A stretch of DNA of 64,000 nt from Defluviitaleaceae bacterium (GTDB taxonomy: Bacteria > Bacillota > Clostridia > Lachnospirales > WQUN01), in assembly GCA_009780185.1 (NCBI GenBank), contig WRAN01000003.1, positions 124,001-188,000 of the forward strand, in the 5' to 3' direction. Position 1 is the first letter of the stretch. Each line of letters begins with the position of its first letter. A model generated the notes under the pieces. The model was not told the origin of the DNA. It saw nothing but the letters and a program-made list of their open reading frames with translations, and searched no databases. The position numbers were made by a program, and so were the translations under genes. Positions 1-64,000 of this stretch are shown here, piece after piece.

Positions 1-225
1 ATTCCTTGGTTATAAGCAACTTTATATCCCCCACTTTATGAAGTAAACATTATTTTTTTAAATATATATTATTTATCTGTAGTGTAGCAAAATATCGTGC
101 AAAAAAGGCTGAACCTCATGCAATTCGGTAAATAGTAGTGAACTAATTCGTTATAGTACTATAACTTTATTTAATGAGAGTGTGAATAAGGAAAAGTATC
201 ATTTTTTGAGTCATTTCTAGTGAAA

Positions 226-259
226 AAAGGAGATCCCTTCCATAGTAGGGATCTCCTTT
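226..259. terminator. Rho-independent terminator-like hairpin
   Basis: A 13-bp perfect stem (AAAGGAGATCCCT pairing with AGGGATCTCCTTT) has an 8-nt loop. It could end a gene entering from the left or selB transcription from the right. The rest of bases 1-430 is AT-rich, and I see no gene in it. Confidence 0.7.
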
Positions 260-430
260 AAATTACTACATTTTCTTAATGTGATTGGTCTGCGTGTTTT
301 CAAAAAAAGTAAAAATACGTCTTAAGTATCAATAATGATTGCAAAAACAACTATTTTTGCCAGTTTATCTGCATGAAATAGTGATTTTTGAAATATTTCT
401 TTTGCCTGGTTTTAAAAGCTATTATTACGA

Positions 431-2311
431 TTAATCTAATCGAAGTATTTCCCTGGCATCTCCTATTTTTCTGGTAAACCCTATTCTGTCGAAGTACTCT
501 AGTAGGGATAGGGCAAATTTCCTTGAGGTTTGCGTCGCGTCTCGAAATTGGGCTAGGGTTACGGTTCCGTTGTTTTCTTGTGAAAGCTTGATAAGGATAT
601 CTCTGGCTTGCCTGGTGCTTTCGGCTAAAAAAACTATCCCTGGTTCGGTTGAGATTATTTCTCCTTGGGCTAACAGGGCGTCTAGTACCACGGGGGCTAG
701 CTTTTTGTTTGTTGTGTGTAGGTCTTCTATAGATGGGGGGGTATAGGGGCTTTGTTGTAAAAGGTTAATGATAGCGTCTCGGATTTTTTGCTGTTCTGGG
801 GTATAGGTTATTTTATGGTTGGGTAAGGCTACTTTTCCGTCTTGGATATGGAGGTTGTACAGCTGAAGCAACTTGTCAAAGAAGGCGGTTTTTTGGGCTG
901 GCAGTACTTGGCTTCTTAGTTCTGATTTGCCTATGCCTTGGTGTAATGGGTTGGCTTTGTGGTAGGTTTTTAGTAGGTTTGTGATTTTTAAGAAAAGGGT
1001 TTCGCGAGTGTTTTCATCTATGGCTTGGTTGCCTATTATGGATATGTGGTTTTGAGTGGTTAGAGTTTCGATTTCACTTTCCCATGTGGGAGTGGGGAAG
1101 CGTTTTTTTAGCTCTTCTAGTGTAGCTATGCCGCCTTGGTTTATTATGGCTTGTTGGATTTGTGTGGGTAGATCGCCTTTTTCTAAGGATTTTAGGGATT
1201 CGATTGTTTCTTTGGCGCGGGTGGGCTTGTAGCGTTTTGGGGCTGTGTTGAGTACGGTGCCGCCGCCTACTGTTTCCATTGGGGAGTAGAAGCGTACTAT
1301 GAAAGAGTCGCCGTTTTTTAGGGCTATTTCTTCTGGAAAGCGTAGTTGAGCGTAGGCTTCTTGGCCTGGTGTTAGTTTCTCGGTTCCTATTAGGGTTAAT
1401 TTACATATAGTCGTATGGGTGCCATAGTGGAAGTGTAGGCGGGAGCCTGTGGTTATTTCTCTTGGTGTGCCTTTTGTTGCGGCTAGTTTTATGTCAAGGA
1501 TTCTTGTGGGTTGGATGGTGCCTCCTTTGGCTAGAATGTGGCCGCGTTCTATGTCTTCTTTGCGTAGGCCGGACAGATTGACTGCTACACGCTGACCGGC
1601 GAAGGCGGTCTCTACATGACGGCCATGGACTTGCAGGGTTCTTATACGGGCGGTGTTGCCCTTGGGGTAGATTGTTACTTCGTCTCCTTGGTTTAGGTGG
1701 CCTTCTATTAACGTGCCAGTGATTACTGTGCCAAAGCCTTCTGCGGAGAATACTCGGTCTACTGGTATGCGGAAGGGTAGGGCTATGTTTTTGGCGGATG
1801 TGTTTTCAATCTTTTCTTGTATTACCTGTTTTAGTTGGTCTATGCCTTGGCCTGTGTGAGAGGATACATGGATAATTGGTGCGTTTTGTAGGAATGTGTC
1901 TTTCACGGCGGTTTTAATGTCTTCGGATATCAGGTCTTGCCATTCTTGGTCTACTAGGTCACATTTTGTTAATGTTATTATGCCGTCTTTGGCTTGTAGT
2001 AGTTGTAGGATGCTTAGGTGCTCACGGGTTTGGGGCATTACGCCGTCATCGGCTGCAATTACCAGCAGTACCAGGTCTATGCCTCCTGCGCCTGCCAGCA
2101 TGTTTTTGATAAATTTCTCATGGCCTGGGACATCAACTATGGAGGCTTGTTCTCCTCCTGCAAGGGGCATATGGGCGAATCCTAGATCTATTGTTATTCC
2201 TCGGGATTTTTCCTCTTGAAGGCGGTCTGTTTCTATTCCGGTAAGTGCGCGGATTAGGGCAGTTTTTCCATGGTCTACATGGCCTGCCGTGCCTATTAAT
2301 ATGTGCTTCAT
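431..2311 (-). CDS. selB: Selenocysteine-specific elongation factor SelB
   Basis: A GTPase that delivers Sec-tRNA(Sec) to in-frame UGA codons marked by a SECIS hairpin. The N-terminus has the G1 motif GHVDHGKT, the G3 motif DVPGHE and the G4 motif TKCD, followed by EF-Tu-like beta-barrel domains. The C-terminal roughly 250 residues form the winged-helix SECIS-binding region. I place the start at the ATG giving [11 protein letters not shown], because AAAGGA lies about 6 nt upstream; an upstream in-frame start would add 19 atypical residues. The product is 626 aa, normal for the family. The start lies just after the selA stop, so the two are probably one operon. Its presence predicts selenoproteins, but none was recognised in this window. 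Confidence 0.97.
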
Positions 2312-2337
2312 GTGCTTGTCCTTTCGGTGATGGTAGA

Positions 2338-3615
2338 TTAGTTGCTTTTGACATAACTTTCCCAACATATGGAAATATATGGGAAGTCTTCTGGGTTAAG
2401 TGTGCGGACATCTAATATAAATCGGTCTTTGTGTATTCTTCCGATTATGCTCCAATTGCGGAAGTGATGTTCTATACTATTTGGGTTGTTTTTTTGGGTA
2501 AAAGCTACTGCTGCAGTGGTGAAGTTTTCTCCTGGCATTGCTCCTCCTCCGGCTTGGCTTTCTTGGGTTATTACTGTGGTTTTATTGCCTAGTTGGGATT
2601 GTAACTGGGTAGCTTTTTCTTGTAAGTATTCCGGGGTCGCGTGTAACATTTTGAGGGTGGGTATTTTTTCTATTACAGTATCTGGGTCTTGGTATAGGCG
2701 TAGTGTGGCCTCTAGGGCAGCTAGGCATAGTTTGTCTATGCGCATTGCACGGGCTAATGGATGTTTCTTCATTTTTTCTATCAAGTCTTTTCGGCCAACG
2801 ATGATTCCGGCTTGAGGGCCACCCAGAAGTTTGTCTCCGCTAAATGTTACTATATCTACTCCAGCTTTTATGCTGTCTGCCACTGTGGGTTGATGGTGGA
2901 AGGGGATTAGAGAGCCGCTTCCTAAGTCTTCTATTAGGGGTTGGGATAGGGCGGCTAATTCTTCTAATGTGGGCTTTGCTACAAAGCCTGTTATTATAAA
3001 GTTGCTGGTGTGGACGCGTAGGATGGCTCCGGCGGGTCTTTCGTAGTCTCTTAGATGGGTTTTGTTGGTGGTGCCTACTTCTATCAAGCGGCAGCCAGAT
3101 TGGGTTATTACGTCTGGGACACGGAAGCTTCCGCCTATTTCTACTAGTTCGCCACGGGATACTAATACGTCTTGATCGTGGGCAATGGTGGCTAGGGCTA
3201 GCATTACGGCTGCTGCGTTGTTGTTTACTACCATCGCGCCTTCTGCCCCGGTTAGCTGGGTTAGTAGGTCTTCCACGTGAGCGTGGCGGCTACTACGTTT
3301 GCCCTCTTCTACGTCGTATTCTAGATTAGAGTAGTCGCGTGCGGTTTCGATTATTGCATTTAGTGCTTCCGTAGCCAGGGGCGCGCGGCCTAGATTGGTG
3401 TGTAGGATTATCCCTGTGCCGTTGATTACACGTTGGAGTTTCGGCTTTAGGTTTTGGTTATATTGTTCTACAACTTGCCCTGTTAGGGTTTCATTGCATG
3501 GGAGATTTTTCCGTCCTTCTTTTATTTCTTCTCGCAAGTTATCTAAAACCTGCCTTGCGGCTTGGGTAAGCAGGTCTACCTTTGGTAGTTGCCTTAGCAA
3601 ATTATTGTCTGGCAT
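2338..3615 (-). CDS. selA: L-seryl-tRNA(Sec) selenium transferase SelA
   Basis: A PLP-dependent enzyme that converts Ser-tRNA(Sec) to Sec-tRNA(Sec) using selenophosphate. The fold-type-I motif GDKLLGGPQAG supplies the Schiff-base lysine (Lys262), and the segment VINGTGIILHTNLGRAPL is typical of SelA. At 425 aa it is somewhat shorter than the E. coli enzyme. The start has a GAAGGTG ribosome site. It sits directly upstream of selB with a 26-nt gap, which is the usual selAB operon. Neither selD nor selC (tRNA-Sec) was seen in the window. Confidence 0.97.
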   Translation of the reverse strand: MPDNNLLRQLPKVDLLTQAARQVLDNLREEIKEGRKNLPCNETLTGQVVEQYNQNLKPKLQRVINGTGIILHTNLGRAPLATEALNAIIETARDYSNLEYDVEEGKRSSRHAHVEDLLTQLTGAEGAMVVNNNAAAVMLALATIAHDQDVLVSRGELVEIGGSFRVPDVITQSGCRLIEVGTTNKTHLRDYERPAGAILRVHTSNFIITGFVAKPTLEELAALSQPLIEDLGSGSLIPFHHQPTVADSIKAGVDIVTFSGDKLLGGPQAGIIVGRKDLIEKMKKHPLARAMRIDKLCLAALEATLRLYQDPDTVIEKIPTLKMLHATPEYLQEKATQLQSQLGNKTTVITQESQAGGGAMPGENFTTAAVAFTQKNNPNSIEHHFRNWSIIGRIHKDRFILDVRTLNPEDFPYISICWESYVKSN

Positions 3616-3770
3616 TTTGCACCTTCTTTCGTGAATATTTTAACACTTATCCATAAGAATATATACATAATCAATGAGGGTTTTTCCATACTACATTTGT
3701 GCAAAAGCACCTATACTGCACATTAATACGGGTTCTAAAATTTATTTGGAATCAGTTAGGAGTGATATTA

Positions 3771-4811
3771 ATGACTAGTTTAGAGCGCTTCTATGCAACA
3801 ATCAACCGCCAGGTAGTAGACCGGCCGGCATTATGGCTTGGGCTTCCTGATATCAAGTCTCATAAAGGATTATTCGAATATTTCAATGTAAATGATATGC
3901 ATGAACTTAAAACCTCTATTGGGGATGATTTTTATGCAGTAGAAATGCCCTATAATAACGATGGTGCTGATGCTATTTATGCCGCTTTTGATTGGTATGG
4001 TAAAGGCACTGTTGATTCTCATGAAAGAACACTCAATTCTGATGGCTGCTTTAAAGATGCGGAGGAGCTTGAGGATTTGTCATTCTTCAACTGGCCTGAC
4101 CCCATTAAGGGAATAGACCCGCTGGAATGTCGCCGACTAGTGGAAGCCGCCCCTAAAGATAAGGCTGTACTGGGTATACTCTGGAGCGCTCATTTTCAAG
4201 ACGCATGTGCATCATTTGGGATGGAAACAGCTCTTATGAATATGCTTGCAAACCCAGAAATATATGAAGCTGTAGACCGAAAAATCGTGGATTTTTACCT
4301 GAAAGCTAATGAAGTCTTCTTTGAAGCCACAAAAGGCTTGGTTCATGCTGTGCTAATTGGTAATGACATAGGCTCTCAGATGGGGCTTATGCTATCACCA
4401 GAGCTGGTGCGGCGCTTTGTAATCCCTGGTTGCCGTAGGCTTGTAGCACAGGCTCATAGCTATGGAATCAAGGTAATCTATCATTCTTGCGGGGCTATTT
4501 CAGATATTATCCCTGATTTAATTGACGCGGGGGTAGATGCTATTCATCCGATTCAGGCACTCGCTACCGGGATGGACGCGGAAAGTTTGTATAATGGATT
4601 TGACGGGCAAGTTTCCTTCTGCGGCGGGGTGGATACACAGGACTTACTAGTTAATGGTACACCAGAAGATATTGCGAGGGAGGTTCGGCGCCTACGCAAA
4701 ATATTCCCAACGGGGCTGATTCTATCCCCTAGCCATGAGGCTATCCTTCCGGATATTTCACCAAAGAATATAAAGGCTTTTATTGATACTGCACAGGAGT
4801 TTAATAAGTGA
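3771..4811 (+). CDS. Uroporphyrinogen decarboxylase (URO-D) family protein
   Basis: A 346-aa URO-D-fold protein. It resembles the MtaA/MtbA-like or uncharacterised URO-D proteins common in clostridial sugar loci rather than true HemE. Supporting segments are the HSCG region (YHSCGAISDIIPDLIDAGVD), the following IHPIQ and the C-terminal LSPSHE. The start was chosen at the ATG preceded by TTAGGAG at 8 nt. It opens the fucosidase operon, and its stop overlaps the start of the regulator (TGATG). Its substrate is unknown; methyl transfer or sugar-acid metabolism are guesses. Haem synthesis is unlikely because no other hem genes are nearby. Confidence 0.8.
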   Translation: MTSLERFYATINRQVVDRPALWLGLPDIKSHKGLFEYFNVNDMHELKTSIGDDFYAVEMPYNNDGADAIYAAFDWYGKGTVDSHERTLNSDGCFKDAEELEDLSFFNWPDPIKGIDPLECRRLVEAAPKDKAVLGILWSAHFQDACASFGMETALMNMLANPEIYEAVDRKIVDFYLKANEVFFEATKGLVHAVLIGNDIGSQMGLMLSPELVRRFVIPGCRRLVAQAHSYGIKVIYHSCGAISDIIPDLIDAGVDAIHPIQALATGMDAESLYNGFDGQVSFCGGVDTQDLLVNGTPEDIAREVRRLRKIFPTGLILSPSHEAILPDISPKNIKAFIDTAQEFNK

Positions 4812-5545
4812 TGTATAAAATGGCTATAATCGATGGCTCAGAGTATGCCATCAACAGCCTGAAGGAAGCCTTAGAAGGCCAAACTTGGTATGTTGCCAAA
4901 GACGGAATAAAGGGGCTTGAACTTATTAGGAGCGAGCGCCCTCATTTGGCTTTTGTAGAAGTGCATCTAGAGGGCATAGGCGGCCTGGAAATATTGCAAG
5001 CTGTTGCCCAAGAAAAGCTCTCTACATTGATAATAATGGTAAGCAGTCATGCGGAATTCGCATACGCGCAAAAAGCTCTAATGTATAACGCCATCGGCTA
5101 CTGCTTAAAACCTTATGCAAAAAGCGAGTTAATGGATTATCTGGAAAAGGCCGTATCCATGTTGGGGAAAAATGGCACCAGTCAATGGCACCCCGGCAAC
5201 ATACAAACAGGCAACGACATGGTAGACAAAATGCTTGACTATATCCATAGCAACTACCAAAACGACCTGAGTGTCCAGGAGCTGGCGGATTTATGTCATA
5301 TTAATTACAACTATGCAGGGCAGCTCTTTCGGCAAGAAACCGGGGAAACCATTAACAATTATCTGTTGCGTATACGTATGGATAAGGCCTCCGAGCTGTT
5401 GCGCACTACAACTTTATCTATAGCAGATATAGCAGCCCAGGCGGGTTATCGTGACTATTTTTATTTTGCGAAAATATTTAAGAAATACTGGGGCGCACCT
5501 CCGAGTGTATACCGCAGTGAAAACTTTATGGAAGGTGGAGATTAG
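4811..5545 (+). CDS. AraC-family response regulator with atypical receiver domain
   Basis: A 244-aa YesN-type protein. Residues 1-115 form a CheY-like receiver, and residues 140-240 form an AraC double helix-turn-helix (SVQELADLCHINYNYAGQLF and TLSIADIAAQAGYRDYFYFA). The acceptor position, normally Asp in (L/I)xDIxMP, reads AFVEVHLEG, so Glu50 replaces Asp. The acidic pair at the N-terminus is also reduced to IIDGSE. The switch lysine in CLKPY (Lys100) remains. No histidine kinase is adjacent. It overlaps the upstream gene and lies 3 nt before the fucosidase, so it probably regulates this glycan operon without normal phosphorylation. That last point is inference. Confidence 0.9.
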   Translation: MYKMAIIDGSEYAINSLKEALEGQTWYVAKDGIKGLELIRSERPHLAFVEVHLEGIGGLEILQAVAQEKLSTLIIMVSSHAEFAYAQKALMYNAIGYCLKPYAKSELMDYLEKAVSMLGKNGTSQWHPGNIQTGNDMVDKMLDYIHSNYQNDLSVQELADLCHINYNYAGQLFRQETGETINNYLLRIRMDKASELLRTTTLSIADIAAQAGYRDYFYFAKIFKKYWGAPPSVYRSENFMEGGD

Positions 5546-5548
5546 CAT

Positions 5549-6964
5549 ATGGAAAAATTAGATTGGACTCCCTTGTATCATCAGGTTCCTGAGTGGTTTA
5601 TGGATGCTAAGTTTGGCATGTTTTTTCATTGGGGGCCTTACAGCGTCCCTGCTTATCAGAACGAATGGTATTCTCGAAATATGTATGCCAAAGGCCTTCC
5701 GCAGAATGTGTGGCATGTCCAGAAATATGGGAAGTTAAAGGATTTTGGATATAAGGACTTTTATCCGGGAATGACTGGAGCGGCCTTTGACCCAGATGAA
5801 TGGGCAGACCTTGCCTTCCGTGCAGGAGCCAGATACGCAGGAGCGGTTACAGAACACGCGGATAACTTCTCAATGTGGGATAGCGCAGTCAATCCTGTAA
5901 ACTCTGTAAATTATGGCCCTAAGCGGGATGTCGTAGGGCAAGTGGCTACGGCCATGCGAAAAAAAGGAATTAAAATGTTCAGCTCCTTTCATCATCAGTG
6001 GATGTGGGGCTGGTTTATGAGCACAGACAATGAAGCAGATGTATACGACCCTGTCAATGAAAAATTCTATGGCCCATGTCTTCCCTTGGAAACCAACAGA
6101 TACATTCCATACCGCCTGCCTGACGATGCCTTCTGCCAGAACTGGCTGGACAAGGTAAAGGAAGTGGTAGAAAAATATCGGCCGGAAGCCCTGTACTTTG
6201 ATAGCCGCACCAATGTAATAAATGAGCAATACCGCTACGCCATGGCAGAGCATTATTACAAAGTAGTACCGGAGGGCATTATCACATATAAACAAAACGA
6301 TATCCCAGAGCATGTAGGGGTATTGGATATAGAGCGTGGTTATTTCTCTCAGGCAAAGCCCTTCTTCTGGCAAACAGATGACCGCCTGGAGGATAATATT
6401 ACATGGTGTATGGTACAAGAACCAAAGTATAGGCCTGCAAAAGCTGTAATCTGGCAGCTTGTAGATATTGTGGCTAAAAACGGATGTTTGCTTCTAAACG
6501 TCGGCCCGTATGCAGATGGCAGCTTTCACGAGGCGGCCAAAAAGGAGCTATACGCCATAGGTGACTGGCTCAAAACAAACGGTGAAGCCATTTACGGCAC
6601 CCGTCCCTGGCGTATAGCCCAAGAAGGGGATGTCAATGCCGACGATGAAAATTATGATGTAAGCCGAATAGAAGCCCAGCTGGAAGAGGGCTACGAATCT
6701 ACCGACTCGCATCGTGGTGACTTTACTCATAGGGATTTCAGATTTACATGTACCGATGACGCTGTATACGCCATAGCTTTAGGCTTCCCCAAAGATAGAA
6801 AATATCTAATAAAAAGTATAAACCAGCGCGTAGAAAAAGTAGAACTCTTGGGCTATAACACCCCACTGACCTTTGAACGTACAGATAAAGGTTTACTGGT
6901 GCAATTGCCCGAAAATACCCCAGGTCAACATGCCTGGACATTAAAAATAACAGGTGAAAGCTAA
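5549..6964 (+). CDS. Alpha-L-fucosidase, GH29
   Basis: A 471-aa glycoside hydrolase that would release L-fucose from glycans. It begins with the GH29 signature KFGMFFHWGPYSVPAY, and the catalytic nucleophile is probably Asp218 in EALYFDSR. NVGPYADGSFHE is typical of the end of the catalytic barrel. No signal peptide is visible, so it should act in the cytoplasm on imported oligosaccharides, which fits the ABC importer downstream. Its stop overlaps the next start (TAATG), indicating translational coupling. Substrates other than fucose cannot be excluded from sequence alone. Confidence 0.93.
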   Translation: MEKLDWTPLYHQVPEWFMDAKFGMFFHWGPYSVPAYQNEWYSRNMYAKGLPQNVWHVQKYGKLKDFGYKDFYPGMTGAAFDPDEWADLAFRAGARYAGAVTEHADNFSMWDSAVNPVNSVNYGPKRDVVGQVATAMRKKGIKMFSSFHHQWMWGWFMSTDNEADVYDPVNEKFYGPCLPLETNRYIPYRLPDDAFCQNWLDKVKEVVEKYRPEALYFDSRTNVINEQYRYAMAEHYYKVVPEGIITYKQNDIPEHVGVLDIERGYFSQAKPFFWQTDDRLEDNITWCMVQEPKYRPAKAVIWQLVDIVAKNGCLLLNVGPYADGSFHEAAKKELYAIGDWLKTNGEAIYGTRPWRIAQEGDVNADDENYDVSRIEAQLEEGYESTDSHRGDFTHRDFRFTCTDDAVYAIALGFPKDRKYLIKSINQRVEKVELLGYNTPLTFERTDKGLLVQLPENTPGQHAWTLKITGES

Positions 6965-8382
6965 TGAATCTGCCTGAAAGATTATTATCTAAGACTATGG
7001 CAATGTACCCGGAACCAACGGTAGCAGGCCATCATATACCCACGTTTCCCGGAAAAATAATTGTACTGGATGATGATCCAACAGGTACCCAAACTATGCA
7101 TGGGGTTCCTGTTTATATGGATTGGTTTCCTGGGACATTAGAGCACGCCTTTGCTGGGGATAGCCCGGTAGTGTTTATACTTACTAATAGCCGTAGTTTT
7201 TCCGCGGAAAAGACTCGTGAAGTGCATAAAGAAGTCGCCAAAGGACTGATGACTGCGTCCAAAGCGGCTAAGATTCCATTTTTGCTTATAAGCCGCTCGG
7301 ATTCCACACTGCGGGGGCATTGGCCTCTGGAGACTGCAACTTTGCGGGATACTTTAGAGGCAGAGGGACACTCGGCTTTTGACGCTGAGATAATCTGTCC
7401 GTTTTTCTCCGGGGGGGGGCGTTATACCGTAGAGGGGGTTCACTATGTAGCCTATGGGGATACCATGGTGCCGGCCGGTGAATCGGAGTTTGCGCGAGAT
7501 AAGACTTTTGGGTTTACCAGTAGCCGCTTAACTGAGTGGGTGGAGGAAAAAACCCAAGGAAAGATTGCCTGCAACCAGGTTATGGAGATTAGCTTAGATG
7601 ATTTAAAGAGTCCTGAAGCTGTTTGTGCGAGACTAATGGAACTACAAGGCTTTAAAAAAGTTGTTGTAAATGCCCTATATCAGAGCCATGTGGATAATTT
7701 TTGTTCTGCTTTATGGATGGCTATGGCTAAGGGTAAGACTTTTATGTTCCGCACTGCGGCACCTTTTGTTAATGCATTGGGGGGAGTGACCTTTCGTCCA
7801 ATTCTTAGTGCGGCGGAGATTATGGGAGATGCCAATGGAAGCGGTGGCTTAATTGTAGCAGGAAGCCATACCCAAAAAACCAGCGAGCAACTGGCTTCTT
7901 TGGCCAAATATCCAGGGGTGACATTTGTAAACTTTGACCAGCGAACAGCCCTTTTAGATGACGAAACCTTTGAAAATGAAATATCTCAGGCCTCTCGTAT
8001 ATGTACTATTGCGTTAAAAGCGGGGAAGACTGTAGTGCTAAGCACTTCTCGCCAGCGGGTAGATTTGGAAACAGGAGATCCGGAGGATGAGCTCAGTTTT
8101 GCCGTTAAAATTTCCAAAGGGCTTGCCAAGGCTGTTACTCAGTTGGATTGTTCCCCTTGTTTTGTAATGGGTAAAGGGGGCATAACCGCCAGCGATGTAG
8201 CAACAGAAGGGTTAAAAATCCGCAGAGCTGAAATAGTAGGTCAAGCTGCCCCTGGCGTCCCTGTATGGCGCTGTGGGGAAGAAAGCTGTTTCCCAGGTAT
8301 GGGATATGTAATTCTCCCTGGCAATGTTGGGGATGAAATGCTTCTATATAGCTTAATAAACAGACTAGCAAAAGGAGATTAA
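6964..8382 (+). CDS. Four-carbon acid sugar kinase family protein (DUF1537)
   Basis: A 472-aa ATP-dependent kinase of the DUF1537 family (OtnK/DtnK type), which phosphorylates short sugar acids such as threonate or erythronate. The N-terminal motif VLDDDPTGTQTMHGVPV and the C-terminal nucleotide-binding motif GKGGITASDVATEGL are both clear, so both family domains are present. In this operon it may act on an aldonic acid made from fucose or another deoxysugar. That would fit the DapA-type aldolase in the facing cluster. The substrate assignment is inference; the family assignment is strong. Confidence 0.9.
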   Translation: MNLPERLLSKTMAMYPEPTVAGHHIPTFPGKIIVLDDDPTGTQTMHGVPVYMDWFPGTLEHAFAGDSPVVFILTNSRSFSAEKTREVHKEVAKGLMTASKAAKIPFLLISRSDSTLRGHWPLETATLRDTLEAEGHSAFDAEIICPFFSGGGRYTVEGVHYVAYGDTMVPAGESEFARDKTFGFTSSRLTEWVEEKTQGKIACNQVMEISLDDLKSPEAVCARLMELQGFKKVVVNALYQSHVDNFCSALWMAMAKGKTFMFRTAAPFVNALGGVTFRPILSAAEIMGDANGSGGLIVAGSHTQKTSEQLASLAKYPGVTFVNFDQRTALLDDETFENEISQASRICTIALKAGKTVVLSTSRQRVDLETGDPEDELSFAVKISKGLAKAVTQLDCSPCFVMGKGGITASDVATEGLKIRRAEIVGQAAPGVPVWRCGEESCFPGMGYVILPGNVGDEMLLYSLINRLAKGD

Positions 8383-8384
8383 TA

Positions 8385-9689
8385 ATGAAACCATGGGAAA
8401 ATGGAAAGCTTAGTGTCAAAGGACGTTATTTTTTTAACGGAGATGTACCGTTTTTTTGGATGGGTGATACAGCTTGGAGGCTGTTCCAGTGTCTTAATAT
8501 AGAAGAAAGCCGGAAATATTTAATAAATAGGGCCGACAAGGGATACAATGTTATTCAAGCGGTGCTTTTGGCTGGTGTAGGTTTTACCACAGAAGACCCA
8601 ACCCGGATACCGCGCTTAGACAGCGATATGGATGCCTTCCTTTCTAAGGAAAACGAGCCTTTCTGGAGCCATGTGGAAGCAGTTATATCCATGGCCCGGG
8701 ACATGGGCATTTACATGGTGTTGCTTCCTGTATGGGGCGATTTTGCGAAAATCGAATTCCTTACATGTGAAAATGCCAACCGATATATGAAATTTTTGTC
8801 AGATCGGTTTAATAAATATGAAAATATCGTGTGGCTGCTAGGTGGAGACATTCGAGGCCGGGATCATTACGAGTTGTGGGATATGTGCGGAAAAGCGCTT
8901 AGGGAATACTCCCCTGGGAAGTTAATTGGTTATCACCCCTTTGGACGGACTTCTTCATCTTATTGGTTCCACAACTGCGACTGGCTGGATTATAACCAAT
9001 TCCAGTCCGGTCATAGGCGGTATGACCAACAGTTCTTTAACTCATCAGATAACACCGGAGACGATGAGCCTTGGTATGGTGAGGACAGCTATAAATTTGT
9101 TGTAGCAGACTTGGCAAAACAGCCACTAAAGCCAACCTTGGATGGAGAGCCTTCATATGAGCATATTCCACAGGGATTGCATGATGGTACTCAGCCCTAC
9201 TGGCAGGAGCATCATGTGCGGCGGTATGCCTGGTGGCCTGTGCTTGCAGGGGCAAGCGGTCACACTTATGGGGATAACTCCGTAATGCAGATGTACGGCA
9301 AAGGCACACGCCCGGCCTTTAGTGTAAAAGATACTTGGGATGAAGGAATACATCATGCCGGGGCAGGCCAGATGCAGTTTTTGAGAAATATTATGGAGGA
9401 AATAGGGTTCGCAGCCTGTGAACCCATGCAGGAGATAGTAGTAGACCAAAGGGAAAAGGAAGAGGCTATTCTAGCCTTTGGCAATAAAAACAACATCGTG
9501 ATCTACAACTATACCGGGAGAGAGTTTGGCCTAAAATTGCCCACAAAAATGGATGCATGGTGGTATGATCCATCTAGCGGGGTAAGCAGCTACTTTGGCA
9601 CTGTTGATTTAACGGGCGGGCATCTTTTTACGCCGCCGATAAGGCCTGTGGGTCATAATGACTGGGTATTACTACTGCACAATTGTTAG
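8385..9689 (+). CDS. DUF4038 glycoside hydrolase (GH140 apiosidase-like)
   Basis: A 434-aa protein with an N-terminal (beta/alpha)8 barrel of the DUF4038 type (FFWMGDTAWRLFQCL) and a C-terminal beta domain of the collagen-binding-like type that usually follows DUF4038. Catalytic acidic residues probably lie in WLLGGDIRGRDH and TLDGEPSYEH. GH140 includes apiosidases acting on pectic rhamnogalacturonan II, but many clostridial members are uncharacterised. There is no signal peptide, so it is likely cytoplasmic like the fucosidase. It is the last gene of the first run, starting 2 nt after the kinase. Confidence 0.85.
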   Translation: MKPWENGKLSVKGRYFFNGDVPFFWMGDTAWRLFQCLNIEESRKYLINRADKGYNVIQAVLLAGVGFTTEDPTRIPRLDSDMDAFLSKENEPFWSHVEAVISMARDMGIYMVLLPVWGDFAKIEFLTCENANRYMKFLSDRFNKYENIVWLLGGDIRGRDHYELWDMCGKALREYSPGKLIGYHPFGRTSSSYWFHNCDWLDYNQFQSGHRRYDQQFFNSSDNTGDDEPWYGEDSYKFVVADLAKQPLKPTLDGEPSYEHIPQGLHDGTQPYWQEHHVRRYAWWPVLAGASGHTYGDNSVMQMYGKGTRPAFSVKDTWDEGIHHAGAGQMQFLRNIMEEIGFAACEPMQEIVVDQREKEEAILAFGNKNNIVIYNYTGREFGLKLPTKMDAWWYDPSSGVSSYFGTVDLTGGHLFTPPIRPVGHNDWVLLLHNC

Positions 9690-9758
9690 AACTGTGTAAT
9701 ATCCACAATCAACATGGCGTAATTCTCAGTATGTATGTAAAAATAACATAGGTAGAGA

Positions 9759-9791
9759 TGTAATGCATAACATTATTACATATGCATTACA
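9759..9791. promoter_or_regulatory. Inverted repeat upstream of the ABC transporter operon
   Basis: TGTAATGCAT and ATGCATTACA form perfect 10-bp arms around 13 nt, and lie about 55 nt before the first permease start. The position and symmetry suit an operator for a dimeric regulator. A likely candidate is the AraC-type protein of this cluster, but AraC sites are often direct repeats, so the link is tentative. Confidence 0.45.
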
Positions 9792-9845
9792 AATCTTATG
9801 ATGTATATTTAACACCGCAAATCTATTAGAAGGGGCGCTTGTAAA

Positions 9846-10850
9846 ATGGAAGCAGAAAAAAGGTCTCTTAAAGATATAAGACGCTCTACTCGCCGCCTTG
9901 CCAAAGCTGAGCGTAAGGCAGAGCGTAGACCGGGGCTTGGAAGTAGTGTGCCTCTTAGCGTAAATCTCCGTAAGAATTTTGCTTTATACACCATGGTCCT
10001 TCCTGGGTTTGTGATTTTGCTTTTGTTTAATTACCTGCCTATGTACGGGATTATTATGGCCTTTCAAGATTTTAGGCCTATGCTTGGTTTTACCGGCAGC
10101 CCTTGGGCGGGACTTAGGCATTTTGAGCGTATCATAGGAGACCCGCTTTTTCACCGGGCTTTTATGAACTCCGTGCGCCTTGGGATTCTTTCTCTTTTGA
10201 TTTCATTTCCAGCGCCGCTGGTATTTGCACTTCTTTTGAATGAGATACGACATGCTAAGTTTAAGCGTGTGGTTCAGACAATTTCATATATGCCGTTTTT
10301 CCTTTCTACGGTTATTATTATTGGTTTACTCAGGGATATGCTTAGCTACTCTGGTGGTGCGATTAATATAATCCTTGAATCTATTGGTCTTAGCCGGATT
10401 GACTTTTTTATGCGGGCTGATTTGTTCCGTGGGATATTTATCGGGACTGGGCTTTGGCAGAGTATAGGGTTTGGGTCGATTCTTTATCTTGCGGCTATTG
10501 CAGGGGTTAATCCAGAGCTTTATGAGTCAGCAAGGATTGATGGAGCCAATCGCCTTCGTATGGCCTTTAATATCACTATACCTGGGATAATGCCTACCTT
10601 TGTTATATTGTTTATTCTTAATATCGGTACGCTTCTTAACAATGACTGGAACACAATTCTTCTAATGTATAATCCTGCTATTTTCTCTACCGCAGATGTT
10701 GTAGGGACTTATGTATTTAGAAGCGGTATTGAGGGTACCACCCAGAGTTATGCCGCTGCTGTTGGGCTTTCTATGTCTATAATTTCTGTTGTGATGTTGA
10801 CAATTGCTAATTATGTTGCCAGATGGGTTGGAGAGACTTCACTTTGGTAG
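9846..10850 (+). CDS. Carbohydrate ABC transporter permease, LplB family
   Basis: A 334-aa inner membrane component of a polysaccharide or oligosaccharide importer. After a basic N-terminal tail (about 40 residues) come six predicted membrane helices. The cytoplasmic EAA loop is YESARIDGANRLRMAFNITIPGI, which contacts the shared ATPase. LplB/YtcP-type importers typically use an unlinked MsmK-like ATPase, and none is found here. The gene has an AGAAGGGGCG ribosome site and starts a three-gene importer run with a 15-nt gap to the second permease. Confidence 0.95.
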   Translation: MEAEKRSLKDIRRSTRRLAKAERKAERRPGLGSSVPLSVNLRKNFALYTMVLPGFVILLLFNYLPMYGIIMAFQDFRPMLGFTGSPWAGLRHFERIIGDPLFHRAFMNSVRLGILSLLISFPAPLVFALLLNEIRHAKFKRVVQTISYMPFFLSTVIIIGLLRDMLSYSGGAINIILESIGLSRIDFFMRADLFRGIFIGTGLWQSIGFGSILYLAAIAGVNPELYESARIDGANRLRMAFNITIPGIMPTFVILFILNIGTLLNNDWNTILLMYNPAIFSTADVVGTYVFRSGIEGTTQSYAAAVGLSMSIISVVMLTIANYVARWVGETSLW

Positions 10851-10865
10851 GAGGGATTTAAGTTT

Positions 10866-11750
10866 ATGGCTAGTAGGGTTCGTAAAATGAAAAGGATGTA
10901 TCCTTTTGATTATTTTCTTTATGCTTTGATGGTATTGATGACAGCCGCTTGGCTTTATCCTCTTATCCTCACTCTTTCGATATCCTTAAGTGATGGTACT
11001 GACCCACTTCTTAGGGTTACCTTTTTTCCTGTGGATTTTAATATCCAATCTTACTTGTTTATCTTTCAAGATGGGCGGATATTTCGGTATTATTTTAATA
11101 CTATCGGGTATGCTTTAGGTAGTGTTGTTGTGCATCTTTTGTTTACATCTATGATGGCGTTTCCCTTTGTTGTAAAGGATTTTAGGGGAAAGACTTTCCT
11201 TAATGTGTACTTGGTTATTACTATGTTTTTTGGCGGCGGGCTTTTGCCCAGTTTCTTTATAAACAGGGCATTAGGGATGATTGATAATCCACTGGTTATG
11301 ATCCTTCCGGGAGCTGTTAGTGGTTTCGCTGTAATACTTTTTAGAACATTCTTTGGTAACATTCCCACAGAGCTTAGAGAGTCGGCTTATATGGACGGCG
11401 CTGGGCATTATCGTACTCTATTTCAGATAATTTTACCTGTATCTAAAGCTGTACTTGCCACTTTTGCCCTTATGAATATCGTAGGCACTTGGAATGCTTG
11501 GTTTCCGCCAATGCTTTATTTCCGCAATCCGAACCTGATGCCTATTCAGATTTATCTGCGGCGTATGCTTATTCTCTTTGACTTTTCGGATGCGCAAAAT
11601 GTGGATTTACGGGCTATGCATACCTTGGTTACTAACCGGACACTGCGTAGTGCCGCTGTAATTGTGACTATCTTCCCTGTACTGTGTATATATCCCTTTA
11701 TGCAAAAGCATTTTACCAAAGGGATGATGTTAGGCTCAGTAAAGGGTTAA
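10866..11750 (+). CDS. Carbohydrate ABC transporter permease, YtcP/LplC family
   Basis: A 294-aa second membrane subunit of the importer. It has about six transmembrane helices and the EAA loop ELRESAYMDGAGHYRTLFQI. The C-terminus (PFMQKHFTKGMMLGSVKG) is the usual signature of this subfamily. It pairs with the LplB-type permease immediately upstream and the lipoprotein downstream. It probably imports fucosylated or pectin-derived oligosaccharides for the intracellular hydrolases, judged from the neighbours. Confidence 0.95.
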   Translation: MASRVRKMKRMYPFDYFLYALMVLMTAAWLYPLILTLSISLSDGTDPLLRVTFFPVDFNIQSYLFIFQDGRIFRYYFNTIGYALGSVVVHLLFTSMMAFPFVVKDFRGKTFLNVYLVITMFFGGGLLPSFFINRALGMIDNPLVMILPGAVSGFAVILFRTFFGNIPTELRESAYMDGAGHYRTLFQIILPVSKAVLATFALMNIVGTWNAWFPPMLYFRNPNLMPIQIYLRRMLILFDFSDAQNVDLRAMHTLVTNRTLRSAAVIVTIFPVLCIYPFMQKHFTKGMMLGSVKG

Positions 11751-11769
11751 TAAAAAAGGAGTGTATACA

Positions 11770-13461
11770 ATGAAAAAAGCATTAATTTTCGTTCTGCTAC
11801 TAACCGCAATGCTTGTTATTGCTGCATGCGGCCGCAACAACGAAGAAGCTACACCTGACCCAACCCCGGCAGCTACACCAGACCCAACGGCGGCTCCGGA
11901 TACCAATGCCAACGAAGAGTCAGATCCAGAACCAACAGGAAGTATTCTTCCATGGACTGGTGATCCAATTACCTTTACATTCTTTGCTTTTGATGTAGGC
12001 GTAAACGAGCCAGAAGATGCATATGGCGCACAGCTACTACGTGAAAAACTGGGTAACATCACCATTAACTGGGATGTTCCAACACAAGCAGACTACAATA
12101 CCAGAGTAAATCTTTACTGGGCAGGCGGCGGTATCCCAGATGTAATGTGGGTAAACCGCAGCAACTCATGGGATCAACTGGCCCAATACAGCGGTATGCT
12201 TCTGGATTTCTATCCTTTACTTGAGTATATGCCCAACTTTATGGCAGCGGCAGCAGATGCCCCATGGGCACTGCGCTATATCAACACCAATGGTCAACTA
12301 ACCAACATCCCTAACCTAGAAAACGATGCTATCCCAGAAGCATGGTTTGCTAATATGGATGTGCTTAACCGTTATGGCATAGAAATGCCAACAACATTGG
12401 CTGAAATGGAAGAAGCCATGGAAGCCCTTAGAGAAGCGAATCCAGATATTATACCTTTCCAAACCTATGGTTGGGGGCTTGGCTACTATGTAGATACAAT
12501 GAGCTTAATCTTAGGTAGCCCATTCCCAGCCGCAAGGCGTTTCTTCTGCCATGAGAACAATGTATGGGATCATCATCTTCTAAACAATACCGGAAGCTCC
12601 AGATATCGTGAAGTTATTGAACTACTTGCAGACTGGCGTGAAAGAGGATTCTTACACCCAGAATTTATGACCCTTAGCGGTGACGAAGTTCAAGTTATTA
12701 TGGCAAGCGGCAACTGGGCATTTACCTATGCTTGGGCAGAGCAGCTTACCGCATGGTTTAACCTTGGACACAGAGACGAATGGCCGTTTGATATCCAGTG
12801 GATGCCTAACCCACAACCAGAAGCCGGTGTTGCTCCTTTTGCTAATGCCCGCGTAATGGGTGACAATGTATGGTGGGGCTTTGTAGCCCGTCATGATGTA
12901 CAACATCCAGAAGTTCTTGCTGCTGTTATTGACCTTGTGTATAGCTATGAAATTGCAACAGCGTTCCAATGGGGTCAAGAAGGCGTTTCTTTCCGCTACA
13001 ATGCTGATGGCATAAAAGAGTGGATCCCTGAGTTCTTAGAAGCTGGGCAAGATGCTCGTAATGACCTTGGTATCTGGAATCTTATGCTTCCACGTTATGC
13101 CACGCTTCGTGACGATACCGCTCTTATGCGTGGTTTCCATGATGAAGCTCAAAGAGCCATCCGTGGTGTAACTCAGGCCGTTCTTAGAGGTGATATCAGG
13201 GTTGATTATGTACCGTTTGACCCGATCCTTACTGAAAGAGAGCGTGAAGATGCCGCCTTTATCAGAAGTTCATCCAATACCGTTCAAGACGAATGGGTAG
13301 CCCAAATGGTAGCTGGTATCCGCCCAATTTCCGATTTTGACGCTATGATTGAAGCTGTATTAGCGGTTGCTAACCTTCAAGAATATATGGATATCTGGAA
13401 TAGTGGAGAGCCACTTCCAACAAGGCCAACCAGTGCTGAGCGTAACTTTATTTATCCTTAA
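11770..13461 (+). CDS. Extracellular solute-binding lipoprotein of the ABC importer
   Basis: A 563-aa family-1-type solute-binding protein. The signal peptide ends in a lipobox (VIAACGR), so the mature protein is lipid-anchored at the cysteine. It is followed by a Pro/Thr/Asp-rich linker of about 40 residues and a large sugar-binding domain. The ATG was chosen over an in-frame GTG nine bases upstream because AAAGGAG lies 8 nt before it. It is the last gene of the importer operon. Codon use (many CCA and GCA) differs somewhat from the permeases, possibly reflecting high expression. Confidence 0.95.
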   Translation: MKKALIFVLLLTAMLVIAACGRNNEEATPDPTPAATPDPTAAPDTNANEESDPEPTGSILPWTGDPITFTFFAFDVGVNEPEDAYGAQLLREKLGNITINWDVPTQADYNTRVNLYWAGGGIPDVMWVNRSNSWDQLAQYSGMLLDFYPLLEYMPNFMAAAADAPWALRYINTNGQLTNIPNLENDAIPEAWFANMDVLNRYGIEMPTTLAEMEEAMEALREANPDIIPFQTYGWGLGYYVDTMSLILGSPFPAARRFFCHENNVWDHHLLNNTGSSRYREVIELLADWRERGFLHPEFMTLSGDEVQVIMASGNWAFTYAWAEQLTAWFNLGHRDEWPFDIQWMPNPQPEAGVAPFANARVMGDNVWWGFVARHDVQHPEVLAAVIDLVYSYEIATAFQWGQEGVSFRYNADGIKEWIPEFLEAGQDARNDLGIWNLMLPRYATLRDDTALMRGFHDEAQRAIRGVTQAVLRGDIRVDYVPFDPILTEREREDAAFIRSSSNTVQDEWVAQMVAGIRPISDFDAMIEAVLAVANLQEYMDIWNSGEPLPTRPTSAERNFIYP

Positions 13462-13485
13462 GGCATAACTTTCCTCCTCTTATGA

Positions 13486-13536
13486 CCCGACATTAGTCGG
13501 TGGCTTTAAAAGCCATTCCCGCAATAGCGGGAAGTC
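13486..13536 (+). other. Three consecutive small hairpins after the solute-binding gene
   Basis: Three short inverted repeats lie in a row: CCGACATTAGTCGG, GGCTTTAAAAGCC and TTCCCGCAATAGCGGGAA. They sit between the stop codon and the real terminator. They could protect the 3' end of the abundant lipoprotein mRNA from exonucleases, which is inference. Confidence 0.5.
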
Positions 13537-13549
13537 TACAAAAATAATT

Positions 13550-13596
13550 TATTATAAAACGGGGCTTCCAGTAATGGCAGCCCCGTTTTATTGTGC
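13550..13596. terminator. Bidirectional terminator between convergent operons
   Basis: The stem AATAAAACGGGGCT / AGCCCCGTTTTATT encloses a 12-nt loop, with T-rich sequence on both sides. It serves both the importer operon (plus) and the DUF4091 gene (minus). Confidence 0.88.
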
Positions 13597-15248
13597 TATA
13601 GTAATTCTTTTATTCTAGCATTGACTCTCAATCGTAGTTGGAGTAGATATTCTTCATTTTGTGGGAAGTCTGAGAAGGTTATTGGGTTTTGCAGGCCTTC
13701 GTCTACTAGGGCTAGAACGGTGTCTCGGTCTGCCAACTCTTCTAATAATTTTAATGCTCTAAAATCATTGAAGGCTTCCATTGCTACCATTAGCCGCAGA
13801 GATGCAAGTGGCTTGCCGTCCGGCCCTGGATACACAACATAGGAATCACCTGAGGGGAATGACCCGTCTGCATCGGTTACTCGGTATGGGTCAACGGGAT
13901 ATACGGAGTGTACACAGTTGTAGAAGTTGTAGCCCCAGTGTAAGAACCCGGCGATGTTGTATTTATATAGCAATGTGCCCAGGATGCGGTTGCGGTATGA
14001 TGGTTGCATAAAGAAATGGTTAGGTACCTTGTAGCTTTGCACACAGCAATAATAGCACCAAAGCTCTGGCACATCTCCGTCAAGGAATGGCTGGATATGA
14101 TCTACCGCAGGAATGGGAACGGATACTGCACCTTGTTTGAAGAAATCATAGTTGGTTAGGGCATCTGTGATCTTGAAGCCTTTGAGGAGAGGCTCCACGA
14201 TTTTACGGGCTTCCATGTATACTTCAAGATGCTCTAGGCTTGGCTCGTCTGATATATGGAAGAAGGATTTTTCGGCTATACCCCAGTCTTTTAGTTTGGC
14301 TGTTAGGGCGGGGAGCATCTGGCGTAGATAATCGGTGTATTCTGGGCCGATGGCGTCGGTTTCCCAGCCAAAGAGCTGTACATATTCTCCGTTTTTTGTT
14401 CCCATGATTTTGGGGGCATGACGGGCGCCCCACTGGGTGAATAGATGGGCTATTTCGTAGTATTCTACTCCTATGCGGCGGCACATTTCCACCCAGCGAT
14501 TTAGCTTTTCGAAGCCAAATATATACTGTCCGCTATCTGACACGGCTACGTCAATAAGTTGGGTTGTTAGGCGTTCGTTGCCTATTTCCGTATCCAAGGG
14601 TGGGGTATGGATGGGAGTGAGTAGGGCATTTATGCCATGCTGTACGGCGCAGGCCGCAAAATCTTCAATGATTTCCCAGTGTCTTTCCGAGAATGCTTCT
14701 ACGTCGTAGTATTGGGCCAGGCAGTCTGTGTAGAACCACATAGTGCGGGGGATGGATAATGGAGGGAGCTGGGCTGGCAGGATTTCGAAGAATCTTTGCG
14801 CAAAGCCTAGGTCTTCCCCGCTTGGGGTTTTAAGTTCTACGCTAATGGGGTAATGTCCTGGTTTTGCTGTTTCTGGGACGGTGATATCTACCCATATGCT
14901 TTGCCATGTGCCTGATATGAGGGGTAAGCGCTGTGTATCTACGGGTTCTAATAAATCTGGATACAAACCACTTTCGGTGCTTAGGTATCCATCATCAGTT
15001 TTGAAATGTGATGGGATATACCCTGGGATATATCGTACTCGTCGGGTGGTAATCTGCACTTCATCGGGGGCGTTTACTTTCATATGCGCCCATAAGCGAG
15101 GCCCTTTATTATTAATTTGATACGCTACTTGGAAAGAGATTGTCTCTCCTCTAAAGGCGGCTAGCCATTTGCTTTCTGGGCGCTCGGGCGGGGCGTTATT
15201 GGGGAATACCTTGGCTAGGGAGCTTAATATCCGTAGTTCTACTTGCAT
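13596..15248 (-). CDS. DUF4091 domain protein (putative glycoside hydrolase)
   Basis: A 550-aa protein. The N-terminal roughly 150 residues are a beta domain with WLAAFRGETISFQVAY. The C-terminal part is a TIM-barrel-like DUF4091 region with HISDEPSLEHLEVYMEAR, whose acidic DEP residues look catalytic, and FLHWGYNFYNC. DUF4091 proteins are common in clostridial glycan loci and are considered hydrolases of unknown substrate. There is no signal peptide. The ATG is preceded by AGGTGTTTTT, a moderate ribosome site. It faces the importer operon and probably belongs to the same catabolic locus. Confidence 0.85.
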   Translation of the reverse strand: MQVELRILSSLAKVFPNNAPPERPESKWLAAFRGETISFQVAYQINNKGPRLWAHMKVNAPDEVQITTRRVRYIPGYIPSHFKTDDGYLSTESGLYPDLLEPVDTQRLPLISGTWQSIWVDITVPETAKPGHYPISVELKTPSGEDLGFAQRFFEILPAQLPPLSIPRTMWFYTDCLAQYYDVEAFSERHWEIIEDFAACAVQHGINALLTPIHTPPLDTEIGNERLTTQLIDVAVSDSGQYIFGFEKLNRWVEMCRRIGVEYYEIAHLFTQWGARHAPKIMGTKNGEYVQLFGWETDAIGPEYTDYLRQMLPALTAKLKDWGIAEKSFFHISDEPSLEHLEVYMEARKIVEPLLKGFKITDALTNYDFFKQGAVSVPIPAVDHIQPFLDGDVPELWCYYCCVQSYKVPNHFFMQPSYRNRILGTLLYKYNIAGFLHWGYNFYNCVHSVYPVDPYRVTDADGSFPSGDSYVVYPGPDGKPLASLRLMVAMEAFNDFRALKLLEELADRDTVLALVDEGLQNPITFSDFPQNEEYLLQLRLRVNARIKELL

Positions 15249-15330
15249 AAAAACACCTCCATTTTATATAAACATCATATATATATGGAGGTGTTAGTCA
15301 ATCGTTATTTTTACTTTTTTATCTCATTTT

Positions 15331-16488
15331 TTATCCATTCCAGCCTTTTAGCCTTTCGTGAGCTATTTTTAGCTGGGCTGGAATATCTATACCATGGGGG
15401 CATTTGGGTACGCATACACCGCAATCTGTACATTTATCCACACCGCGCCCTGGGCGGGATAGGAACATATAAGATCTTCGGGCCTGGTCAAAGAACCCAA
15501 AGCGATGGCCGTCATTGTACTGGGTGAATACGGTGGAAATGCCTACGTTTTGTGGGCAAGGTATACAGTAATTGCAGGCGGTGCATGGTATCGTGATTAT
15601 GGATTCGTAGGCTTGGCGTGCGGATATGATTAGCTGCTCCTCTTCTGGGGTAAGATGGCCTGGTATCATATCTGGTTGGGAGAATATTGCTATGTTTTCT
15701 TTAAGCTGCTCCATATTGGACATTCCGCTTATGATAGTTGAGACTCCAGGCATATTGGCTAAGTAGCGGAACGCCCATTCTGCTGGTGTGCGCTTAACTG
15801 GGAAGCTGTCGTATATCTCTTGTACGACTTTTGGGGCGTGCGCTAGGCCACCACCTCGAAGTGGTTCCATAACCGCCATGGCTATGCCGTGATTTGCGGC
15901 TATTTTTATACCTTCTGCGGTGACTTCCCGTTTTTGGTCAAGAATATTGTGCATCCCTAGTATTAAATCCCATGGATAATGAGTTACTACTTCTTTGAAA
16001 TGGTCGAAGTTGCCATGATAAGAGAAGCCGATATGCTTGATTAGGCCTTGGGCTTTAAAATCTTCATATATGCTCATGATTTTCTTTTCCTGGATGCCTT
16101 CCCAGTTGCCTGGGCCTATGCCGTGGATTAGCCATGTGTCTAAGTAGGTTGTGCGTAGTTTTTTAAGGGTGGATTCTAGGTTTTGCTTTATTTCGTCTGG
16201 GGTTATATCTGGCCGGAATGGGTGCTTTGTGGTAATCCATACTTTTTCTCGCATATTGTTGTGGTCTAGGGCGGCACCTAAGATGGTCTCGCTTTCGCCG
16301 CCGTGGTAGCCTTGGGCTGAGTCGAAGTAGTTGACTCCATTGTCTACAGCATAGCGGATTAGTTCGTAGGCTTCTTCTAGATTTACACCTTTAGACATGT
16401 CGTCTCGGTCGATATAGGGTAGGCGCATACAGCCTAGGCCTAGCAATGACGCTTTAAATCCTGTTTTTCCTAATTCTCTGTACTGCAT
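15331..16488 (-). CDS. Aldo/keto reductase with C-terminal 4Fe-4S ferredoxin domain
   Basis: A 385-aa protein. Residues 1-280 form an AKR barrel containing the Asp/Tyr region NYFDSAQGYHGGE, a lysine in WITTKHP and a histidine in WLIHGIG. The C-terminus carries two cysteine clusters (CTACNYCIPCPQNVG and CTDCGVCVPKCPHG) of the ferredoxin-like domain seen in the YhdN-like subgroup of anaerobes. It probably reduces or oxidises a sugar-derived aldehyde or ketone. It starts inside the end of the upstream aldolase (19-nt overlap), so the two are translationally coupled and likely share a pathway. Confidence 0.92.
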   Translation of the reverse strand: MQYRELGKTGFKASLLGLGCMRLPYIDRDDMSKGVNLEEAYELIRYAVDNGVNYFDSAQGYHGGESETILGAALDHNNMREKVWITTKHPFRPDITPDEIKQNLESTLKKLRTTYLDTWLIHGIGPGNWEGIQEKKIMSIYEDFKAQGLIKHIGFSYHGNFDHFKEVVTHYPWDLILGMHNILDQKREVTAEGIKIAANHGIAMAVMEPLRGGGLAHAPKVVQEIYDSFPVKRTPAEWAFRYLANMPGVSTIISGMSNMEQLKENIAIFSQPDMIPGHLTPEEEQLIISARQAYESIITIPCTACNYCIPCPQNVGISTVFTQYNDGHRFGFFDQARRSYMFLSRPGRGVDKCTDCGVCVPKCPHGIDIPAQLKIAHERLKGWNG

Positions 16489-17402
16489 TTGTATCCTCCT
16501 AGATTTCCCATATAATGGTTTGTTAGTATATTAAGTTGGCGTACCTCATCTTTGAAAAGCGGGGTTAGGTCATGATGGCTTCTGCCTCTGGAATAGATGC
16601 CTATAGGCAACCCTATTTGGCTAAGATGATATTTTGCAATTACTGGATAGCATTGTTTTTCTATAAGACTGGTAATAGAAAGCAAGGATTGTAATGCTTG
16701 AGCGTGATCAGTATCTTCCCAGATATCCAGAAGTTTTACATATAACTCAGGATGGAAATTGGCCATAACACCTGAAAATCCTGTTGCACCCAAATGTAGT
16801 GAATCCAACAGTGTAGAGGAGTTGGCATTGTAAATGCGTAGCGGGGTTCCTTCCAAAATGGAAATTCGCCTGCGAATGACTTCGATATCTTTACATGTGT
16901 CTTTCATAAAATGAAAGCGGCCTGATGAGCCGCAAAAGGCTACTTCTTCGTCGGTCATTATTCTTCTGTATGGGTATGGGCACTCGTAAAGGCCTAGGGG
17001 CATGGCTGGGTCTAGGGCGTTTATGATTTTTTCTGTGTTATCAATCCATATTTCTGGAGATTCATCTTCGGTGGCTGGACGGTTTGTAACCAATACTAAT
17101 CCATCGATTCCGGTGTCGGATATGCGGCGCAGTTCGTCAATCTGGGAAGGAATATCCGGGGATATATGCCCAGAGGCAATAACAGGAACCTTAGCGTGTT
17201 TTTTTACAAAGGTTGCTAGTTTTATGCGCTCTTCTAATGAGAGGAAGAACATCTCACTGGATTGGCACACCGCGAAAAGGCCGTGTACTCCTGCGGTTTC
17301 GTACCACTCGATTAAGGCGTGTAGGCCAGTGTAATCAATTTCACCTGTATCTGTAAATGGGGTAAGCATTACTGGCCAGACTTCTTTTTTGTTTTTTGTC
17401 AT
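16470..17402 (-). CDS. Dihydrodipicolinate synthase/N-acetylneuraminate lyase family aldolase
   Basis: A 310-aa class I aldolase of the DapA/NanA superfamily. The Schiff-base lysine is in FHFMKDTCKD and the conserved tyrosine in LGLYECPYPYRR. The start was set at the ATG giving MTKNKKE because AAAGGAGG lies 6 nt upstream. In a sugar locus this family more often cleaves 2-keto-3-deoxy sugar acids than makes lysine precursors. It is coupled to the aldo/keto reductase and could supply substrates to or from the DUF1537 kinase; the pathway is inferred from context. Confidence 0.9.
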   Translation of the reverse strand: MTKNKKEVWPVMLTPFTDTGEIDYTGLHALIEWYETAGVHGLFAVCQSSEMFFLSLEERIKLATFVKKHAKVPVIASGHISPDIPSQIDELRRISDTGIDGLVLVTNRPATEDESPEIWIDNTEKIINALDPAMPLGLYECPYPYRRIMTDEEVAFCGSSGRFHFMKDTCKDIEVIRRRISILEGTPLRIYNANSSTLLDSLHLGATGFSGVMANFHPELYVKLLDIWEDTDHAQALQSLLSITSLIEKQCYPVIAKYHLSQIGLPIGIYSRGRSHHDLTPLFKDEVRQLNILTNHYMGNLGGYKCSTEN

Positions 17403-17509
17403 CAAAAGCCTCCTTTGCATTGTGTAATAACTATAAAACCATCTGCCCTTACTGGCAAGGAATAATTAAGCGTTAGTTGCTTAATTAATAACTTAATTTG
17501 TGCAGAGTG

Positions 17510-17537
17510 TTGACAGTGCACGAAAAAAATATAGAAT
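17510..17537 (+). promoter_or_regulatory. SigA-type promoter
   Basis: TTGACA, a 16-nt spacer and TAGAAT lie about 20 nt before the truncated antitoxin start. The near-consensus match suggests that the islet at 17.5-19.6 kb is transcribed from here. Confidence 0.55.
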
Positions 17538-17557
17538 CAAACAAAGGAGTGATAACT

Positions 17558-17743
17558 ATGGCAGAAACAACAAATCTAAGCATAAGAATAGACCGTGACT
17601 TGAAAAATGAAGCAATAGATGCTTCTGAGGCTATATGGGAAAGTTCTGTGGGAAACGGTACTAATAAATTGACACTTGATGAGGTTAATGCTGAAATTGC
17701 CGCAGCTCGCACCGAAAGAAGAGCGCGTAAGGTGCAGATATGA
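17558..17743 (+). pseudogene. Shortened RelB/DinJ-like antitoxin remnant
   Basis: A 61-aa ORF whose first 15 residues (MAETTNLSIRIDRDLKNEA) match the N-terminal ribbon-helix-helix strand of DinJ/RelB antitoxins. The usual helix pair (region around GM..TTAxNxFV) is missing, and the tail KLTLDEVNAEIAAARTERRA resembles the family C-terminus, so it looks internally deleted. It has a good ribosome site (AAAGGAGTG). No toxin follows; the next gene is an unrelated ATPase. It could still be expressed, but DNA binding is doubtful. Confidence 0.55.
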
Positions 17744-17791
17744 GTAGTAAGTCATCCTTGATACTGAACAATGGAAGGATAGTGAATACAT

Positions 17792-19588
17792 ATGTCAAAA
17801 GCCTTAAAGGATTATGTTAGCAACGTAGAGTTCATAAATAAAATGAACAGTGCATTTTCAGATTTGCGTGCGGATTATGAACTAAGTATGGATGTCAATC
17901 AGGAAAAAATAGCAGAGTTAGTAGGGACGCATGTAGATGTTAAAAACCAATTGACTGACTTAATATCTTTTTCTCGTTCTTCCAGTGGTGTTGTTTCAGG
18001 CCTTCGAGGCACTGGCAAAACTCACTTACTGCTACTTGCGCGAAACAAAATAAATCAAAGTTGCTTTGATAATGATGAGAATAGTGTTTTCTGTGCATAC
18101 TTAAATATTAAGAGATTGGCTCTCCCAGAAAACTGTGATCAAGACTTATTTAATAGAATTTTTAGTGTTTATATTTATAGTGAACTATCGAAGCAATTAA
18201 GCCATGTTCTGATATCATTTGAAAATGAGACATTAATAAAAAAACTGTTAAATCGCTTTAATAAAGATAGAAGAAAATTAGAGAAGAGCCTTCATGATGT
18301 AGAGAGTAAACTAGTTGAGTTTAGCGCAATCGCACGCAATGGCAATTCGGAGTTTAAAAATCTTTCTATTGGCACGATTGGGCATGAGTCAGGTACACAA
18401 AGCTCGTCGAGTTCTACTGTTTCGTTTGATGCAAAAGTGGGGATGAAGGATGCTGCAGTAGGGATGGGTCTATCGTATGAAGATATCGAGAGCATATCAA
18501 AAAGAATAGCGCAAAACAACACATATTTAACTTATCTCAACTATACAAAAGTTCGCGACGAAATTATTTCGCTTCTTAGGATGTTAGGTTTAAAAGGTAT
18601 TACATTTTACATTGATGAATGGGAGAAAATTTCATATGAGCCTAAGCTACAGGAATACCTCTCTTTTTTCATAGATAGAATTAATGACGACCCTTTTTAT
18701 TTTTGGATTAGTGTTGTTCCAAATCGGGGTGGATTGTATCACTTGAAAATCGGGGCAGACCTACAGCACCTTATTGACCTAGATGATAGTTTGGTATACG
18801 AAAATTCCTCAAATGAGCGTGATCTCTGCTTAAACTATTTCCAGAAGTTTGTTGATAATAGGCTCAAGTATTACTTTGGTGATGAGGCTACTGACATAAA
18901 ATTATTTAACAATAAAAATAACTTTGAAAAATTGGTTCTTGCAAGTATGGGAAACTCGCGTGATTTTGGAACGATGTTGCTGAAGTGTTGGTCCGAATTT
19001 CAGTCGTATAGAACGAGCTCTTTGTCGCCTGGACGCCCTTTTCAATATATAAGTGAAAATATGGTGATAAGTTCGATTAAAAATAGTGGTGATAAAAAAA
19101 AGAGCAATATCCAAAAGGACACTGCAACATTAAATGTATTAAATGATATTGAGACGTTTTGTACAACAAAAAAATCAAGTCATTTTGCTGTTGAAGAAAG
19201 TAGGAGTAATATTGGGTATTTGGCAAGAAACGAGTTTTCGGATTTAATTTATCATAGATTGATTCATTTAAGAAAGCGCTATGTTCCAGCTAAAGATACA
19301 TCAACGAAAAATAAATTGTCGATTTATGCATTGGACTACTCATCTTCATATAATTTACATTCCCAGGAAAAGCGACTACGATTTATTACAGAATATAAAG
19401 ATATTCACGACAAAGTAAGAAGATATATTTATGACCCTAAACAAATTGTGACACGTTTGCAGATTGAAAACGGTGAGGTCATACCTTGCCCTTCATGTAA
19501 TGAGGATATTAATATTATCAAGATGGTTGCTGCATGGAAGAATAACTATTGTCCTTTTTGTGATGGCAGGATTAGAAATGAAAATTAG
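17792..19588 (+). CDS. Orphan P-loop ATPase with C-terminal zinc ribbon
   Basis: A 598-aa AAA/STAND-like ATPase. Walker A is GLRGTGKT (residues 70-77) and Walker B is FYIDEWE (272-278). Between them is an unusually long, Ser-rich and charged insertion (about 150-245). The last 35 residues hold two CPxC pairs (CPSC and CPFC), a zinc ribbon. This architecture resembles uncharacterised ORC/Cdc6-like ATPases often found in defence or mobile contexts, but I cannot name a family with certainty. Its AT-rich codon use differs from both neighbours, and it sits beside decayed genes, which suggests horizontal acquisition. The ribosome site is weak (AAGGATAG, 11 nt). Confidence 0.75.
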   Translation: MSKALKDYVSNVEFINKMNSAFSDLRADYELSMDVNQEKIAELVGTHVDVKNQLTDLISFSRSSSGVVSGLRGTGKTHLLLLARNKINQSCFDNDENSVFCAYLNIKRLALPENCDQDLFNRIFSVYIYSELSKQLSHVLISFENETLIKKLLNRFNKDRRKLEKSLHDVESKLVEFSAIARNGNSEFKNLSIGTIGHESGTQSSSSSTVSFDAKVGMKDAAVGMGLSYEDIESISKRIAQNNTYLTYLNYTKVRDEIISLLRMLGLKGITFYIDEWEKISYEPKLQEYLSFFIDRINDDPFYFWISVVPNRGGLYHLKIGADLQHLIDLDDSLVYENSSNERDLCLNYFQKFVDNRLKYYFGDEATDIKLFNNKNNFEKLVLASMGNSRDFGTMLLKCWSEFQSYRTSSLSPGRPFQYISENMVISSIKNSGDKKKSNIQKDTATLNVLNDIETFCTTKKSSHFAVEESRSNIGYLARNEFSDLIYHRLIHLRKRYVPAKDTSTKNKLSIYALDYSSSYNLHSQEKRLRFITEYKDIHDKVRRYIYDPKQIVTRLQIENGEVIPCPSCNEDINIIKMVAAWKNNYCPFCDGRIRNEN

Positions 19589-19663
19589 TAAATGGATAAA
19601 GGAGCAACCTACCCATCATAGAAGATGCTTGTAAAGATGAGGTGGGAGATTTATTTTCATAAC

Positions 19664-19747
19664 ATGGCTATAGCAAAGGCAGAACGCAGAGCTGAAAAAG
19701 CAGAAGCAGAAATCGAAATGCTTCGCAATTACATTGCAGAACTTTAG
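19664..19747 (+). pseudogene. C-terminal remnant of a coiled-coil protein
   Basis: A 27-codon open stretch encodes MAIAKAERRAEKAEAEIEML and ends in IAEL. It resembles the Lys/Glu/Ala-rich coiled-coil tail found at the end of Rpn/PD-(D/E)XK-type transposase-like proteins. No upstream domain remains. The surrounding 19589-19962 interval otherwise holds only a small hairpin (GGCCTATC..GATAGGTC, near 19818-19838), and I see no intact gene there. Confidence 0.35.
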
Positions 19748-19962
19748 ATCAATCAAAAAGTGTAATATTAGCTTCAGAAAGTGATAGCTCAACCAAAAGT
19801 GAATATAATTATATTCTGGCCTATCCATCGTGATAGGTCTTTTGATTTACATATTATGTAAAATTATTATTATTACATGCAACATTTTCGACATATTTCT
19901 CCAGCCTCATTTGCCTATACTATCACTTGTAACCCAGATATTTACAAATGATGGAGGCAGTT

Positions 19963-20862
19963 ATGACCTTATACGCGGATTTGCTTTTCCTGGTCAATTT
20001 TATTATGAATGGCTTTGTGCTATGGATTGTAGCCAAGATAATGCGCCAAAGGCGAAAGTTTCGTTGGCTTATTGCGGGTGCGTTTGTGATGGCACTTTTA
20101 TATACATTGCTGTTGATAATTGAGCCGCTACGTTTTCTCAATATTGCTCTTGCGTCTGTGGTGATTTTGGCTGCGGGGGTGATGGTAGGGTTTTATCCAA
20201 ATGGCATAAAGCATTTTCTTAGGCTGATGCTTACGGCCTATGGTATTACTTTTGCCGTTGGCGGCCTTGGGATGGCTTTGTTTTATCTGACCGATTTGCC
20301 CTATGCCATACATTACATAGCCGCTGATTTTGACAGTTTTAGGGCGGCTGTATCATGGCAGCTGGTGCTTACTGGGGCGGTTATCAGCTATTTCCTTATA
20401 AAGCTTACAATGCGGCTAATTGAGCATCAGACTATTAAGCGGCAGATGCTTATGAATATCATGGTTAGTATGAATGAGAAGTATATATTTTTTGATGCAC
20501 TAGTGGACACGGGACACAGTCTCAAAGAACCGCTATCCCAGTCGCCGGTAATTGTGGCTGAGTTTGAGCAGGTGCAGGAGTTTTTACCGGAAGGGCTTCG
20601 AGGGCTGTTTTCCAGCGGTCAAGAAAGCAATCTTGCAAGTATTTTGGATGGACAGGATGAAAGCTTTCATCAGCGGATTAGGATGATTCCTTTCTCCAGT
20701 ATTGGAAAGGCCAGTGGGATGCTTATTGGGTTTAGGCCAGACAAGGTAATGGTTGGTACAGAAACTTCAAGGCAAGATGTAGTTATAGGAATCTATAACG
20801 ACAGATTAACGCCAGATGGGCGATATCAAGGGCTTGTAAGCCCAGAAATATTGGTAGCATAA
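19963..20862 (+). CDS. spoIIGA: Sigma-E processing peptidase SpoIIGA
   Basis: A 299-aa membrane-anchored aspartic protease. It cleaves the pro-sequence of sigma-E in the mother cell after asymmetric division. Five N-terminal membrane helices span about residues 1-155. The cytoplasmic protease domain carries FDALVDTGHSL, with Asp182 as the catalytic residue. The ATG was chosen because GATGGAGG lies 5 nt upstream. It is followed by sigE after 21 nt, the classical sporulation operon order. Confidence 0.96.
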   Translation: MTLYADLLFLVNFIMNGFVLWIVAKIMRQRRKFRWLIAGAFVMALLYTLLLIIEPLRFLNIALASVVILAAGVMVGFYPNGIKHFLRLMLTAYGITFAVGGLGMALFYLTDLPYAIHYIAADFDSFRAAVSWQLVLTGAVISYFLIKLTMRLIEHQTIKRQMLMNIMVSMNEKYIFFDALVDTGHSLKEPLSQSPVIVAEFEQVQEFLPEGLRGLFSSGQESNLASILDGQDESFHQRIRMIPFSSIGKASGMLIGFRPDKVMVGTETSRQDVVIGIYNDRLTPDGRYQGLVSPEILVA

Positions 20863-20883
20863 AAATGTAATTGGAGGGTATCT

Positions 20884-21621
20884 ATGTTGGCAAATCTCTA
20901 CACAAGAGCGCGGACAATGATTTTTAATGCACTGGGGATATCAGGAGATACCAGCGAAAACAGCGTATACTACATCGGAGGTAGCGAGGTTCTGCCCGCG
21001 CCTTTGGCATCAGATGAAGAGGCGGATTGTCTGGCGCTTCTAGGCTCAGAAGACGATGCCCGTGCTAAGGCTATTCTTATAGAGCGTAATCTACGGCTGG
21101 TAGTATACATAGCCCGTAAATTTGAAAACACAGGCATCAATGTTGAAGACCTGATTTCTATCGGGACTATTGGCTTGATAAAGGCTATCAACACCTTTAA
21201 AACAGACAAGAAAATAAAACTGGCCACCTATGCCAGCCGCTGTATTGAGAATGAAATTCTTATGTATTTGAGGCGAAACACCAGAGCCAAATCGGAAATA
21301 TCTATTGATGAGCCGCTTAATATTGACTGGGAAGGAAATGAGCTTCTGCTTTCGGATATTTTGGGTACGGATGTGGATATTATTTCGCGAGATTTAGACG
21401 ACCAGGTAGATAGAGAGCTGTTGAATACAGCTTTGGAAAGACTATCTAAAAGGGAGAGGCGTATTGTAGAACTGCGGTTTGGGCTTTATTCCGGTGGGGA
21501 AGAAAAAACTCAGAAGGAAGTTGCTGACCTTCTGGGGATTTCGCAGTCGTATATATCGCGGTTAGAGAAGAAGATTATCGGGCGGCTGAAAAAGGAAATG
21601 AACCGGATGGTGGTTGGGTAG
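20884..21621 (+). CDS. sigE: Sporulation sigma factor SigE
   Basis: A 245-aa mother-cell-specific RNA polymerase sigma factor. An N-terminal pro-segment (about 30 residues) is followed by region 2 ([20 protein letters not shown] and [20 protein letters not shown]) and region 4 with a helix-turn-helix ([20 protein letters not shown]). It is activated by SpoIIGA, encoded just upstream. In many Clostridia sigG follows directly, but here a terminator and a 550-bp repeat element follow instead. Confidence 0.97.
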
Positions 21622-21668
21622 CAGACTAATTGCCCCGATACTTTGGTCAAAACCGGAAAAGTAACACA

Positions 21669-21706
21669 ATACTCCCCTATTTATGAATGATGGGGGAGTA
21701 TGTTTT
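21669..21706 (+). terminator. Terminator of the spoIIGA-sigE operon
   Basis: ATACTCCCC pairs with GGGGAGTAT around a 15-nt loop and is followed by GTTTTCTT. It lies 48 nt after the sigE stop. Confidence 0.8.
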
Positions 21707-21726
21707 CTTATCAGAAATTATGTGAA

Positions 21727-22276
21727 CACGTCAGTCTAATTTACATAACGAGCGGGCGCAAGGCTGCCGCGCGGGCGTGTAAGAGCCGGTTTTGGCGCAT
21801 GTTCCGGCTATGCACGGAAGCCTCAAGCGGGGAAAAAAGCCGTTTATGCACGGATTGTCATCCGCATAAACGGCGTTTTTCCGCCACTTGAGTCTCCCGT
21901 GCGCCTCCACAGGCGCCAAAACCGGCTCTTACACGCCCGCGCTACTTCTTTGCAAAAGGGTATAGAAAAATACATCACATGCATATCCGGCTCTTAAAGC
22001 AATTAACCAAAATCAATGCCGAGGGTGTAGCAAGAGAAAACCAAAATCAATGCCGAGGGTCTAGCAAGAGAAGGAATGACCGAATTTCGCCGCTTACGTA
22101 GGCGCTGAACAGACTCCGGCGATAGAAAAACGCCGTTTATGCGGATGACAATCCGTGATAAACGGCTTTTTTCCCGCCGGAGGCTGTTTGGCATAAGCCG
22201 GAGTACGCGGCGAAATTCGGTCATTCCTTCTCTTGCGGGGCTTTGCTCAAGTTCCGTTTTAAATTAGACTGACGTG
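21727..22276. mobile_element. Non-autonomous MITE-like element with nested hairpins
   Basis: The ends are perfect 17-bp terminal inverted repeats: CACGTCAGTCTAATTTA at 21727-21743 and its complement at 22260-22276. The element is flanked by a 10-bp direct repeat, ATTATGTGAA, at 21717-21726 and 22277-22286. That is a clear insertion footprint. No transposase or convincing ORF lies inside. Two large palindromes fill it: perfect 30-bp arms at 21769-21798/21913-21942, and perfect 29-bp arms at 22065-22093/22207-22235. Their cores (21833-21880 and 22126-22172) are near-perfect inverted copies of each other around GCCGTTTAT. A 10-bp target duplication is within the range of IS4-like elements, but the parent transposase is unknown. 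Confidence 0.8.
22005..22072 (+). repeat. Tandem 34-bp direct repeat inside the MITE-like element
   Basis: Two copies (22005-22038 and 22039-22072) of a 34-bp unit containing AACCAAAATCAATGCCGAGG differ at one base. They lie between the two giant hairpins, and the second copy runs into the left arm of the second hairpin. Confidence 0.85.
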
Positions 22277-22294
22277 ATTATGTGAATATTTTTG

Positions 22295-22323
22295 TTGAAA
22301 CCTAGAGAAAATTATGGTATAGT
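22295..22323 (+). promoter_or_regulatory. Strong SigA promoter of the structured RNA
   Basis: TTGAAA, exactly 17 nt, then TATAGT: close to consensus. It lies 18 nt beyond the right end of the inserted element and predicts a start near 22330. Confidence 0.8.
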
Positions 22324-22329
22324 GCGGAC

Positions 22330-22666
22330 TAGAAAGGTCAGCGGCATCGTACCCCTCTGATGTTACCTGATTTTCCCCTTAAAAAAGCAAAAAAAGAACC
22401 GCGGAACCGTGAAGTGCCCGCCAAGACACTAACACGGGCTCGTAGGGATGTAAGCCCATCGCCTAGAGCACAGGACAAACCTGCCACCGCAGCAGAGTAA
22501 GTTTACAATATTCGCCCACATACTTCAAGCGATGCAATATTAGCATGGCGTATTGGTTGCTTTTACTCGAGAGTGGATAGGCTGGAGAGTTCTATGTTTA
22601 TACGTACATATTTGTGCGTGTAGGCGATGATGGGATTATACCCCATCTTCCCTACACGCATTTTTT
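22330..22666 (+). ncRNA. Structured noncoding RNA of unknown class
   Basis: A roughly 335-nt transcription unit has its own near-consensus promoter and ends in a strong terminator (GCGTGTAGG / CCTACACGC plus T6). No ORF fits it. Internally there are several plausible stems: GGGCT..AGCCC near 22436-22460, GTGC..GCAC enclosing it, CAGG-acaaa-CCTG near 22471, and GCAATA..TATTGGTTGC near 22532. This density of short GC stems in unpaired A-rich linkers is typical of a folded regulatory or housekeeping RNA. I do not see tmRNA, RNase P or SRP hallmark motifs. Candidate classes to test are 6S-like RNA and the Firmicutes raiA RNA; I cannot assign it by eye. Confidence 0.65.
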
Positions 22667-22713
22667 ATTTTCCTTTGCCCTGGCCTTTCTAATACTAAAA
22701 AAGGAGGTGAGTT

Positions 22714-22923
22714 ATGGAGGCTTTAAAAGTAAGACCCATTGATGATCTTTGTAGGATTAGCATCCCAAGAGAAGTAAGAGAAATTAAGGGCTGGCAACCA
22801 AATGATAACATCGGATTTTACAACTACAATGGTGTCATAGTAATTGAAGCGGTAGGGCAGCCCAGAGAGTCTAAGCAGGTAGAAGAGATTATGCGGCTTC
22901 ACAGTCCTCAAACCTGGATATAA
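22714..22923 (+). CDS. AbrB/MazE-type SpoVT-AbrB domain protein
   Basis: A 69-aa protein consisting almost entirely of one swapped-hairpin DNA-binding domain (VRPIDDLCRISIPREVREIK, then WQPNDNIGFYNYNGVIVIEA). Such small proteins are transition-state regulators (AbrB-like) or antitoxins, and no toxin gene is adjacent. It has an excellent ribosome site (AAAGGAGGTGAGTT) and follows the structured RNA terminator by about 50 nt. It lies close to sporulation genes, so a transition-state role is plausible but unproven. Confidence 0.85.
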   Translation: MEALKVRPIDDLCRISIPREVREIKGWQPNDNIGFYNYNGVIVIEAVGQPRESKQVEEIMRLHSPQTWI

Positions 22924-22948
22924 CCTCCAGCACGCCCACAATGGTAAT

Positions 22949-23012
22949 GACGTAGTAAATATCCTTCGACGCCATTATTTTTTCGATGGCTACGAAGGAT
23001 ATTTACTACGTC
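22949..23012. terminator. Long perfect hairpin after the AbrB-like gene
   Basis: Perfect 20-bp arms starting GACGTAGTAAATATCC enclose a 24-nt loop that itself pairs GCCAT/ATGGC. It is followed by GCTCTTTT. It lies just after the AbrB-like gene and could act as its terminator, although the stem is longer than needed. Confidence 0.6.
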
Positions 23013-23070
23013 GCTCTTTTGAAGGGTGTATAGCAAAGCACAACTCCGGAAGATAACAAGCCAAGCCCGA

Positions 23071-23134
23071 CAGACGAAAAAACTCTCCTTGCCAATGAAA
23101 AAATATTGGCGCGGGAGAGTATTTCGTCTGTCTT
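23071..23134. repeat. Imperfect hairpin in the gene-free interval 22924-23292
   Basis: GACAGACGAAA..ACTCTCC..GCCAAT pairs with ATTGGC..GGAGAGT..TTTCGTCTGTC, giving about 24 paired bases. No ORF is present in this interval. It is the second of three hairpins spaced about 70-130 nt apart. Confidence 0.6.
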
Positions 23135-23216
23135 TGTCATTGTGGTAGTTATTGCCGGGGTTATGGAGAGGTTTCTGTTGTAAAATTCATGATTTGGAGA
23201 GGAGGGGGAGGGATGT

Positions 23217-23262
23217 GATAAGCACCCTCATAGCCTGTGAATTAGCTCTGAGGGTGCTTATC
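23217..23262. terminator. Hairpin downstream of the giant surface protein gene
   Basis: GATAAGCACCCTCA pairs with TGAGGGTGCTTATC (14 bp). A T7 run follows 10 nt later on the plus strand. It lies between the convergent AbrB-like gene and the giant surface protein gene. Confidence 0.6.
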
Positions 23263-23292
23263 CGCGATGATGATTTTTTTGATTAGCATGAG

Positions 23293-26200
23293 TTAAGCGC
23301 GCCGCCGATTGCGTGTGCGGGTTTTTATATGCAGAACCGTGGCAGTTGCCAAGAGAGCAGTCCCGCCGAATGTTAGTAGTAAAGGCATGCCTGTTCCGCC
23401 GGTTAGTGGCAGTTCAAAATCGACCATATTATGGACCAGGTATGTTTGCGGAACAAAAGGAAAGCTGGGTGGAATCATGCGCACTATGCTGGGCATTGGT
23501 GTTGAACCTATGTCTGAAACCACTAATATGGGGTGTGCTGTTGCAGGGATTGCGCTGTTTACTGTTATGCGCCACTGCCCCATCGGCATTTGGTATCCTG
23601 CGGGGGGTGCAGTCTCTACCAATTGATAGTGTCTTCCGGGTAACATTCTAAATGTTAGTGGGGTGGAGAGGGAACTAACTCCATGTCCTACAAGTGTCCA
23701 CTGATCTATCCCTTCGCCTACCATAGCAGGTGTTATTATTACATCCAGAGGTGTTCCTGCTCCGTTATATACAAACATGCGCAGGTGGGCACCTTCTAAC
23801 CTGTTGCCTGAGATGCTTGTCTTCCAAAAATCAAAATCATATGGAATATTGCGCACAAACTGCCTGATGCCTCCCCAGCCGCTCCATTCATTTTCATTAA
23901 TGTTAGCGTTTTGGAAAGAGAGAGTGTTGCGGAATAAATATGGAATGGCATTTTCGTTAAATATAGGCAATACGCCCAAATATCTGCTTACTGTCACCAT
24001 CCAGTATCCGGCAGGGGTTATGTGCTCTGCCGGGGCCAATACTTCCCGTAGCCTAAAGGTAAGAGTGCCGCAACCAGCGGTGCTGCAATTAGGGGTTCCG
24101 CAATTGGGCGCGTCACAGGGCCAGTCATTTTCTTGCGGAAGCATAAGGCCGGGGGCTAACATCGAGCCTATAACTACCTTACCGTCGGCATCACTTAGCA
24201 CAAAAGGTACGGGGTCATTAGGGTCGGGAGAAAGAGGTGGATACACCTGTATCCAGCCTGTTCCTGCTCCATTGCCTGGGAAATAACGATCTAATGCGAA
24301 CCTTGCACCTTCAAGATGGTAATATCCAAGAGGAAAATCGTTGCTTGCAACCGTGCTTACTTTATAAAACTCTAATCGAAGTTGCCATAAAGCCTCAAAG
24401 TAATAGTTAGGCCCTGTAACGCGGAAAGCTTCTACATCGGCACAGCTCCACACTGGTAGATTATCATTAGGGCCCGCTAAGATAAAATTATTGTTATTGA
24501 GGATAAGGGGGCGCCCATATACATCAACTTTACGCCAGCCCAAAAACTTTAAGCCTGGGTCGCTTGTCCAGTCATTGTCACATGTGGCACTTGTTGCTAC
24601 TGGTACACGCTGACCAACCGGCATTGATGATATAGGTAGTAACTCTGGTACGCCTCGGGTAATTTCCCCATGAGCAGTTTGGCCATCCAGCCGTCCCCGT
24701 TCATGTCCGGGTCTAAAGGTGACTTGTGATCTCCATACAGGGAACAGTGTAATATTCCCAGGAATCTGTCCATAGGGGCCATCTGGATGGCCTGGGGGGC
24801 GGAAAAATATCCTGTCGGCAGCATCTAAATAGTCGCCGCCGTCTACAAGGCCGAACCACTCACCTGTGAAATGTCCATCTGGCCAGCCGGGACGCCGAGG
24901 TCTATGGACTTCGGCACCTAAATTGTAGTGTACTATTCTTATAGAGTCCCCAATTACGTGTTCAATTGGTAAATATACCGGGGTTGCGCCAGCACCGGGG
25001 CTGGGATACAAAAATCCACCGTTTGTCAAATTGCCGGGAAAACGAGGATCGAATATTACATTACCGCCAAATACCGCATAAAACCGCCGTGCGGTATGGA
25101 TTGGCTGCGTCAGGAAATTGAAAGGCGCAGGCGGGTTAAGGTCTGTTCTGTCAAAGTAAGGCGTGTCAAACCAGCCCAAAAACGATGCGCCTCCCCATAT
25201 AGGGGTTCCAGGAAGAGGCGTTGGGAGAAGACCGTCTGGAATAGGTCTTTGCAAAGCCCCTACTGGTACCATGTTTACAGCGTCGCCGCCTAAACCTGGT
25301 AAAAAGTGTACATAGTTATCCCATATTGCGAAAATAGCAGTTGCGCCATATATGGGTGTATTAGCATCAACCCAGCCATAATCATGGTCATAATCCCAAG
25401 GACACGGCGAAGGCGTCGTCTCACATATACATCTGCCGTCTGGATTCCTATGCCAGCCTCGCAATGTTCTGCCGTCGCCTCTTGGCCCTGCAAACAGATC
25501 ATACCAGTCGCCGCCATAGAACTGTGCAGTAGTTGTTCGCGATGGATATGGGTCTCTAGGCCAGCCCCCTCTTGTACCGTTAACACCTGTAGTCCCGTAC
25601 CAGACACCGGTTCCTAAGCCGGGCCATACGCTTTCGCGGGTAGGGGTATTTAAATTGCGGGCTGCTTGGGTGAGGGTGTTATTTACAGAATGTCCGTGAG
25701 CAATCGTTGCTGTTCTTACCGGGCCGCTTCCCCCGCCGGTATGATTGCCGAAAAATGTTAATATTCCGCCCCACTGAGCGTAAACACGTAAATATCTAGT
25801 GCCGTCTGGCCTTATGTTGTATACATTGCTTGAAGGTGCGGCAAAAAAGGCAGGGGTATATCGTAGAGCGTTGGAAATCACGGTTCCATAGGAATGACGA
25901 GCCTCTTGGTCAGTGTTAAACACGTTATTGCCTGTTATAAGATTATAATTCGTTCGTGTGAAGTGTCTGGGCAGCATGTTCCCTTCCAGCGTTCCCAAAG
26001 TGTACTTGTTCCCAAGCCAAAGCATACCTGCGCCAACACTGCCCCATCGGGCACTGCTAGTCAGCTCTCCAATAGTAAACCCGATAGGAATGGTACGCAC
26101 AATTTCTGTTCCCAATGTGCCGGGGGGCATAGCATTTGTAACTCTCGCGTTCGCGCCAGGAGTAAGGGCAAAGGGACCCGTATTCCCATTCCCGTCAAAA

Positions 26201-29103
26201 ATAAAATCAACGGCGGGGGCCCATATTGCATACAGCTCAAGCACCGCACCAGGCTCTAAACCGGCACTGGCGTTAAGAGTCCGTCCAGGATTCCAATATA
26301 AATCACCAGATATCGGGTCGTTTGCGCCTGCTCCGGCAATGCCTCTAGGCGTTCCATTTGGGAGGAGGGGTGTCATTTCGCTGTTAATAGACCATCCGAC
26401 AAATAAATATCCAGTCCGCCTTGGGTTGCGCGGCATCCTTAAATCTATAGGGTGGCCGGTTATTCCGGCATTGTAGGTATACTGCCTCGCAATAGTAAGT
26501 TCATAACGGTCATTGTAACTTACGTTGGCACGCTCTAGGGCATGTGTGAATGAGTATCTGTGATTCCATTCGTTTATCGTCGGCCCTGTTATGCCAAGCT
26601 GAGGTATTGCAAAGCGAGTCAGGAAAAAACGATTTAACGGATTTGTGTAGTCAAGGCCTGGGCGGTACGTGGGCCAATATGCATAGCCATAATCACCTTC
26701 TGTATACATATTTGCGACATCAGAGTTGAGATTGAAAATTACAGTGACGTTTATATCTCCATCGGGCGTCAGCCAATGGGCAAATGCCGTCATGCTACCA
26801 TTGATTATTGTATCGCCGGTAATCTCTACTGCACCGTGATGCGCCACTGGATAGCAATAACGTGTGTCACATAGCGAGCAGGTCAGATGGTGTATCTCAC
26901 TTACCGTATCCATTGGCCTGTCCCACCAGCCGTTGAAAATGCCGCCAGGACGGTCCGGACCCATGCCAGGAGACGGAAGAGGAGGCATACCGGCTGGGAT
27001 AGGCTGGTGTGCCGCACCGCTTGCCCCATCATTGAGGCGAACACGCCGCCCGTTTTGGTTTATAGTTCTCTCGTATTCGGGCAGACATGGCAGGATATCA
27101 CGGTAGTTTGTGAAGTTGCTGCGGTCGGGGTTGAACATGGTGTTTCCTGCCAACGAAAAGCCCTGGCCTCTATGAGAGTGCCCGCCGTTTAAGTCAAACG
27201 TAACCCTGTATACCCACATGGCGTAAACGGTCATATCCTCTGTAACAATACCAGTTGGAGGCTCTGGATACATTGCGTCGGCATCCTGTGCCGCCCTTGC
27301 TATTCCATGAGGGAAACCTTCCGGCCTGGCATGTGTGGAATGGGTTGAGTCATGGTGAGGAATGCTTTCTGAAACATGAGTATTGGCAAGTGCAGCTGGA
27401 GCAAAGCGTCGGCTGTCAATGGTACCGGATAGGTTTTCGGCCCAGCCGTATTCTGTAGTCCACCAGCCTTCTAATGTATATCTTGGCTGAGGTACTGCAT
27501 TGCGTCCCCACGCTTCCGGGAAGGCTGTCCACTGCTGCCCCATGTAAACGGTGGGTGCAGAGCGGGGGTTCATGGTTCCGGCGTTTGGGTTTACACCTGC
27601 CGCTCCTGCGCCCGGCCCTCTAACAAGGCCGCTGCCCGGATAATAAGGAGTTGTAAATAGCGGATGAAAACTGCTGTCCGGGTTTTGGCGCGGGATATGC
27701 GCAGAATCACTTGGATGAGCATTGGGAACCCAAAGCCGTTGTCTGTTTTGACGGTGTATCTCCAGGGGTATTGCACCGTGGATATTCCAAGGTGCACCGT
27801 CTACGGATATACCGGGTGCGGCGGCAGCCGGGCCAAGACCTGTTAATGGGTCGCCGCCTAAACCGGAGTCTGCAATACTTCTTCTGTCAATGGCCCAGCG
27901 ATATAGCCGCTGGGGCCTGTCGGCAGTGCCAGCCGCAAGACCGGCGTCATTGTGGTTCATATCAAACATAACCAGGTGTGCATGTTGCCGCCATCTGGCG
28001 AAAACATACCTAAAACCTGTAACTACATAGTATCGGTCTATCGAAAAAGCCGGAGCCGGAGCCGGGACGGATATATTAGCGGTTGGAATAGCAATACTGT
28101 ACCAACCCCAAAACGCATACATAGATCTTTCTGGGTTATTTGGGAAGCTGGAAGGTACGCCAAAGTTCTCAGCCTCGTCAAAACTCCATGTATAGGGGAT
28201 GATACGCGGAACAAATGAGTTTGGATTAGTTTGCAGGTCGGGATTGCCTGGGGGGAATGCAAAACTGTTTCCGTGGAATCTAATTTCATAACCCCAAACA
28301 GCATACAACGTAAGCCCCTCTTCCGGGACTAAAGTGTGAGGGCCAAATCGCCCTGCATGTGATGTTACTGCCGGGTCGCGTCCATAGGGGCATGTACTCC
28401 ACCACATAAAGTGCCTGCCGTCATAAGTAGGCGCAAAAGGCATTGTGCCAAGAGTCCCGTTGCCAATGGTAAAAAGAACACCGTGGCCTGCCGGCGTAAT
28501 GCCGCCGTTAGGGTCGAATAGTACCTGACGCCCCTCACCGCCGTTAAGTGGCATAGGGGCAGCGCCTATATATCCGCCATAAGGCATATAGCTGTATCCT
28601 GCTTCGGCGTATGATATGATGCTGTGATTATAAAAAAAGCTTATCGTGATATATGTGTTGTAGTTGCTGCTATACTCATTGAAATATACTAGGTCATGTT
28701 CATACCAGTTGCTGTAGTAGGGGGTATATCCTACTTGCCAATCATGATCTATGTAACTGTTTTTCGGAGTCCATATTGCATAGAGATTAGTATCATAAAA
28801 AAACCGTTGCCCAATATCAAAGGCCGAACCGTCCGGTGTAGAAGACCAGTGCAAAAATCTGTACCCGTCTATTTGTGGCGGAAATGGCAGGTCGCTATAT
28901 ATGGCCTGACCCATTGGAATGGTTATTTCTGTATATATGTCATTGCTGTATGCACTCCTTTCGTAAGGAGTATATGTATTTGATAGTGCAAAGATGGAGA
29001 CGGCTGTTATTGTTAGTAAAAATACCAATGTTGCCAGATATCTAAGATATGTACGCGCTACCGTTCTTGGTTTATTGTTTTCACACTGTTTTTTGATGTG
29101 CAT
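23293..29103 (-). CDS. Giant InlB-repeat (Flg_new) cell-wall-anchored protein
   Basis: A 1936-aa surface protein. The N-terminus has a membrane helix/signal (YLATLVFLLTITAVSIFAL). About twelve InlB B-repeat/Flg_new modules follow, recognisable by endings such as LYAIW, LYAVW, VYAMW, VYAQW and IFAIW after a GW-type strand. Near the C-terminus are two SpaA/Cna-B-like domains (FYKVS..LEGARFAL, about 1640 onward, and FWKTS..LEGAHLRMFVY). The tail is LPLTG at 1898-1902, a hydrophobic helix and RTRNRRRA, which is a sortase anchor. A cysteine-rich patch (CDAPNCGTPNCSTAGCG) sits in the first SpaA domain. The likely role is adhesion or interaction with host or neighbouring cells. The ATG has GGAGTGG upstream. 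No sortase is encoded in the window. Confidence 0.92.
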   Translation of the reverse strand: MHIKKQCENNKPRTVARTYLRYLATLVFLLTITAVSIFALSNTYTPYERSAYSNDIYTEITIPMGQAIYSDLPFPPQIDGYRFLHWSSTPDGSAFDIGQRFFYDTNLYAIWTPKNSYIDHDWQVGYTPYYSNWYEHDLVYFNEYSSNYNTYITISFFYNHSIISYAEAGYSYMPYGGYIGAAPMPLNGGEGRQVLFDPNGGITPAGHGVLFTIGNGTLGTMPFAPTYDGRHFMWWSTCPYGRDPAVTSHAGRFGPHTLVPEEGLTLYAVWGYEIRFHGNSFAFPPGNPDLQTNPNSFVPRIIPYTWSFDEAENFGVPSSFPNNPERSMYAFWGWYSIAIPTANISVPAPAPAFSIDRYYVVTGFRYVFARWRQHAHLVMFDMNHNDAGLAAGTADRPQRLYRWAIDRRSIADSGLGGDPLTGLGPAAAAPGISVDGAPWNIHGAIPLEIHRQNRQRLWVPNAHPSDSAHIPRQNPDSSFHPLFTTPYYPGSGLVRGPGAGAAGVNPNAGTMNPRSAPTVYMGQQWTAFPEAWGRNAVPQPRYTLEGWWTTEYGWAENLSGTIDSRRFAPAALANTHVSESIPHHDSTHSTHARPEGFPHGIARAAQDADAMYPEPPTGIVTEDMTVYAMWVYRVTFDLNGGHSHRGQGFSLAGNTMFNPDRSNFTNYRDILPCLPEYERTINQNGRRVRLNDGASGAAHQPIPAGMPPLPSPGMGPDRPGGIFNGWWDRPMDTVSEIHHLTCSLCDTRYCYPVAHHGAVEITGDTIINGSMTAFAHWLTPDGDINVTVIFNLNSDVANMYTEGDYGYAYWPTYRPGLDYTNPLNRFFLTRFAIPQLGITGPTINEWNHRYSFTHALERANVSYNDRYELTIARQYTYNAGITGHPIDLRMPRNPRRTGYLFVGWSINSEMTPLLPNGTPRGIAGAGANDPISGDLYWNPGRTLNASAGLEPGAVLELYAIWAPAVDFIFDGNGNTGPFALTPGANARVTNAMPPGTLGTEIVRTIPIGFTIGELTSSARWGSVGAGMLWLGNKYTLGTLEGNMLPRHFTRTNYNLITGNNVFNTDQEARHSYGTVISNALRYTPAFFAAPSSNVYNIRPDGTRYLRVYAQWGGILTFFGNHTGGGSGPVRTATIAHGHSVNNTLTQAARNLNTPTRESVWPGLGTGVWYGTTGVNGTRGGWPRDPYPSRTTTAQFYGGDWYDLFAGPRGDGRTLRGWHRNPDGRCICETTPSPCPWDYDHDYGWVDANTPIYGATAIFAIWDNYVHFLPGLGGDAVNMVPVGALQRPIPDGLLPTPLPGTPIWGGASFLGWFDTPYFDRTDLNPPAPFNFLTQPIHTARRFYAVFGGNVIFDPRFPGNLTNGGFLYPSPGAGATPVYLPIEHVIGDSIRIVHYNLGAEVHRPRRPGWPDGHFTGEWFGLVDGGDYLDAADRIFFRPPGHPDGPYGQIPGNITLFPVWRSQVTFRPGHERGRLDGQTAHGEITRGVPELLPISSMPVGQRVPVATSATCDNDWTSDPGLKFLGWRKVDVYGRPLILNNNNFILAGPNDNLPVWSCADVEAFRVTGPNYYFEALWQLRLEFYKVSTVASNDFPLGYYHLEGARFALDRYFPGNGAGTGWIQVYPPLSPDPNDPVPFVLSDADGKVVIGSMLAPGLMLPQENDWPCDAPNCGTPNCSTAGCGTLTFRLREVLAPAEHITPAGYWMVTVSRYLGVLPIFNENAIPYLFRNTLSFQNANINENEWSGWGGIRQFVRNIPYDFDFWKTSISGNRLEGAHLRMFVYNGAGTPLDVIITPAMVGEGIDQWTLVGHGVSSLSTPLTFRMLPGRHYQLVETAPPAGYQMPMGQWRITVNSAIPATAHPILVVSDIGSTPMPSIVRMIPPSFPFVPQTYLVHNMVDFELPLTGGTGMPLLLTFGGTALLATATVLHIKTRTRNRRRA

Positions 29104-29517
29104 AGCACCACTCCAAATATAAGTTTAATAGTCTAAATTTTATATTGTCGAGCTATGTATGTTAAGAGGCAAATATGTCGATTTTGTGAAATAAATAAAT
29201 GAAAAATCAGCACGCATAACTAAGTAAATCACACAAAGCCATGCTTGCATGATTCTGTGCAATTTCTGGATTTATGAGACATGCGGTTTATGTAGTATTT
29301 AAGTGCATCATAATCATAGAGATGTGTTAAGTAGTTAGATAGGCATATTTGTGACATTGCCATGCGGAATATAAATGAAAAATTTCCATATTTAGTGGGT
29401 GGAAATGAGATATTACATTTTGGTAATATTTATATGCTTTTCAGTAAAGCGTTTGTAACTTAAAAAAACAGAACTAATTAAATTACAAAGTGCTACCTTT
29501 AAGAAGGAGTCTTTATT
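29104..29517. other. Divergent intergenic region between adhesin and TPR regulator
   Basis: A 414-bp AT-rich gap lies between the divergently transcribed giant surface protein and the RRNPP-like regulator. It must hold both promoters and probably the binding site of the regulator. I see no long inverted repeat and no ORF worth reporting. Confidence 0.5.
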
Positions 29518-30792
29518 ATGAAAGCCAGCAAATCTTTACCTTTAGGCCATAAAATTATGCAAATCAGAAACTCAAAGGGACTATCCCAAGATAATGTGGC
29601 TTTGGCTATAGGGCGCAATAACAAGTTTGTGAGTCGCATAGAAAACGGTCAAACAGAAATAAGCCCGGCTGTTTTAGAAGGCCTTAGGCGTTATTTGAAA
29701 GTCGAATCAGCTCCACTGTTGGACTATGAATTAGAGCTTTACGAGCAACGTCTATGGATGTGCAGTGAAATGCTGGATGCCTTTAGGATAGAGGAAGCAA
29801 AAAAAAGACTCCATGATCTTGCATCCATTTTAGACTTGCCATACGAGTACAATTTAATATTCATATACTCGATGCTGGAGATACGGCTACTATTTGCAGA
29901 AGCAAACATACCCGAGGCAGAAAAAAAGTTAGGTGATATAGAGCATCTTGTAGATAAAGCCAGTGATAGAGCATTATATATATACCACATGAATAAGGGA
30001 TATATTTATACATTTCATCAGTATCATAAACACGCTCTTTACCATTATGAGAAAGCCCGTGAACTTATAGGTGATAGTAAACCTGAAATGAAGCTCCTGA
30101 CAAACTTGGGTGTGGCCTATTACAATAGGGGTAATGTTTATCACGCCATACGATATTATGAACGTGCCATCGAAGAATACCAAGGAGACAATGTTAATAT
30201 TGCACTGCCAAACACGAAGAAACTGTTAGCATTATGTTATGTGCGCATAGGAGAAAACAGTAAAGCAATAAAGATACTGGACACCGTGATCCCGCAGATG
30301 AAAATCATTGGCGGCAATGCCATGCTTGGTGAAGCATTACAAATAAAAGGAGTAGTTAGTCATAATGAGGGTAATTATGATGAAGCTATTACCATTTTTG
30401 ATGAAGCGCTGGAACATCTTAAAATCGATAAGCGTGCATATGTTCACGCGTTATCCAGCAAAACTGTCACTCTGCGGAAGTTGAAACGATTTGCTGATGT
30501 CCAAAAAGCTATAGAAACAACGAGGTTAATGGCTGCAGATAATGAACGGCTTTCCATGATATTAGACTCAGCCGGTTGCTTAGCGAGTCTGCGCGACCCT
30601 GACTCTATCCGCTTTTTGGAAGATGTGGCCATATCATATTATAGGGATTTGGGCGGGATACATAATTACATGGCAATTGATATATGTAGAGAGCTGAAAG
30701 ATCACTATGACAAGAAAAAGTCTAAGATAAATGCACTGACAATCTCGGATATAATGCGGCAAATATATGATGAATTGTATTTTCATGAGTAA
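29518..30792 (+). CDS. RRNPP-like transcriptional regulator (XRE HTH plus TPR repeats)
   Basis: A 424-aa protein. Residues 10-65 form an XRE-type helix-turn-helix (SQDNVALAIGRNNKFVSRIE). Residues 100-420 form tetratricopeptide repeats (for example ALYHYEKARELIGDS, AIRYYERAIEEYQ and AITIFDEALEHLK). This is the architecture of Rgg/PlcR/NprR-type sensors that bind a secreted signalling peptide. It is divergent from the giant surface protein gene and may control it. A candidate 16-codon ORF lies 16 nt after its stop. The ribosome site AAGAAGGAGTC precedes the ATG. The peptide-sensing role is inferred from architecture. Confidence 0.88.
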   Translation: MKASKSLPLGHKIMQIRNSKGLSQDNVALAIGRNNKFVSRIENGQTEISPAVLEGLRRYLKVESAPLLDYELELYEQRLWMCSEMLDAFRIEEAKKRLHDLASILDLPYEYNLIFIYSMLEIRLLFAEANIPEAEKKLGDIEHLVDKASDRALYIYHMNKGYIYTFHQYHKHALYHYEKARELIGDSKPEMKLLTNLGVAYYNRGNVYHAIRYYERAIEEYQGDNVNIALPNTKKLLALCYVRIGENSKAIKILDTVIPQMKIIGGNAMLGEALQIKGVVSHNEGNYDEAITIFDEALEHLKIDKRAYVHALSSKTVTLRKLKRFADVQKAIETTRLMAADNERLSMILDSAGCLASLRDPDSIRFLEDVAISYYRDLGGIHNYMAIDICRELKDHYDKKKSKINALTISDIMRQIYDELYFHE

Positions 30793-30808
30793 TTGTAAGG
30801 ATGATGCG

Positions 30809-30859
30809 ATGCGTTTTATGGTTTTGATGATACTGACAAAAGCGATATACCAGATTTGA
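30809..30859 (+). CDS. Candidate short hydrophobic peptide ORF after the TPR regulator
   Basis: A 16-codon ORF (MRFMVLMILTKAIYQI) starts 17 nt after the regulator stop and is preceded by TAAGGATGATGCG. Its size, basic N-terminus and hydrophobic core resemble the short signalling peptides that partner RRNPP regulators. An ORF this short occurs easily by chance, so it is only a candidate. Confidence 0.25.
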   Translation: MRFMVLMILTKAIYQI

Positions 30860-30901
30860 TGATAATGAAAAAACCGAAAAAGTAACATTCAGGTAAGCAT
30901 G

Positions 30902-32686
30902 TTAAGAATATATTCTTGCCTCATAAGGCTGCAAATCACCTGATTCGTTCTCATAAGTGCTTATCATAAGGCTTGCCCATGTTGGGCTGGTGCTTTTGGC
31001 AGCTTTGCTGCTGAGATTGGCTTCGATATAGATGTTACCTTTTTCATATAAGCGCTTATATTTGAAGGTTTGCTTATCTTTCACATCCACAAACACCAAC
31101 GCCCCATATACACATGCGGGCGTTTTTCTTCGCCATTCAATCAAGGTTTTGTAAAAACTTAATATAGCGTTATCGTTAGTTATCTCATCCCATTTCATCA
31201 TAGAACGTGCATGGTCGCGGGTTCCTGCTAGGATGCGCGTAAATGCATCATCTGGGGTTAGTCCCTCAGCCAAGAAATCATTGTATAAACCTAGGCTTTC
31301 TACATCTACTATATCGTCAATGGATGTGAATGTTTCATTTTGAGAGCCTATTTCATCTCCTTGGTATATGAAGGGGGTTCCGCGGAGGGTTAGCTGCAAT
31401 ACTGCCAATAGTTTTGCCAAGGGTGCCGCATACTTCCCGGTTGGGTCGATTTTACTAATCATTCTTGGATTATCGTGATTATTGAAGAAAATGGTATGCC
31501 AGCCATGGCCTTTATCCGCGTTTAGGTGTTTTATATAGTGGTTTTTTAAGTGAATTAGGTCGTATTTATAATCGTCGAAACGGGTTTTACCTGGGGCTTC
31601 GAGGTGGTCGAAGCTGAAAATAAGGTCTAGCTCCTGGCGATATTCGTCGGTTAATAGCCGCCCGGCTTGCAGGCCGATACCCGGAGTTTCTCCTACTGAG
31701 AAAGCGCTGTAGGGTTCAAAGGCGTTTTTTCGCAATTCTTTTAGGTAGTTGTGAAGTTTTGGCCCATAGAAATACCTCTCTACTCCGGTATATTTCATCA
31801 GTTCCCCAATATATGCGTTGCCTTCAGGAAGGCCTTCAGCTTTCGAAATATAGTTGATTACATCCAAGCGAAAGCCATCTACTCCCTTTTTAAGCCACCA
31901 GCGAACCATTTTATATATATCTTCACGGAGGACTGGATTTTCCCAGTTTAGATCCATTTGCTTTTTAGAAAATAAATGTAATGCCCACATATCTTGATCA
32001 GGGTAGTAATTCCACGCAGAGCCGCCGAAGAATGAGGTCCAGTTGTTTGGAGGATTGCCATCTTCGCCCTTTTGGAAGAAATAGTAATCCCGATATGGGG
32101 ACTTTTCGTCCGCTAGTGCTTCCTTAAACCAATGATGCTCGTCAGATGTATGATTGACTACTAAGTCCATTACCAGTTTCATCTTACGTTTATGAAGGCC
32201 TGATATTAGGGCGTCCATGTCTTCCATTGTGCCAAGCTCTTTCATTATGGCGTAGTAATCCCGGATATCGTAGCCGTTATCATCATTGGGGGAGTCATAT
32301 ATGGGGGATAGCCAGATGGCATCAATGCCTAAAGCATGAAGATAGTCTAGTTTTTCTATTATTCCAATGAGGCCTTTGTTTGTGAAGCTTCGTGGGTACA
32401 CTTGGTAGAATACAGCTTCCTTCCACCAGGCGTGGGTAGGGGTGACGGTATCCTGCCTTGGAGTGTCGGGTTCTTGGTTTAGCAGGTCTATGATTGTGTC
32501 GAAAAAGTCTCGGCCTACTTTTTTCCCCGATAGGCGCTTTAGGGTTTTTAGGCGGAGATTGGCTACAATGGGGTTAGTTATTAATGCGGTGGAGTGCCCC
32601 AGTTGTAGAAGCAGTTTTTCTATAATATCTCGGCCCAGTGGATGGGCATATATTTCTTTAATTTTGCTATTAATATTTAATTTCAT
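30902..32686 (-). CDS. GH13 alpha-glucosidase (oligo-1,6-glucosidase type)
   Basis: A 594-aa enzyme. About 85 N-terminal residues form an unusual helical extension of unknown function. A GH13 barrel follows: WWKEAVFYQVYPRSF, DLVVNHTSDEHHWF (region I), GFRLDVINYISK (region II, nucleophile Asp), VGETPG (region III, acid Glu) and FFNNHDNPR (region IV). It is normally cytoplasmic and hydrolyses isomalto-oligosaccharides or sucrose-like alpha-glucosides. It stands alone on the minus strand. The N-terminal extension is absent from typical MalL/DexB proteins and may be a protein-binding or dimerisation segment. Confidence 0.92.
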   Translation of the reverse strand: MKLNINSKIKEIYAHPLGRDIIEKLLLQLGHSTALITNPIVANLRLKTLKRLSGKKVGRDFFDTIIDLLNQEPDTPRQDTVTPTHAWWKEAVFYQVYPRSFTNKGLIGIIEKLDYLHALGIDAIWLSPIYDSPNDDNGYDIRDYYAIMKELGTMEDMDALISGLHKRKMKLVMDLVVNHTSDEHHWFKEALADEKSPYRDYYFFQKGEDGNPPNNWTSFFGGSAWNYYPDQDMWALHLFSKKQMDLNWENPVLREDIYKMVRWWLKKGVDGFRLDVINYISKAEGLPEGNAYIGELMKYTGVERYFYGPKLHNYLKELRKNAFEPYSAFSVGETPGIGLQAGRLLTDEYRQELDLIFSFDHLEAPGKTRFDDYKYDLIHLKNHYIKHLNADKGHGWHTIFFNNHDNPRMISKIDPTGKYAAPLAKLLAVLQLTLRGTPFIYQGDEIGSQNETFTSIDDIVDVESLGLYNDFLAEGLTPDDAFTRILAGTRDHARSMMKWDEITNDNAILSFYKTLIEWRRKTPACVYGALVFVDVKDKQTFKYKRLYEKGNIYIEANLSSKAAKSTSPTWASLMISTYENESGDLQPYEARIYS

Positions 32687-32802
32687 CTGAAATCCCCATT
32701 TGCTTTTTTACGATTATAACGCAAAACTATATAATTTAGACATACATCATATTGATATTGGGCACATAAAATGACTTATACATAAATAAAGGAGCTATGC
32801 CC

Positions 32803-33384
32803 ATGGATGTAAACGCTATGCCTTTTACTCATAATACCGGTGTCGTCACTCGTAAACAGTTTGACGACCATATTACTCTATACCACGGATATGTGGAAAA
32901 AACCAATGAAATCACAAATAAGCTGGCAACAGACCCAGAATGGGCCTCAGCCAATGCCACGGCAAGCCATTATCGAGGCTGGAAGCGTGGGGAAACCTAC
33001 GCGATTAACGGGGTAATCCTTCATGAGCTTTATTTTCAGAACTTGGGGAATGAAGCCGGGCCACCGGGTAGGAAAATGAGTGAGCTTGTGGATAGGTACT
33101 TTGGTGGATTTGAGAAATGGAAAGAGGATTTTATAGCCTGTGCAACTGCCGCCAGGGGGTGGTGTATTTTAGCCTACGAGCAGCGCACTAAGACCTGCCG
33201 GAATATCTTACTGGATAACCATCATGACGGACATATTGCTACGGCGTTTCCTGTAATTGTGCTAGATATGTATGAACATGCGTATTTCCTGGATTATGGG
33301 ACGGATAAAGGGGCTTATATTAATCGGTTTATCAGTAGTATCCCATGGGATGCGATTGAGAAAAGAGCTGTGGTTGTTGTGTAG
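32803..33384 (+). CDS. Fe/Mn superoxide dismutase family protein
   Basis: A 193-aa SodA/SodB-fold protein that dismutates superoxide. Metal ligands are visible: His28 (LYHGYVEK), His74 (LHELYFQNL), Asp155 and His159 (DMYEHAYFLDYG). The ATG at the third codon of the longer frame was chosen because AAAGGAG sits 9 nt upstream; the first ATG would be only about 2 nt from it. Some residues around the active site are unusual for a classical SOD (for example the DNHHDGH segment), so activity should not be assumed. Confidence 0.88.
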   Translation: MDVNAMPFTHNTGVVTRKQFDDHITLYHGYVEKTNEITNKLATDPEWASANATASHYRGWKRGETYAINGVILHELYFQNLGNEAGPPGRKMSELVDRYFGGFEKWKEDFIACATAARGWCILAYEQRTKTCRNILLDNHHDGHIATAFPVIVLDMYEHAYFLDYGTDKGAYINRFISSIPWDAIEKRAVVVV

Positions 33385-33401
33385 TTTAATAAAACAATAA
33401 A

Positions 33402-33433
33402 AAGGCGCGGGAATATAGCTATTCCTGCGCCTT
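33402..33433. terminator. Bidirectional terminator
   Basis: AAGGCGCGGGAATA pairs with TATTCCTGCGCCTT (one G-T pair) around a 4-nt loop. It lies between the convergent dismutase and second giant surface protein genes. Confidence 0.85.
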
Positions 33434-33438
33434 CTGAT

Positions 33439-36400
33439 TTAGATGCTTTGTTTCTGTTTAAACATTTTATAGCCTAGTAATAACAATGCCATTACAATCA
33501 GTACTGTGCCGCCAAGCATGATATTGCTGGTTCCGCTTCCGCCAGCTAAGGGTAGCACGATATCTTCTCTGTTACCAACACGATATACAGGGTTTTGAGG
33601 GTCGGTGTAGTTCCCAAGAAGCACTGGCTGGGATATGCTGCCTATTGCCTCAACTTCGAGCCTATATCCCTGGGGTCGGCTTTCATCTGCAACAACCCGT
33701 ATCTGCCACTGTCCCCAAGGTAGTTGATGCCCTTCTGGAGGTATCGTTTCAATCAATTGATAAACCCGCCCAGGCATCATAGGAAATATCATAGGTGTGG
33801 ATGAAAGTCCGCTGCTAGTTTGGGTTTCAACCAAAGACCATGGTAAGTCTTGCCCGAATATGCTCTCTGTAATTAGTACGTCTCCAGGAGCGCCTTCGCC
33901 AGTGTATACAAATAGCTTAAATTCTGCCCCTGGCAAATAATTATGGGGTAAAGCTGTGTAAAGATTCCAGTCGGTTTTGTGGATAGGCCATTCACGGGTT
34001 TGTACATTGCCTACATGCCATCCTTCATCGGTAATATATACAAAATCAAAGATATCTCCACGACTGCCTGTGAAATTTGTGTTTTCGTGAAAGGCTATAC
34101 CACTAGCGCCCCCGATTATGCCGCCGCCATTACTGGCCATTTCAAACTCCCAGTGGCCTGGGGGCAGATTGTAGGAGGCTGGGGCAATAGTTTCTCTTAT
34201 TCGGTATCTTGTGTCACTGGTTAAGGCTCTATCAAATGTTACTTGACCAGAGATGCCTGAGTGGCCGCTTGGTTGGGATGTTTCTACATATACCCATTGG
34301 TTATTTGCGACATCATAGCGCTCTAGTACAAACACGGCACCGTCACGCTGGTCAATGACTCTTGGGGTTTCATAAAGGGACGCGTTGGTTTTTATAAATG
34401 ATAATGTGTTGGTTCGCCATCGGGCAGTCACTGTTACATCTCCCATGGTCATGGGAGTGGTGCCTGTAAACTCATGCCAGTTGTCGTTATCATCCTGCCA
34501 CCACCAGCCTGCGAAGTATTCTCCTTGAGAGCGTGTGGGGTTGGCGGGCATACCCCCAGGCCATACGGGCCAAGTTACCCAGTCCCAGGGAGAGTTGTCT
34601 TCATATCTGGAATTTTGAATTGTGTCGCTCTCGCTAATCCTATGGACTAGTGGGGTATTTGGCGCCATGGTACCACCATTGGGGTCAAAGGTTACGCGCC
34701 CATCCCACTGGGCATAGACCCTTGTCATGTAGTATACATGCCCAGCCTGACCTAGTAAGGGGAAGGAGGCCCCACTGCCGTCTTGGGTCCTATTCCACTC
34801 TCTAAATACCCAGTTTGGCCGCGCGGCTTGGGTGGCATCTATACCACCGCCTACAGCTCGGCCTAGGATAACATCTGTTACTACGCCGCCGCCAGTTGCG
34901 CCTGTTGCATTGGGGTCAAAGGTGACGTTAGCGTTCCAGGTTGCAAAAAGTGTCTGGGGGCCAGGTACGATGGTGTCTCCGTCAAACCTTGTGCCTGTGC
35001 GGTCTGGCTGTGTGTTCCAGGAATGGAAAACAGGCACTTCGCCTACGGGGCCTGGCCAGATGGGGACCGTCACCATTCCTCTTGGGTCGCTTTCTATGGT
35101 ATTTGGGAAATTAACCAGTCTATCTCTGTTGGGCGCTGTGATTACATCACTGGGGGCAAAGCCTGACCAGAAGGTTACAGTCTGGCCCCAGACCGCAAAA
35201 TATGTCCGCCCTTGATTCATACCTCGTGGAAGATTTATATCAAACCACTGGCCAGATCCGTCCCGTGCTGTGTTCCAACCCATAAGACCCCACTCTGGTA
35301 GTGGCAGCTGATGAGGGAAAGTTGGGACGCTATTTCCAGATGGGCGCCAGGTATAAAAGTCTGGCCAAGCCGCCCACACCCTTCTGTCACGAGGATTGGC
35401 GAAGTTTGTAAACATGTAAAGATCATGTTCATGACGATTACTTAATGAATATCCAACTGGTATGTTTATGGACATGCGGGTTAGGCTATTGTCCACTGCT
35501 GTAGGTATGATGAAGGTATGATTTCTATCAAAAGTAATGGAGGTCATCCAAAAATTATGGAACAGTGTATCTTCATAAAAGCGTTGATTCCAGCCAGTTA
35601 AATTCCACCATATTCCAGATTGATCTGGTTCCGAATTCCATCCTAGGTGCAAGGTTTGGTTTGGCGAAGGGGGCGAACCAGCTGATGTCCATATACTAGG
35701 ATGAACACCAGGGGAATTGCTTACCAATGGTTGAAAGCTTAAATTAGCCCATCCATTTTCTAGATCTTCGGGGTTGTCATAAAAAAGCGATGACCATTCA
35801 AACGGCGAAAACCCCCGCGGCATGTTAAAAACTTGGGGATTGCCGCTGGCTGTGCCAGTAGTTAAGAATGTAATGCTTATACTTTCATGCCATCTTGCGT
35901 ATACCCTTAAATCCGCGTCTGATGGAGGGGTGCCCCTTACAGGTGTGGGGGGGCCGTCAGGCGTGTAGTGCCAGCCCATAAATACATGGCCTGGAAGCGT
36001 GGGGAATGAGACTGACATGTTTGGAGTCCAGTTGTTTTGCATTGCGCCATTTGCGTGTTGGGTAATGCTACGCTGCTGTGTGGTTTGTGAAGTGCCAAAT
36101 TGCCCCCCGTTGGCGTCAAAAGTAATTGTAACAGGAGGGTTTGGTATCCATCTGGCCCATAGGGTTCTTTGATTTGGGTTTTGCCAGGGGAATGTATTGA
36201 TTTGAGTATCTACATGAAATTGGGTTCCACCAGTCTGAGCCGACGTGCTAAACCATCCAACAAAGGTATATCCTGGCATAGCTGGGAGTATAGGCAGCAC
36301 ACCTTGCAAGTGAACAGTACCGTTACGGTTCATCCACGCGCCATGACCTTGAACGGTGGCATTAACTGGGGCAAGGGATGTCACTGGAATATCAACCATT

Positions 36401-38109
36401 GCGCCGCGGTTTGCGCCAACGCCTCCCCAAGCCCCAGAAGGTTGAAGGCTGGCTCCGCCTGAGTGATTGATAACGAATGTAATCCTACGGGCATAATGAG
36501 CGTAGAGGGTAAAAGGGTTATTGATTGTCATGCTGGAAAGGGATTGACCAGTACCCGCGCCGCCAGTAGCTTGTGTGGGCCAGGTGCTGTTATTAGGGGA
36601 GAAATGTGTTCCTCCCCCTGCGGGGCCTGCTGATGTGGCCCACCAGCCAGTTAGGTTATATCCTGCTGGATGGTTAACCAGGGGCACGTCAGTAGCACTG
36701 GGGACGCCAGCGTTGAGCCCGTGGGTATTTGTTGATGTGTTTAAATTCATACCTTGTATGGCTTGGCGTGAAAGGGTATGGCTCCCTGATGGGGTGCCAC
36801 CCATAGTGTTAAAGTTTATTGTTATAACTGGGTTAAGGACCCAGCGGGCAAATAGCAAAACCCCGTGAGGGATAGTAGTACCCGCCTCATAGCGCTGCCC
36901 GCCTGTTTGGGCTTGCACAGTGTACCAACCGCTAAAAGTCCATCCATTTCGGTTAGGGTCTGGAGGCCAGGCCTGCTGGTTTGTGGGCACCCATGTAGGT
37001 GTTGTATTTGCAGAATGGCCGCCGATTCGTATTATCCTAGACTGCTGTGCCGCGGGCAGGTTCATCCCGTTGCCGTTAAACTGAACTTGATATCCCCACT
37101 GGGCAAACACGGTAGTATTTCCGCTAACCCCTTGGGCACCAGTAAAAACATTGGCTATATTTAAGCCCTCCTGGTCAAAGGTCCAGTGCATAAACTGGGC
37201 GCCCCCCATTGTGGGAGGGGTTGGCATGTTTCCTGTGCCAAGTATCCCTGTATTGCCAAAGCCTACTGTTTGTGTCCAGCGCTCGGTTTGTCCGTAGCCA
37301 GAGCTTCCGCCGTTGGCGTTGAAGGTGATTAGAAACGGCGGATTTCCGTTAAGTGGCATTATGGGCTCGTATGTGGGCATAAAATACGCAAAAACCCTCA
37401 CATCTCCGTGATCTGCCAGGGTAACATCTGCGGAATAATAGTACTCCGAGTTCCAACTTGTGTTTTGGATTATTATAGAATCTGCTGGGCTGGTGTTACC
37501 ATAATCGTCTAGCTCAAGGGCAACCCAGTCTACAAGAGTGTACCCTTCACGCCTAGGAATAGTTATTTGAGATATGCTTTCCACAGAGGCTGGAAGGGTC
37601 TTGTAATGCTCTAAAGAATATGGGGAATTGTTACGCCCGCGTACTGTTTCTACGCCTTCTAAATCCATTTCATGGAAGGAAACAAATGGGGAAGAGGTTA
37701 GGATAAATACCTCAATAACATCCTCATAGTAGTGAGGAGGGTTTTCTTCATCTATGTGGCCATACTCATCGGTAACGTATGGAGTATCGCCTATTTCTGC
37801 GTAATAATCATAATAGTCATCAATATCATCAGAATATTGGGTATAGGGGTATGGGTCCTCCTCTTCATGGCTTATGTCATATTTGTATATTTCTTCGTTA
37901 TACTCATTGATGTCATCATCTGGTACATAATATGTAGTGCTATCACTTGCCTCATATTCTATGTATGGGATATCTCCTAGGTCTAATATATCAAGGGCCA
38001 TTACAATGCCGCCTGATACCAGGGCCAGGGCAATCAGCAGTATGGATATCCGCTGCCAACTTGCCCATCTTGCTTTGTTGGGCCTTTTGTATTTAGTTAT
38101 GTTTTGCAT
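33439..38109 (-). CDS. Second giant InlB-repeat (Flg_new) surface protein
   Basis: A 1556-aa relative of the protein at 23.3-29.1 kb. The N-terminal membrane segment (ILLIALALVSGGIVMALDIL) is followed by an Asp/Glu/Tyr-rich stretch to about residue 130. Then come roughly twelve InlB-type modules (endings such as VFAQW, LFARW, LWARW, VYARW, YFAVW, VYAQW and VTARW) and two SpaA/Cna-B-like domains (FIKTNASLYETPRVIDQRDG and onward; PIHKTDWNLY..LPGAEFKLFVY). The anchor reads LPLAG (1519-1523) with a hydrophobic tail ending MFKQKQSI, so the usual Thr of LPxTG is Ala. A sortase might not accept it, and the protein could remain membrane-held. GGAGGG precedes the ATG. Confidence 0.9.
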   Translation of the reverse strand: MQNITKYKRPNKARWASWQRISILLIALALVSGGIVMALDILDLGDIPYIEYEASDSTTYYVPDDDINEYNEEIYKYDISHEEEDPYPYTQYSDDIDDYYDYYAEIGDTPYVTDEYGHIDEENPPHYYEDVIEVFILTSSPFVSFHEMDLEGVETVRGRNNSPYSLEHYKTLPASVESISQITIPRREGYTLVDWVALELDDYGNTSPADSIIIQNTSWNSEYYYSADVTLADHGDVRVFAYFMPTYEPIMPLNGNPPFLITFNANGGSSGYGQTERWTQTVGFGNTGILGTGNMPTPPTMGGAQFMHWTFDQEGLNIANVFTGAQGVSGNTTVFAQWGYQVQFNGNGMNLPAAQQSRIIRIGGHSANTTPTWVPTNQQAWPPDPNRNGWTFSGWYTVQAQTGGQRYEAGTTIPHGVLLFARWVLNPVITINFNTMGGTPSGSHTLSRQAIQGMNLNTSTNTHGLNAGVPSATDVPLVNHPAGYNLTGWWATSAGPAGGGTHFSPNNSTWPTQATGGAGTGQSLSSMTINNPFTLYAHYARRITFVINHSGGASLQPSGAWGGVGANRGAMVDIPVTSLAPVNATVQGHGAWMNRNGTVHLQGVLPILPAMPGYTFVGWFSTSAQTGGTQFHVDTQINTFPWQNPNQRTLWARWIPNPPVTITFDANGGQFGTSQTTQQRSITQHANGAMQNNWTPNMSVSFPTLPGHVFMGWHYTPDGPPTPVRGTPPSDADLRVYARWHESISITFLTTGTASGNPQVFNMPRGFSPFEWSSLFYDNPEDLENGWANLSFQPLVSNSPGVHPSIWTSAGSPPSPNQTLHLGWNSEPDQSGIWWNLTGWNQRFYEDTLFHNFWMTSITFDRNHTFIIPTAVDNSLTRMSINIPVGYSLSNRHEHDLYMFTNFANPRDRRVWAAWPDFYTWRPSGNSVPTFPHQLPLPEWGLMGWNTARDGSGQWFDINLPRGMNQGRTYFAVWGQTVTFWSGFAPSDVITAPNRDRLVNFPNTIESDPRGMVTVPIWPGPVGEVPVFHSWNTQPDRTGTRFDGDTIVPGPQTLFATWNANVTFDPNATGATGGGVVTDVILGRAVGGGIDATQAARPNWVFREWNRTQDGSGASFPLLGQAGHVYYMTRVYAQWDGRVTFDPNGGTMAPNTPLVHRISESDTIQNSRYEDNSPWDWVTWPVWPGGMPANPTRSQGEYFAGWWWQDDNDNWHEFTGTTPMTMGDVTVTARWRTNTLSFIKTNASLYETPRVIDQRDGAVFVLERYDVANNQWVYVETSQPSGHSGISGQVTFDRALTSDTRYRIRETIAPASYNLPPGHWEFEMASNGGGIIGGASGIAFHENTNFTGSRGDIFDFVYITDEGWHVGNVQTREWPIHKTDWNLYTALPHNYLPGAEFKLFVYTGEGAPGDVLITESIFGQDLPWSLVETQTSSGLSSTPMIFPMMPGRVYQLIETIPPEGHQLPWGQWQIRVVADESRPQGYRLEVEAIGSISQPVLLGNYTDPQNPVYRVGNREDIVLPLAGGSGTSNIMLGGTVLIVMALLLLGYKMFKQKQSI

Positions 38110-38242
38110 GGCAACCCTCCGTCTTATGTAATATTTTTTTGAGCGTTGTCCAGTATACTGCTTTATTGTTAAAATTCAAGTTTTTTTACCATATTTCCAA
38201 TTATTTTATGATTTTGTAATATTTAAATCTCTGAGTGCATTA

Positions 38243-38276
38243 CAATAAAAAGCGCAGGGGATTCCTGCCCCTTTTT
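38243..38276 (-). terminator. Possible terminator downstream of cas6
   Basis: On the minus strand a short GC stem (GCAGG/CCTGC) is followed by GCTTTTTATT. It separates cas6 from the second giant surface protein gene. The stem is short. Confidence 0.45.
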
Positions 38277-38319
38277 GGTCTCACCCCTAGGAATTTTGTT
38301 CTTCTGAGGGGCTATATTA

Positions 38320-39099
38320 CTATATTTTGAAGCTGTATTCTCCGCAGGCACGGCTTGTTTTTTTGCCTATGTGTATTTGGCTTCCCAGGTCGATATAGGG
38401 TAGGTAACTTGTTACATCGCCATAGAATCGTACCTGACCTATAAACCCTAGTATTGGTTGGCTACTGGTTTTCAATTTTACTGTTTGTAAGTCGCACTCT
38501 GCTTGGATGTGTGGCTTGTTGTATACCAGCTTATAGGGGATAGTGAACATGCTTTTGGTGTAGTTGTCTATTATACCAGACAGGCGTAGGAATAACCGGT
38601 CTATAAATGTTGTGAAATCTAGCTCCTTTGGGGGCTGCTTATTGATTAGAATTTCTGTTGGTGTTATAAAGTTTATTATTAATTTTTCGCAGGTTGGAAT
38701 GTGTTGTGCTCCATCGTCTTTCCATTCTAGATTGTATACTTCGTGGCAGTTTATCAATTGGGTGTTGGCAAGCTTGCCTTTGCACATCCATTGTGTTGCG
38801 TCTGTTACGCTTTGTGCGTAGTCACAGGCTGAGCCCATTAGGGTTATATAGAATGTTAGTGTTTCCTCTGGGAGGTAGTGTCCTTTGCTTGGGTAGGGGG
38901 CTGAGATTACTATGGGGTTTGGGATGGATTCTGTTGTGTTTACTTTTAGTATGTTGTAGGTGTGATGGTGGTTTTTGTATAGTGATTGGCCCAGTGCGCC
39001 GCGGATGGTGTTGCCTATGAAAATGGGGAGGTTAGTGGCTTTTGTGAATGTTAATGTGATTTTGAGCTTTGTAAGCTTTAGGTTGTTGATGGGTATCAC
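38320..39099 (-). CDS. cas6: CRISPR pre-crRNA endoribonuclease Cas6
   Basis: A 259-aa RAMP-fold protein that cuts repeat RNA to release crRNAs. The N-terminus has a ferredoxin-like strand followed by IFIGNTIRGALGQSLY, typical of the Cas6 family with a GxxxRGxLG-like segment. The C-terminus ends in the glycine-rich loop IHIGKKTSRACGEYSFKI that contacts the repeat. It is the last gene of the minus-strand CRISPR locus, downstream of array 1. Cas6 is expected for a type III system, whose repeats end in the ATTGAAAC tag. Confidence 0.88.
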   Translation of the reverse strand: MIPINNLKLTKLKITLTFTKATNLPIFIGNTIRGALGQSLYKNHHHTYNILKVNTTESIPNPIVISAPYPSKGHYLPEETLTFYITLMGSACDYAQSVTDATQWMCKGKLANTQLINCHEVYNLEWKDDGAQHIPTCEKLIINFITPTEILINKQPPKELDFTTFIDRLFLRLSGIIDNYTKSMFTIPYKLVYNKPHIQAECDLQTVKLKTSSQPILGFIGQVRFYGDVTSYLPYIDLGSQIHIGKKTSRACGEYSFKI

Positions 39100-39204
39100 C
39101 TCTTGTAGGTAAATGAGGGTTGTTGTGAAACTGAAACAGGTGTTCCCCTTGTCAATGTTTTATTGGCTAGGGTACACCTTTTTTATTTGGGCATGAAAAA
39201 CTAC

Positions 39205-39678
39205 ATATAAATCCGCTCTCGCGGTAGTAGGCCTACTCAACCAACAAAAAATCTATCAGAAAGGAGAGTGTGACACTTGGTTACAATCCGCTCTCGCGGC
39301 AATAGGCCTACTCAACATGATCATCGAAGGCCCTAGAACCATTGAGCTTAGGTTTCAATCCGCTCTTGCGGCAACAGGCCTACTCAACCATAACGCGTAT
39401 TTGGACAGATCTTGAGATGTATGTTTCAATCCGCTCTCGCGGCAACAGGCCTACTCAACATAGCTCAAAAGCTATGCTCAACTGCATCTAATCCCATGTT
39501 TCAATCCGCTCTCGCGGCAACAGGCCTACTCAACAAAGAAGGCAGTGAAAAGTTAGATAAAGAATGTCCGTTTCAATCCGCTCTCGCGGCAACAGGCCTA
39601 CTCAACTTTCCCCCGTTTAGCCTTGCACTTCGTAGGTCGTCGTTTCAATCCGCTCTCGCGGCAACAGGCCTACTCAAC
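39205..39678 (-). CRISPR. CRISPR array 1 (7 repeats, 6 spacers)
   Basis: 37-nt repeats start at 39205, 39280, 39352, 39423, 39498, 39570 and 39642, with spacers of 34-38 nt. On the plus strand the repeat begins GTTTCAATCCGCTCTCGCGG and ends GGCCTACTCAAC. Read on the minus strand it ends GATTGAAAC, the usual crRNA 5' tag, so transcription is leftward. The leftmost two repeats are the most degenerate (first: TAGTAGG in place of CAACAGG and a damaged 5' end), as expected for the leader-distal end. Confidence 0.98.
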
Positions 39679-39960
39679 CCTACCCATTTTTAGCCCGCAT
39701 AAACACTGGCTTTGCAGGGTGCATTTTCGGGATGATTGATTTTTAGTCATTAACCCAGATATATTTTGCAAATCTTTGGAAAACCATACCCCATCCAACT
39801 CTTACATAAAATCATATAAAACCGCATAAACACTGAGGTCTGACACATCTATGATGTAAAATTATAGATAGTCGGGATGATGGCCTTTTTTGAGCATAAA
39901 AATCATCCCGACCTCATATCAATCATCTGCAAAGATACTACCATACTGCAAAACATGAGT
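39679..39960 (-). promoter_or_regulatory. Leader of CRISPR array 1
   Basis: About 282 nt lies next to the conserved end of array 1 and is homologous over its whole length to the leader of array 2. It begins (plus strand) CCTACCCATTTTTAGCCCGC and contains an 11-bp inverted repeat, GTCGGGATGAT / ATCATCCCGAC (39871-39912), with a conserved loop. It should contain the array promoter and the integration site recognised by Cas1-Cas2. Confidence 0.85.
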
Positions 39961-40005
39961 CAATCAATAGTTCTCATCGCTATCCGATTGTTTCATTTCA
40001 CTCCC

Positions 40006-40314
40006 TTACAAAACCAAAAATGTAGGTGCGATATTCGCTATCTTTGCCCCCATCACACAATCAACACTATTAGGACTAAGGCGCTCAAAAATTATAAGGC
40101 TATCTTCAGGATTGCTTTCGCCAGAAAATTTTCTTACCACATCCAAAAGTGCTGACCTACAACGCTTCACACCCTCCGAGTCCAGCCGACACAGAAAAAT
40201 TGAAAACTGTATACGTATCCCAAAGTCCTTCATACATTTATCAATTTTGCTACGCAGCCGGTTACTTGTTATATCATAACAAACTATCGTGATATTACTC
40301 TTTGTGTGGCTCAT
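40006..40314 (-). CDS. cas2: CRISPR-associated endonuclease Cas2
   Basis: A 102-aa Cas2. The beta1 motif ITIVCYDITSNRLRSKI contains the conserved Asp, and IQFSIFLCRLDSEGVKR is the second family segment. The ATG was chosen with AGGGGG about 8 nt upstream; the longer frame would add five residues. Its start lies inside the end of cas1 (20-nt overlap), giving the usual coupled cas1-cas2 pair. It acts with Cas1 in spacer integration. Confidence 0.94.
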   Translation of the reverse strand: MSHTKSNITIVCYDITSNRLRSKIDKCMKDFGIRIQFSIFLCRLDSEGVKRCRSALLDVVRKFSGESNPEDSLIIFERLSPNSVDCVMGAKIANIAPTFLVL

Positions 40315-41245
40315 AGGTTGCCCCCTCAAGTAATGCAGTTTTTAGCTTAGCAGCTTGGTTATCAAATCTGCTACGCCATTTAGGTACACGTTCGTGGTAT
40401 AACCCACAAAACTTACGAAACCCATCATCTGTTAATCGCCAATCCCCATCTGACATGAAAAAATGCTCAGCTTTCAGTTGTTTTTTATTAAGCATAGTGC
40501 GGACCCATGTATCAATAAAAGGAGACCGAAACTCTTCCATAATATCAAGCGCAAGCGAATTTCTACCGTAGTGTATGCTGTGCAAAAAGCCTACCTCAAT
40601 ATCAAAATTTCTGGCAAGCAAGCAGGTTGTAACTTCATTGCACAAAAAAGCATAACCCAAGTTAAGCAGAGCATTAACGTAGTCAGGTGATGGACGATAT
40701 TCGCGCCGAGTAAATACAGGGTTTTTTAGCAGATGGCGATAACAATCCCAATAGTATTTTGCGGATATACCTTCAATGCCAAGAATCTCATCTATCTGCT
40801 CTGCGTCATTCAGCTTTTTCATGAAGCCATTGATTGCAGACAAATGGCCATCATGAGCATGAAGGGTATTGTCAAGTTGATATTTCCGTATGACAGACAT
40901 CTGATTGTGTATCTTCCCCGAAACTATGGCCTTAGCTATAGCAAGCCGCTTGGAGGCATCCATAAAAGTAGAAAACTGTGCAAGCCTGACGATGGCACCT
41001 CCAGATTTTGTGGACATAACGCGCCCTTTAATTTTGCCCCATTTAGATAAATAAATGGTATTAATGCCTCTATAAAGCAATAAATCAAGTGCAGGAGCTG
41101 TGAGGTTTACGCTATCAAAAATTATGAGCGTATTAACATTGTGGAGAGGTACCGTAGATATTACTTTTCCATCCATAGTTACTTTAAGATGTTCCCCTTC
41201 GCGGCGTATACTACAATTTTCTTGTTGCACATATAGAGTTTCCAT
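40295..41245 (-). CDS. cas1: CRISPR-associated integrase Cas1
   Basis: A 316-aa Cas1, the catalytic subunit of spacer integration. The N-terminal beta domain includes SVNLTAPALDLLLYRGI. The C-terminal helical domain carries YRPSPDYVNALLNLGYAFLC and GFLHSIHYGRNSLALDIMEE, which hold the metal-binding Glu, His and Asp/Glu residues. It is a stand-alone Cas1, not fused to a reverse transcriptase. ATG (METLYVQ) is preferred over a GTG two codons upstream on ribosome-site spacing. The upstream 62-codon ORF ends at this start. Confidence 0.95.
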   Translation of the reverse strand: METLYVQQENCSIRREGEHLKVTMDGKVISTVPLHNVNTLIIFDSVNLTAPALDLLLYRGINTIYLSKWGKIKGRVMSTKSGGAIVRLAQFSTFMDASKRLAIAKAIVSGKIHNQMSVIRKYQLDNTLHAHDGHLSAINGFMKKLNDAEQIDEILGIEGISAKYYWDCYRHLLKNPVFTRREYRPSPDYVNALLNLGYAFLCNEVTTCLLARNFDIEVGFLHSIHYGRNSLALDIMEEFRSPFIDTWVRTMLNKKQLKAEHFFMSDGDWRLTDDGFRKFCGLYHERVPKWRSRFDNQAAKLKTALLEGATYEPHKE

Positions 41246-41247
41246 GG

Positions 41248-41436
41248 TCACCCAACCTTTATAAAAATGCCGTCTTCATTTTTTATCAGTACCGTGCGGT
41301 GTCTAACTGGGCCAGGCGCAGGATATTTATTGATGTGGCGCTGAGTTTCCGCATAATCGTAATCGGAGCATTGACTTAAAATGTAGTGAATATACTTTTC
41401 ACCACTTTCGCCAAGACAATGGAATATCTGCAACAT
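41248..41436 (-). CDS. Small ORF of unknown function upstream of cas1
   Basis: A 62-codon ORF (begins MLQIFHCLGESGEKYIHYIL) that ends where cas1 starts. I recognise no family. It has no clear ribosome site of its own, but an 18-codon ORF with a strong one ends 3 nt before it, so coupled translation is possible. It could be a genuine small adaptation-module protein or the remnant of a longer gene damaged by frameshift or deletion. Confidence 0.5.
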   Translation of the reverse strand: MLQIFHCLGESGEKYIHYILSQCSDYDYAETQRHINKYPAPGPVRHRTVLIKNEDGIFIKVG

Positions 41437-41439
41437 TTA

Positions 41440-41496
41440 TTAAGGAAGGTTGCCATTGGTTACAAAGATGCGGCTGTTTTGAGGGTTCATTTTCAT
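41440..41496 (-). CDS. 18-codon leader-like ORF ahead of the cas1 operon
   Basis: A very short ORF (MKMNPQNSRIFVTNGNLP) is preceded by AAGGAGGACGTACCC, one of the best ribosome sites in the region. It ends TAATAAATG, so the next ORF starts almost at once. It may be a translational leader peptide or the broken N-terminus of a gene whose rest is the 62-codon ORF. Confidence 0.4.
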   Translation of the reverse strand: MKMNPQNSRIFVTNGNLP

Positions 41497-41652
41497 GGGT
41501 ACGTCCTCCTTGTAAATTGGTATAGGCTGTGGATTTTTTGCTCTACTTGAGACTTATGCTTACTATAGGTCTCTTAAGGAGCTTTTTTGCATATATCGTG
41601 TCACTAATTTTTGTGGAAATGTTTACATATCATAAACAGCATAACTGCAATA

Positions 41653-41695
41653 AAAAACCGCGTCTCTATGTCATAGGTGACGCGGTTTTTATTTT
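41653..41695. terminator. Terminator between array 2 and the cas1 module
   Basis: AAAAACCGCGTC pairs with GACGCGGTTTTT around a 14-nt loop, with a T-run on the minus strand. It lies 54 nt past the last repeat of array 2 in the direction of array transcription. The remaining sequence between 41497 and 41748 shows no gene. Confidence 0.75.
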
Positions 41696-41748
41696 GTTGA
41701 AAATGCAGTGTGCAACGACATAAGAAGAAAGCCATCACTGTATAAAAT

Positions 41749-42737
41749 GATTCAATCCGCTCTCGCGGCAACAGGCCTACTCAACCCCTCTAGGAAGGAG
41801 CTTTTGAAATGGCGAGAAAAAGTTTCAATCCGCTCTCGCGGCAATAGGCCTACTCAACGCAAAGTGCGAAGACATTAACACGGAAGAAGATTGCGTTTCA
41901 ATCCGCTCTCGCGGCAAAAGGCCTATTCAACTGGAAAGAGTGCAAGGCATGAAGAATTTGCCAACCCGTTTCAATCCACTCTCGCGGCAATAGGCCTACT
42001 CAACAGTCCAAAGAAAGTCCGCGCGGCGTTCCCTAACCAGGGTTTCAATCCGCTCTCGCGGAAATAAGCCTACTCAACAAGTTATTGAAGAAGCCATGGA
42101 GGCTTGGAAAAACAGTTTCAATCCGCCCTCGCGGCAATAGGCCTACTCAACCCATTAGCAGTCGGACCTTTAAAAGTAGAAAAGGTCGTTTCAATCCGCT
42201 CTCGTGGCAATAGGCCTACTCAATTCCTTTAAGCCGCTACAATAGGCAGTACAGTTACGGTAGTTTCAATCCGTTCTCGCGGCAAAAGGCCTATTCAACG
42301 ACACCAGAGTATGCAACTGTTAGCTTGGACGGAACGTTTCAATCCGCTCTCGCGGTAAAAGGCCTACTCAACCAGACCCCAGATATCTCCTGCTTTATAG
42401 CACAAATCGTTTCAATCCGCTCTCGCGACAAAAGGCCTACTCAACATAATCGCCCGTCGCATCTTTGCCCTTTTGTATTGGGTTTCAATCCGCTCTCGCG
42501 GCAAAAGGCCTACTCAACAAACACAGTTAAGAGAGCAACACAAACCGCAAGCGCGTTTCAATCCGCTCTCGCGGCAAAAGGCCTACTCAACCAAAGAAAT
42601 TTGCAAAAGATACAACAAGAATCATCGTTTCAATCCGCTCTCGCGGCAAAAGGCCTACTCAACCATACAGCCCACAGCAGTCGCACGACCCAGGCATTTC
42701 GTTTCAATCCGCTCTCGCGGCAAAAGGCCTACTCAAC
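41749..42737 (-). CRISPR. CRISPR array 2 (14 repeats, 13 spacers)
   Basis: 37-nt repeats start at 41749, 41822, 41895, 41968, 42042, 42115, 42188, 42263, 42336, 42409, 42482, 42555, 42627 and 42701, with spacers of 35-38 nt. The repeat is the same family as array 1 but with A at the variable base (GGCAAAAGGCC) in the four leader-proximal copies. Older copies carry T, C or other changes (for example repeat 5 GAAATAAGCC, repeat 7 ending CAAT). The right-hand end is homogeneous, which places the leader there. Confidence 0.98.
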
Positions 42738-43018
42738 CCTACCCATTTTTAGCCCGCATAAACACTGGCTTTGCAGGGTGCGTTTTCGGGATGATTGATT
42801 TTGAGTCATTAACCCCGGAGATTTTTGTAAATTATTGGGCATCAACACCCCATCATTCACCTCATCAAAATCTAAAAAAACCGCATAAACATTGAGGTAG
42901 AGCACCATCAGGAAACAAACTTTGAAACAGTCGGGATGATAGCCCTTTTTGAGCGCAAAAATCATCCCGACTATTATCAATCATCAACAAAAAAATTACA
43001 ATACCGCTAAACATGAGT
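42738..43018 (-). promoter_or_regulatory. Leader of CRISPR array 2
   Basis: About 281 nt homologous to leader 1. It shares the first 40 bases almost exactly, an internal CCGCATAAACA(C/T)TGAGGT block, and the hairpin GTCGGGATGAT / ATCATCCCGAC at 42930-42971. It lies between the effector operon and array 2. The conserved hairpin lacks a T-run on the minus strand, so it is not an ordinary terminator. Confidence 0.85.
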
Positions 43019-43106
43019 AACCCGGTAATATCTCAGAAAATGCGACGTGTTTCAATGATTCCCACAATGCGATATCTGTTCATACGCTACTACACAATTT
43101 GCCCTA

Positions 43107-45062
43107 TTATTGGTTGTGCGGGTTTCTAGGTAGATTCTGGTCATGCTCGGCATCACTTAGGTCTGGCAGTGTTTTGATAAATTGCTGGGTAAAGTCATTG
43201 CCACGCCCCCTGCGATTTGCTTGAAACCAAGCAAAGACACTCTCACTTCCCTTGGGGCCGCTTTTCGGATACATCACATTTTCATGTTTACCTATCCAAT
43301 TGGATACACGCATAAACTCATTGGTATGTGTTAAAGATGCAGTAATATCTTTACTTGGCAGTGGGTGTAACGAAATATTAAGACTATCATCAATTTTATA
43401 TACCCCACTTTTGTCATAGTCAATGGAAATACCAACACTACCATACCCAATAGGCTTACCATGGCCCAGCTTAAACCCATGAGAAGGGGCGTCACCAGAA
43501 GCCTTGCCGCCGATAGTAAGCACCCAAATTAGTTTAGCCAGTTCATCTTCTGTTACATTTTCAAAGGCAACATCAAATGTGAAGCTATGCTCTGCTTTTA
43601 CAGCTCTTGAGATTACAGTCATATCTGGCCTGTCTGTTGGGTTTGCTACCTGTGTATCTTTGCTATGCCAGTAAAACTTGCGCCCCTTTATGCTAACCGC
43701 TTCCGCACTCAAAACCTCTTTTTTATTTTTCCCCGCTCCATGGGTAATTTTGTAGTCATAATTGTAGTAATCTGCACCCTCAATTTTATTCATGTAAAAC
43801 TCGGTTGCACTAGGGCGTGGTTGCCCAAGGATGGCAAGTCTTATCGGCTTACCTTCATTTTCGTACCAATCATTCTCTTGCAACGATGTAGCGTCACGAA
43901 ACGACACACGAGATGCTAATGCGTTTACATTTCCACTACCTTCACTGTCATCATCATCTTTTCCAACCATACCAAATAAATTGCAGGCATCGCACAAGCT
44001 GGCACTATTCTTGCATGGTGCGAAGTCGCCAACTATTTCACTGACCTTGCGTGCAAAAACCTCTTGACTTATACAAGCTGGAGAAATGTAATATACATTA
44101 CCTAATTTTTCAAAATACACCGGAAACGGCTTGTCTGCTTCAATATTTGCCCAACCATCATAAGGAGGCATATTTGGGTTTTTGGCATTGGCCTTGTATA
44201 GTGACGCGATTTTCGTGGCTCGATTAATATCATCTGGGGAAAGCTTATAAGGGGTTTTATCGCTTTCGTAACCATAAACAACGGTATCAAAGTGCTTCTT
44301 AGTCGTATCCCCAAACCGGACCCCTGGCAGATGATACGCCGGTATTTCGTCCTGTCTTGTGCGGGATTTCTCTGCACTTGATATGACGGGGTACTCCAGA
44401 TGCTTTGCCTTGCCATACATGCCGCCAAACAAGACATACATCTCACGCCCCCATCCTGGATACTTTTCTCTACCAATGCGCTTGAACTTTTCACCTGTTG
44501 CTTTATTGGTGGCAGAGGTAAAGCCCTCGCCAAATACAGGCATTAAGGCCTTTTTGCCTTTTTTCAGGAACCACTTGCCATCAATTTTTTCTACAATACC
44601 TACGCCCATATTATCGCTTTTGCGCTCACGGTCATATGGTATTACGCTGCGTTTATTGAGCACAGTATCATCATCTATTGTAGACAAACAGCTATCTGTT
44701 AGGGCCTCATAAATACTGCGAATCATCCCTCTAATGCTTGAACCTGGGATCACCGGCGAAGAAGGGCTAACCTTTTCCCGGTCATCTTCGGGGTTGTCGT
44801 ATGAATAAAAATCATAGGAGCGTACTTTTTTCCTATCGACTTCCTTGTCCGTAGATTTCTTTTCTTTATTCCATTTACAGACGAGCTCATCGGCGAACTT
44901 TGAAAATGCATCTTCATTGGCTGCGCTGGGTATGATTAGGGGTGTCAATGTCTTTAAATTGCATTTTAGCACCCCAGTAAGCTGCCCTTTGCCGGTACCT
45001 TCTGATTTCCAATCCCCAAGTCCGATAAATGTATAGGGATTAACAAACTTATCGCTAGGCAT
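43107..45062 (-). CDS. Type III RAMP protein, Cas7 with insertion (TIGR03986-like)
   Basis: A 651-aa backbone-type RAMP. The N-terminus has FVNPYTFIGLGDW and LTGVLKCNLKTLTPLII. The glycine-rich loop reads SPVIPGSSIRGMIRSIYEAL, the hallmark of TIGR03986. A long insertion occupies the middle, including a Cys pair region (CKNSASLCDACNLFG) that may bind zinc. The C-terminus has SHGFKLGHGKPIGYGSV. No catalytic-looking Asp precedes the glycine loop, so it may be a non-cutting subunit. ATG was chosen at MPSDKF (GGTGG 6 nt upstream). It overlaps csx19 by 8 nt and is the last gene of the effector operon. Confidence 0.88.
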   Translation of the reverse strand: MPSDKFVNPYTFIGLGDWKSEGTGKGQLTGVLKCNLKTLTPLIIPSAANEDAFSKFADELVCKWNKEKKSTDKEVDRKKVRSYDFYSYDNPEDDREKVSPSSPVIPGSSIRGMIRSIYEALTDSCLSTIDDDTVLNKRSVIPYDRERKSDNMGVGIVEKIDGKWFLKKGKKALMPVFGEGFTSATNKATGEKFKRIGREKYPGWGREMYVLFGGMYGKAKHLEYPVISSAEKSRTRQDEIPAYHLPGVRFGDTTKKHFDTVVYGYESDKTPYKLSPDDINRATKIASLYKANAKNPNMPPYDGWANIEADKPFPVYFEKLGNVYYISPACISQEVFARKVSEIVGDFAPCKNSASLCDACNLFGMVGKDDDDSEGSGNVNALASRVSFRDATSLQENDWYENEGKPIRLAILGQPRPSATEFYMNKIEGADYYNYDYKITHGAGKNKKEVLSAEAVSIKGRKFYWHSKDTQVANPTDRPDMTVISRAVKAEHSFTFDVAFENVTEDELAKLIWVLTIGGKASGDAPSHGFKLGHGKPIGYGSVGISIDYDKSGVYKIDDSLNISLHPLPSKDITASLTHTNEFMRVSNWIGKHENVMYPKSGPKGSESVFAWFQANRRGRGNDFTQQFIKTLPDLSDAEHDQNLPRNPHNQ

Positions 45063-45564
45063 CAATGTCCACCAGTCCTTTCATCGCGCCTTCTTTAAAC
45101 CCGGTAAAAACATAGTCGCATACCTCCAGGCGCACACCACCTACAGAGCTTTCGACGATTCTAAGGAAATTGCGGATACCCAGCCACATGTATATATCAT
45201 CTTTTTTTAAAGCCAGTTTCCCGGGGAAATATAGCTGTCCGCCCCTATCTTCGGTAAGAATTGTCCAGTTGCCTTCGTAGGCTAAATCGGTGCCATACAT
45301 TAGATATTCTGCATCCTGCTTTGTGTAGTCTTTGCAATTTTCTAGCTCTTTACTATCTCGGAAAAGTAGGTTCCCTAGCTCGTCACGAATAAATCGCACT
45401 TCCCGCTTATCGTCAAAGACTCTAAGCTCTGTGACATAATCCCATCTAAATTGGGTAGTATCATGGAAAAGCAAGTTTTCGCCATCCCATATGCCGATGG
45501 CTACACCGTGGTACATTACTGTATATGCCCATGCCTTACCTTCGAAAGTATTGCAATCAATCAT
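45055..45564 (-). CDS. csx19: CRISPR-associated protein Csx19 (TIGR03984-like)
   Basis: A 169-aa protein matching the Csx19 pattern: VTELRVFDDKREVRFIRDE, then YLMYGTDLAYEGNWTILTED and RGGQLYFPGKLAL, followed by IRNFLRI. Csx19 is a marker of subtype III-D and is a structural subunit of the fused III-Dv complex. It overlaps both neighbours (ATGATTGA with the upstream gene, 8 nt with the downstream one), so the operon is tightly coupled. Confidence 0.82.
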   Translation of the reverse strand: MIDCNTFEGKAWAYTVMYHGVAIGIWDGENLLFHDTTQFRWDYVTELRVFDDKREVRFIRDELGNLLFRDSKELENCKDYTKQDAEYLMYGTDLAYEGNWTILTEDRGGQLYFPGKLALKKDDIYMWLGIRNFLRIVESSVGGVRLEVCDYVFTGFKEGAMKGLVDIDA

Positions 45565-46906
45565 TTATTGCGCCCCCTTTCGGTTCTTCCAGCAATTTTT
45601 CTCGGAGCATGTGCTTTGGCAACTTAAACAACTGGCACTTTGGCTTTTCAATCCCATCAATACATATTTTCTCAACAGAGAACACCCCACGGCCAATTGC
45701 CGTTTCACCACCGATTGTGACTAACCCCAAGTCAATAGCTTGCAAGGCCAGTAACAGTAGTTGATAGATTGCTTCGTCGCCTTTGGGATATTGCACTCTT
45801 AAGATAACTTCGCCTTTAAATTGTGGGCGGCTGGTAAAGAGTGCACGATTAGCCGCGCCCCCTGTCCAGCGGTCTATCTTTACGCGGGTGACCAGATGTC
45901 GTTTGTCTTTGCCAAAATAAGATGCGTCTACTCGCACCTTTGAAGGAAATGTTTGCTTATCGTCACTATGCTTATCAGGATAGCCGAAGACTTTATCCAA
46001 ATAACTATTACAATTTTGATACCCCTGGGTCTTTAGGAACCGTGCAAGGCCGCCCTTAATGGCTCCAGCCATAGATGTGCCATATATTACAGGTCTACCA
46101 TTGCTGGTTATTTGTGCAGAATCTTCTTTGCCAATAACACTGTAGTCATCACGGATTAATAACGAGCCTTTGAGCTTGAGCATTGCAGATATTTCGCCAT
46201 GTTCGCTTGTATATTTTGGTTGTTTTGGCTCGGGGTTAATCGTTAAAAGCTGATCCCATTTAAACCCTTTCCATTTCTCCAGCTCTGTACCATCACCACC
46301 AAAGGCTAACTTGTGTATACTTTCACATTCAAGCTTTCCAAACCCGCGAGAGGTTTTGCCGCCTACATATAGGTTGCTAAGTTTGCCAAGTAATCTGCCA
46401 AGAATATCTTCAAGGCCGTCACATGAATTTTTTCGAATAATCAGTTGCAAGCGTAAGTCAAAGCCTGCACCACGATCTATCGCTTCAAAGTCAAACTTTT
46501 TATCGGGCTTGGCTACTTTGTTTTCATCTAGCGCAACATTATCAATGGTAATAATTTTAGCGTCATATAGTGGTACATCGAAAACCCATAGGGGGCTTGT
46601 TATAGCGCTGGCATTATTGCTGTCAATCAAGGGGCCAAATAACTTTTTTGTACCTTCTTTATCCAAGGCACCAAATAACTTTGCGGCACTTTCTACATCC
46701 AAGGAACTGCGTAATACCCCGGCAATACTGGTGCCTGGCAAAACAGGGTTGCCCTTTGCATCCAGATAAACATCCCTTTTGGTATTCTCGCTTTCGCCGC
46801 TACCAATCAGAGCCGGTGACAGTAGCCGCATTTTGCAAAGCACAGCAACACGTCTGATTATAGGGTTGTAGTTTTCATCATTTGCTTTCTTTAAATAATC
46901 ACTCAT
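45557..46906 (-). CDS. Tandem Cas7-Cas7 (Cas7-2x) effector subunit
   Basis: A 449-aa protein with two complete RAMP modules. Module 1 has a potential catalytic Asp in NTKRDVYLD (Asp45/Asp49), then GNPVLPGTSIAGVLRS and GGKTSRGFGKLE. Module 2 begins about residue 235 with LKLKGSLLIRDD, an Asp in GKEDSAQIT, then GRPVIYGTSMAGAIKGG, the classic VKIDRWTGGAANRALF and GGETAIGRGVF. By analogy with Cas7 subunits the Asp before each glycine loop would cut target RNA at 6-nt spacing. It overlaps the upstream gene by 8 nt. This fusion is characteristic of the III-Dv type. Confidence 0.88.
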   Translation of the reverse strand: MSDYLKKANDENYNPIIRRVAVLCKMRLLSPALIGSGESENTKRDVYLDAKGNPVLPGTSIAGVLRSSLDVESAAKLFGALDKEGTKKLFGPLIDSNNASAITSPLWVFDVPLYDAKIITIDNVALDENKVAKPDKKFDFEAIDRGAGFDLRLQLIIRKNSCDGLEDILGRLLGKLSNLYVGGKTSRGFGKLECESIHKLAFGGDGTELEKWKGFKWDQLLTINPEPKQPKYTSEHGEISAMLKLKGSLLIRDDYSVIGKEDSAQITSNGRPVIYGTSMAGAIKGGLARFLKTQGYQNCNSYLDKVFGYPDKHSDDKQTFPSKVRVDASYFGKDKRHLVTRVKIDRWTGGAANRALFTSRPQFKGEVILRVQYPKGDEAIYQLLLLALQAIDLGLVTIGGETAIGRGVFSVEKICIDGIEKPKCQLFKLPKHMLREKLLEEPKGGAIND

Positions 46907-48980
46907 CGCTACCCCGCCTTTCCTGTTTAATCTGACGGATTTGCCGGATTACTGTTTTTAGGCAGTCGTGATATATCTGCCAGGCGCTATCGCAAAGCTT
47001 TTCGTCGTCATATTTTAGTGCGAAAACATTGTTGCATAGGTTTGTAATCAGCTTTAGTTTTTCATCGTCCTTCCAATCTTTATTGATTTTATCGTCCAAT
47101 GCTGATTTCGAATCAACCTTGCGTATAACATTTATAAGTCGTCCAAGTTGTGCAGATGAGGGTAGCTTGGTGTCATCACTTGTTAATGTCTTCGCCAGTT
47201 TTATAGCGGCTTGTTCCCATTCGCGCTTGGCTTCTATGGAATCTACCATGCCCTGTAATCTCGCACTTGCGGCTTCTTCTAGGGTGCTTTCAATTGATAC
47301 CTCTGTACCATCCCGCAAGCGGCCATCTTCCAAGGGTTTTTCTATAAAAACATGCCCAAAACCCTCGCCGGTACGCAGACCAAGAAACTGCTCCTTGTTG
47401 AGTGTCACATCATCGCCATTGTTGTGCAAAATAATTACGCTTCCACCGTTTATAGCTGGCGTCTGTGGGCGTGGCAGAAGCCATTTTGCATTGTACCCAG
47501 CAACACTGGCTTCTGATATGAATGAGCGTTGTACAATGAAGTTTTTGCAGATTTTTCTCGCCAAAATATCGGCGCTTGGGGCTATTGTGCCAACCTCATC
47601 GCATATAATCATGGGTGAGCGGGCTGTTATGCAAATATCTTTGCCTTTTTTTACTGTAATATTTTCCGCACTAAGCCTTGCTCTTGAGAAGTCATTTTTC
47701 CATTCAAAAGAAGCGTTGCCATACTGGGCTGTTCGTGACCTACCAAGGCGGATTATTGATTTCTTTGGCATTAAAGCAAAAAGCAACTCCAAATCACTTT
47801 TGGTGCCAACTATATTGCCAAAAAACACTTGCCGTGATGCCAGTGCCATATAACTGTAGAAAGCACCACTATCGGCTTGCTCATTCTCCTGGGGGGAGCC
47901 TTTGGCTTTGTCATGTGGGCGAGCATGGTGCATAACTACTTCAAACCTTGGCTTTGCAATATTTACTTCGCTGTGCTCATTTATATTGATATAACCGCCG
48001 AGCTTACCAGATAGATTATCATCAGTTTTATAGCCTATATTGGCATCATCAAAGAAGGCGTCGCCTTTTTTATTGGTTTTTATGCTGGTTGGAGTGGGGT
48101 AAAATGGAATATAATTGCCTGGGTATGCAAATCCAAACTTGACACCACCTTCTAAGAAGATGCGCCTGAAAGTCTCGTTTTCGTGGGCTTTATCCTTTGC
48201 CGGGTTTTCCTTTATCCATAAGCCAGCAAAACAGCCCATTAGCATACTACCTGGAATATGCCCTTCGCAGCCGTTTCCTCCTGATAGCAACGAGGATATA
48301 ACTGGGTCTTCAAGGGTGATTTTGTAAGATGCTTGGAATAAGGATTTATCATTACAGAATGGAATAATATATTTTTCTGGGGCACATTTTTCCTCATCAC
48401 TTGCAGCTGTACAAGGTTTTTCGTCTAGCTTGCACTCAACCTCGCCCCATCCCCGTGTACGATTAGAGCCCATACTTTTCAACAACCCACAACATTCTTT
48501 CAAAAACTTTAAATGTGTGCCGCTAAGGCTCTCAACATTAAAGGTCAGTGTTTCACCTTTATTAAGCACCCTTGCCGCCCGCAAAGATTTGTCTTTTGCT
48601 TTGCGGATAATTGCATCTAGTTCGTCGTTGGGGGCTTCCATTCGGGTGCTATAACGTAGTGTTGTAAGCGCATCTAGCGCACTGTGTTTCGGCACTTTGC
48701 CAGTGGTATAACCCAGTTGTCCATCTGAGATATTTAACATTCCGCTATCAGACTTGCCTACTTCCCCGAATAATTCGTAAAACGTGGTAGCAATCTCTTC
48801 CGATTGGCGAGCAGAAACTATTTCAAGCCCCACTTCTCGCAGGCAGCCCTTCAGGCGTTTTGCCGGTACATAGGGTAGGCCGGTAGCTTGGTCATACACG
48901 ATATCTGTATTGATGGTGGCGGCATGACCATGACCTGACGCAGCGCACAAGTCTGATTTAAGGTTGAGTATTATGTGCAT
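46899..48980 (-). CDS. Cas7-Cas5-Cas11 fusion effector subunit
   Basis: A 693-aa fusion. Residues 1-205 form a Cas7 module (Asp26 in NTDIVYD, glycine loop LPYVPAKRLKGCLRE, and SNRTRGWGEVE). Residues about 220-565 resemble Csx10, the Cas5-like subunit of III-D (HIPGSMLMGCFAGLW, KSIIRLGRSRTAQYGNASFE, and FGHVFIEKP). The last 120 residues are all helical (for example REWEQAAIKLAKTL and DSAWQIYHDCLKTVIRQIRQ), matching a Cas11 small subunit. This domain order is that of the III-Dv subunit from Synechocystis. It would cap the crRNA tag and contribute one cutting site. It overlaps the end of cas10 by 23 nt. Confidence 0.88.
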   Translation of the reverse strand: MHIILNLKSDLCAASGHGHAATINTDIVYDQATGLPYVPAKRLKGCLREVGLEIVSARQSEEIATTFYELFGEVGKSDSGMLNISDGQLGYTTGKVPKHSALDALTTLRYSTRMEAPNDELDAIIRKAKDKSLRAARVLNKGETLTFNVESLSGTHLKFLKECCGLLKSMGSNRTRGWGEVECKLDEKPCTAASDEEKCAPEKYIIPFCNDKSLFQASYKITLEDPVISSLLSGGNGCEGHIPGSMLMGCFAGLWIKENPAKDKAHENETFRRIFLEGGVKFGFAYPGNYIPFYPTPTSIKTNKKGDAFFDDANIGYKTDDNLSGKLGGYININEHSEVNIAKPRFEVVMHHARPHDKAKGSPQENEQADSGAFYSYMALASRQVFFGNIVGTKSDLELLFALMPKKSIIRLGRSRTAQYGNASFEWKNDFSRARLSAENITVKKGKDICITARSPMIICDEVGTIAPSADILARKICKNFIVQRSFISEASVAGYNAKWLLPRPQTPAINGGSVIILHNNGDDVTLNKEQFLGLRTGEGFGHVFIEKPLEDGRLRDGTEVSIESTLEEAASARLQGMVDSIEAKREWEQAAIKLAKTLTSDDTKLPSSAQLGRLINVIRKVDSKSALDDKINKDWKDDEKLKLITNLCNNVFALKYDDEKLCDSAWQIYHDCLKTVIRQIRQIKQERRGSDE

Positions 48981-50583
48981 TTTTCGCCCCCCTTATGTCT
49001 TTATAAATGTCTGCAAACTCTAATACGCTAAATAGCAATGCATATTTATATAGCGCTTTACCTTTTTCTTCATCTTCCGGAGAGGCATATTTTTTATATG
49101 TTATTTCTGGGTCGTATGCTTCTGGTAATGTGTAGTCTTTTGCCTTGCACCAAGCCAACACCTTTTTTACTTCATTTTCGCCATCTGCTATTGAGTCTCG
49201 CAGGGCTTTGAGTCTAGAGCGAGGCCATGCGCTGTCATTTTTCTGAGCCCAACTCATAAGCTCGGTAAAATCAGTAAAGCATTGATACTTGTTCTTGAAT
49301 AATTCAAGGGTTTCTGCTTCCATCGTGTCTGGATTCAGGACGCAGTAAGGGGGATGTACCAGGATATTTTCACCAATAGAATATTGCCGACTTCTTAGGG
49401 ATTTCAAATCTGCAATCATACCGCCTTGATGGAGATGAAAATCCATGAAGCTCCCGGCAATATCATTGGTGTGCTTATCTGCATTGCGTGTATAGCCTTT
49501 TGCGTTTTTACAGCAAGCTTCCGCCATTTTGTACGCTTCGGAGAAGGGATAGTGGCTGTGAAAAAGCACAACTCCAGCACACGCGCTGATATGAGGTTTC
49601 TTATCGTCTTCGGGCCAATGTTTGAAGGGGTATAGACGTTCCATTTTACTATGGGATTCAATCTGCATTAATAGTTCTGCCGCATAGCTGATGCCCCACA
49701 ATCCTGATACAACACATGTTATATCGTCGCCACCGCATATTATTGGAAGTTGCGGGGTGGATTCGTCTTTTTTATAATAGGAAGTGCCTTTGTAAAACTC
49801 GTCAAATGTGGCGTTGGTTGCATTAAGCGCCTCTTTGTACAACATATCAATGCTATAGGACATTTCACGTATTTTGGGCACAACTTCGCTCCATGAGTTG
49901 CTACCATTTTTCATATATTGCTCTATATGCTGACTTATGTTGTTTCCATCAACATGTACTACTGCAAGGAAACTTGTGCTTCCGAGCTTTAGGCTGTCGA
50001 AGGAGTCTAATCCGCCACTGTTGACATCGCGCTTACAATATTGATCCTGGCTAAGTTGCTCACGACTTATCTGGTCTATGTGCGTAACGGGACGGCCGGT
50101 TAGTAGCGATGCTCTTGTTATGGGCTGGCTGCCAGCCCCTAATGGATGATTAATTTCGCCTCTTGATTGTGATAGACGCCGCATTAGGTCTTTATGTTTT
50201 TGCTCATAGTCGTCTTTGAAGTCGGTTTCTACAAAGGCTGATGCTATGCCTATTGTGGCAGTTTTGTTATAGACCATGTGAAGGAAAGCTGCTGTTGCTT
50301 TTTTATAATCACAGAGTGTTTTGTATGCTACATATGCGTTGCCACCGCCTACATATATGATTTCGGCAGTTTTGGTGAATATCCAGGGGGTGGTTTCGCG
50401 GTGATGTTTGTCGCTCCAGCTTGTGATTACGTTGTCTTTACCGAATGTGGATTCTAGTACTTGTGGCAGAAATTCTGTAAAAACTTCTCCAACAAGCTTC
50501 GAAGCTCCTATGTTTTCTCTTAGCTTAGAAGATGCGAAAATGTAGGATTGAATACCGGTGGTGTCGTAGATGGAGTAAATCAT
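48958..50583 (-). CDS. cas10: Type III CRISPR large subunit Cas10 without HD domain
   Basis: A 541-aa protein. It begins directly with the first Palm domain (IYSIYDTTGIQSYIFASSK and IIYVGGGNAYVAY), with no HD nuclease in front. The second Palm has VVHVDGNNIS (about 209-218) and ICGGDDITCVV (GGDD at 284-287), the cyclase catalytic motif, intact. A C-terminal helical domain follows. It could therefore make cyclic oligoadenylate but not cut DNA by itself. ATG is 10 nt after AGGAGG; an in-frame TTG two codons upstream is an alternative. It heads the effector operon proper. Confidence 0.92.
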   Translation of the reverse strand: MIYSIYDTTGIQSYIFASSKLRENIGASKLVGEVFTEFLPQVLESTFGKDNVITSWSDKHHRETTPWIFTKTAEIIYVGGGNAYVAYKTLCDYKKATAAFLHMVYNKTATIGIASAFVETDFKDDYEQKHKDLMRRLSQSRGEINHPLGAGSQPITRASLLTGRPVTHIDQISREQLSQDQYCKRDVNSGGLDSFDSLKLGSTSFLAVVHVDGNNISQHIEQYMKNGSNSWSEVVPKIREMSYSIDMLYKEALNATNATFDEFYKGTSYYKKDESTPQLPIICGGDDITCVVSGLWGISYAAELLMQIESHSKMERLYPFKHWPEDDKKPHISACAGVVLFHSHYPFSEAYKMAEACCKNAKGYTRNADKHTNDIAGSFMDFHLHQGGMIADLKSLRSRQYSIGENILVHPPYCVLNPDTMEAETLELFKNKYQCFTDFTELMSWAQKNDSAWPRSRLKALRDSIADGENEVKKVLAWCKAKDYTLPEAYDPEITYKKYASPEDEEKGKALYKYALLFSVLEFADIYKDIRGAKNAHNTQP

Positions 50584-50640
50584 TAACAACCAGCCTCCTT
50601 ATGGTTTTGATTTTGTCTCGGGATGAATTGCATCAGAAAT

Positions 50641-51369
50641 CTAGATTTTTTTAATCATTTCTGCATACGCATTTATATCAATAGCCGCTACTGTTGCCAG
50701 TGATTGAAGCAACAGCAAAAGGTCAAAGAAAAAGCTAATAAGTGACTGTTCTTTATTGCTTTTGGTGATTATCCCATCGCTGCTACACGTGAAAGCACCC
50801 TCTTGTATAACGCATCCGCATTGAAGTGATTTGTCTCCTTCCAATGCGAGTAAATGTTCCTCGAAAGTTACGCCAAGCGGGTCTGCCCATGACGAATTGG
50901 TTGTTAATATTCCAGCAGGTATAAAATGAGGCTCCTTTGCTTTATATATACCTCCAGCATGGGGAATTGGTACAGATGTTCGTTTTAATTTTCGCACACT
51001 TTCGGCTTGGTTCCCTGCATAATCAAGGTACGGTTTTAGATCTTGTTTCACCTCAAAGACTGCGTAAACACTTTCTGCCGGAACATAATGAACCCCTTCG
51101 TGCTCGAAAACCAAATGAGAGTATTGTGCATCATATATGACAATATCTATTTGTTTGCTCCTGTTGTTCTCCGAATCAACAACAAACGCTTTGTCTACTT
51201 TGTATCGCCGTGGGAGGTAGGTTCTAAACCACTCTACCCAACTGCGCTCTGAGGCAGCGCCTTTTTCGCCACTATGCGGTATCGCAGTTCTACTAGCCAA
51301 CAACTTAGCCGTCATGATGTTTTGAACATTCGCGTAAACATCAATGAGTGAAAATTCTTTATTTGCCAT
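50641..51369 (-). CDS. DUF6602-like PD-(D/E)XK nuclease linked to the type III operon
   Basis: A 242-aa protein with an N-terminal segment GAASERSWVEWFRTYLP, then QIDIVIYD (Asp75) and YAVFEVKQDL (Glu106, Lys108). This is the D-x(n)-ExK arrangement of PD-(D/E)XK nucleases as seen in DUF6602 proteins. The C-terminal third is hydrophobic and may form a helical bundle (SLISFFFDLLLLLQSLATVA). No CARF or SAVED sensor domain is evident. It is the first minus-strand gene before cas10, 58 nt upstream, with GGGGAG 5 nt before ATG. It could be an ancillary effector, or an independent defence nuclease that joined the locus. Confidence 0.7.
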   Translation of the reverse strand: MANKEFSLIDVYANVQNIMTAKLLASRTAIPHSGEKGAASERSWVEWFRTYLPRRYKVDKAFVVDSENNRSKQIDIVIYDAQYSHLVFEHEGVHYVPAESVYAVFEVKQDLKPYLDYAGNQAESVRKLKRTSVPIPHAGGIYKAKEPHFIPAGILTTNSSWADPLGVTFEEHLLALEGDKSLQCGCVIQEGAFTCSSDGIITKSNKEQSLISFFFDLLLLLQSLATVAAIDINAYAEMIKKI

Positions 51370-51596
51370 AATATCTCCCCTTAATTTCTATGGATGCTTT
51401 ATGTGTGATTGTGACAGATTCTAATTGCCCCGATGATTTTGAAAAAAGCTGACCAACCCCAGTCGTGGCCTGGCCTAGGTAGTAGTCGCCTAAGCACTTG
51501 CAATGATTGCCAGTTATGTTATTATTTTATCCTAGAAAATTCCATAATACAAGCGTTTTCAACACAAATAGAAATATTGTGATTCAGGAGGAAATC
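51370..51596. promoter_or_regulatory. Divergent promoter region of the CRISPR operon and fmdB-like gene
   Basis: A 227-bp gap lies between divergent genes. It must contain the promoter of the nuclease-cas10 operon (minus) and that of the zinc ribbon gene (plus). I see no obvious operator or riboswitch. Confidence 0.4.
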
Positions 51597-51809
51597 ATGC
51601 CAAAGTACGAACTTTACTGCCCCAAATGCACAAGCGAACACAGCATATGGGCATCAATGAAAGAAAAATCAGAAAAGAAGATACCGTGCCCTGAGTGCGG
51701 CTCCTTTGAGCTTGAGACGGTTTATAAAGCTGCACCTGCTTATGTAAAAGGCCAGGCTGCGTGCCCTAATCGGGTAGGATGTGGACATAGTTGTCCTCAT
51801 GCAGGGTAA
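51597..51809 (+). CDS. FmdB-like zinc ribbon protein
   Basis: A 70-aa protein with the FmdB regulatory-type zinc ribbon: YELYCPKCTSEHSIWASM and KKIPCPECGSFELETVYK. The C-terminus has further cysteines and histidines (CPNRVGCGHSCPH). Such proteins are small putative regulators or chaperone-like factors of unknown target. The start was set at MPKYEL (AGGAGGAAATC directly before it). It is the first gene right of the CRISPR locus on the plus strand. Confidence 0.85.
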   Translation: MPKYELYCPKCTSEHSIWASMKEKSEKKIPCPECGSFELETVYKAAPAYVKGQAACPNRVGCGHSCPHAG

Positions 51810-51875
51810 GAAAATCAGGGCGCCTTTAGGGCGCTCTTTTACATATAATTCTCATTATTTGCGCATCATACATAT

Positions 51876-52229
51876 ATGAAAAATAAATGGATAATACCTG
51901 TGGGCCTTATTGTAGGGCTTGCCAACGGCCTTTTTGGGGCTGGCGGAGGTACTGTATTAGTGCCTGCTTTGGAGAAGTTTAAGCCTTTGGAGACTCATAA
52001 GGCTCACGCAACTACTTTGGCTGTTATTTTGCCACTTTCTATTATCAGTGCCTTGGTTTATGTATGGGGTGTTGATGTTGATTGGAAGGCTGTTGGTTTG
52101 GTTTCTGCCGGAGGAGTTGTTGGTGGGGTAATTGGGGCGCGGATTCTTTCTAAGATTTCTGCTGGGTGGCTCAATATATTGTTTGGGCTTTTTCTTGGGG
52201 CTGGAGCTATTAGGATGCTATTCTCATGA
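51876..52229 (+). CDS. TauE/SafE family half-size membrane protein (first of pair)
   Basis: A 117-aa protein with about four membrane helices and the family motif GLANGLFGAGGGTVLVPAL. Full TauE/SafE transporters are about 250 aa with two such repeats; here each half is a separate gene. This one overlaps the next by 4 nt (ATGA), so the halves are made together and probably assemble as a heterodimer. The family exports small sulfur-containing or organic anions, and the substrate is unknown. Confidence 0.88.
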   Translation: MKNKWIIPVGLIVGLANGLFGAGGGTVLVPALEKFKPLETHKAHATTLAVILPLSIISALVYVWGVDVDWKAVGLVSAGGVVGGVIGARILSKISAGWLNILFGLFLGAGAIRMLFS

Positions 52230-52630
52230 GCTGGGTATGGTATGTGGTTGCTGGTCTTGCCTCTGGGATTATTTGTGGAATGGGTATCGGGGGCGGAGCC
52301 ATTCTAATCCCGGCATTGACTATTTTTCTTGGGATGGAACAGCAGGCTGCTCAGAAGATTAATCTGCTTTACTTTATTCCTACTGCGGCTATTGCCCTTA
52401 GGTTGCATATAAAAAATGGTAATGTGGAAAAGAGTGGGCTTCTTAAACTGACTATTTATGGGGTTATTGGAGCAGTTGTTGGGGCTTTTATTGCAGTTAA
52501 TATTGACGGTGGATATTTACGTAAAGGTTTTGCTGTGTTTTTGCTTACTATGGCGGTATACGAAATTATGAAAGGATATAAGCGATGGACATCCAAGGAT
52601 TCGAAACGTTCAAAAACCAATTCCGTATAG
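52226..52630 (+). CDS. TauE/SafE family half-size membrane protein (second of pair)
   Basis: A 134-aa partner of the preceding half. It has motif GLASGIICGMGIGGGAILIP, about four helices and a basic C-terminal tail. Its start overlaps the stop of the first half. The 3' end overlaps a further small ORF in another frame, which suggests that three genes are translationally coupled. Confidence 0.88.
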   Translation: MSWVWYVVAGLASGIICGMGIGGGAILIPALTIFLGMEQQAAQKINLLYFIPTAAIALRLHIKNGNVEKSGLLKLTIYGVIGAVVGAFIAVNIDGGYLRKGFAVFLLTMAVYEIMKGYKRWTSKDSKRSKTNSV

Positions 52631-52755
52631 CGGATACGGATACAAAGATTAGTATGTATGTAGAGGCTGAGGACTTGACTCATGGGCAGTACAAAGAGCT
52701 TCTTCAGTTGTTTCCGTTAAAAGATTTGCAGCGATTGGAAGCAGCGCTAGGGTAG
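52585..52755 (+). CDS. Small hypothetical protein overlapping the TauE/SafE gene
   Basis: A 56-aa ORF (starts MDIQGFETFKNQFRIADTDT, ends LQRLEAALG). It begins 46 nt before the stop of the upstream gene and ends just ahead of the terminator. AAAGGA lies 9 nt before the ATG. Charge distribution and helical pattern look like a real small soluble protein; I recognise no family. Confidence 0.6.
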   Translation: MDIQGFETFKNQFRIADTDTKISMYVEAEDLTHGQYKELLQLFPLKDLQRLEAALG

Positions 52756-52756
52756 T

Positions 52757-52796
52757 AAAAAAAGATCACCTGCTTGTATGCAGGTGATCTTTTTTT
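52757..52796. terminator. Bidirectional terminator
   Basis: AGATCACCTGC pairs with GCAGGTGATCT around a 6-nt loop, with A7 and T8 flanks. It lies between the convergent small ORF and the carboxypeptidase gene. Confidence 0.92.
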
Positions 52797-53973
52797 ACTC
52801 CATTTCCGGAAGGATGATGTTAATCGGCTCATTGGTTATTTGTTTGAAGTATGCATTAAGGATTTTTTCTAGGGATGTTTTAAAGTCATGGCGGGGGGCT
52901 GATGCTGTGGATTTTAATTCTATTTCGCAGTAGAAATCTTCGTTTATATATATTTTGGCACTGCCCATGGTTTGACCTGCTTCTACTGGGGCTTGGAGTG
53001 ATTCTGGGATAATAAACTCTACTGATATAGCTTCTTTTTCATTTTGGTTGATGGGTATTTTCACGTTATCGGTGAAAATGAAGTCTACAGACTCAGTTCT
53101 GGAGCGGGTTATCGGCATTTCTCCTGCTTGGGATTCGGCTATTATTATTGTTTCGTATTGGTAGTTTTCAAAGCCGTAGTTTAGTACTTCCTTGGTGTCT
53201 TTCCATTTTTGTGCTCGGCCTTTTTCTCCCCAGCCGCTGGCTAGAACTACAGATATTAGTTGCATACCGTCTCGCTTAGCCGCTCCAACAAAGCAGTGGC
53301 CTGCCTTGTTGGTGAAGCCGGTTTTTACGCCGTTGGCGCCGGGGTACTCTGTTAGTAGGCGGTTTTTATTGTACATGGAGTAGGTGCGCTTGTCGCTTTT
53401 AAAGTTGGCGTTTTGGGTGTTGGTTAGTTCTATAAAGCCTGGGACGGTTAGAGCATATCGGGTGATTAGAGCCAAATCGTAGGCTGTGGAGTGGTGGTTA
53501 CCTGCATCTAGGCCGTTGGGGGTTTCGAATACGGTGTTTGTGGCACCTAGTTCGTGGGCCTTCCTTGTCATTTGTGCACAGAAGTCTTCTACTGTGCCTG
53601 AGATATGCTCTGCTATGGCTATTGCTGCGTCGTTGCTGGATTCTAGCATTAGGGCTTGCATTAGGTTAATCATTGGGATTTGCTCACCTGGGCTTAGGCC
53701 CATTTTTACTTTTGGGGCTGCAGCTGCTTTTTTGGAGACGGTTACGGTATCACTTGTTTTGCCGCTTTCTATTGCCAGTACTGCTGTCATGATTTTGGTG
53801 GTGCTGGCCATGGACATAGGCTCGTGGTGGTTTTTCCCCCATAGCACTCGGCCTGTTTCTGCATCCATTAGTATTGCCCCAGTGGCATCAGGGGTTGGAG
53901 GTTCTTGTGCTGATAAAGCGATTGTTGGTGTCAGAATAGCAAATATCAGGATAGTCCAGAAAAGTTTTTTCAT
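52795..53973 (-). CDS. D-alanyl-D-alanine carboxypeptidase (DacF/DacB type)
   Basis: A 392-aa penicillin-binding protein that trims the peptide stem of peptidoglycan. The signal peptide ends after IALSA. Active-site motifs are STTK (Ser57-Lys60), SSN (in MLESSNDAA) and KTG (in NGVKTGFTNKAG). A C-terminal beta domain and amphipathic helix (EKILNAYFKQI) hold it at the membrane. Sporulating clostridia have several such enzymes, with DacF acting in cortex formation; which one this is cannot be decided here. Confidence 0.95.
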   Translation of the reverse strand: MKKLFWTILIFAILTPTIALSAQEPPTPDATGAILMDAETGRVLWGKNHHEPMSMASTTKIMTAVLAIESGKTSDTVTVSKKAAAAPKVKMGLSPGEQIPMINLMQALMLESSNDAAIAIAEHISGTVEDFCAQMTRKAHELGATNTVFETPNGLDAGNHHSTAYDLALITRYALTVPGFIELTNTQNANFKSDKRTYSMYNKNRLLTEYPGANGVKTGFTNKAGHCFVGAAKRDGMQLISVVLASGWGEKGRAQKWKDTKEVLNYGFENYQYETIIIAESQAGEMPITRSRTESVDFIFTDNVKIPINQNEKEAISVEFIIPESLQAPVEAGQTMGSAKIYINEDFYCEIELKSTASAPRHDFKTSLEKILNAYFKQITNEPINIILPEME

Positions 53974-54109
53974 TTGTATGTTCCCTTCTTGATGTCATTC
54001 CATTTATTCTTTGCCCTTTTTATGAAAACATACCATTAAAACGTGCTTTATCCATTCCCAGATATAGGGACTATATGGTATCTTTATTGTGAAAAAAGGA
54101 GGGGTTTCT

Positions 54110-56332
54110 ATGATGTCAACTGATATGTATGAATTAATGCGGATTATTGAGTGCGAACACTCTGACCCACATCATATCTTAGGCCAGCATCCGGTAAGCG
54201 ATGGCGGAGTCATTATTCGGGTTTTTAACCCGTCGGCTGCATCTGTGGAGGTGTTTTTCCCAGAAGGCTTGAGATATCCAATGGAGATGGAGCACAAAGC
54301 AGGATTTTTTACTTTATTGCTAAAAGAAACCCCAAAAAGCAGATATAAACTGTCCTACACTGGCCACCATGGTGAAGCGTGGGAGGCTTATGACCCTTAC
54401 TCCTTTGCCCCGGTAATTTCTGAGCTGGATTTATATTTATATGGCCAAGGTACTCACTATCAGATTTACGATAAACTTGGGGCTAACACGGTTACTGTGG
54501 ATGGTGTAAAAGGGGTGCATTTTGCTGTTTGGGCCCCTAATGCCAAGCGTATCAGCTTAGTTGGCGATTTTAACGGTTGGAGTGGCCAGCGACATCCTAT
54601 GCGCAGCATGGGGGCATCTGGAGTTTGGGAGTTATTTGTCCCTGGGCTTTCCAACTATGATAGGTATAAATATGAAATAAAATCTCATACGGGGGCGTTC
54701 TTTACTAAGGCGGATCCTTATGCCCGATTTGCAGAGCATAGACCCGGTACAGCGTCCATGGTGTACGATATATCAGGATATAAATGGAATGATACAAAGT
54801 GGATTAATAAGCGCAATAAAAAAGACCCACTGGAAGGGCCTGTTAATATCTATGAGTTTCATCCGGGAAGCTGGCGTAGGGCAGGTGAGGGTAGGTTTAT
54901 GTCTTGGCCTGAGCTTACGGCGGAACTTATTCCTTATGTGAAAGAGCTGGGTTACACCCATGTAGAGATAATGCCTGTGATGGAGCATCCTTTTGATGGC
55001 TCTTGGGGGTATCAGGTTACAGGATACTACGCTCCTACTAGTCGTTTCGGTAATCCACATCAGTTTATGGAGTTTGTGGATGCCTGCCATCAGGCTGATA
55101 TCGGAGTAATTTTGGACTGGGTTCCAGCTCATTTCCCGAAAGATGCTCATGGCCTTGCTATGTTTGATGGGACGGAATTATATGAACATCAAGACCCACG
55201 CCAAGGGCAGCATCCTGAGTGGGGAACCCTCATTTTCAACTATGGACGCAGCGAAGTAAAGAATTTTCTTATAGCCAATGCACTTTATTGGATTGAAAAA
55301 TTCCATATAGACGGCCTTCGTGTGGATGCAGTGGCATCTATGCTTTACTTGGATTATGGAAAAGAGTATGGGCAGTGGGTGCCTAACGAATACGGCGGCC
55401 GGGAAAATATTGAAGCTGTAGAGTTTATGAAGCATATGAACTCTGTGCTTCTCGGGGCACATCCACATGTGTTGATGATTGCTGAAGAATCAACCGCCTG
55501 GACGGGGGTAACCCGCCCTGTCCAGGAAGATGGTCTTGGTTTTAGCCTAAAATGGAACATGGGCTGGATGAATGACTTCCTTTCTTATATGACCAAAGAC
55601 AGTGTGTATCGCAAGCATCATCACCATAACCTGACTTTTGGCATGGTGTATGCTTACTCAGAAAAATATATCTTGGTGCTAAGCCATGATGAGGTGGTGC
55701 ATGGAAAAGGCTCCATGGTAAATAAAATGCCTGGAGATACCTGGCAGAAGATGGCCAATTTGCGGGCGGCATATGGTTTTATGATAGGGCACCCCGGTAA
55801 GAAGCTGCTATTTATGGGTAGCGAGTTTGCCCAATTTGAAGAATGGAGTGAGGCCAAAGCCCTTAACTGGTTCTTGCTAGATGAGTTTGAGCATCATAGG
55901 AAGATGCTGGATTTTGTAAAAGATTTAAACCATCTTTATTTAAATGAAAAGGCTCTGTGGCAGCGTGATTTCTCTGCGGATGGCTTTGGATGGATAAATT
56001 GTGATGATAGTGACAGGAGTATTATTTCTTTCTATAGGGTAGGGGAGAGGAAGCGCCGCAGCAAGAAGGACCAAGAAGCTAAAGGCTCTACTTATGAATA
56101 TCTGGTATTTATCTGTAACTTTACTCCGGTGCCATGTATGGATTATAGAGTTGGGCTACCTGTAAAAGGAAAATACATTGAGATATTAAATAGTGACAAT
56201 GAAAAATATGGAGGAAGTGGGATTATAAATCCCGGCATCCGTCAGTGTGAAGAATACTTGTGTGATGGACAGCAGTATAGCTTGCCATTGCAGCTGCCGC
56301 CGTTGGGGGTTGTGGTAATGAAAATGAAGTGA
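54110..56332 (+). CDS. glgB: 1,4-alpha-glucan branching enzyme GlgB
   Basis: A 740-aa enzyme that introduces alpha-1,6 branches into glycogen. An N-terminal N1-type domain (HHILGQHPV) and a CBM48 domain (GVHFAVWAPNAKRISLVGDF) precede the GH13 barrel, which has region II GLRVDAVASML (nucleophile Asp), IAEES (acid Glu) and VLSHDEVVHGK. The C-terminal all-beta domain completes the fold. ATG was chosen after AAAGGAGGGG with 5 nt spacing; a GTG 21 nt upstream overlaps no better site. Other glg genes are not adjacent, so it is a lone glycogen gene here. Confidence 0.96.
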   Translation: MMSTDMYELMRIIECEHSDPHHILGQHPVSDGGVIIRVFNPSAASVEVFFPEGLRYPMEMEHKAGFFTLLLKETPKSRYKLSYTGHHGEAWEAYDPYSFAPVISELDLYLYGQGTHYQIYDKLGANTVTVDGVKGVHFAVWAPNAKRISLVGDFNGWSGQRHPMRSMGASGVWELFVPGLSNYDRYKYEIKSHTGAFFTKADPYARFAEHRPGTASMVYDISGYKWNDTKWINKRNKKDPLEGPVNIYEFHPGSWRRAGEGRFMSWPELTAELIPYVKELGYTHVEIMPVMEHPFDGSWGYQVTGYYAPTSRFGNPHQFMEFVDACHQADIGVILDWVPAHFPKDAHGLAMFDGTELYEHQDPRQGQHPEWGTLIFNYGRSEVKNFLIANALYWIEKFHIDGLRVDAVASMLYLDYGKEYGQWVPNEYGGRENIEAVEFMKHMNSVLLGAHPHVLMIAEESTAWTGVTRPVQEDGLGFSLKWNMGWMNDFLSYMTKDSVYRKHHHHNLTFGMVYAYSEKYILVLSHDEVVHGKGSMVNKMPGDTWQKMANLRAAYGFMIGHPGKKLLFMGSEFAQFEEWSEAKALNWFLLDEFEHHRKMLDFVKDLNHLYLNEKALWQRDFSADGFGWINCDDSDRSIISFYRVGERKRRSKKDQEAKGSTYEYLVFICNFTPVPCMDYRVGLPVKGKYIEILNSDNEKYGGSGIINPGIRQCEEYLCDGQQYSLPLQLPPLGVVVMKMK

Positions 56333-56458
56333 TTCTATAAGAATTACTATTTCGATGCTGAATATGCTTTGCAATTTAATTCTCCAAATGGTACAAATGA
56401 TATTGCAAAATATACAATATTTTGACAATGTACATGGAGCCATTTTTAGGAGGTTATT

Positions 56459-58180
56459 ATGCATCGTAGACGTGGAATTACTGGTGTAGTGTGTGTGCTT
56501 TTAGTAGCTGCTTTGATTTTTGGGGTTTTAGGCCAGCCTGTAGTTGTTTCTGCCAATCGCCCGCATTGGGCTCAGGAATATGTGGATATTCTTTATAATG
56601 CTGATGTATTACAGGAGCATGACTTTGAGGTTAGAGCCCCTATAATTGCAAGTGATTTTTCTAGGTGGATTTCAGGGATTTTTAGGCAATCTATGGATAT
56701 ATATGTCTATTCCGGCGCTATGACACGTCTTGATGGGTTGATGTTGGCGGCGGAAGCTTTCCGCATACCAGCTGGCGATATGACTGTTTTAAGTATGTTT
56801 CTGGATTATTATTTGGTGCCGGAGGATTATAGGCCTAGGTTAGCAGGTTTAGTTGAAGCAGGTATTATACGGGGGCATACATCTGGAAATCTGGATCCAC
56901 ATGGGTTTTTGACGCGTGGACAAGGAGCGGCTTTGCTGGCCCTATCTGCTGGGCAAATCTTCTTTGAGGCAGGTAAATTTAGTGGCCTTGTTATAGAGCG
57001 TGGGGTCATAAATATTGGCGGGGTTGTACTTAAGGATGTTGAAGTAAGCGGTAATCTTATAATAACCGGTCAGGGTGAACCCATTATAATAACGGGTAAT
57101 TTTGGCCAGGTAATTGTGGATACGGATACACTTGTGGTGATTAACGGCTTTGTAGGTGAGTTGATTGTATTGGCCGAAAAGGCCAATATTGAAATGGATA
57201 ATGCTGAAATAAGCAATATACAGATATATGGCTCCATGTTGGATGGGGAAGATGAGTCGGTATATGCTATACCAACGCCGATGCCACTATCTTTGCAAAC
57301 TCCTACTCCAGTGCCCACAGCGGCTCCAGTGCCCACAGCAACTCCAGATACAATGCCAACACCGACTCCGATGCCAATCCCGACTCCAGCACCGGATACA
57401 GGGACTGGGGATGATGGATCAGATGAAAATAATTCAGGTTCGGCTCCCATTACTGTTCCCGGGGATGAAATTGTGATTGAACCGGGTGCGATTAGGATCC
57501 CTATCTCCGAAGAGGAATCCATTTTGCTAACTTCAGTTGACCCGGAATACCAGATATTGGGTCAGTTGTTTGATCATATCGATGAAATTGTTGTTGAAGA
57601 AGGGCGAATAACCGGGATTTACATCCAAAGTACGGCATCGGTTATGCTTACAAATCTTAACCAGAACCCGGAAGAAATCTTAGAAATTCATCTTGGACAA
57701 GATACAAACATTGTTGTAAGCTATATATATGACATGCACAATTTAGTAATTGTGGGTACCGGGGATAATGCTGTGACATTGACTCAACGAAGCACGTTTA
57801 CTAACCCTCCTCCAAGCTCGGTAATGTCTGTGTCTGGTGATATTGTTTTACAGTTGGCAAACCCTGGTTTGTTTTTTGATCTTTTTACAATTAACTTAGT
57901 GGGGCAGGTTAATCTTCAACTTGGGGCATTATCTGTACTGGGTATGACATTTGACCTGTCTCGTTTATGCTATGATTATGCATCCTATATCTATTTAGGA
58001 AGTCATAATATCCAATTGATAATACCGGGCCCTATTCATAATTATGTAATAAACATAAGGCATAATGCTGGCGGAGTGCCTTTACAGTTTATGGTAGATC
58101 ATTCTTCAGAACCTTATCACACAGAGAGTCTGCCGCCTGGCTTTGTGGGACGATTGGAGTACGGAGGTTTAATATCTTAA
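56459..58180 (+). CDS. Secreted SLH-domain protein with Thr/Pro linker
   Basis: A 573-aa exported protein. A signal peptide (VVCVLLVAALIFGVLGQPVV) is followed by S-layer-homology-like units (RPHWAQEYVDILYNADVL and LAGLVEAGIIRGHTSGNLDP) to about residue 170. A beta-rich stretch comes next (VIIERGVINIGG and DLIITGQGEPIII-like strands), then a Thr/Pro-rich linker of about 50 residues near 280-320 and a C-terminal beta-rich domain. SLH units bind pyruvylated secondary cell-wall polymers, so it is probably an envelope protein. Its stop overlaps the apparent start region of the dihydrouridine synthase gene. Confidence 0.8.
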   Translation: MHRRRGITGVVCVLLVAALIFGVLGQPVVVSANRPHWAQEYVDILYNADVLQEHDFEVRAPIIASDFSRWISGIFRQSMDIYVYSGAMTRLDGLMLAAEAFRIPAGDMTVLSMFLDYYLVPEDYRPRLAGLVEAGIIRGHTSGNLDPHGFLTRGQGAALLALSAGQIFFEAGKFSGLVIERGVINIGGVVLKDVEVSGNLIITGQGEPIIITGNFGQVIVDTDTLVVINGFVGELIVLAEKANIEMDNAEISNIQIYGSMLDGEDESVYAIPTPMPLSLQTPTPVPTAAPVPTATPDTMPTPTPMPIPTPAPDTGTGDDGSDENNSGSAPITVPGDEIVIEPGAIRIPISEEESILLTSVDPEYQILGQLFDHIDEIVVEEGRITGIYIQSTASVMLTNLNQNPEEILEIHLGQDTNIVVSYIYDMHNLVIVGTGDNAVTLTQRSTFTNPPPSSVMSVSGDIVLQLANPGLFFDLFTINLVGQVNLQLGALSVLGMTFDLSRLCYDYASYIYLGSHNIQLIIPGPIHNYVINIRHNAGGVPLQFMVDHSSEPYHTESLPPGFVGRLEYGGLIS

Positions 58181-58209
58181 AATCATTAAAGCTTAAAAAT
58201 AATTTACTA

Positions 58210-59163
58210 ATGGCCCCAATGGCTGGGGTAACAGATAAGGCTTTCCGCACTTTGGTTCATGACCATGGAGCAGGGCTTACTTATTCTGAAATGATAAGCG
58301 CCAAAAGCATTGTATATCGCAATAAAAATACTCATAAGCTTTTGGAGAATGCGACCCATGTGCGGCCTTGGGCTGTTCAGTTTTTTGGTCATGAGCCGGA
58401 GTTTTTATATGAGGCTATTCAGATGCTTGAGGATAGTCCCTTTGATATTGTGGATATAAATATGGGCTGCCCTATGCCTAAAATCGTAAAAAATGGTGAA
58501 GGCGCAGCCCTTATGACAGACCCACCTCTGGCAAGGCGTATGATTGAAGCGGCAGTTAGGGCTTCAAGTCGGCCTGTCACAGTTAAAATCCGCATCGGTT
58601 TTACTCCTTCGAGTCTAAATGCTATAGAAATGGCAAAAATAGCAGAGGATGCAGGGGCTATGCATATCACAATCCATGGACGTACCCGTGACCAGTACTA
58701 TACTGGTGAGGCTAATTGGGATGTTATATCCGCGGTAAAACAAGCGGTGAAAATACCTGTAATCGGTAATGGCGATATTTTTTCTTCTGAGATTGCTATA
58801 AAGCGGTTGGAAGAAAGCGGTTGTGACGGTATAATGATTGCACGAGGAGCTATGGGTAACCCGTGGATTTTTTCACGTACTGCCGCGTACTTGGAAACTG
58901 GGGTTTTGCCACCAGAGCCATCACATTCTGACATAATTGAAACAGCGATTAAACATCTTTGGGCGGTAGACTGTGACAGAGCTGCCGACTCTAATGGTAG
59001 GAGCTATACTGTGGTGGATATGCGTAAGCATCTGTCTTGGTATACCAAGGGTATGCCAGGGTCTGCTGATTTGAGACGGCGAATTAATTTGGCTCAAACA
59101 GCAGATGAAATGGAGGCTTTGCTACGTTTTTATATATACAAAGGAGATAGTTATGAAGAATAA
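58210..59163 (+). CDS. tRNA-dihydrouridine synthase (DusB-like)
   Basis: An FMN enzyme that reduces uridine in tRNA. It has MAPMAGVTDKAFRTLV, DINMGCPMPKIVKNGEGAAL (catalytic Cys region), KIRIGF, HGRTRDQYYTG and GNGDIFS. From this ATG it is 317 aa, but the reading frame is open further left and encodes ILKSLKLKNNLL, the usual first strand of Dus proteins. The only well-placed ribosome site (GGAGG at 58162) points to an in-frame ATC at 58174. The true start may therefore be non-canonical or lost. It is coupled to the SLH gene. Confidence 0.92.
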   Translation: MAPMAGVTDKAFRTLVHDHGAGLTYSEMISAKSIVYRNKNTHKLLENATHVRPWAVQFFGHEPEFLYEAIQMLEDSPFDIVDINMGCPMPKIVKNGEGAALMTDPPLARRMIEAAVRASSRPVTVKIRIGFTPSSLNAIEMAKIAEDAGAMHITIHGRTRDQYYTGEANWDVISAVKQAVKIPVIGNGDIFSSEIAIKRLEESGCDGIMIARGAMGNPWIFSRTAAYLETGVLPPEPSHSDIIETAIKHLWAVDCDRAADSNGRSYTVVDMRKHLSWYTKGMPGSADLRRRINLAQTADEMEALLRFYIYKGDSYEE

Positions 59164-59656
59164 GAAAAATATCCTGTATCCGGCTATTATTGCTGTACTC
59201 TTGGGGTTATTACTTCTTTCGCACCTGTCTATTCCGGCTTTTGCACAGCCAGGGACTGCAAGTGACCCGTTGGTTACTCAGCACTATGTAGACGAGTTAG
59301 TAGCTGGATTACAAGCTCAAATTACGGCACTTCAAAATCAGATAAATACCGGAGTGCCTTCTGGTGGTGGCGGAACAGGCGAAGGCCAGGTTGTTCCTTT
59401 TACGCCATTATTTGTTCCTGCTGGGAGTACTCTTATGGCTAATGCCGGTGTGGAGTTTATTCTTAGAAGCGGCAATGCTACGGTAATTGCTGGGCCTAAT
59501 GGGCTTGTAGATGTTACCGCGGGTATAGACGTAGGCAATGGTCAAGCTGTTAGCAGAAACCACTTGATGTTGGTGCCAGCTACAGATGGGCGGGGACTGT
59601 ATTTTTCAACTGATGCGTGGCTAATGATAAAAGGTGGTTTTATAGTTGCCAACTAA
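59153..59656 (+). CDS. Secreted protein of unknown function
   Basis: A 167-aa protein. A signal peptide (ILYPAIIAVLLGLLLLSHL, cleavage near AFA) is followed by a short coiled coil (ELVAGLQAQITALQNQI), a Gly-rich linker and a beta-rich domain (GSTLMANAGVEFILRSGNA and LMLVPATDGRGLYFSTDAWL). The start was chosen at MKNKKN after AAAGGAGATAGTT. I do not recognise a family. It sits between the Dus gene and an O-antigen ligase-like gene and overlaps the latter by 11 nt, which suggests an envelope polymer role. Confidence 0.75.
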   Translation: MKNKKNILYPAIIAVLLGLLLLSHLSIPAFAQPGTASDPLVTQHYVDELVAGLQAQITALQNQINTGVPSGGGGTGEGQVVPFTPLFVPAGSTLMANAGVEFILRSGNATVIAGPNGLVDVTAGIDVGNGQAVSRNHLMLVPATDGRGLYFSTDAWLMIKGGFIVAN

Positions 59657-61238
59657 GAAATTGAATTGGCTTTTTGATACAATCCTTAACTGGCTGAGGG
59701 GAAGCTTGCTTTTTAGTGGCCTTAACGCAGGGATGGATTGGATTGTAAAGCTTAGTCAGGGTAGCTTTATTGTTGGGCTTTTTATTGCTGATGATATAGC
59801 ACAAAGATCTAGTCTTGGACGTAGTGTTTTTGTGCGTCTTTGGGATAAGATTTTAAACGGGATTCCTAAGCCTTTAAAAATACCTGCGCGGTGGCCTAGT
59901 ACTTTGGCCTCGTTGTTGTCTGGTAGTTTTTTTATTCGTGGGTTAACTGATCATATGGATACGCCTATTCCTCCTCCTGTGCCTAATGCTACCTCTGGTA
60001 TGGTTATGGTTTGGGGGGCTTATGCTTTGCCTATTTGGGCGCTTCTGGCTGTTGTAATCGCACTTCCGGTGCTACCTACTATGATTTTGGCTGGTATTAT
60101 AATACCTGCTTTTTTGTTTGCCCTTTTTAGCCGCCGTTTTGTCCTGGATGGGACGGCGGTTTTTTTGCTGTTTTTTATTATTATCACTCTTATATCTGGG
60201 GTAATGTCTGTGGATATGGCATCTAGTGTGCCTATCGCAGTGCTTACTTCTGTGTTTATGCTTTCGACTTTGCTGGTGATGGCCTGCTGTAAGACTCGTG
60301 AATCTGTGGATATGTTTATTTTAGGTTTTGTTGCGGCTTCGGCAATTGCAGGGGTAGTTGGGGCTTATCAGATGCTTACGGGGCATACGACAGTGGCTTG
60401 GCTGGATTTGATGTTGTTTACCGATATTGGACTTAGACTTTATTCTACTTTTGATAATCCTAATGTTTATGGTACTTACTTGCTGCTTGCCATACCTGTA
60501 GCGGCGGCTTGTGTGGTTTACGCAAAGAAGATTTTCTTTAAAATTTGCGCCTTCGGCATTACGGGGCTATTGGTTCTTAATTTGATTGCTACTTACTCCA
60601 GGGGGTGCTATGTTTCTCTTGCTATTGGGGCACTTATTTTTGTGCTTATTATCAAGAAGCAATTAATTGTGGCGTTTATTCCTGCGCTTATTGGTGTGTT
60701 TTTATTGCTGCCTTCTACAGTGGTTAATCGAGTTGTAGGGATTTTGAATTTTGACGATACATCTACTGTTTTTAGGCTTAATATCTGGCGGGGCAGCCTG
60801 CGTATGCTTATGGATTTTTGGCCAATAGGAGTAGGGCAGGGGGAAGCTGCGTTTAATCGGGTATATACTTATTATTCTCTTGGGGCGATTTTCACGCCAC
60901 ATTCTCATAATCTGTTTCTTCAGATTTTTATTGAAACGGGGATTGTTGGGATTTTAGTGTTTGTTGGCGTGCTTGCTTGCTTTATCCGGGCTCAGGTTAA
61001 CTTTCTTAGAAGAACGAATGAGTTTAGGTTGAGGGTATTTTCTGCGGCGCTGGTTGCTGCTGTTGTTGGATTTCTTGCTCAGGGGGCGTTTGACTATAAT
61101 TTTTATAATTACCGTGTAATGCTTACATTTTTCTTGTTTATGGGTATTGGTATTGCCTTTACGCGAGCTGCTGTGAATGCGGAGAAGGTGGAGGCTGCGC
61201 CTTTTGAAAGCGAATGGGTTAAAGGCTATCATGATTAA
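59646..61238 (+). CDS. O-antigen ligase/polymerase-like membrane protein (Wzy/WaaL family)
   Basis: A 530-aa polytopic membrane protein with about eleven helices. The Wzy_C/O-antigen ligase segment includes STFDNPNVYGTYLLLAIPVA, the periplasmic-type loop NIWRGSLRMLMDFWPIGVGQ and FTPHSHNLFLQIFIETG. It transfers or polymerises glycans on lipid carriers. It starts with TTG, preceded by AAAGGTGG at 8 nt, inside the end of the preceding gene. An N-terminal cytoplasmic stretch of about 110 residues before the first full set of helices is longer than usual. Confidence 0.88.
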   Translation: MPTKKLNWLFDTILNWLRGSLLFSGLNAGMDWIVKLSQGSFIVGLFIADDIAQRSSLGRSVFVRLWDKILNGIPKPLKIPARWPSTLASLLSGSFFIRGLTDHMDTPIPPPVPNATSGMVMVWGAYALPIWALLAVVIALPVLPTMILAGIIIPAFLFALFSRRFVLDGTAVFLLFFIIITLISGVMSVDMASSVPIAVLTSVFMLSTLLVMACCKTRESVDMFILGFVAASAIAGVVGAYQMLTGHTTVAWLDLMLFTDIGLRLYSTFDNPNVYGTYLLLAIPVAAACVVYAKKIFFKICAFGITGLLVLNLIATYSRGCYVSLAIGALIFVLIIKKQLIVAFIPALIGVFLLLPSTVVNRVVGILNFDDTSTVFRLNIWRGSLRMLMDFWPIGVGQGEAAFNRVYTYYSLGAIFTPHSHNLFLQIFIETGIVGILVFVGVLACFIRAQVNFLRRTNEFRLRVFSAALVAAVVGFLAQGAFDYNFYNYRVMLTFFLFMGIGIAFTRAAVNAEKVEAAPFESEWVKGYHD

Positions 61239-62328
61239 GATATTGCATATTGTTACGGATACAAACATTGGTGGGACCGGGCATCTTTTATTACACTTAT
61301 TGGATGCGTATGATAAGTCTTCGTTTGTAATGGAGGTTGTTTTACCCGAAAATGCAAGGCTTACGCCTCTGCTTGCTATGCGAGGTGTGAAGTATTATGA
61401 ATCGCCGGATATTGCGGATAAGTCTTTTTCTTTTAAGGGAATTAGTACGCTTAGAAAGTTGATAAAGGAAGCTGAGCCGGATATTGTCCATACACATGGG
61501 TCATTTTCTGGGCGAAAGGCGGCTAAGCAGCTTGGCGTGAAGGTTGTGCATACGAGACATTGTGCGTATCCTGTGGCGTCCTGGAAGAAAGTTTTTCCTT
61601 TTAAGCAGATGATGGGATTTGTGAATAACTCGTTAAGCGATTTAATGATTGCCATTTCTCCTGCGGCAGCGGAGAATCTGATTGATATGGGAGCTAGACA
61701 GAGTAAAATACGGACACTATTTAATGGTACGCCTCCTGTGAGGAGTTATTCTTTTGAAGAAGTGGCTGACATTAAGAGAAAGTACAATATACCACCGGAT
61801 ACCTTTGTGTTGGCAATAATAGCGCGTCTAACAGAAGTTAAAGGCCATGATGACATTTTGGATGCGGCTAAAGCTGTCCCAAAGGCGCTTATATTATTTG
61901 CCGGAGATGGGGAGCAAAAGACTCACCTGGAGGGACGGATAGCGACTGAAGGGATTTCTAATGTAAGATTATTGGGTTTTGTGACAGATGTGGATGAGCT
62001 TATTGCCGTGATGGATGCACAGATTAATGCCTCTTTTGGGACGGAAACGTCGTCTTTGTCCTTGATACAGGGGATGAGTGCAGGAGTCCCGGCAGTGGCT
62101 TCCGATTTTGGAGGTAATCCATATCTGATAGAGACAGGGGTCAATGGCATTGTGTTTCCCGCACGGGATGCTAATGCTATGGCTGATGGAATTAAGAAGA
62201 TAATGTCCGACTCTGAGTTATACCGGCGGACCTCTGAGGGGGCGCGTCAGGTATATCAGGAGCGGTTTACAGATAAAAAAATGGCCTCGGATACAGAGGC
62301 TGTATATAAAGAAGTATTGGGAAGGTGA
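61231..62328 (+). CDS. Family 4 glycosyltransferase
   Basis: A 365-aa GT-B fold enzyme. The N-terminus is MIKILHIVTDTNIGGTGHLL, the acceptor side has DIVHTHGSFSGRKAAK and the nucleotide-sugar side has LAIIARLTEVKGHDDILDAA and FGTETSSLSLIQGMSAGVPA (the E-x7-E region). It was started at MIKILH because the longer frame lies inside the upstream gene. It overlaps its neighbour by 8 nt and probably acts in the same surface polysaccharide or teichoic-acid-like pathway as the ligase. Confidence 0.93.
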   Translation: MIKILHIVTDTNIGGTGHLLLHLLDAYDKSSFVMEVVLPENARLTPLLAMRGVKYYESPDIADKSFSFKGISTLRKLIKEAEPDIVHTHGSFSGRKAAKQLGVKVVHTRHCAYPVASWKKVFPFKQMMGFVNNSLSDLMIAISPAAAENLIDMGARQSKIRTLFNGTPPVRSYSFEEVADIKRKYNIPPDTFVLAIIARLTEVKGHDDILDAAKAVPKALILFAGDGEQKTHLEGRIATEGISNVRLLGFVTDVDELIAVMDAQINASFGTETSSLSLIQGMSAGVPAVASDFGGNPYLIETGVNGIVFPARDANAMADGIKKIMSDSELYRRTSEGARQVYQERFTDKKMASDTEAVYKEVLGR

Positions 62329-62333
62329 TTGCT

Positions 62334-62816
62334 TTGAAAAAATATCGCTTGTTTGGGATTATAAACCCTATTGATGTGCTATTGGTGACTATGGTGTTTT
62401 TGCTGATATGGGGTGCGTATTTGCTGGCTCAGCCACAGACTGTTGTTGCAGAAGGTGGGCGGCTTATCCGCTATACCTTTGAACTTGGGGAGCGGCCTGC
62501 GGGTTTTCATGAAGGAATAGAAATTGATACGCCGGTGTTTTGTGGCGTTAACGGCTGGCGGGTTGGTACTGTTGTTGATGTTTATTCCTTGCCGTTTTTG
62601 TCTGATGCCCCTGATGAGCGAGCTGGGGTCATACGCCGGGTACCCGTTGAAGGGCTTGAGTTTACCTATATTGTAATAGAGGCCTGGGCTGAGATTAGTG
62701 ATTATGCCACCAATATCGGAAACTTTTGGGTTGCTGTTAATAGGCAGGTGGGCCTTAGAGCACGAGATTTTGGTGGTATTGGGTTTATTACTAGCATTGA
62801 ATGGGTGGTGGAATAG
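62334..62816 (+). CDS. DUF4330-like membrane-anchored protein (first copy)
   Basis: A 160-aa protein starting MKKYRLFGIINPIDVLLVTM, with one N-terminal membrane helix and an extracellular beta domain. TTG was chosen as start because GAAGGTGA lies just upstream; the earlier GTG falls inside that ribosome site. The segment FGIINPIDVLLV matches the DUF4330 N-terminus. The function is unknown. It is followed without gap by a related gene and belongs to the envelope-glycan operon. Confidence 0.75.
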   Translation: MKKYRLFGIINPIDVLLVTMVFLLIWGAYLLAQPQTVVAEGGRLIRYTFELGERPAGFHEGIEIDTPVFCGVNGWRVGTVVDVYSLPFLSDAPDERAGVIRRVPVEGLEFTYIVIEAWAEISDYATNIGNFWVAVNRQVGLRARDFGGIGFITSIEWVVE

Positions 62817-63317
62817 ATGATTGATGCTCAAGGGAAAATTAAAGGTAGAGTTAGTATTATTGATATTGTAATCGTGTTGGCGCTTCTGGGGCTTATTGTC
62901 GGGTTTGTATATAGAAATGCGGCACCTCACATAGAGACAGTTCTTCGGCCTGATGATAATTTTTATGTAACTTTTGAAGTTAATAGGATACGTAGTGTTA
63001 TTGCTGAGGATGCTGTAGTTGTTGGGGAATATGTGTTTAGGCAGCATGATCGTCAGCCTCTTGGTAGAATTGTTGCTATTGATAAGCTTCCCGCAACTGA
63101 AGTAATGCAGCGCAGTGATGGTACGGCTGTACTGGCTACTATGGAGGATCGTTACTCTTTGCACATTACTATTGAGGCTACTGGTAGTATTACTGAAAGT
63201 GGATTTTTTGCGAATGGCAATGACGCTATTGCTCCTGGGGCTGAGATTATCTTGGTTAATCGGCGGTTTATATTTCCTTTGGCACGGGTTTATTCTGTAA
63301 GCCTGGATAGGATTTAG
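62817..63317 (+). CDS. DUF4330-like membrane-anchored protein (second copy)
   Basis: A 166-aa protein with MIDAQGKIKGRVSIIDIVIV, one membrane helix and an extracellular beta domain ending in IPGAEI-like and VNRRFIFPLARV strands. It is paralogous in layout to the preceding protein and starts at the base after its stop. DUF4330 proteins occur next to surface-polysaccharide genes in clostridia, and their biochemical role is not known. Confidence 0.82.
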   Translation: MIDAQGKIKGRVSIIDIVIVLALLGLIVGFVYRNAAPHIETVLRPDDNFYVTFEVNRIRSVIAEDAVVVGEYVFRQHDRQPLGRIVAIDKLPATEVMQRSDGTAVLATMEDRYSLHITIEATGSITESGFFANGNDAIAPGAEIILVNRRFIFPLARVYSVSLDRI

Positions 63318-63343
63318 GTTGTCTGAAGTACGTATAACAAGGA

Positions 63344-64000
63344 TTACTCTTTTCCAACTAGTCTATCGCGTAAGTTATCAATAGCAGTACGCCATGCTTT
63401 TATTGCTCCATTGTCCATAAGTTCATTCATAGCTTGCTCGTTATAGCCGCCGGGGGTCATATCATGTGCTAACTCTACAAGGTCGCAGTTAGGGGTTTCG
63501 GTTGCGCGTCTGGTTAGTGACCCGAGTAATGAGTGTAAGAATTTAATAGCAGAGTCATGCTCCACACCTTGGGAATCTGTAAATGAAATTAGCTCCGCCA
63601 GCAGCATATAGTAAGGACTCATCAGACATGTCAAAAGCTGTAAATTTCGTGTGTCGTCTAAACTGGAGAGATATATTGCCTCGGCAACAGGAGCAAATAA
63701 CTCTCCCACCTCTGGTACTTCTGGGTAAACGATAAGCGGGCCAAAGCCGCGGACAATCATTGGCAAGGGTACGACATGGGCAAAGAGAGCTGTCTCTCCA
63801 GTGATATCCTTTAAAAAAGGCAATGACATTTCTGTTGCCATATTAAGCACTTTGTGCTCCTTTTTGAATTTTAATTCTTTTAGGGCGTCGAAGGCATTTT
63901 TTTGTACGGTGATAAATATCCACTCGGCACTGTCTAGCACGTGTTGGTTGGATGTACATACTTGTACTTGTGGAAAAGCAGCGGCAAGCTCTGCTGCTTT
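63344..64000 (-). CDS. ProC/ComER-like NADP oxidoreductase, partial
   Basis: The C-terminal 218 residues of a pyrroline-5-carboxylate reductase-like protein; the frame stays open to the window edge (KAAELAAAFPQVQVCTSNQH before the segment LDSAEWIFITVQ). Visible features are VLNMATEMSLPFLKDITG, MIVRGFGPLIVYPE and a C-terminal helical dimer domain with GSLTRRATETP and LAHDMTPGGYNEQAM. The nucleotide-binding N-terminus lies outside the window. Proline synthesis or a ComER-like role cannot be separated. Confidence 0.8.
   Translation of the reverse strand, partial: KAAELAAAFPQVQVCTSNQHVLDSAEWIFITVQKNAFDALKELKFKKEHKVLNMATEMSLPFLKDITGETALFAHVVPLPMIVRGFGPLIVYPEVPEVGELFAPVAEAIYLSSLDDTRNLQLLTCLMSPYYMLLAELISFTDSQGVEHDSAIKFLHSLLGSLTRRATETPNCDLVELAHDMTPGGYNEQAMNELMDNGAIKAWRTAIDNLRDRLVGKE

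Follow-up and report, generated by a model that had tools for sequence, protein, structure and literature searches.

We analyzed a 64,000-nt stretch of contig C3 (G000:C3:124001-188000; hereafter, the window) in the genome of a Defluviitaleaceae bacterium, a spore-former whose 2.55-Mb assembly comprises 31 contigs and is 84.5% complete. Here, sigE (20884-21621) is followed by a terminator (21669-21701), a noncoding element of 550 bases that carries no transposase of its own (21727-22276), and a gene resembling a structured RNA (22295-22700). The promoter-like sequence of the RNA-like gene, TTGAAA-17-TATAGT (22295-22323, plus strand), is host sequence that lies outside the element and is kept in the paralogs of the gene. 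The element ends 18 bp ahead of the predicted -35 box, in agreement with an earlier reading made from the sequence alone, which had placed it beside an RNA gene.

Several other features of the window were recorded. Downstream of its promoter, the RNA-like gene has an extended structured region, which AGAAAGGTCAGCGG and CCTGGCCTTTCTA appear to close, a conserved GCACAGGAxAAACCTGCCACCGCAGC sequence, and a terminator, after which comes a small AbrB/SpoVT-like gene (22714-22923). There are four to five copies of the RNA-like gene in the same genome (G000), about ten in G002, and several in G001 and G012. It had no Rfam match at the gathering cutoff or at an E value of ≤5 and appears to represent a multicopy family of structured RNAs that has yet to be described. 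Further long hairpins, at about 22946-23015 and 23069-23132, lie downstream of the AbrB-like gene (22940-23280), where the palindromes gave rise to chance microRNA matches. Far from the element, the region 40295-50589 holds a gene resembling cas1 (40295-41251) and others resembling type III CRISPR effectors, named from their translations; a repetitive FQSALAAKGLLNQ reading frame (42325-42798), judged in the same way, resembles a translated CRISPR array.

The element is bounded by 17-bp terminal inverted repeats (TIRs), CACGTCAGTCTAATTTA at 21727-21743 on the plus strand and its counterpart at 22260-22276 on the minus strand, which match at 17/17 positions. When the window was searched for the TIR with up to 3 mismatches, only the two element ends were recovered (0.12 sites expected). 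Immediately outside, ATTATGTGAA is present at 21717-21726 and again at 22277-22286, both on the plus strand; the chance of such a 10/10 match at that spacing is about 1 in 100,000 for random positions in the window. The perfect 17-bp TIRs and the exact 10-bp duplication noted by the sequence-only reading were therefore both confirmed. The TIR starts with CACGT, not CAGGG.

The interior contains two hairpins of 173-174 nt each. H1 (21769-21942, plus strand) has a perfect 30-bp basal stem (21769-21798/21913-21942) that leads into a conserved core with bulges, with homologues in genomes G116, G033, and G023, while H2 (22064-22236, minus strand) is an inverted, divergent copy of H1 whose perfect 30-bp basal stem (22064-22093/22207-22236) differs in sequence from that of H1. 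The cores are thus inverted copies of one another, as had been claimed; the claimed stems of 30 and 29 bp are indeed perfect, but both are 30 bp long. The apical stem of H1 (21831-21882) has an A-run before it and a T-run after it on both strands, and that of H2 (22125-22173) has the same A-run/T-run arrangement; each is a candidate bidirectional terminator. Folded as DNA, the element reaches -184 kcal/mol, versus -87 ± 5 in shuffled sequences (z = -19). The notion that almost none of it is unpaired was nevertheless overstated, since hairpins and TIRs cover about 381 of the 550 nt and the spacer of ~121 nt between H1 and H2 is mostly unstructured. A 34-bp tandem duplication involving this spacer (22005-22072, plus strand) is found only in the window copy among the three complete two-hairpin copies and is single in the other two, on contigs C4 and C1. 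An Rfam search of the element, at the gathering cutoff and at an E value of ≤5, matched no structured RNA above gathering; subthreshold hits to eukaryotic microRNAs were discarded as chance matches to long palindromes.

The sequence-only reading had proposed a search of the genome and its relatives for the TIR and core, and both parts were productive: relatives yielded the TIR and the core (see below), and the whole-genome census of G000 yielded further copies. Besides the three complete copies (window, C1, and C4, the last having partly lost its left TIR), these comprise a copy on C5 that is truncated at one end, a single-H2 copy on C13, and single or diverged hairpins on C15 and C17. Five copies (C12, C25, C18, C23, and the C5 end) are broken at contig ends within the hairpins, which fits a repeat that short-read assembly could not cross. 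Long copies are 88 to 91% identical, and all copies in this genome are intergenic. The C4 and C1 copies have no target duplication, so that the window copy is the only one among the assembled two-hairpin copies to possess one. A repeated motif, TGCCCCGATACTTTNG, which occurs at 21631-21646 in the window, lies beyond the TIR, at a distance of 13 bp, in copies C5, C18, and C23. It has 54 matches in G000 against 1 in a reversed control, some in face-to-face pairs, and possibly represents the ends of another mobile element.

The multicopy RNA-like gene provided a comparison of occupied and empty sites. The element lies upstream of the gene in C3 and C1 and is missing from the paralogs on C4 and C21. 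In the C4 paralog, only one TTTATGTAAA precedes the shared downstream sequence, at the place where the window has ATTATGTGAA, the element, and ATTATGTGAA again; the C21 paralog is also empty. The empty-site check that had been suggested thus succeeded at a paralogous site but not at an orthologous one: after sigE in G001 and G002, both the element and the RNA gene are missing, and the absence of the latter indicates a rearranged locus that offers no orthologous test. At the C1 paralog, the element occupies the same relative position without a left duplication, as would result either from block duplication of the whole unit or from use of the same site twice, and block duplication may therefore contribute to the copy number.

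This shared position is the one observation that would suit a fixed, immobile structure of the sigE/RNA locus, with TIRs and duplication arising by coincidence. We regard that explanation as having next to no chance of being correct, given the dispersed copies, the empty paralogs, the absence of the element after sigE in G001 and G002, and the MITEs of a sister species that combine the same TIRs with exact duplications. The sequence-only reading had itself set mobility against a sequence fixed at one locus, with no other copies and no empty site; the copies and the paralogous empty site contradict such fixation.

We then considered the source of the transposase. Allowing at most 1 mismatch, the TIR was found 22 times in G002, 16 times in G023, 12 times in G011, and 18 times in G176, with none in a reversed control. 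G002, from the same genus, contains MITEs of 195 bp that share these TIRs; all four copies with both ends intact have exact 9-bp duplications. In G074, an order-level relative from another family of the order, an insertion sequence of 1,148 bp with ends CACGTCAATCTAATTTG and CAGGGCAATCTAATTTG encodes an ISAs1 transposase (NF033564, E = 4e-68; PF01609), and a 391-bp deletion derivative in G012, of the same family as our genome, keeps a remnant of an ISAs1 transposase enclosed by the same TIRs. An insertion sequence with the ends of the element, which the sequence-only reading had hoped for, was thus found in part: the G074 TIR matches that of the window at 15/17 positions, and the reading frame is broken by one stop codon. 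No target duplication was seen at the G074 insertion sequence. Plasmid and phage records gave no match. The G000 assembly, at 84.5% completeness, contains no ISAs1 or DDE_Tnp_1 gene (no match to PF01609 or NF033564), from which we assume that the source is lost, unassembled, or nonresident.

A 10-bp duplication combined with a TIR starting with CA also suits IS4-like elements. Judging by duplication length, we first considered a different DDE family with a comparable value, such as IS4/IS231, as the origin of the MITE. ISAs1 took its place: the transposase lying between matching TIRs is NF033564, and IS1634 scored below the cutoff for it. ISAs1 elements are characterized by 14- to 22-bp inverted repeats starting with CAGGG and by 10-bp repeats (PMC11946415). 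CAGGG is present at one end of the G074 insertion sequence and in hairpin-containing MITEs of G023, with CAGGT in G011, and this hallmark also argues against an IS4/IS231 origin, which we now view as improbable. Target duplications are 8 to 10 bp overall (10/10 in the window, 9/9 in the G002 MITEs, and 8 to 9 bp in G023). The element is most likely moved by ISAs1-family transposases, and we infer that the window copy was moved in this way.

The sequence-only reading had also considered the element more structured than ordinary MITEs. Such strong palindromy is indeed unusual among MITEs generally, but within this clade it recurs in further MITEs that share the TIRs (z = -12.9 and -16.1). Their interiors are unrelated to that of the window element yet also strongly palindromic, which suggests that elements with these TIRs tend to carry palindromic cargo. 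MITEs of this TIR family at loci L162, L163, L164, and L167 (G002) and L149 (G023) have different, very palindromic interiors, and the four in G002 are inserted into TCATCCCGGGCTTGA-like sequences.

The hairpin core has a wider distribution. A covariance model search, in which a loose first look passes few candidates per genome to scoring, detected the core in 5/392 genomes, absence from the remainder not being firm; these were our own genome and G023, G033, G109, and G116, which represent four other genera. The G109 copy is degenerate. In the other four genomes, the core, including an unpaired internal-loop motif GGCT-ATG (GGCTATG)/CGCCTYCRCA, is kept while the basal stems differ in sequence. 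G033 has a pair of hairpins that face one another, the arrangement also present in the window. In G023, the module constitutes a single-hairpin MITE in its own right, ~250 bp long with CAGGGCAACAGC ends (CAGGG); of its five copies, four show duplications, which match at 9/9, 8/8, 8/9, and 8/9 positions. A separate hairpin-pattern search found no match in viral contigs and six in genome contigs, two of which are real hairpins, both from Defluviitaleaceae MAGs.

The 12 hairpins in which covariation was assessed fall into some five independent stem types, and the counts below are therefore not independent events. Both sides had changed in 39/70 pairs, and 98.1% of cells could pair, compared with 81.9% after shuffling and 38 to 47% when the strands were slid. 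The outer 30 pairs contained one G-U pair and four nonpairs in 359 cells. The basal stems change fast, and what preserves their complementarity may be selection or the repair of palindromes by template switching. We weighed whether the scarcity of G-U pairs proves action at the DNA level and dropped the idea, since use of both strands or template-switch correction would look alike.

It is conceivable that the hairpin is an autonomous mobile or regulatory module, read as folded single-stranded DNA or RNA in the manner of attC, REP, IS200/605, or a structured RNA, with ISAs1 TIRs as only one vehicle. The preservation of the core and its unpaired GGCTATG/CGCCTYCRCA motif in several genera on differing stems is consistent with this idea, as are the basal-stem covariation nearly free of G-U pairs and the copies in G033, C15, and C17a, around which no ISAs1 ends were recognizable. 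We nonetheless think it unlikely: the G023 copies have DDE-type ends and duplications, Rfam gave no match, and a relic TIR may lie upstream of the G116 hairpin, as judged by eye. Somewhat more plausible, though still tentative, is a functional cargo module (a bidirectional terminator or insulator, or a recognition site in folded DNA or RNA) that is carried in several MITE shells of the order and whose basal stems change in sequence but retain perfect complementarity through selection or a DNA template-switch process.

Taken together, the copies, the TIRs and target duplications in the sister species, the insertion sequence with matching ends, and the paralogous empty site support the original view of a nonautonomous transposon. 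Very probably, it is a two-hairpin MITE of the ISAs1 family that uses a transposase provided in trans, generates 8- to 10-bp duplications at intergenic sites, and has hairpins in place of the transposase gene. In this model, a DDE transposase of the ISAs1 type, acting in trans, would recognize the 17-bp TIRs and insert the element between genes, making the duplication, and two inverted copies of the hairpin module would stand in for the transposase gene. The conserved apical A-run/stem/T-run might serve as a bidirectional transcription terminator, a candidate function that we infer more weakly; termination in both directions could make insertions less harmful and allow the hairpins to persist. 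If so, there would be a simple reason for the tolerance of such elements between genes. The family links ISAs1 to a very structured cargo and provides naturally occurring hairpins whose stems vary in sequence but remain paired; should pairing be maintained by replication template switching rather than selection, it would be a good system for measuring that process.

In its mode of movement, the element is ordinary and of a known kind; what sets it apart is the hairpin module. Like ISAs1 insertion sequences, it has a TIR within the 14- to 22-bp range (17 bp), 8- to 10-bp target duplications, and TIRs in common with an NF033564-encoding element, but it has no transposase, its ends read CACGT instead of CAGGG, and its interior consists of two conserved hairpins. 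Integron attC sites are accompanied by an integron integrase and have their conserved R and L boxes in the basal part of the hairpin. The window hairpin shows the opposite pattern, with a conserved apex and a variable basal stem. REP/REPIN sequences, which are associated with RAYTs, are short palindromes tagged with GTAG/CGTC, moved by a Y1 transposase without target duplication. The element instead has hairpins of 173-174 nt, TIRs, and target duplications. As in BIMEs and REPINs, which are built from paired REP hairpins (PMC3116915, PMC2817692), two inverted hairpins form one dispersed intergenic unit; however, the window hairpins are about five times longer, and the unit has DDE-type TIRs with target duplications and a low copy number. 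MITEAba12 (PMC6382973) is likewise short, noncoding, flanked by TIRs and a target duplication, and moved in trans, whereas the window element, at 550 bp, is distinguished by its two 173- to 174-nt hairpins, a core shared across genera, and covarying basal stems.
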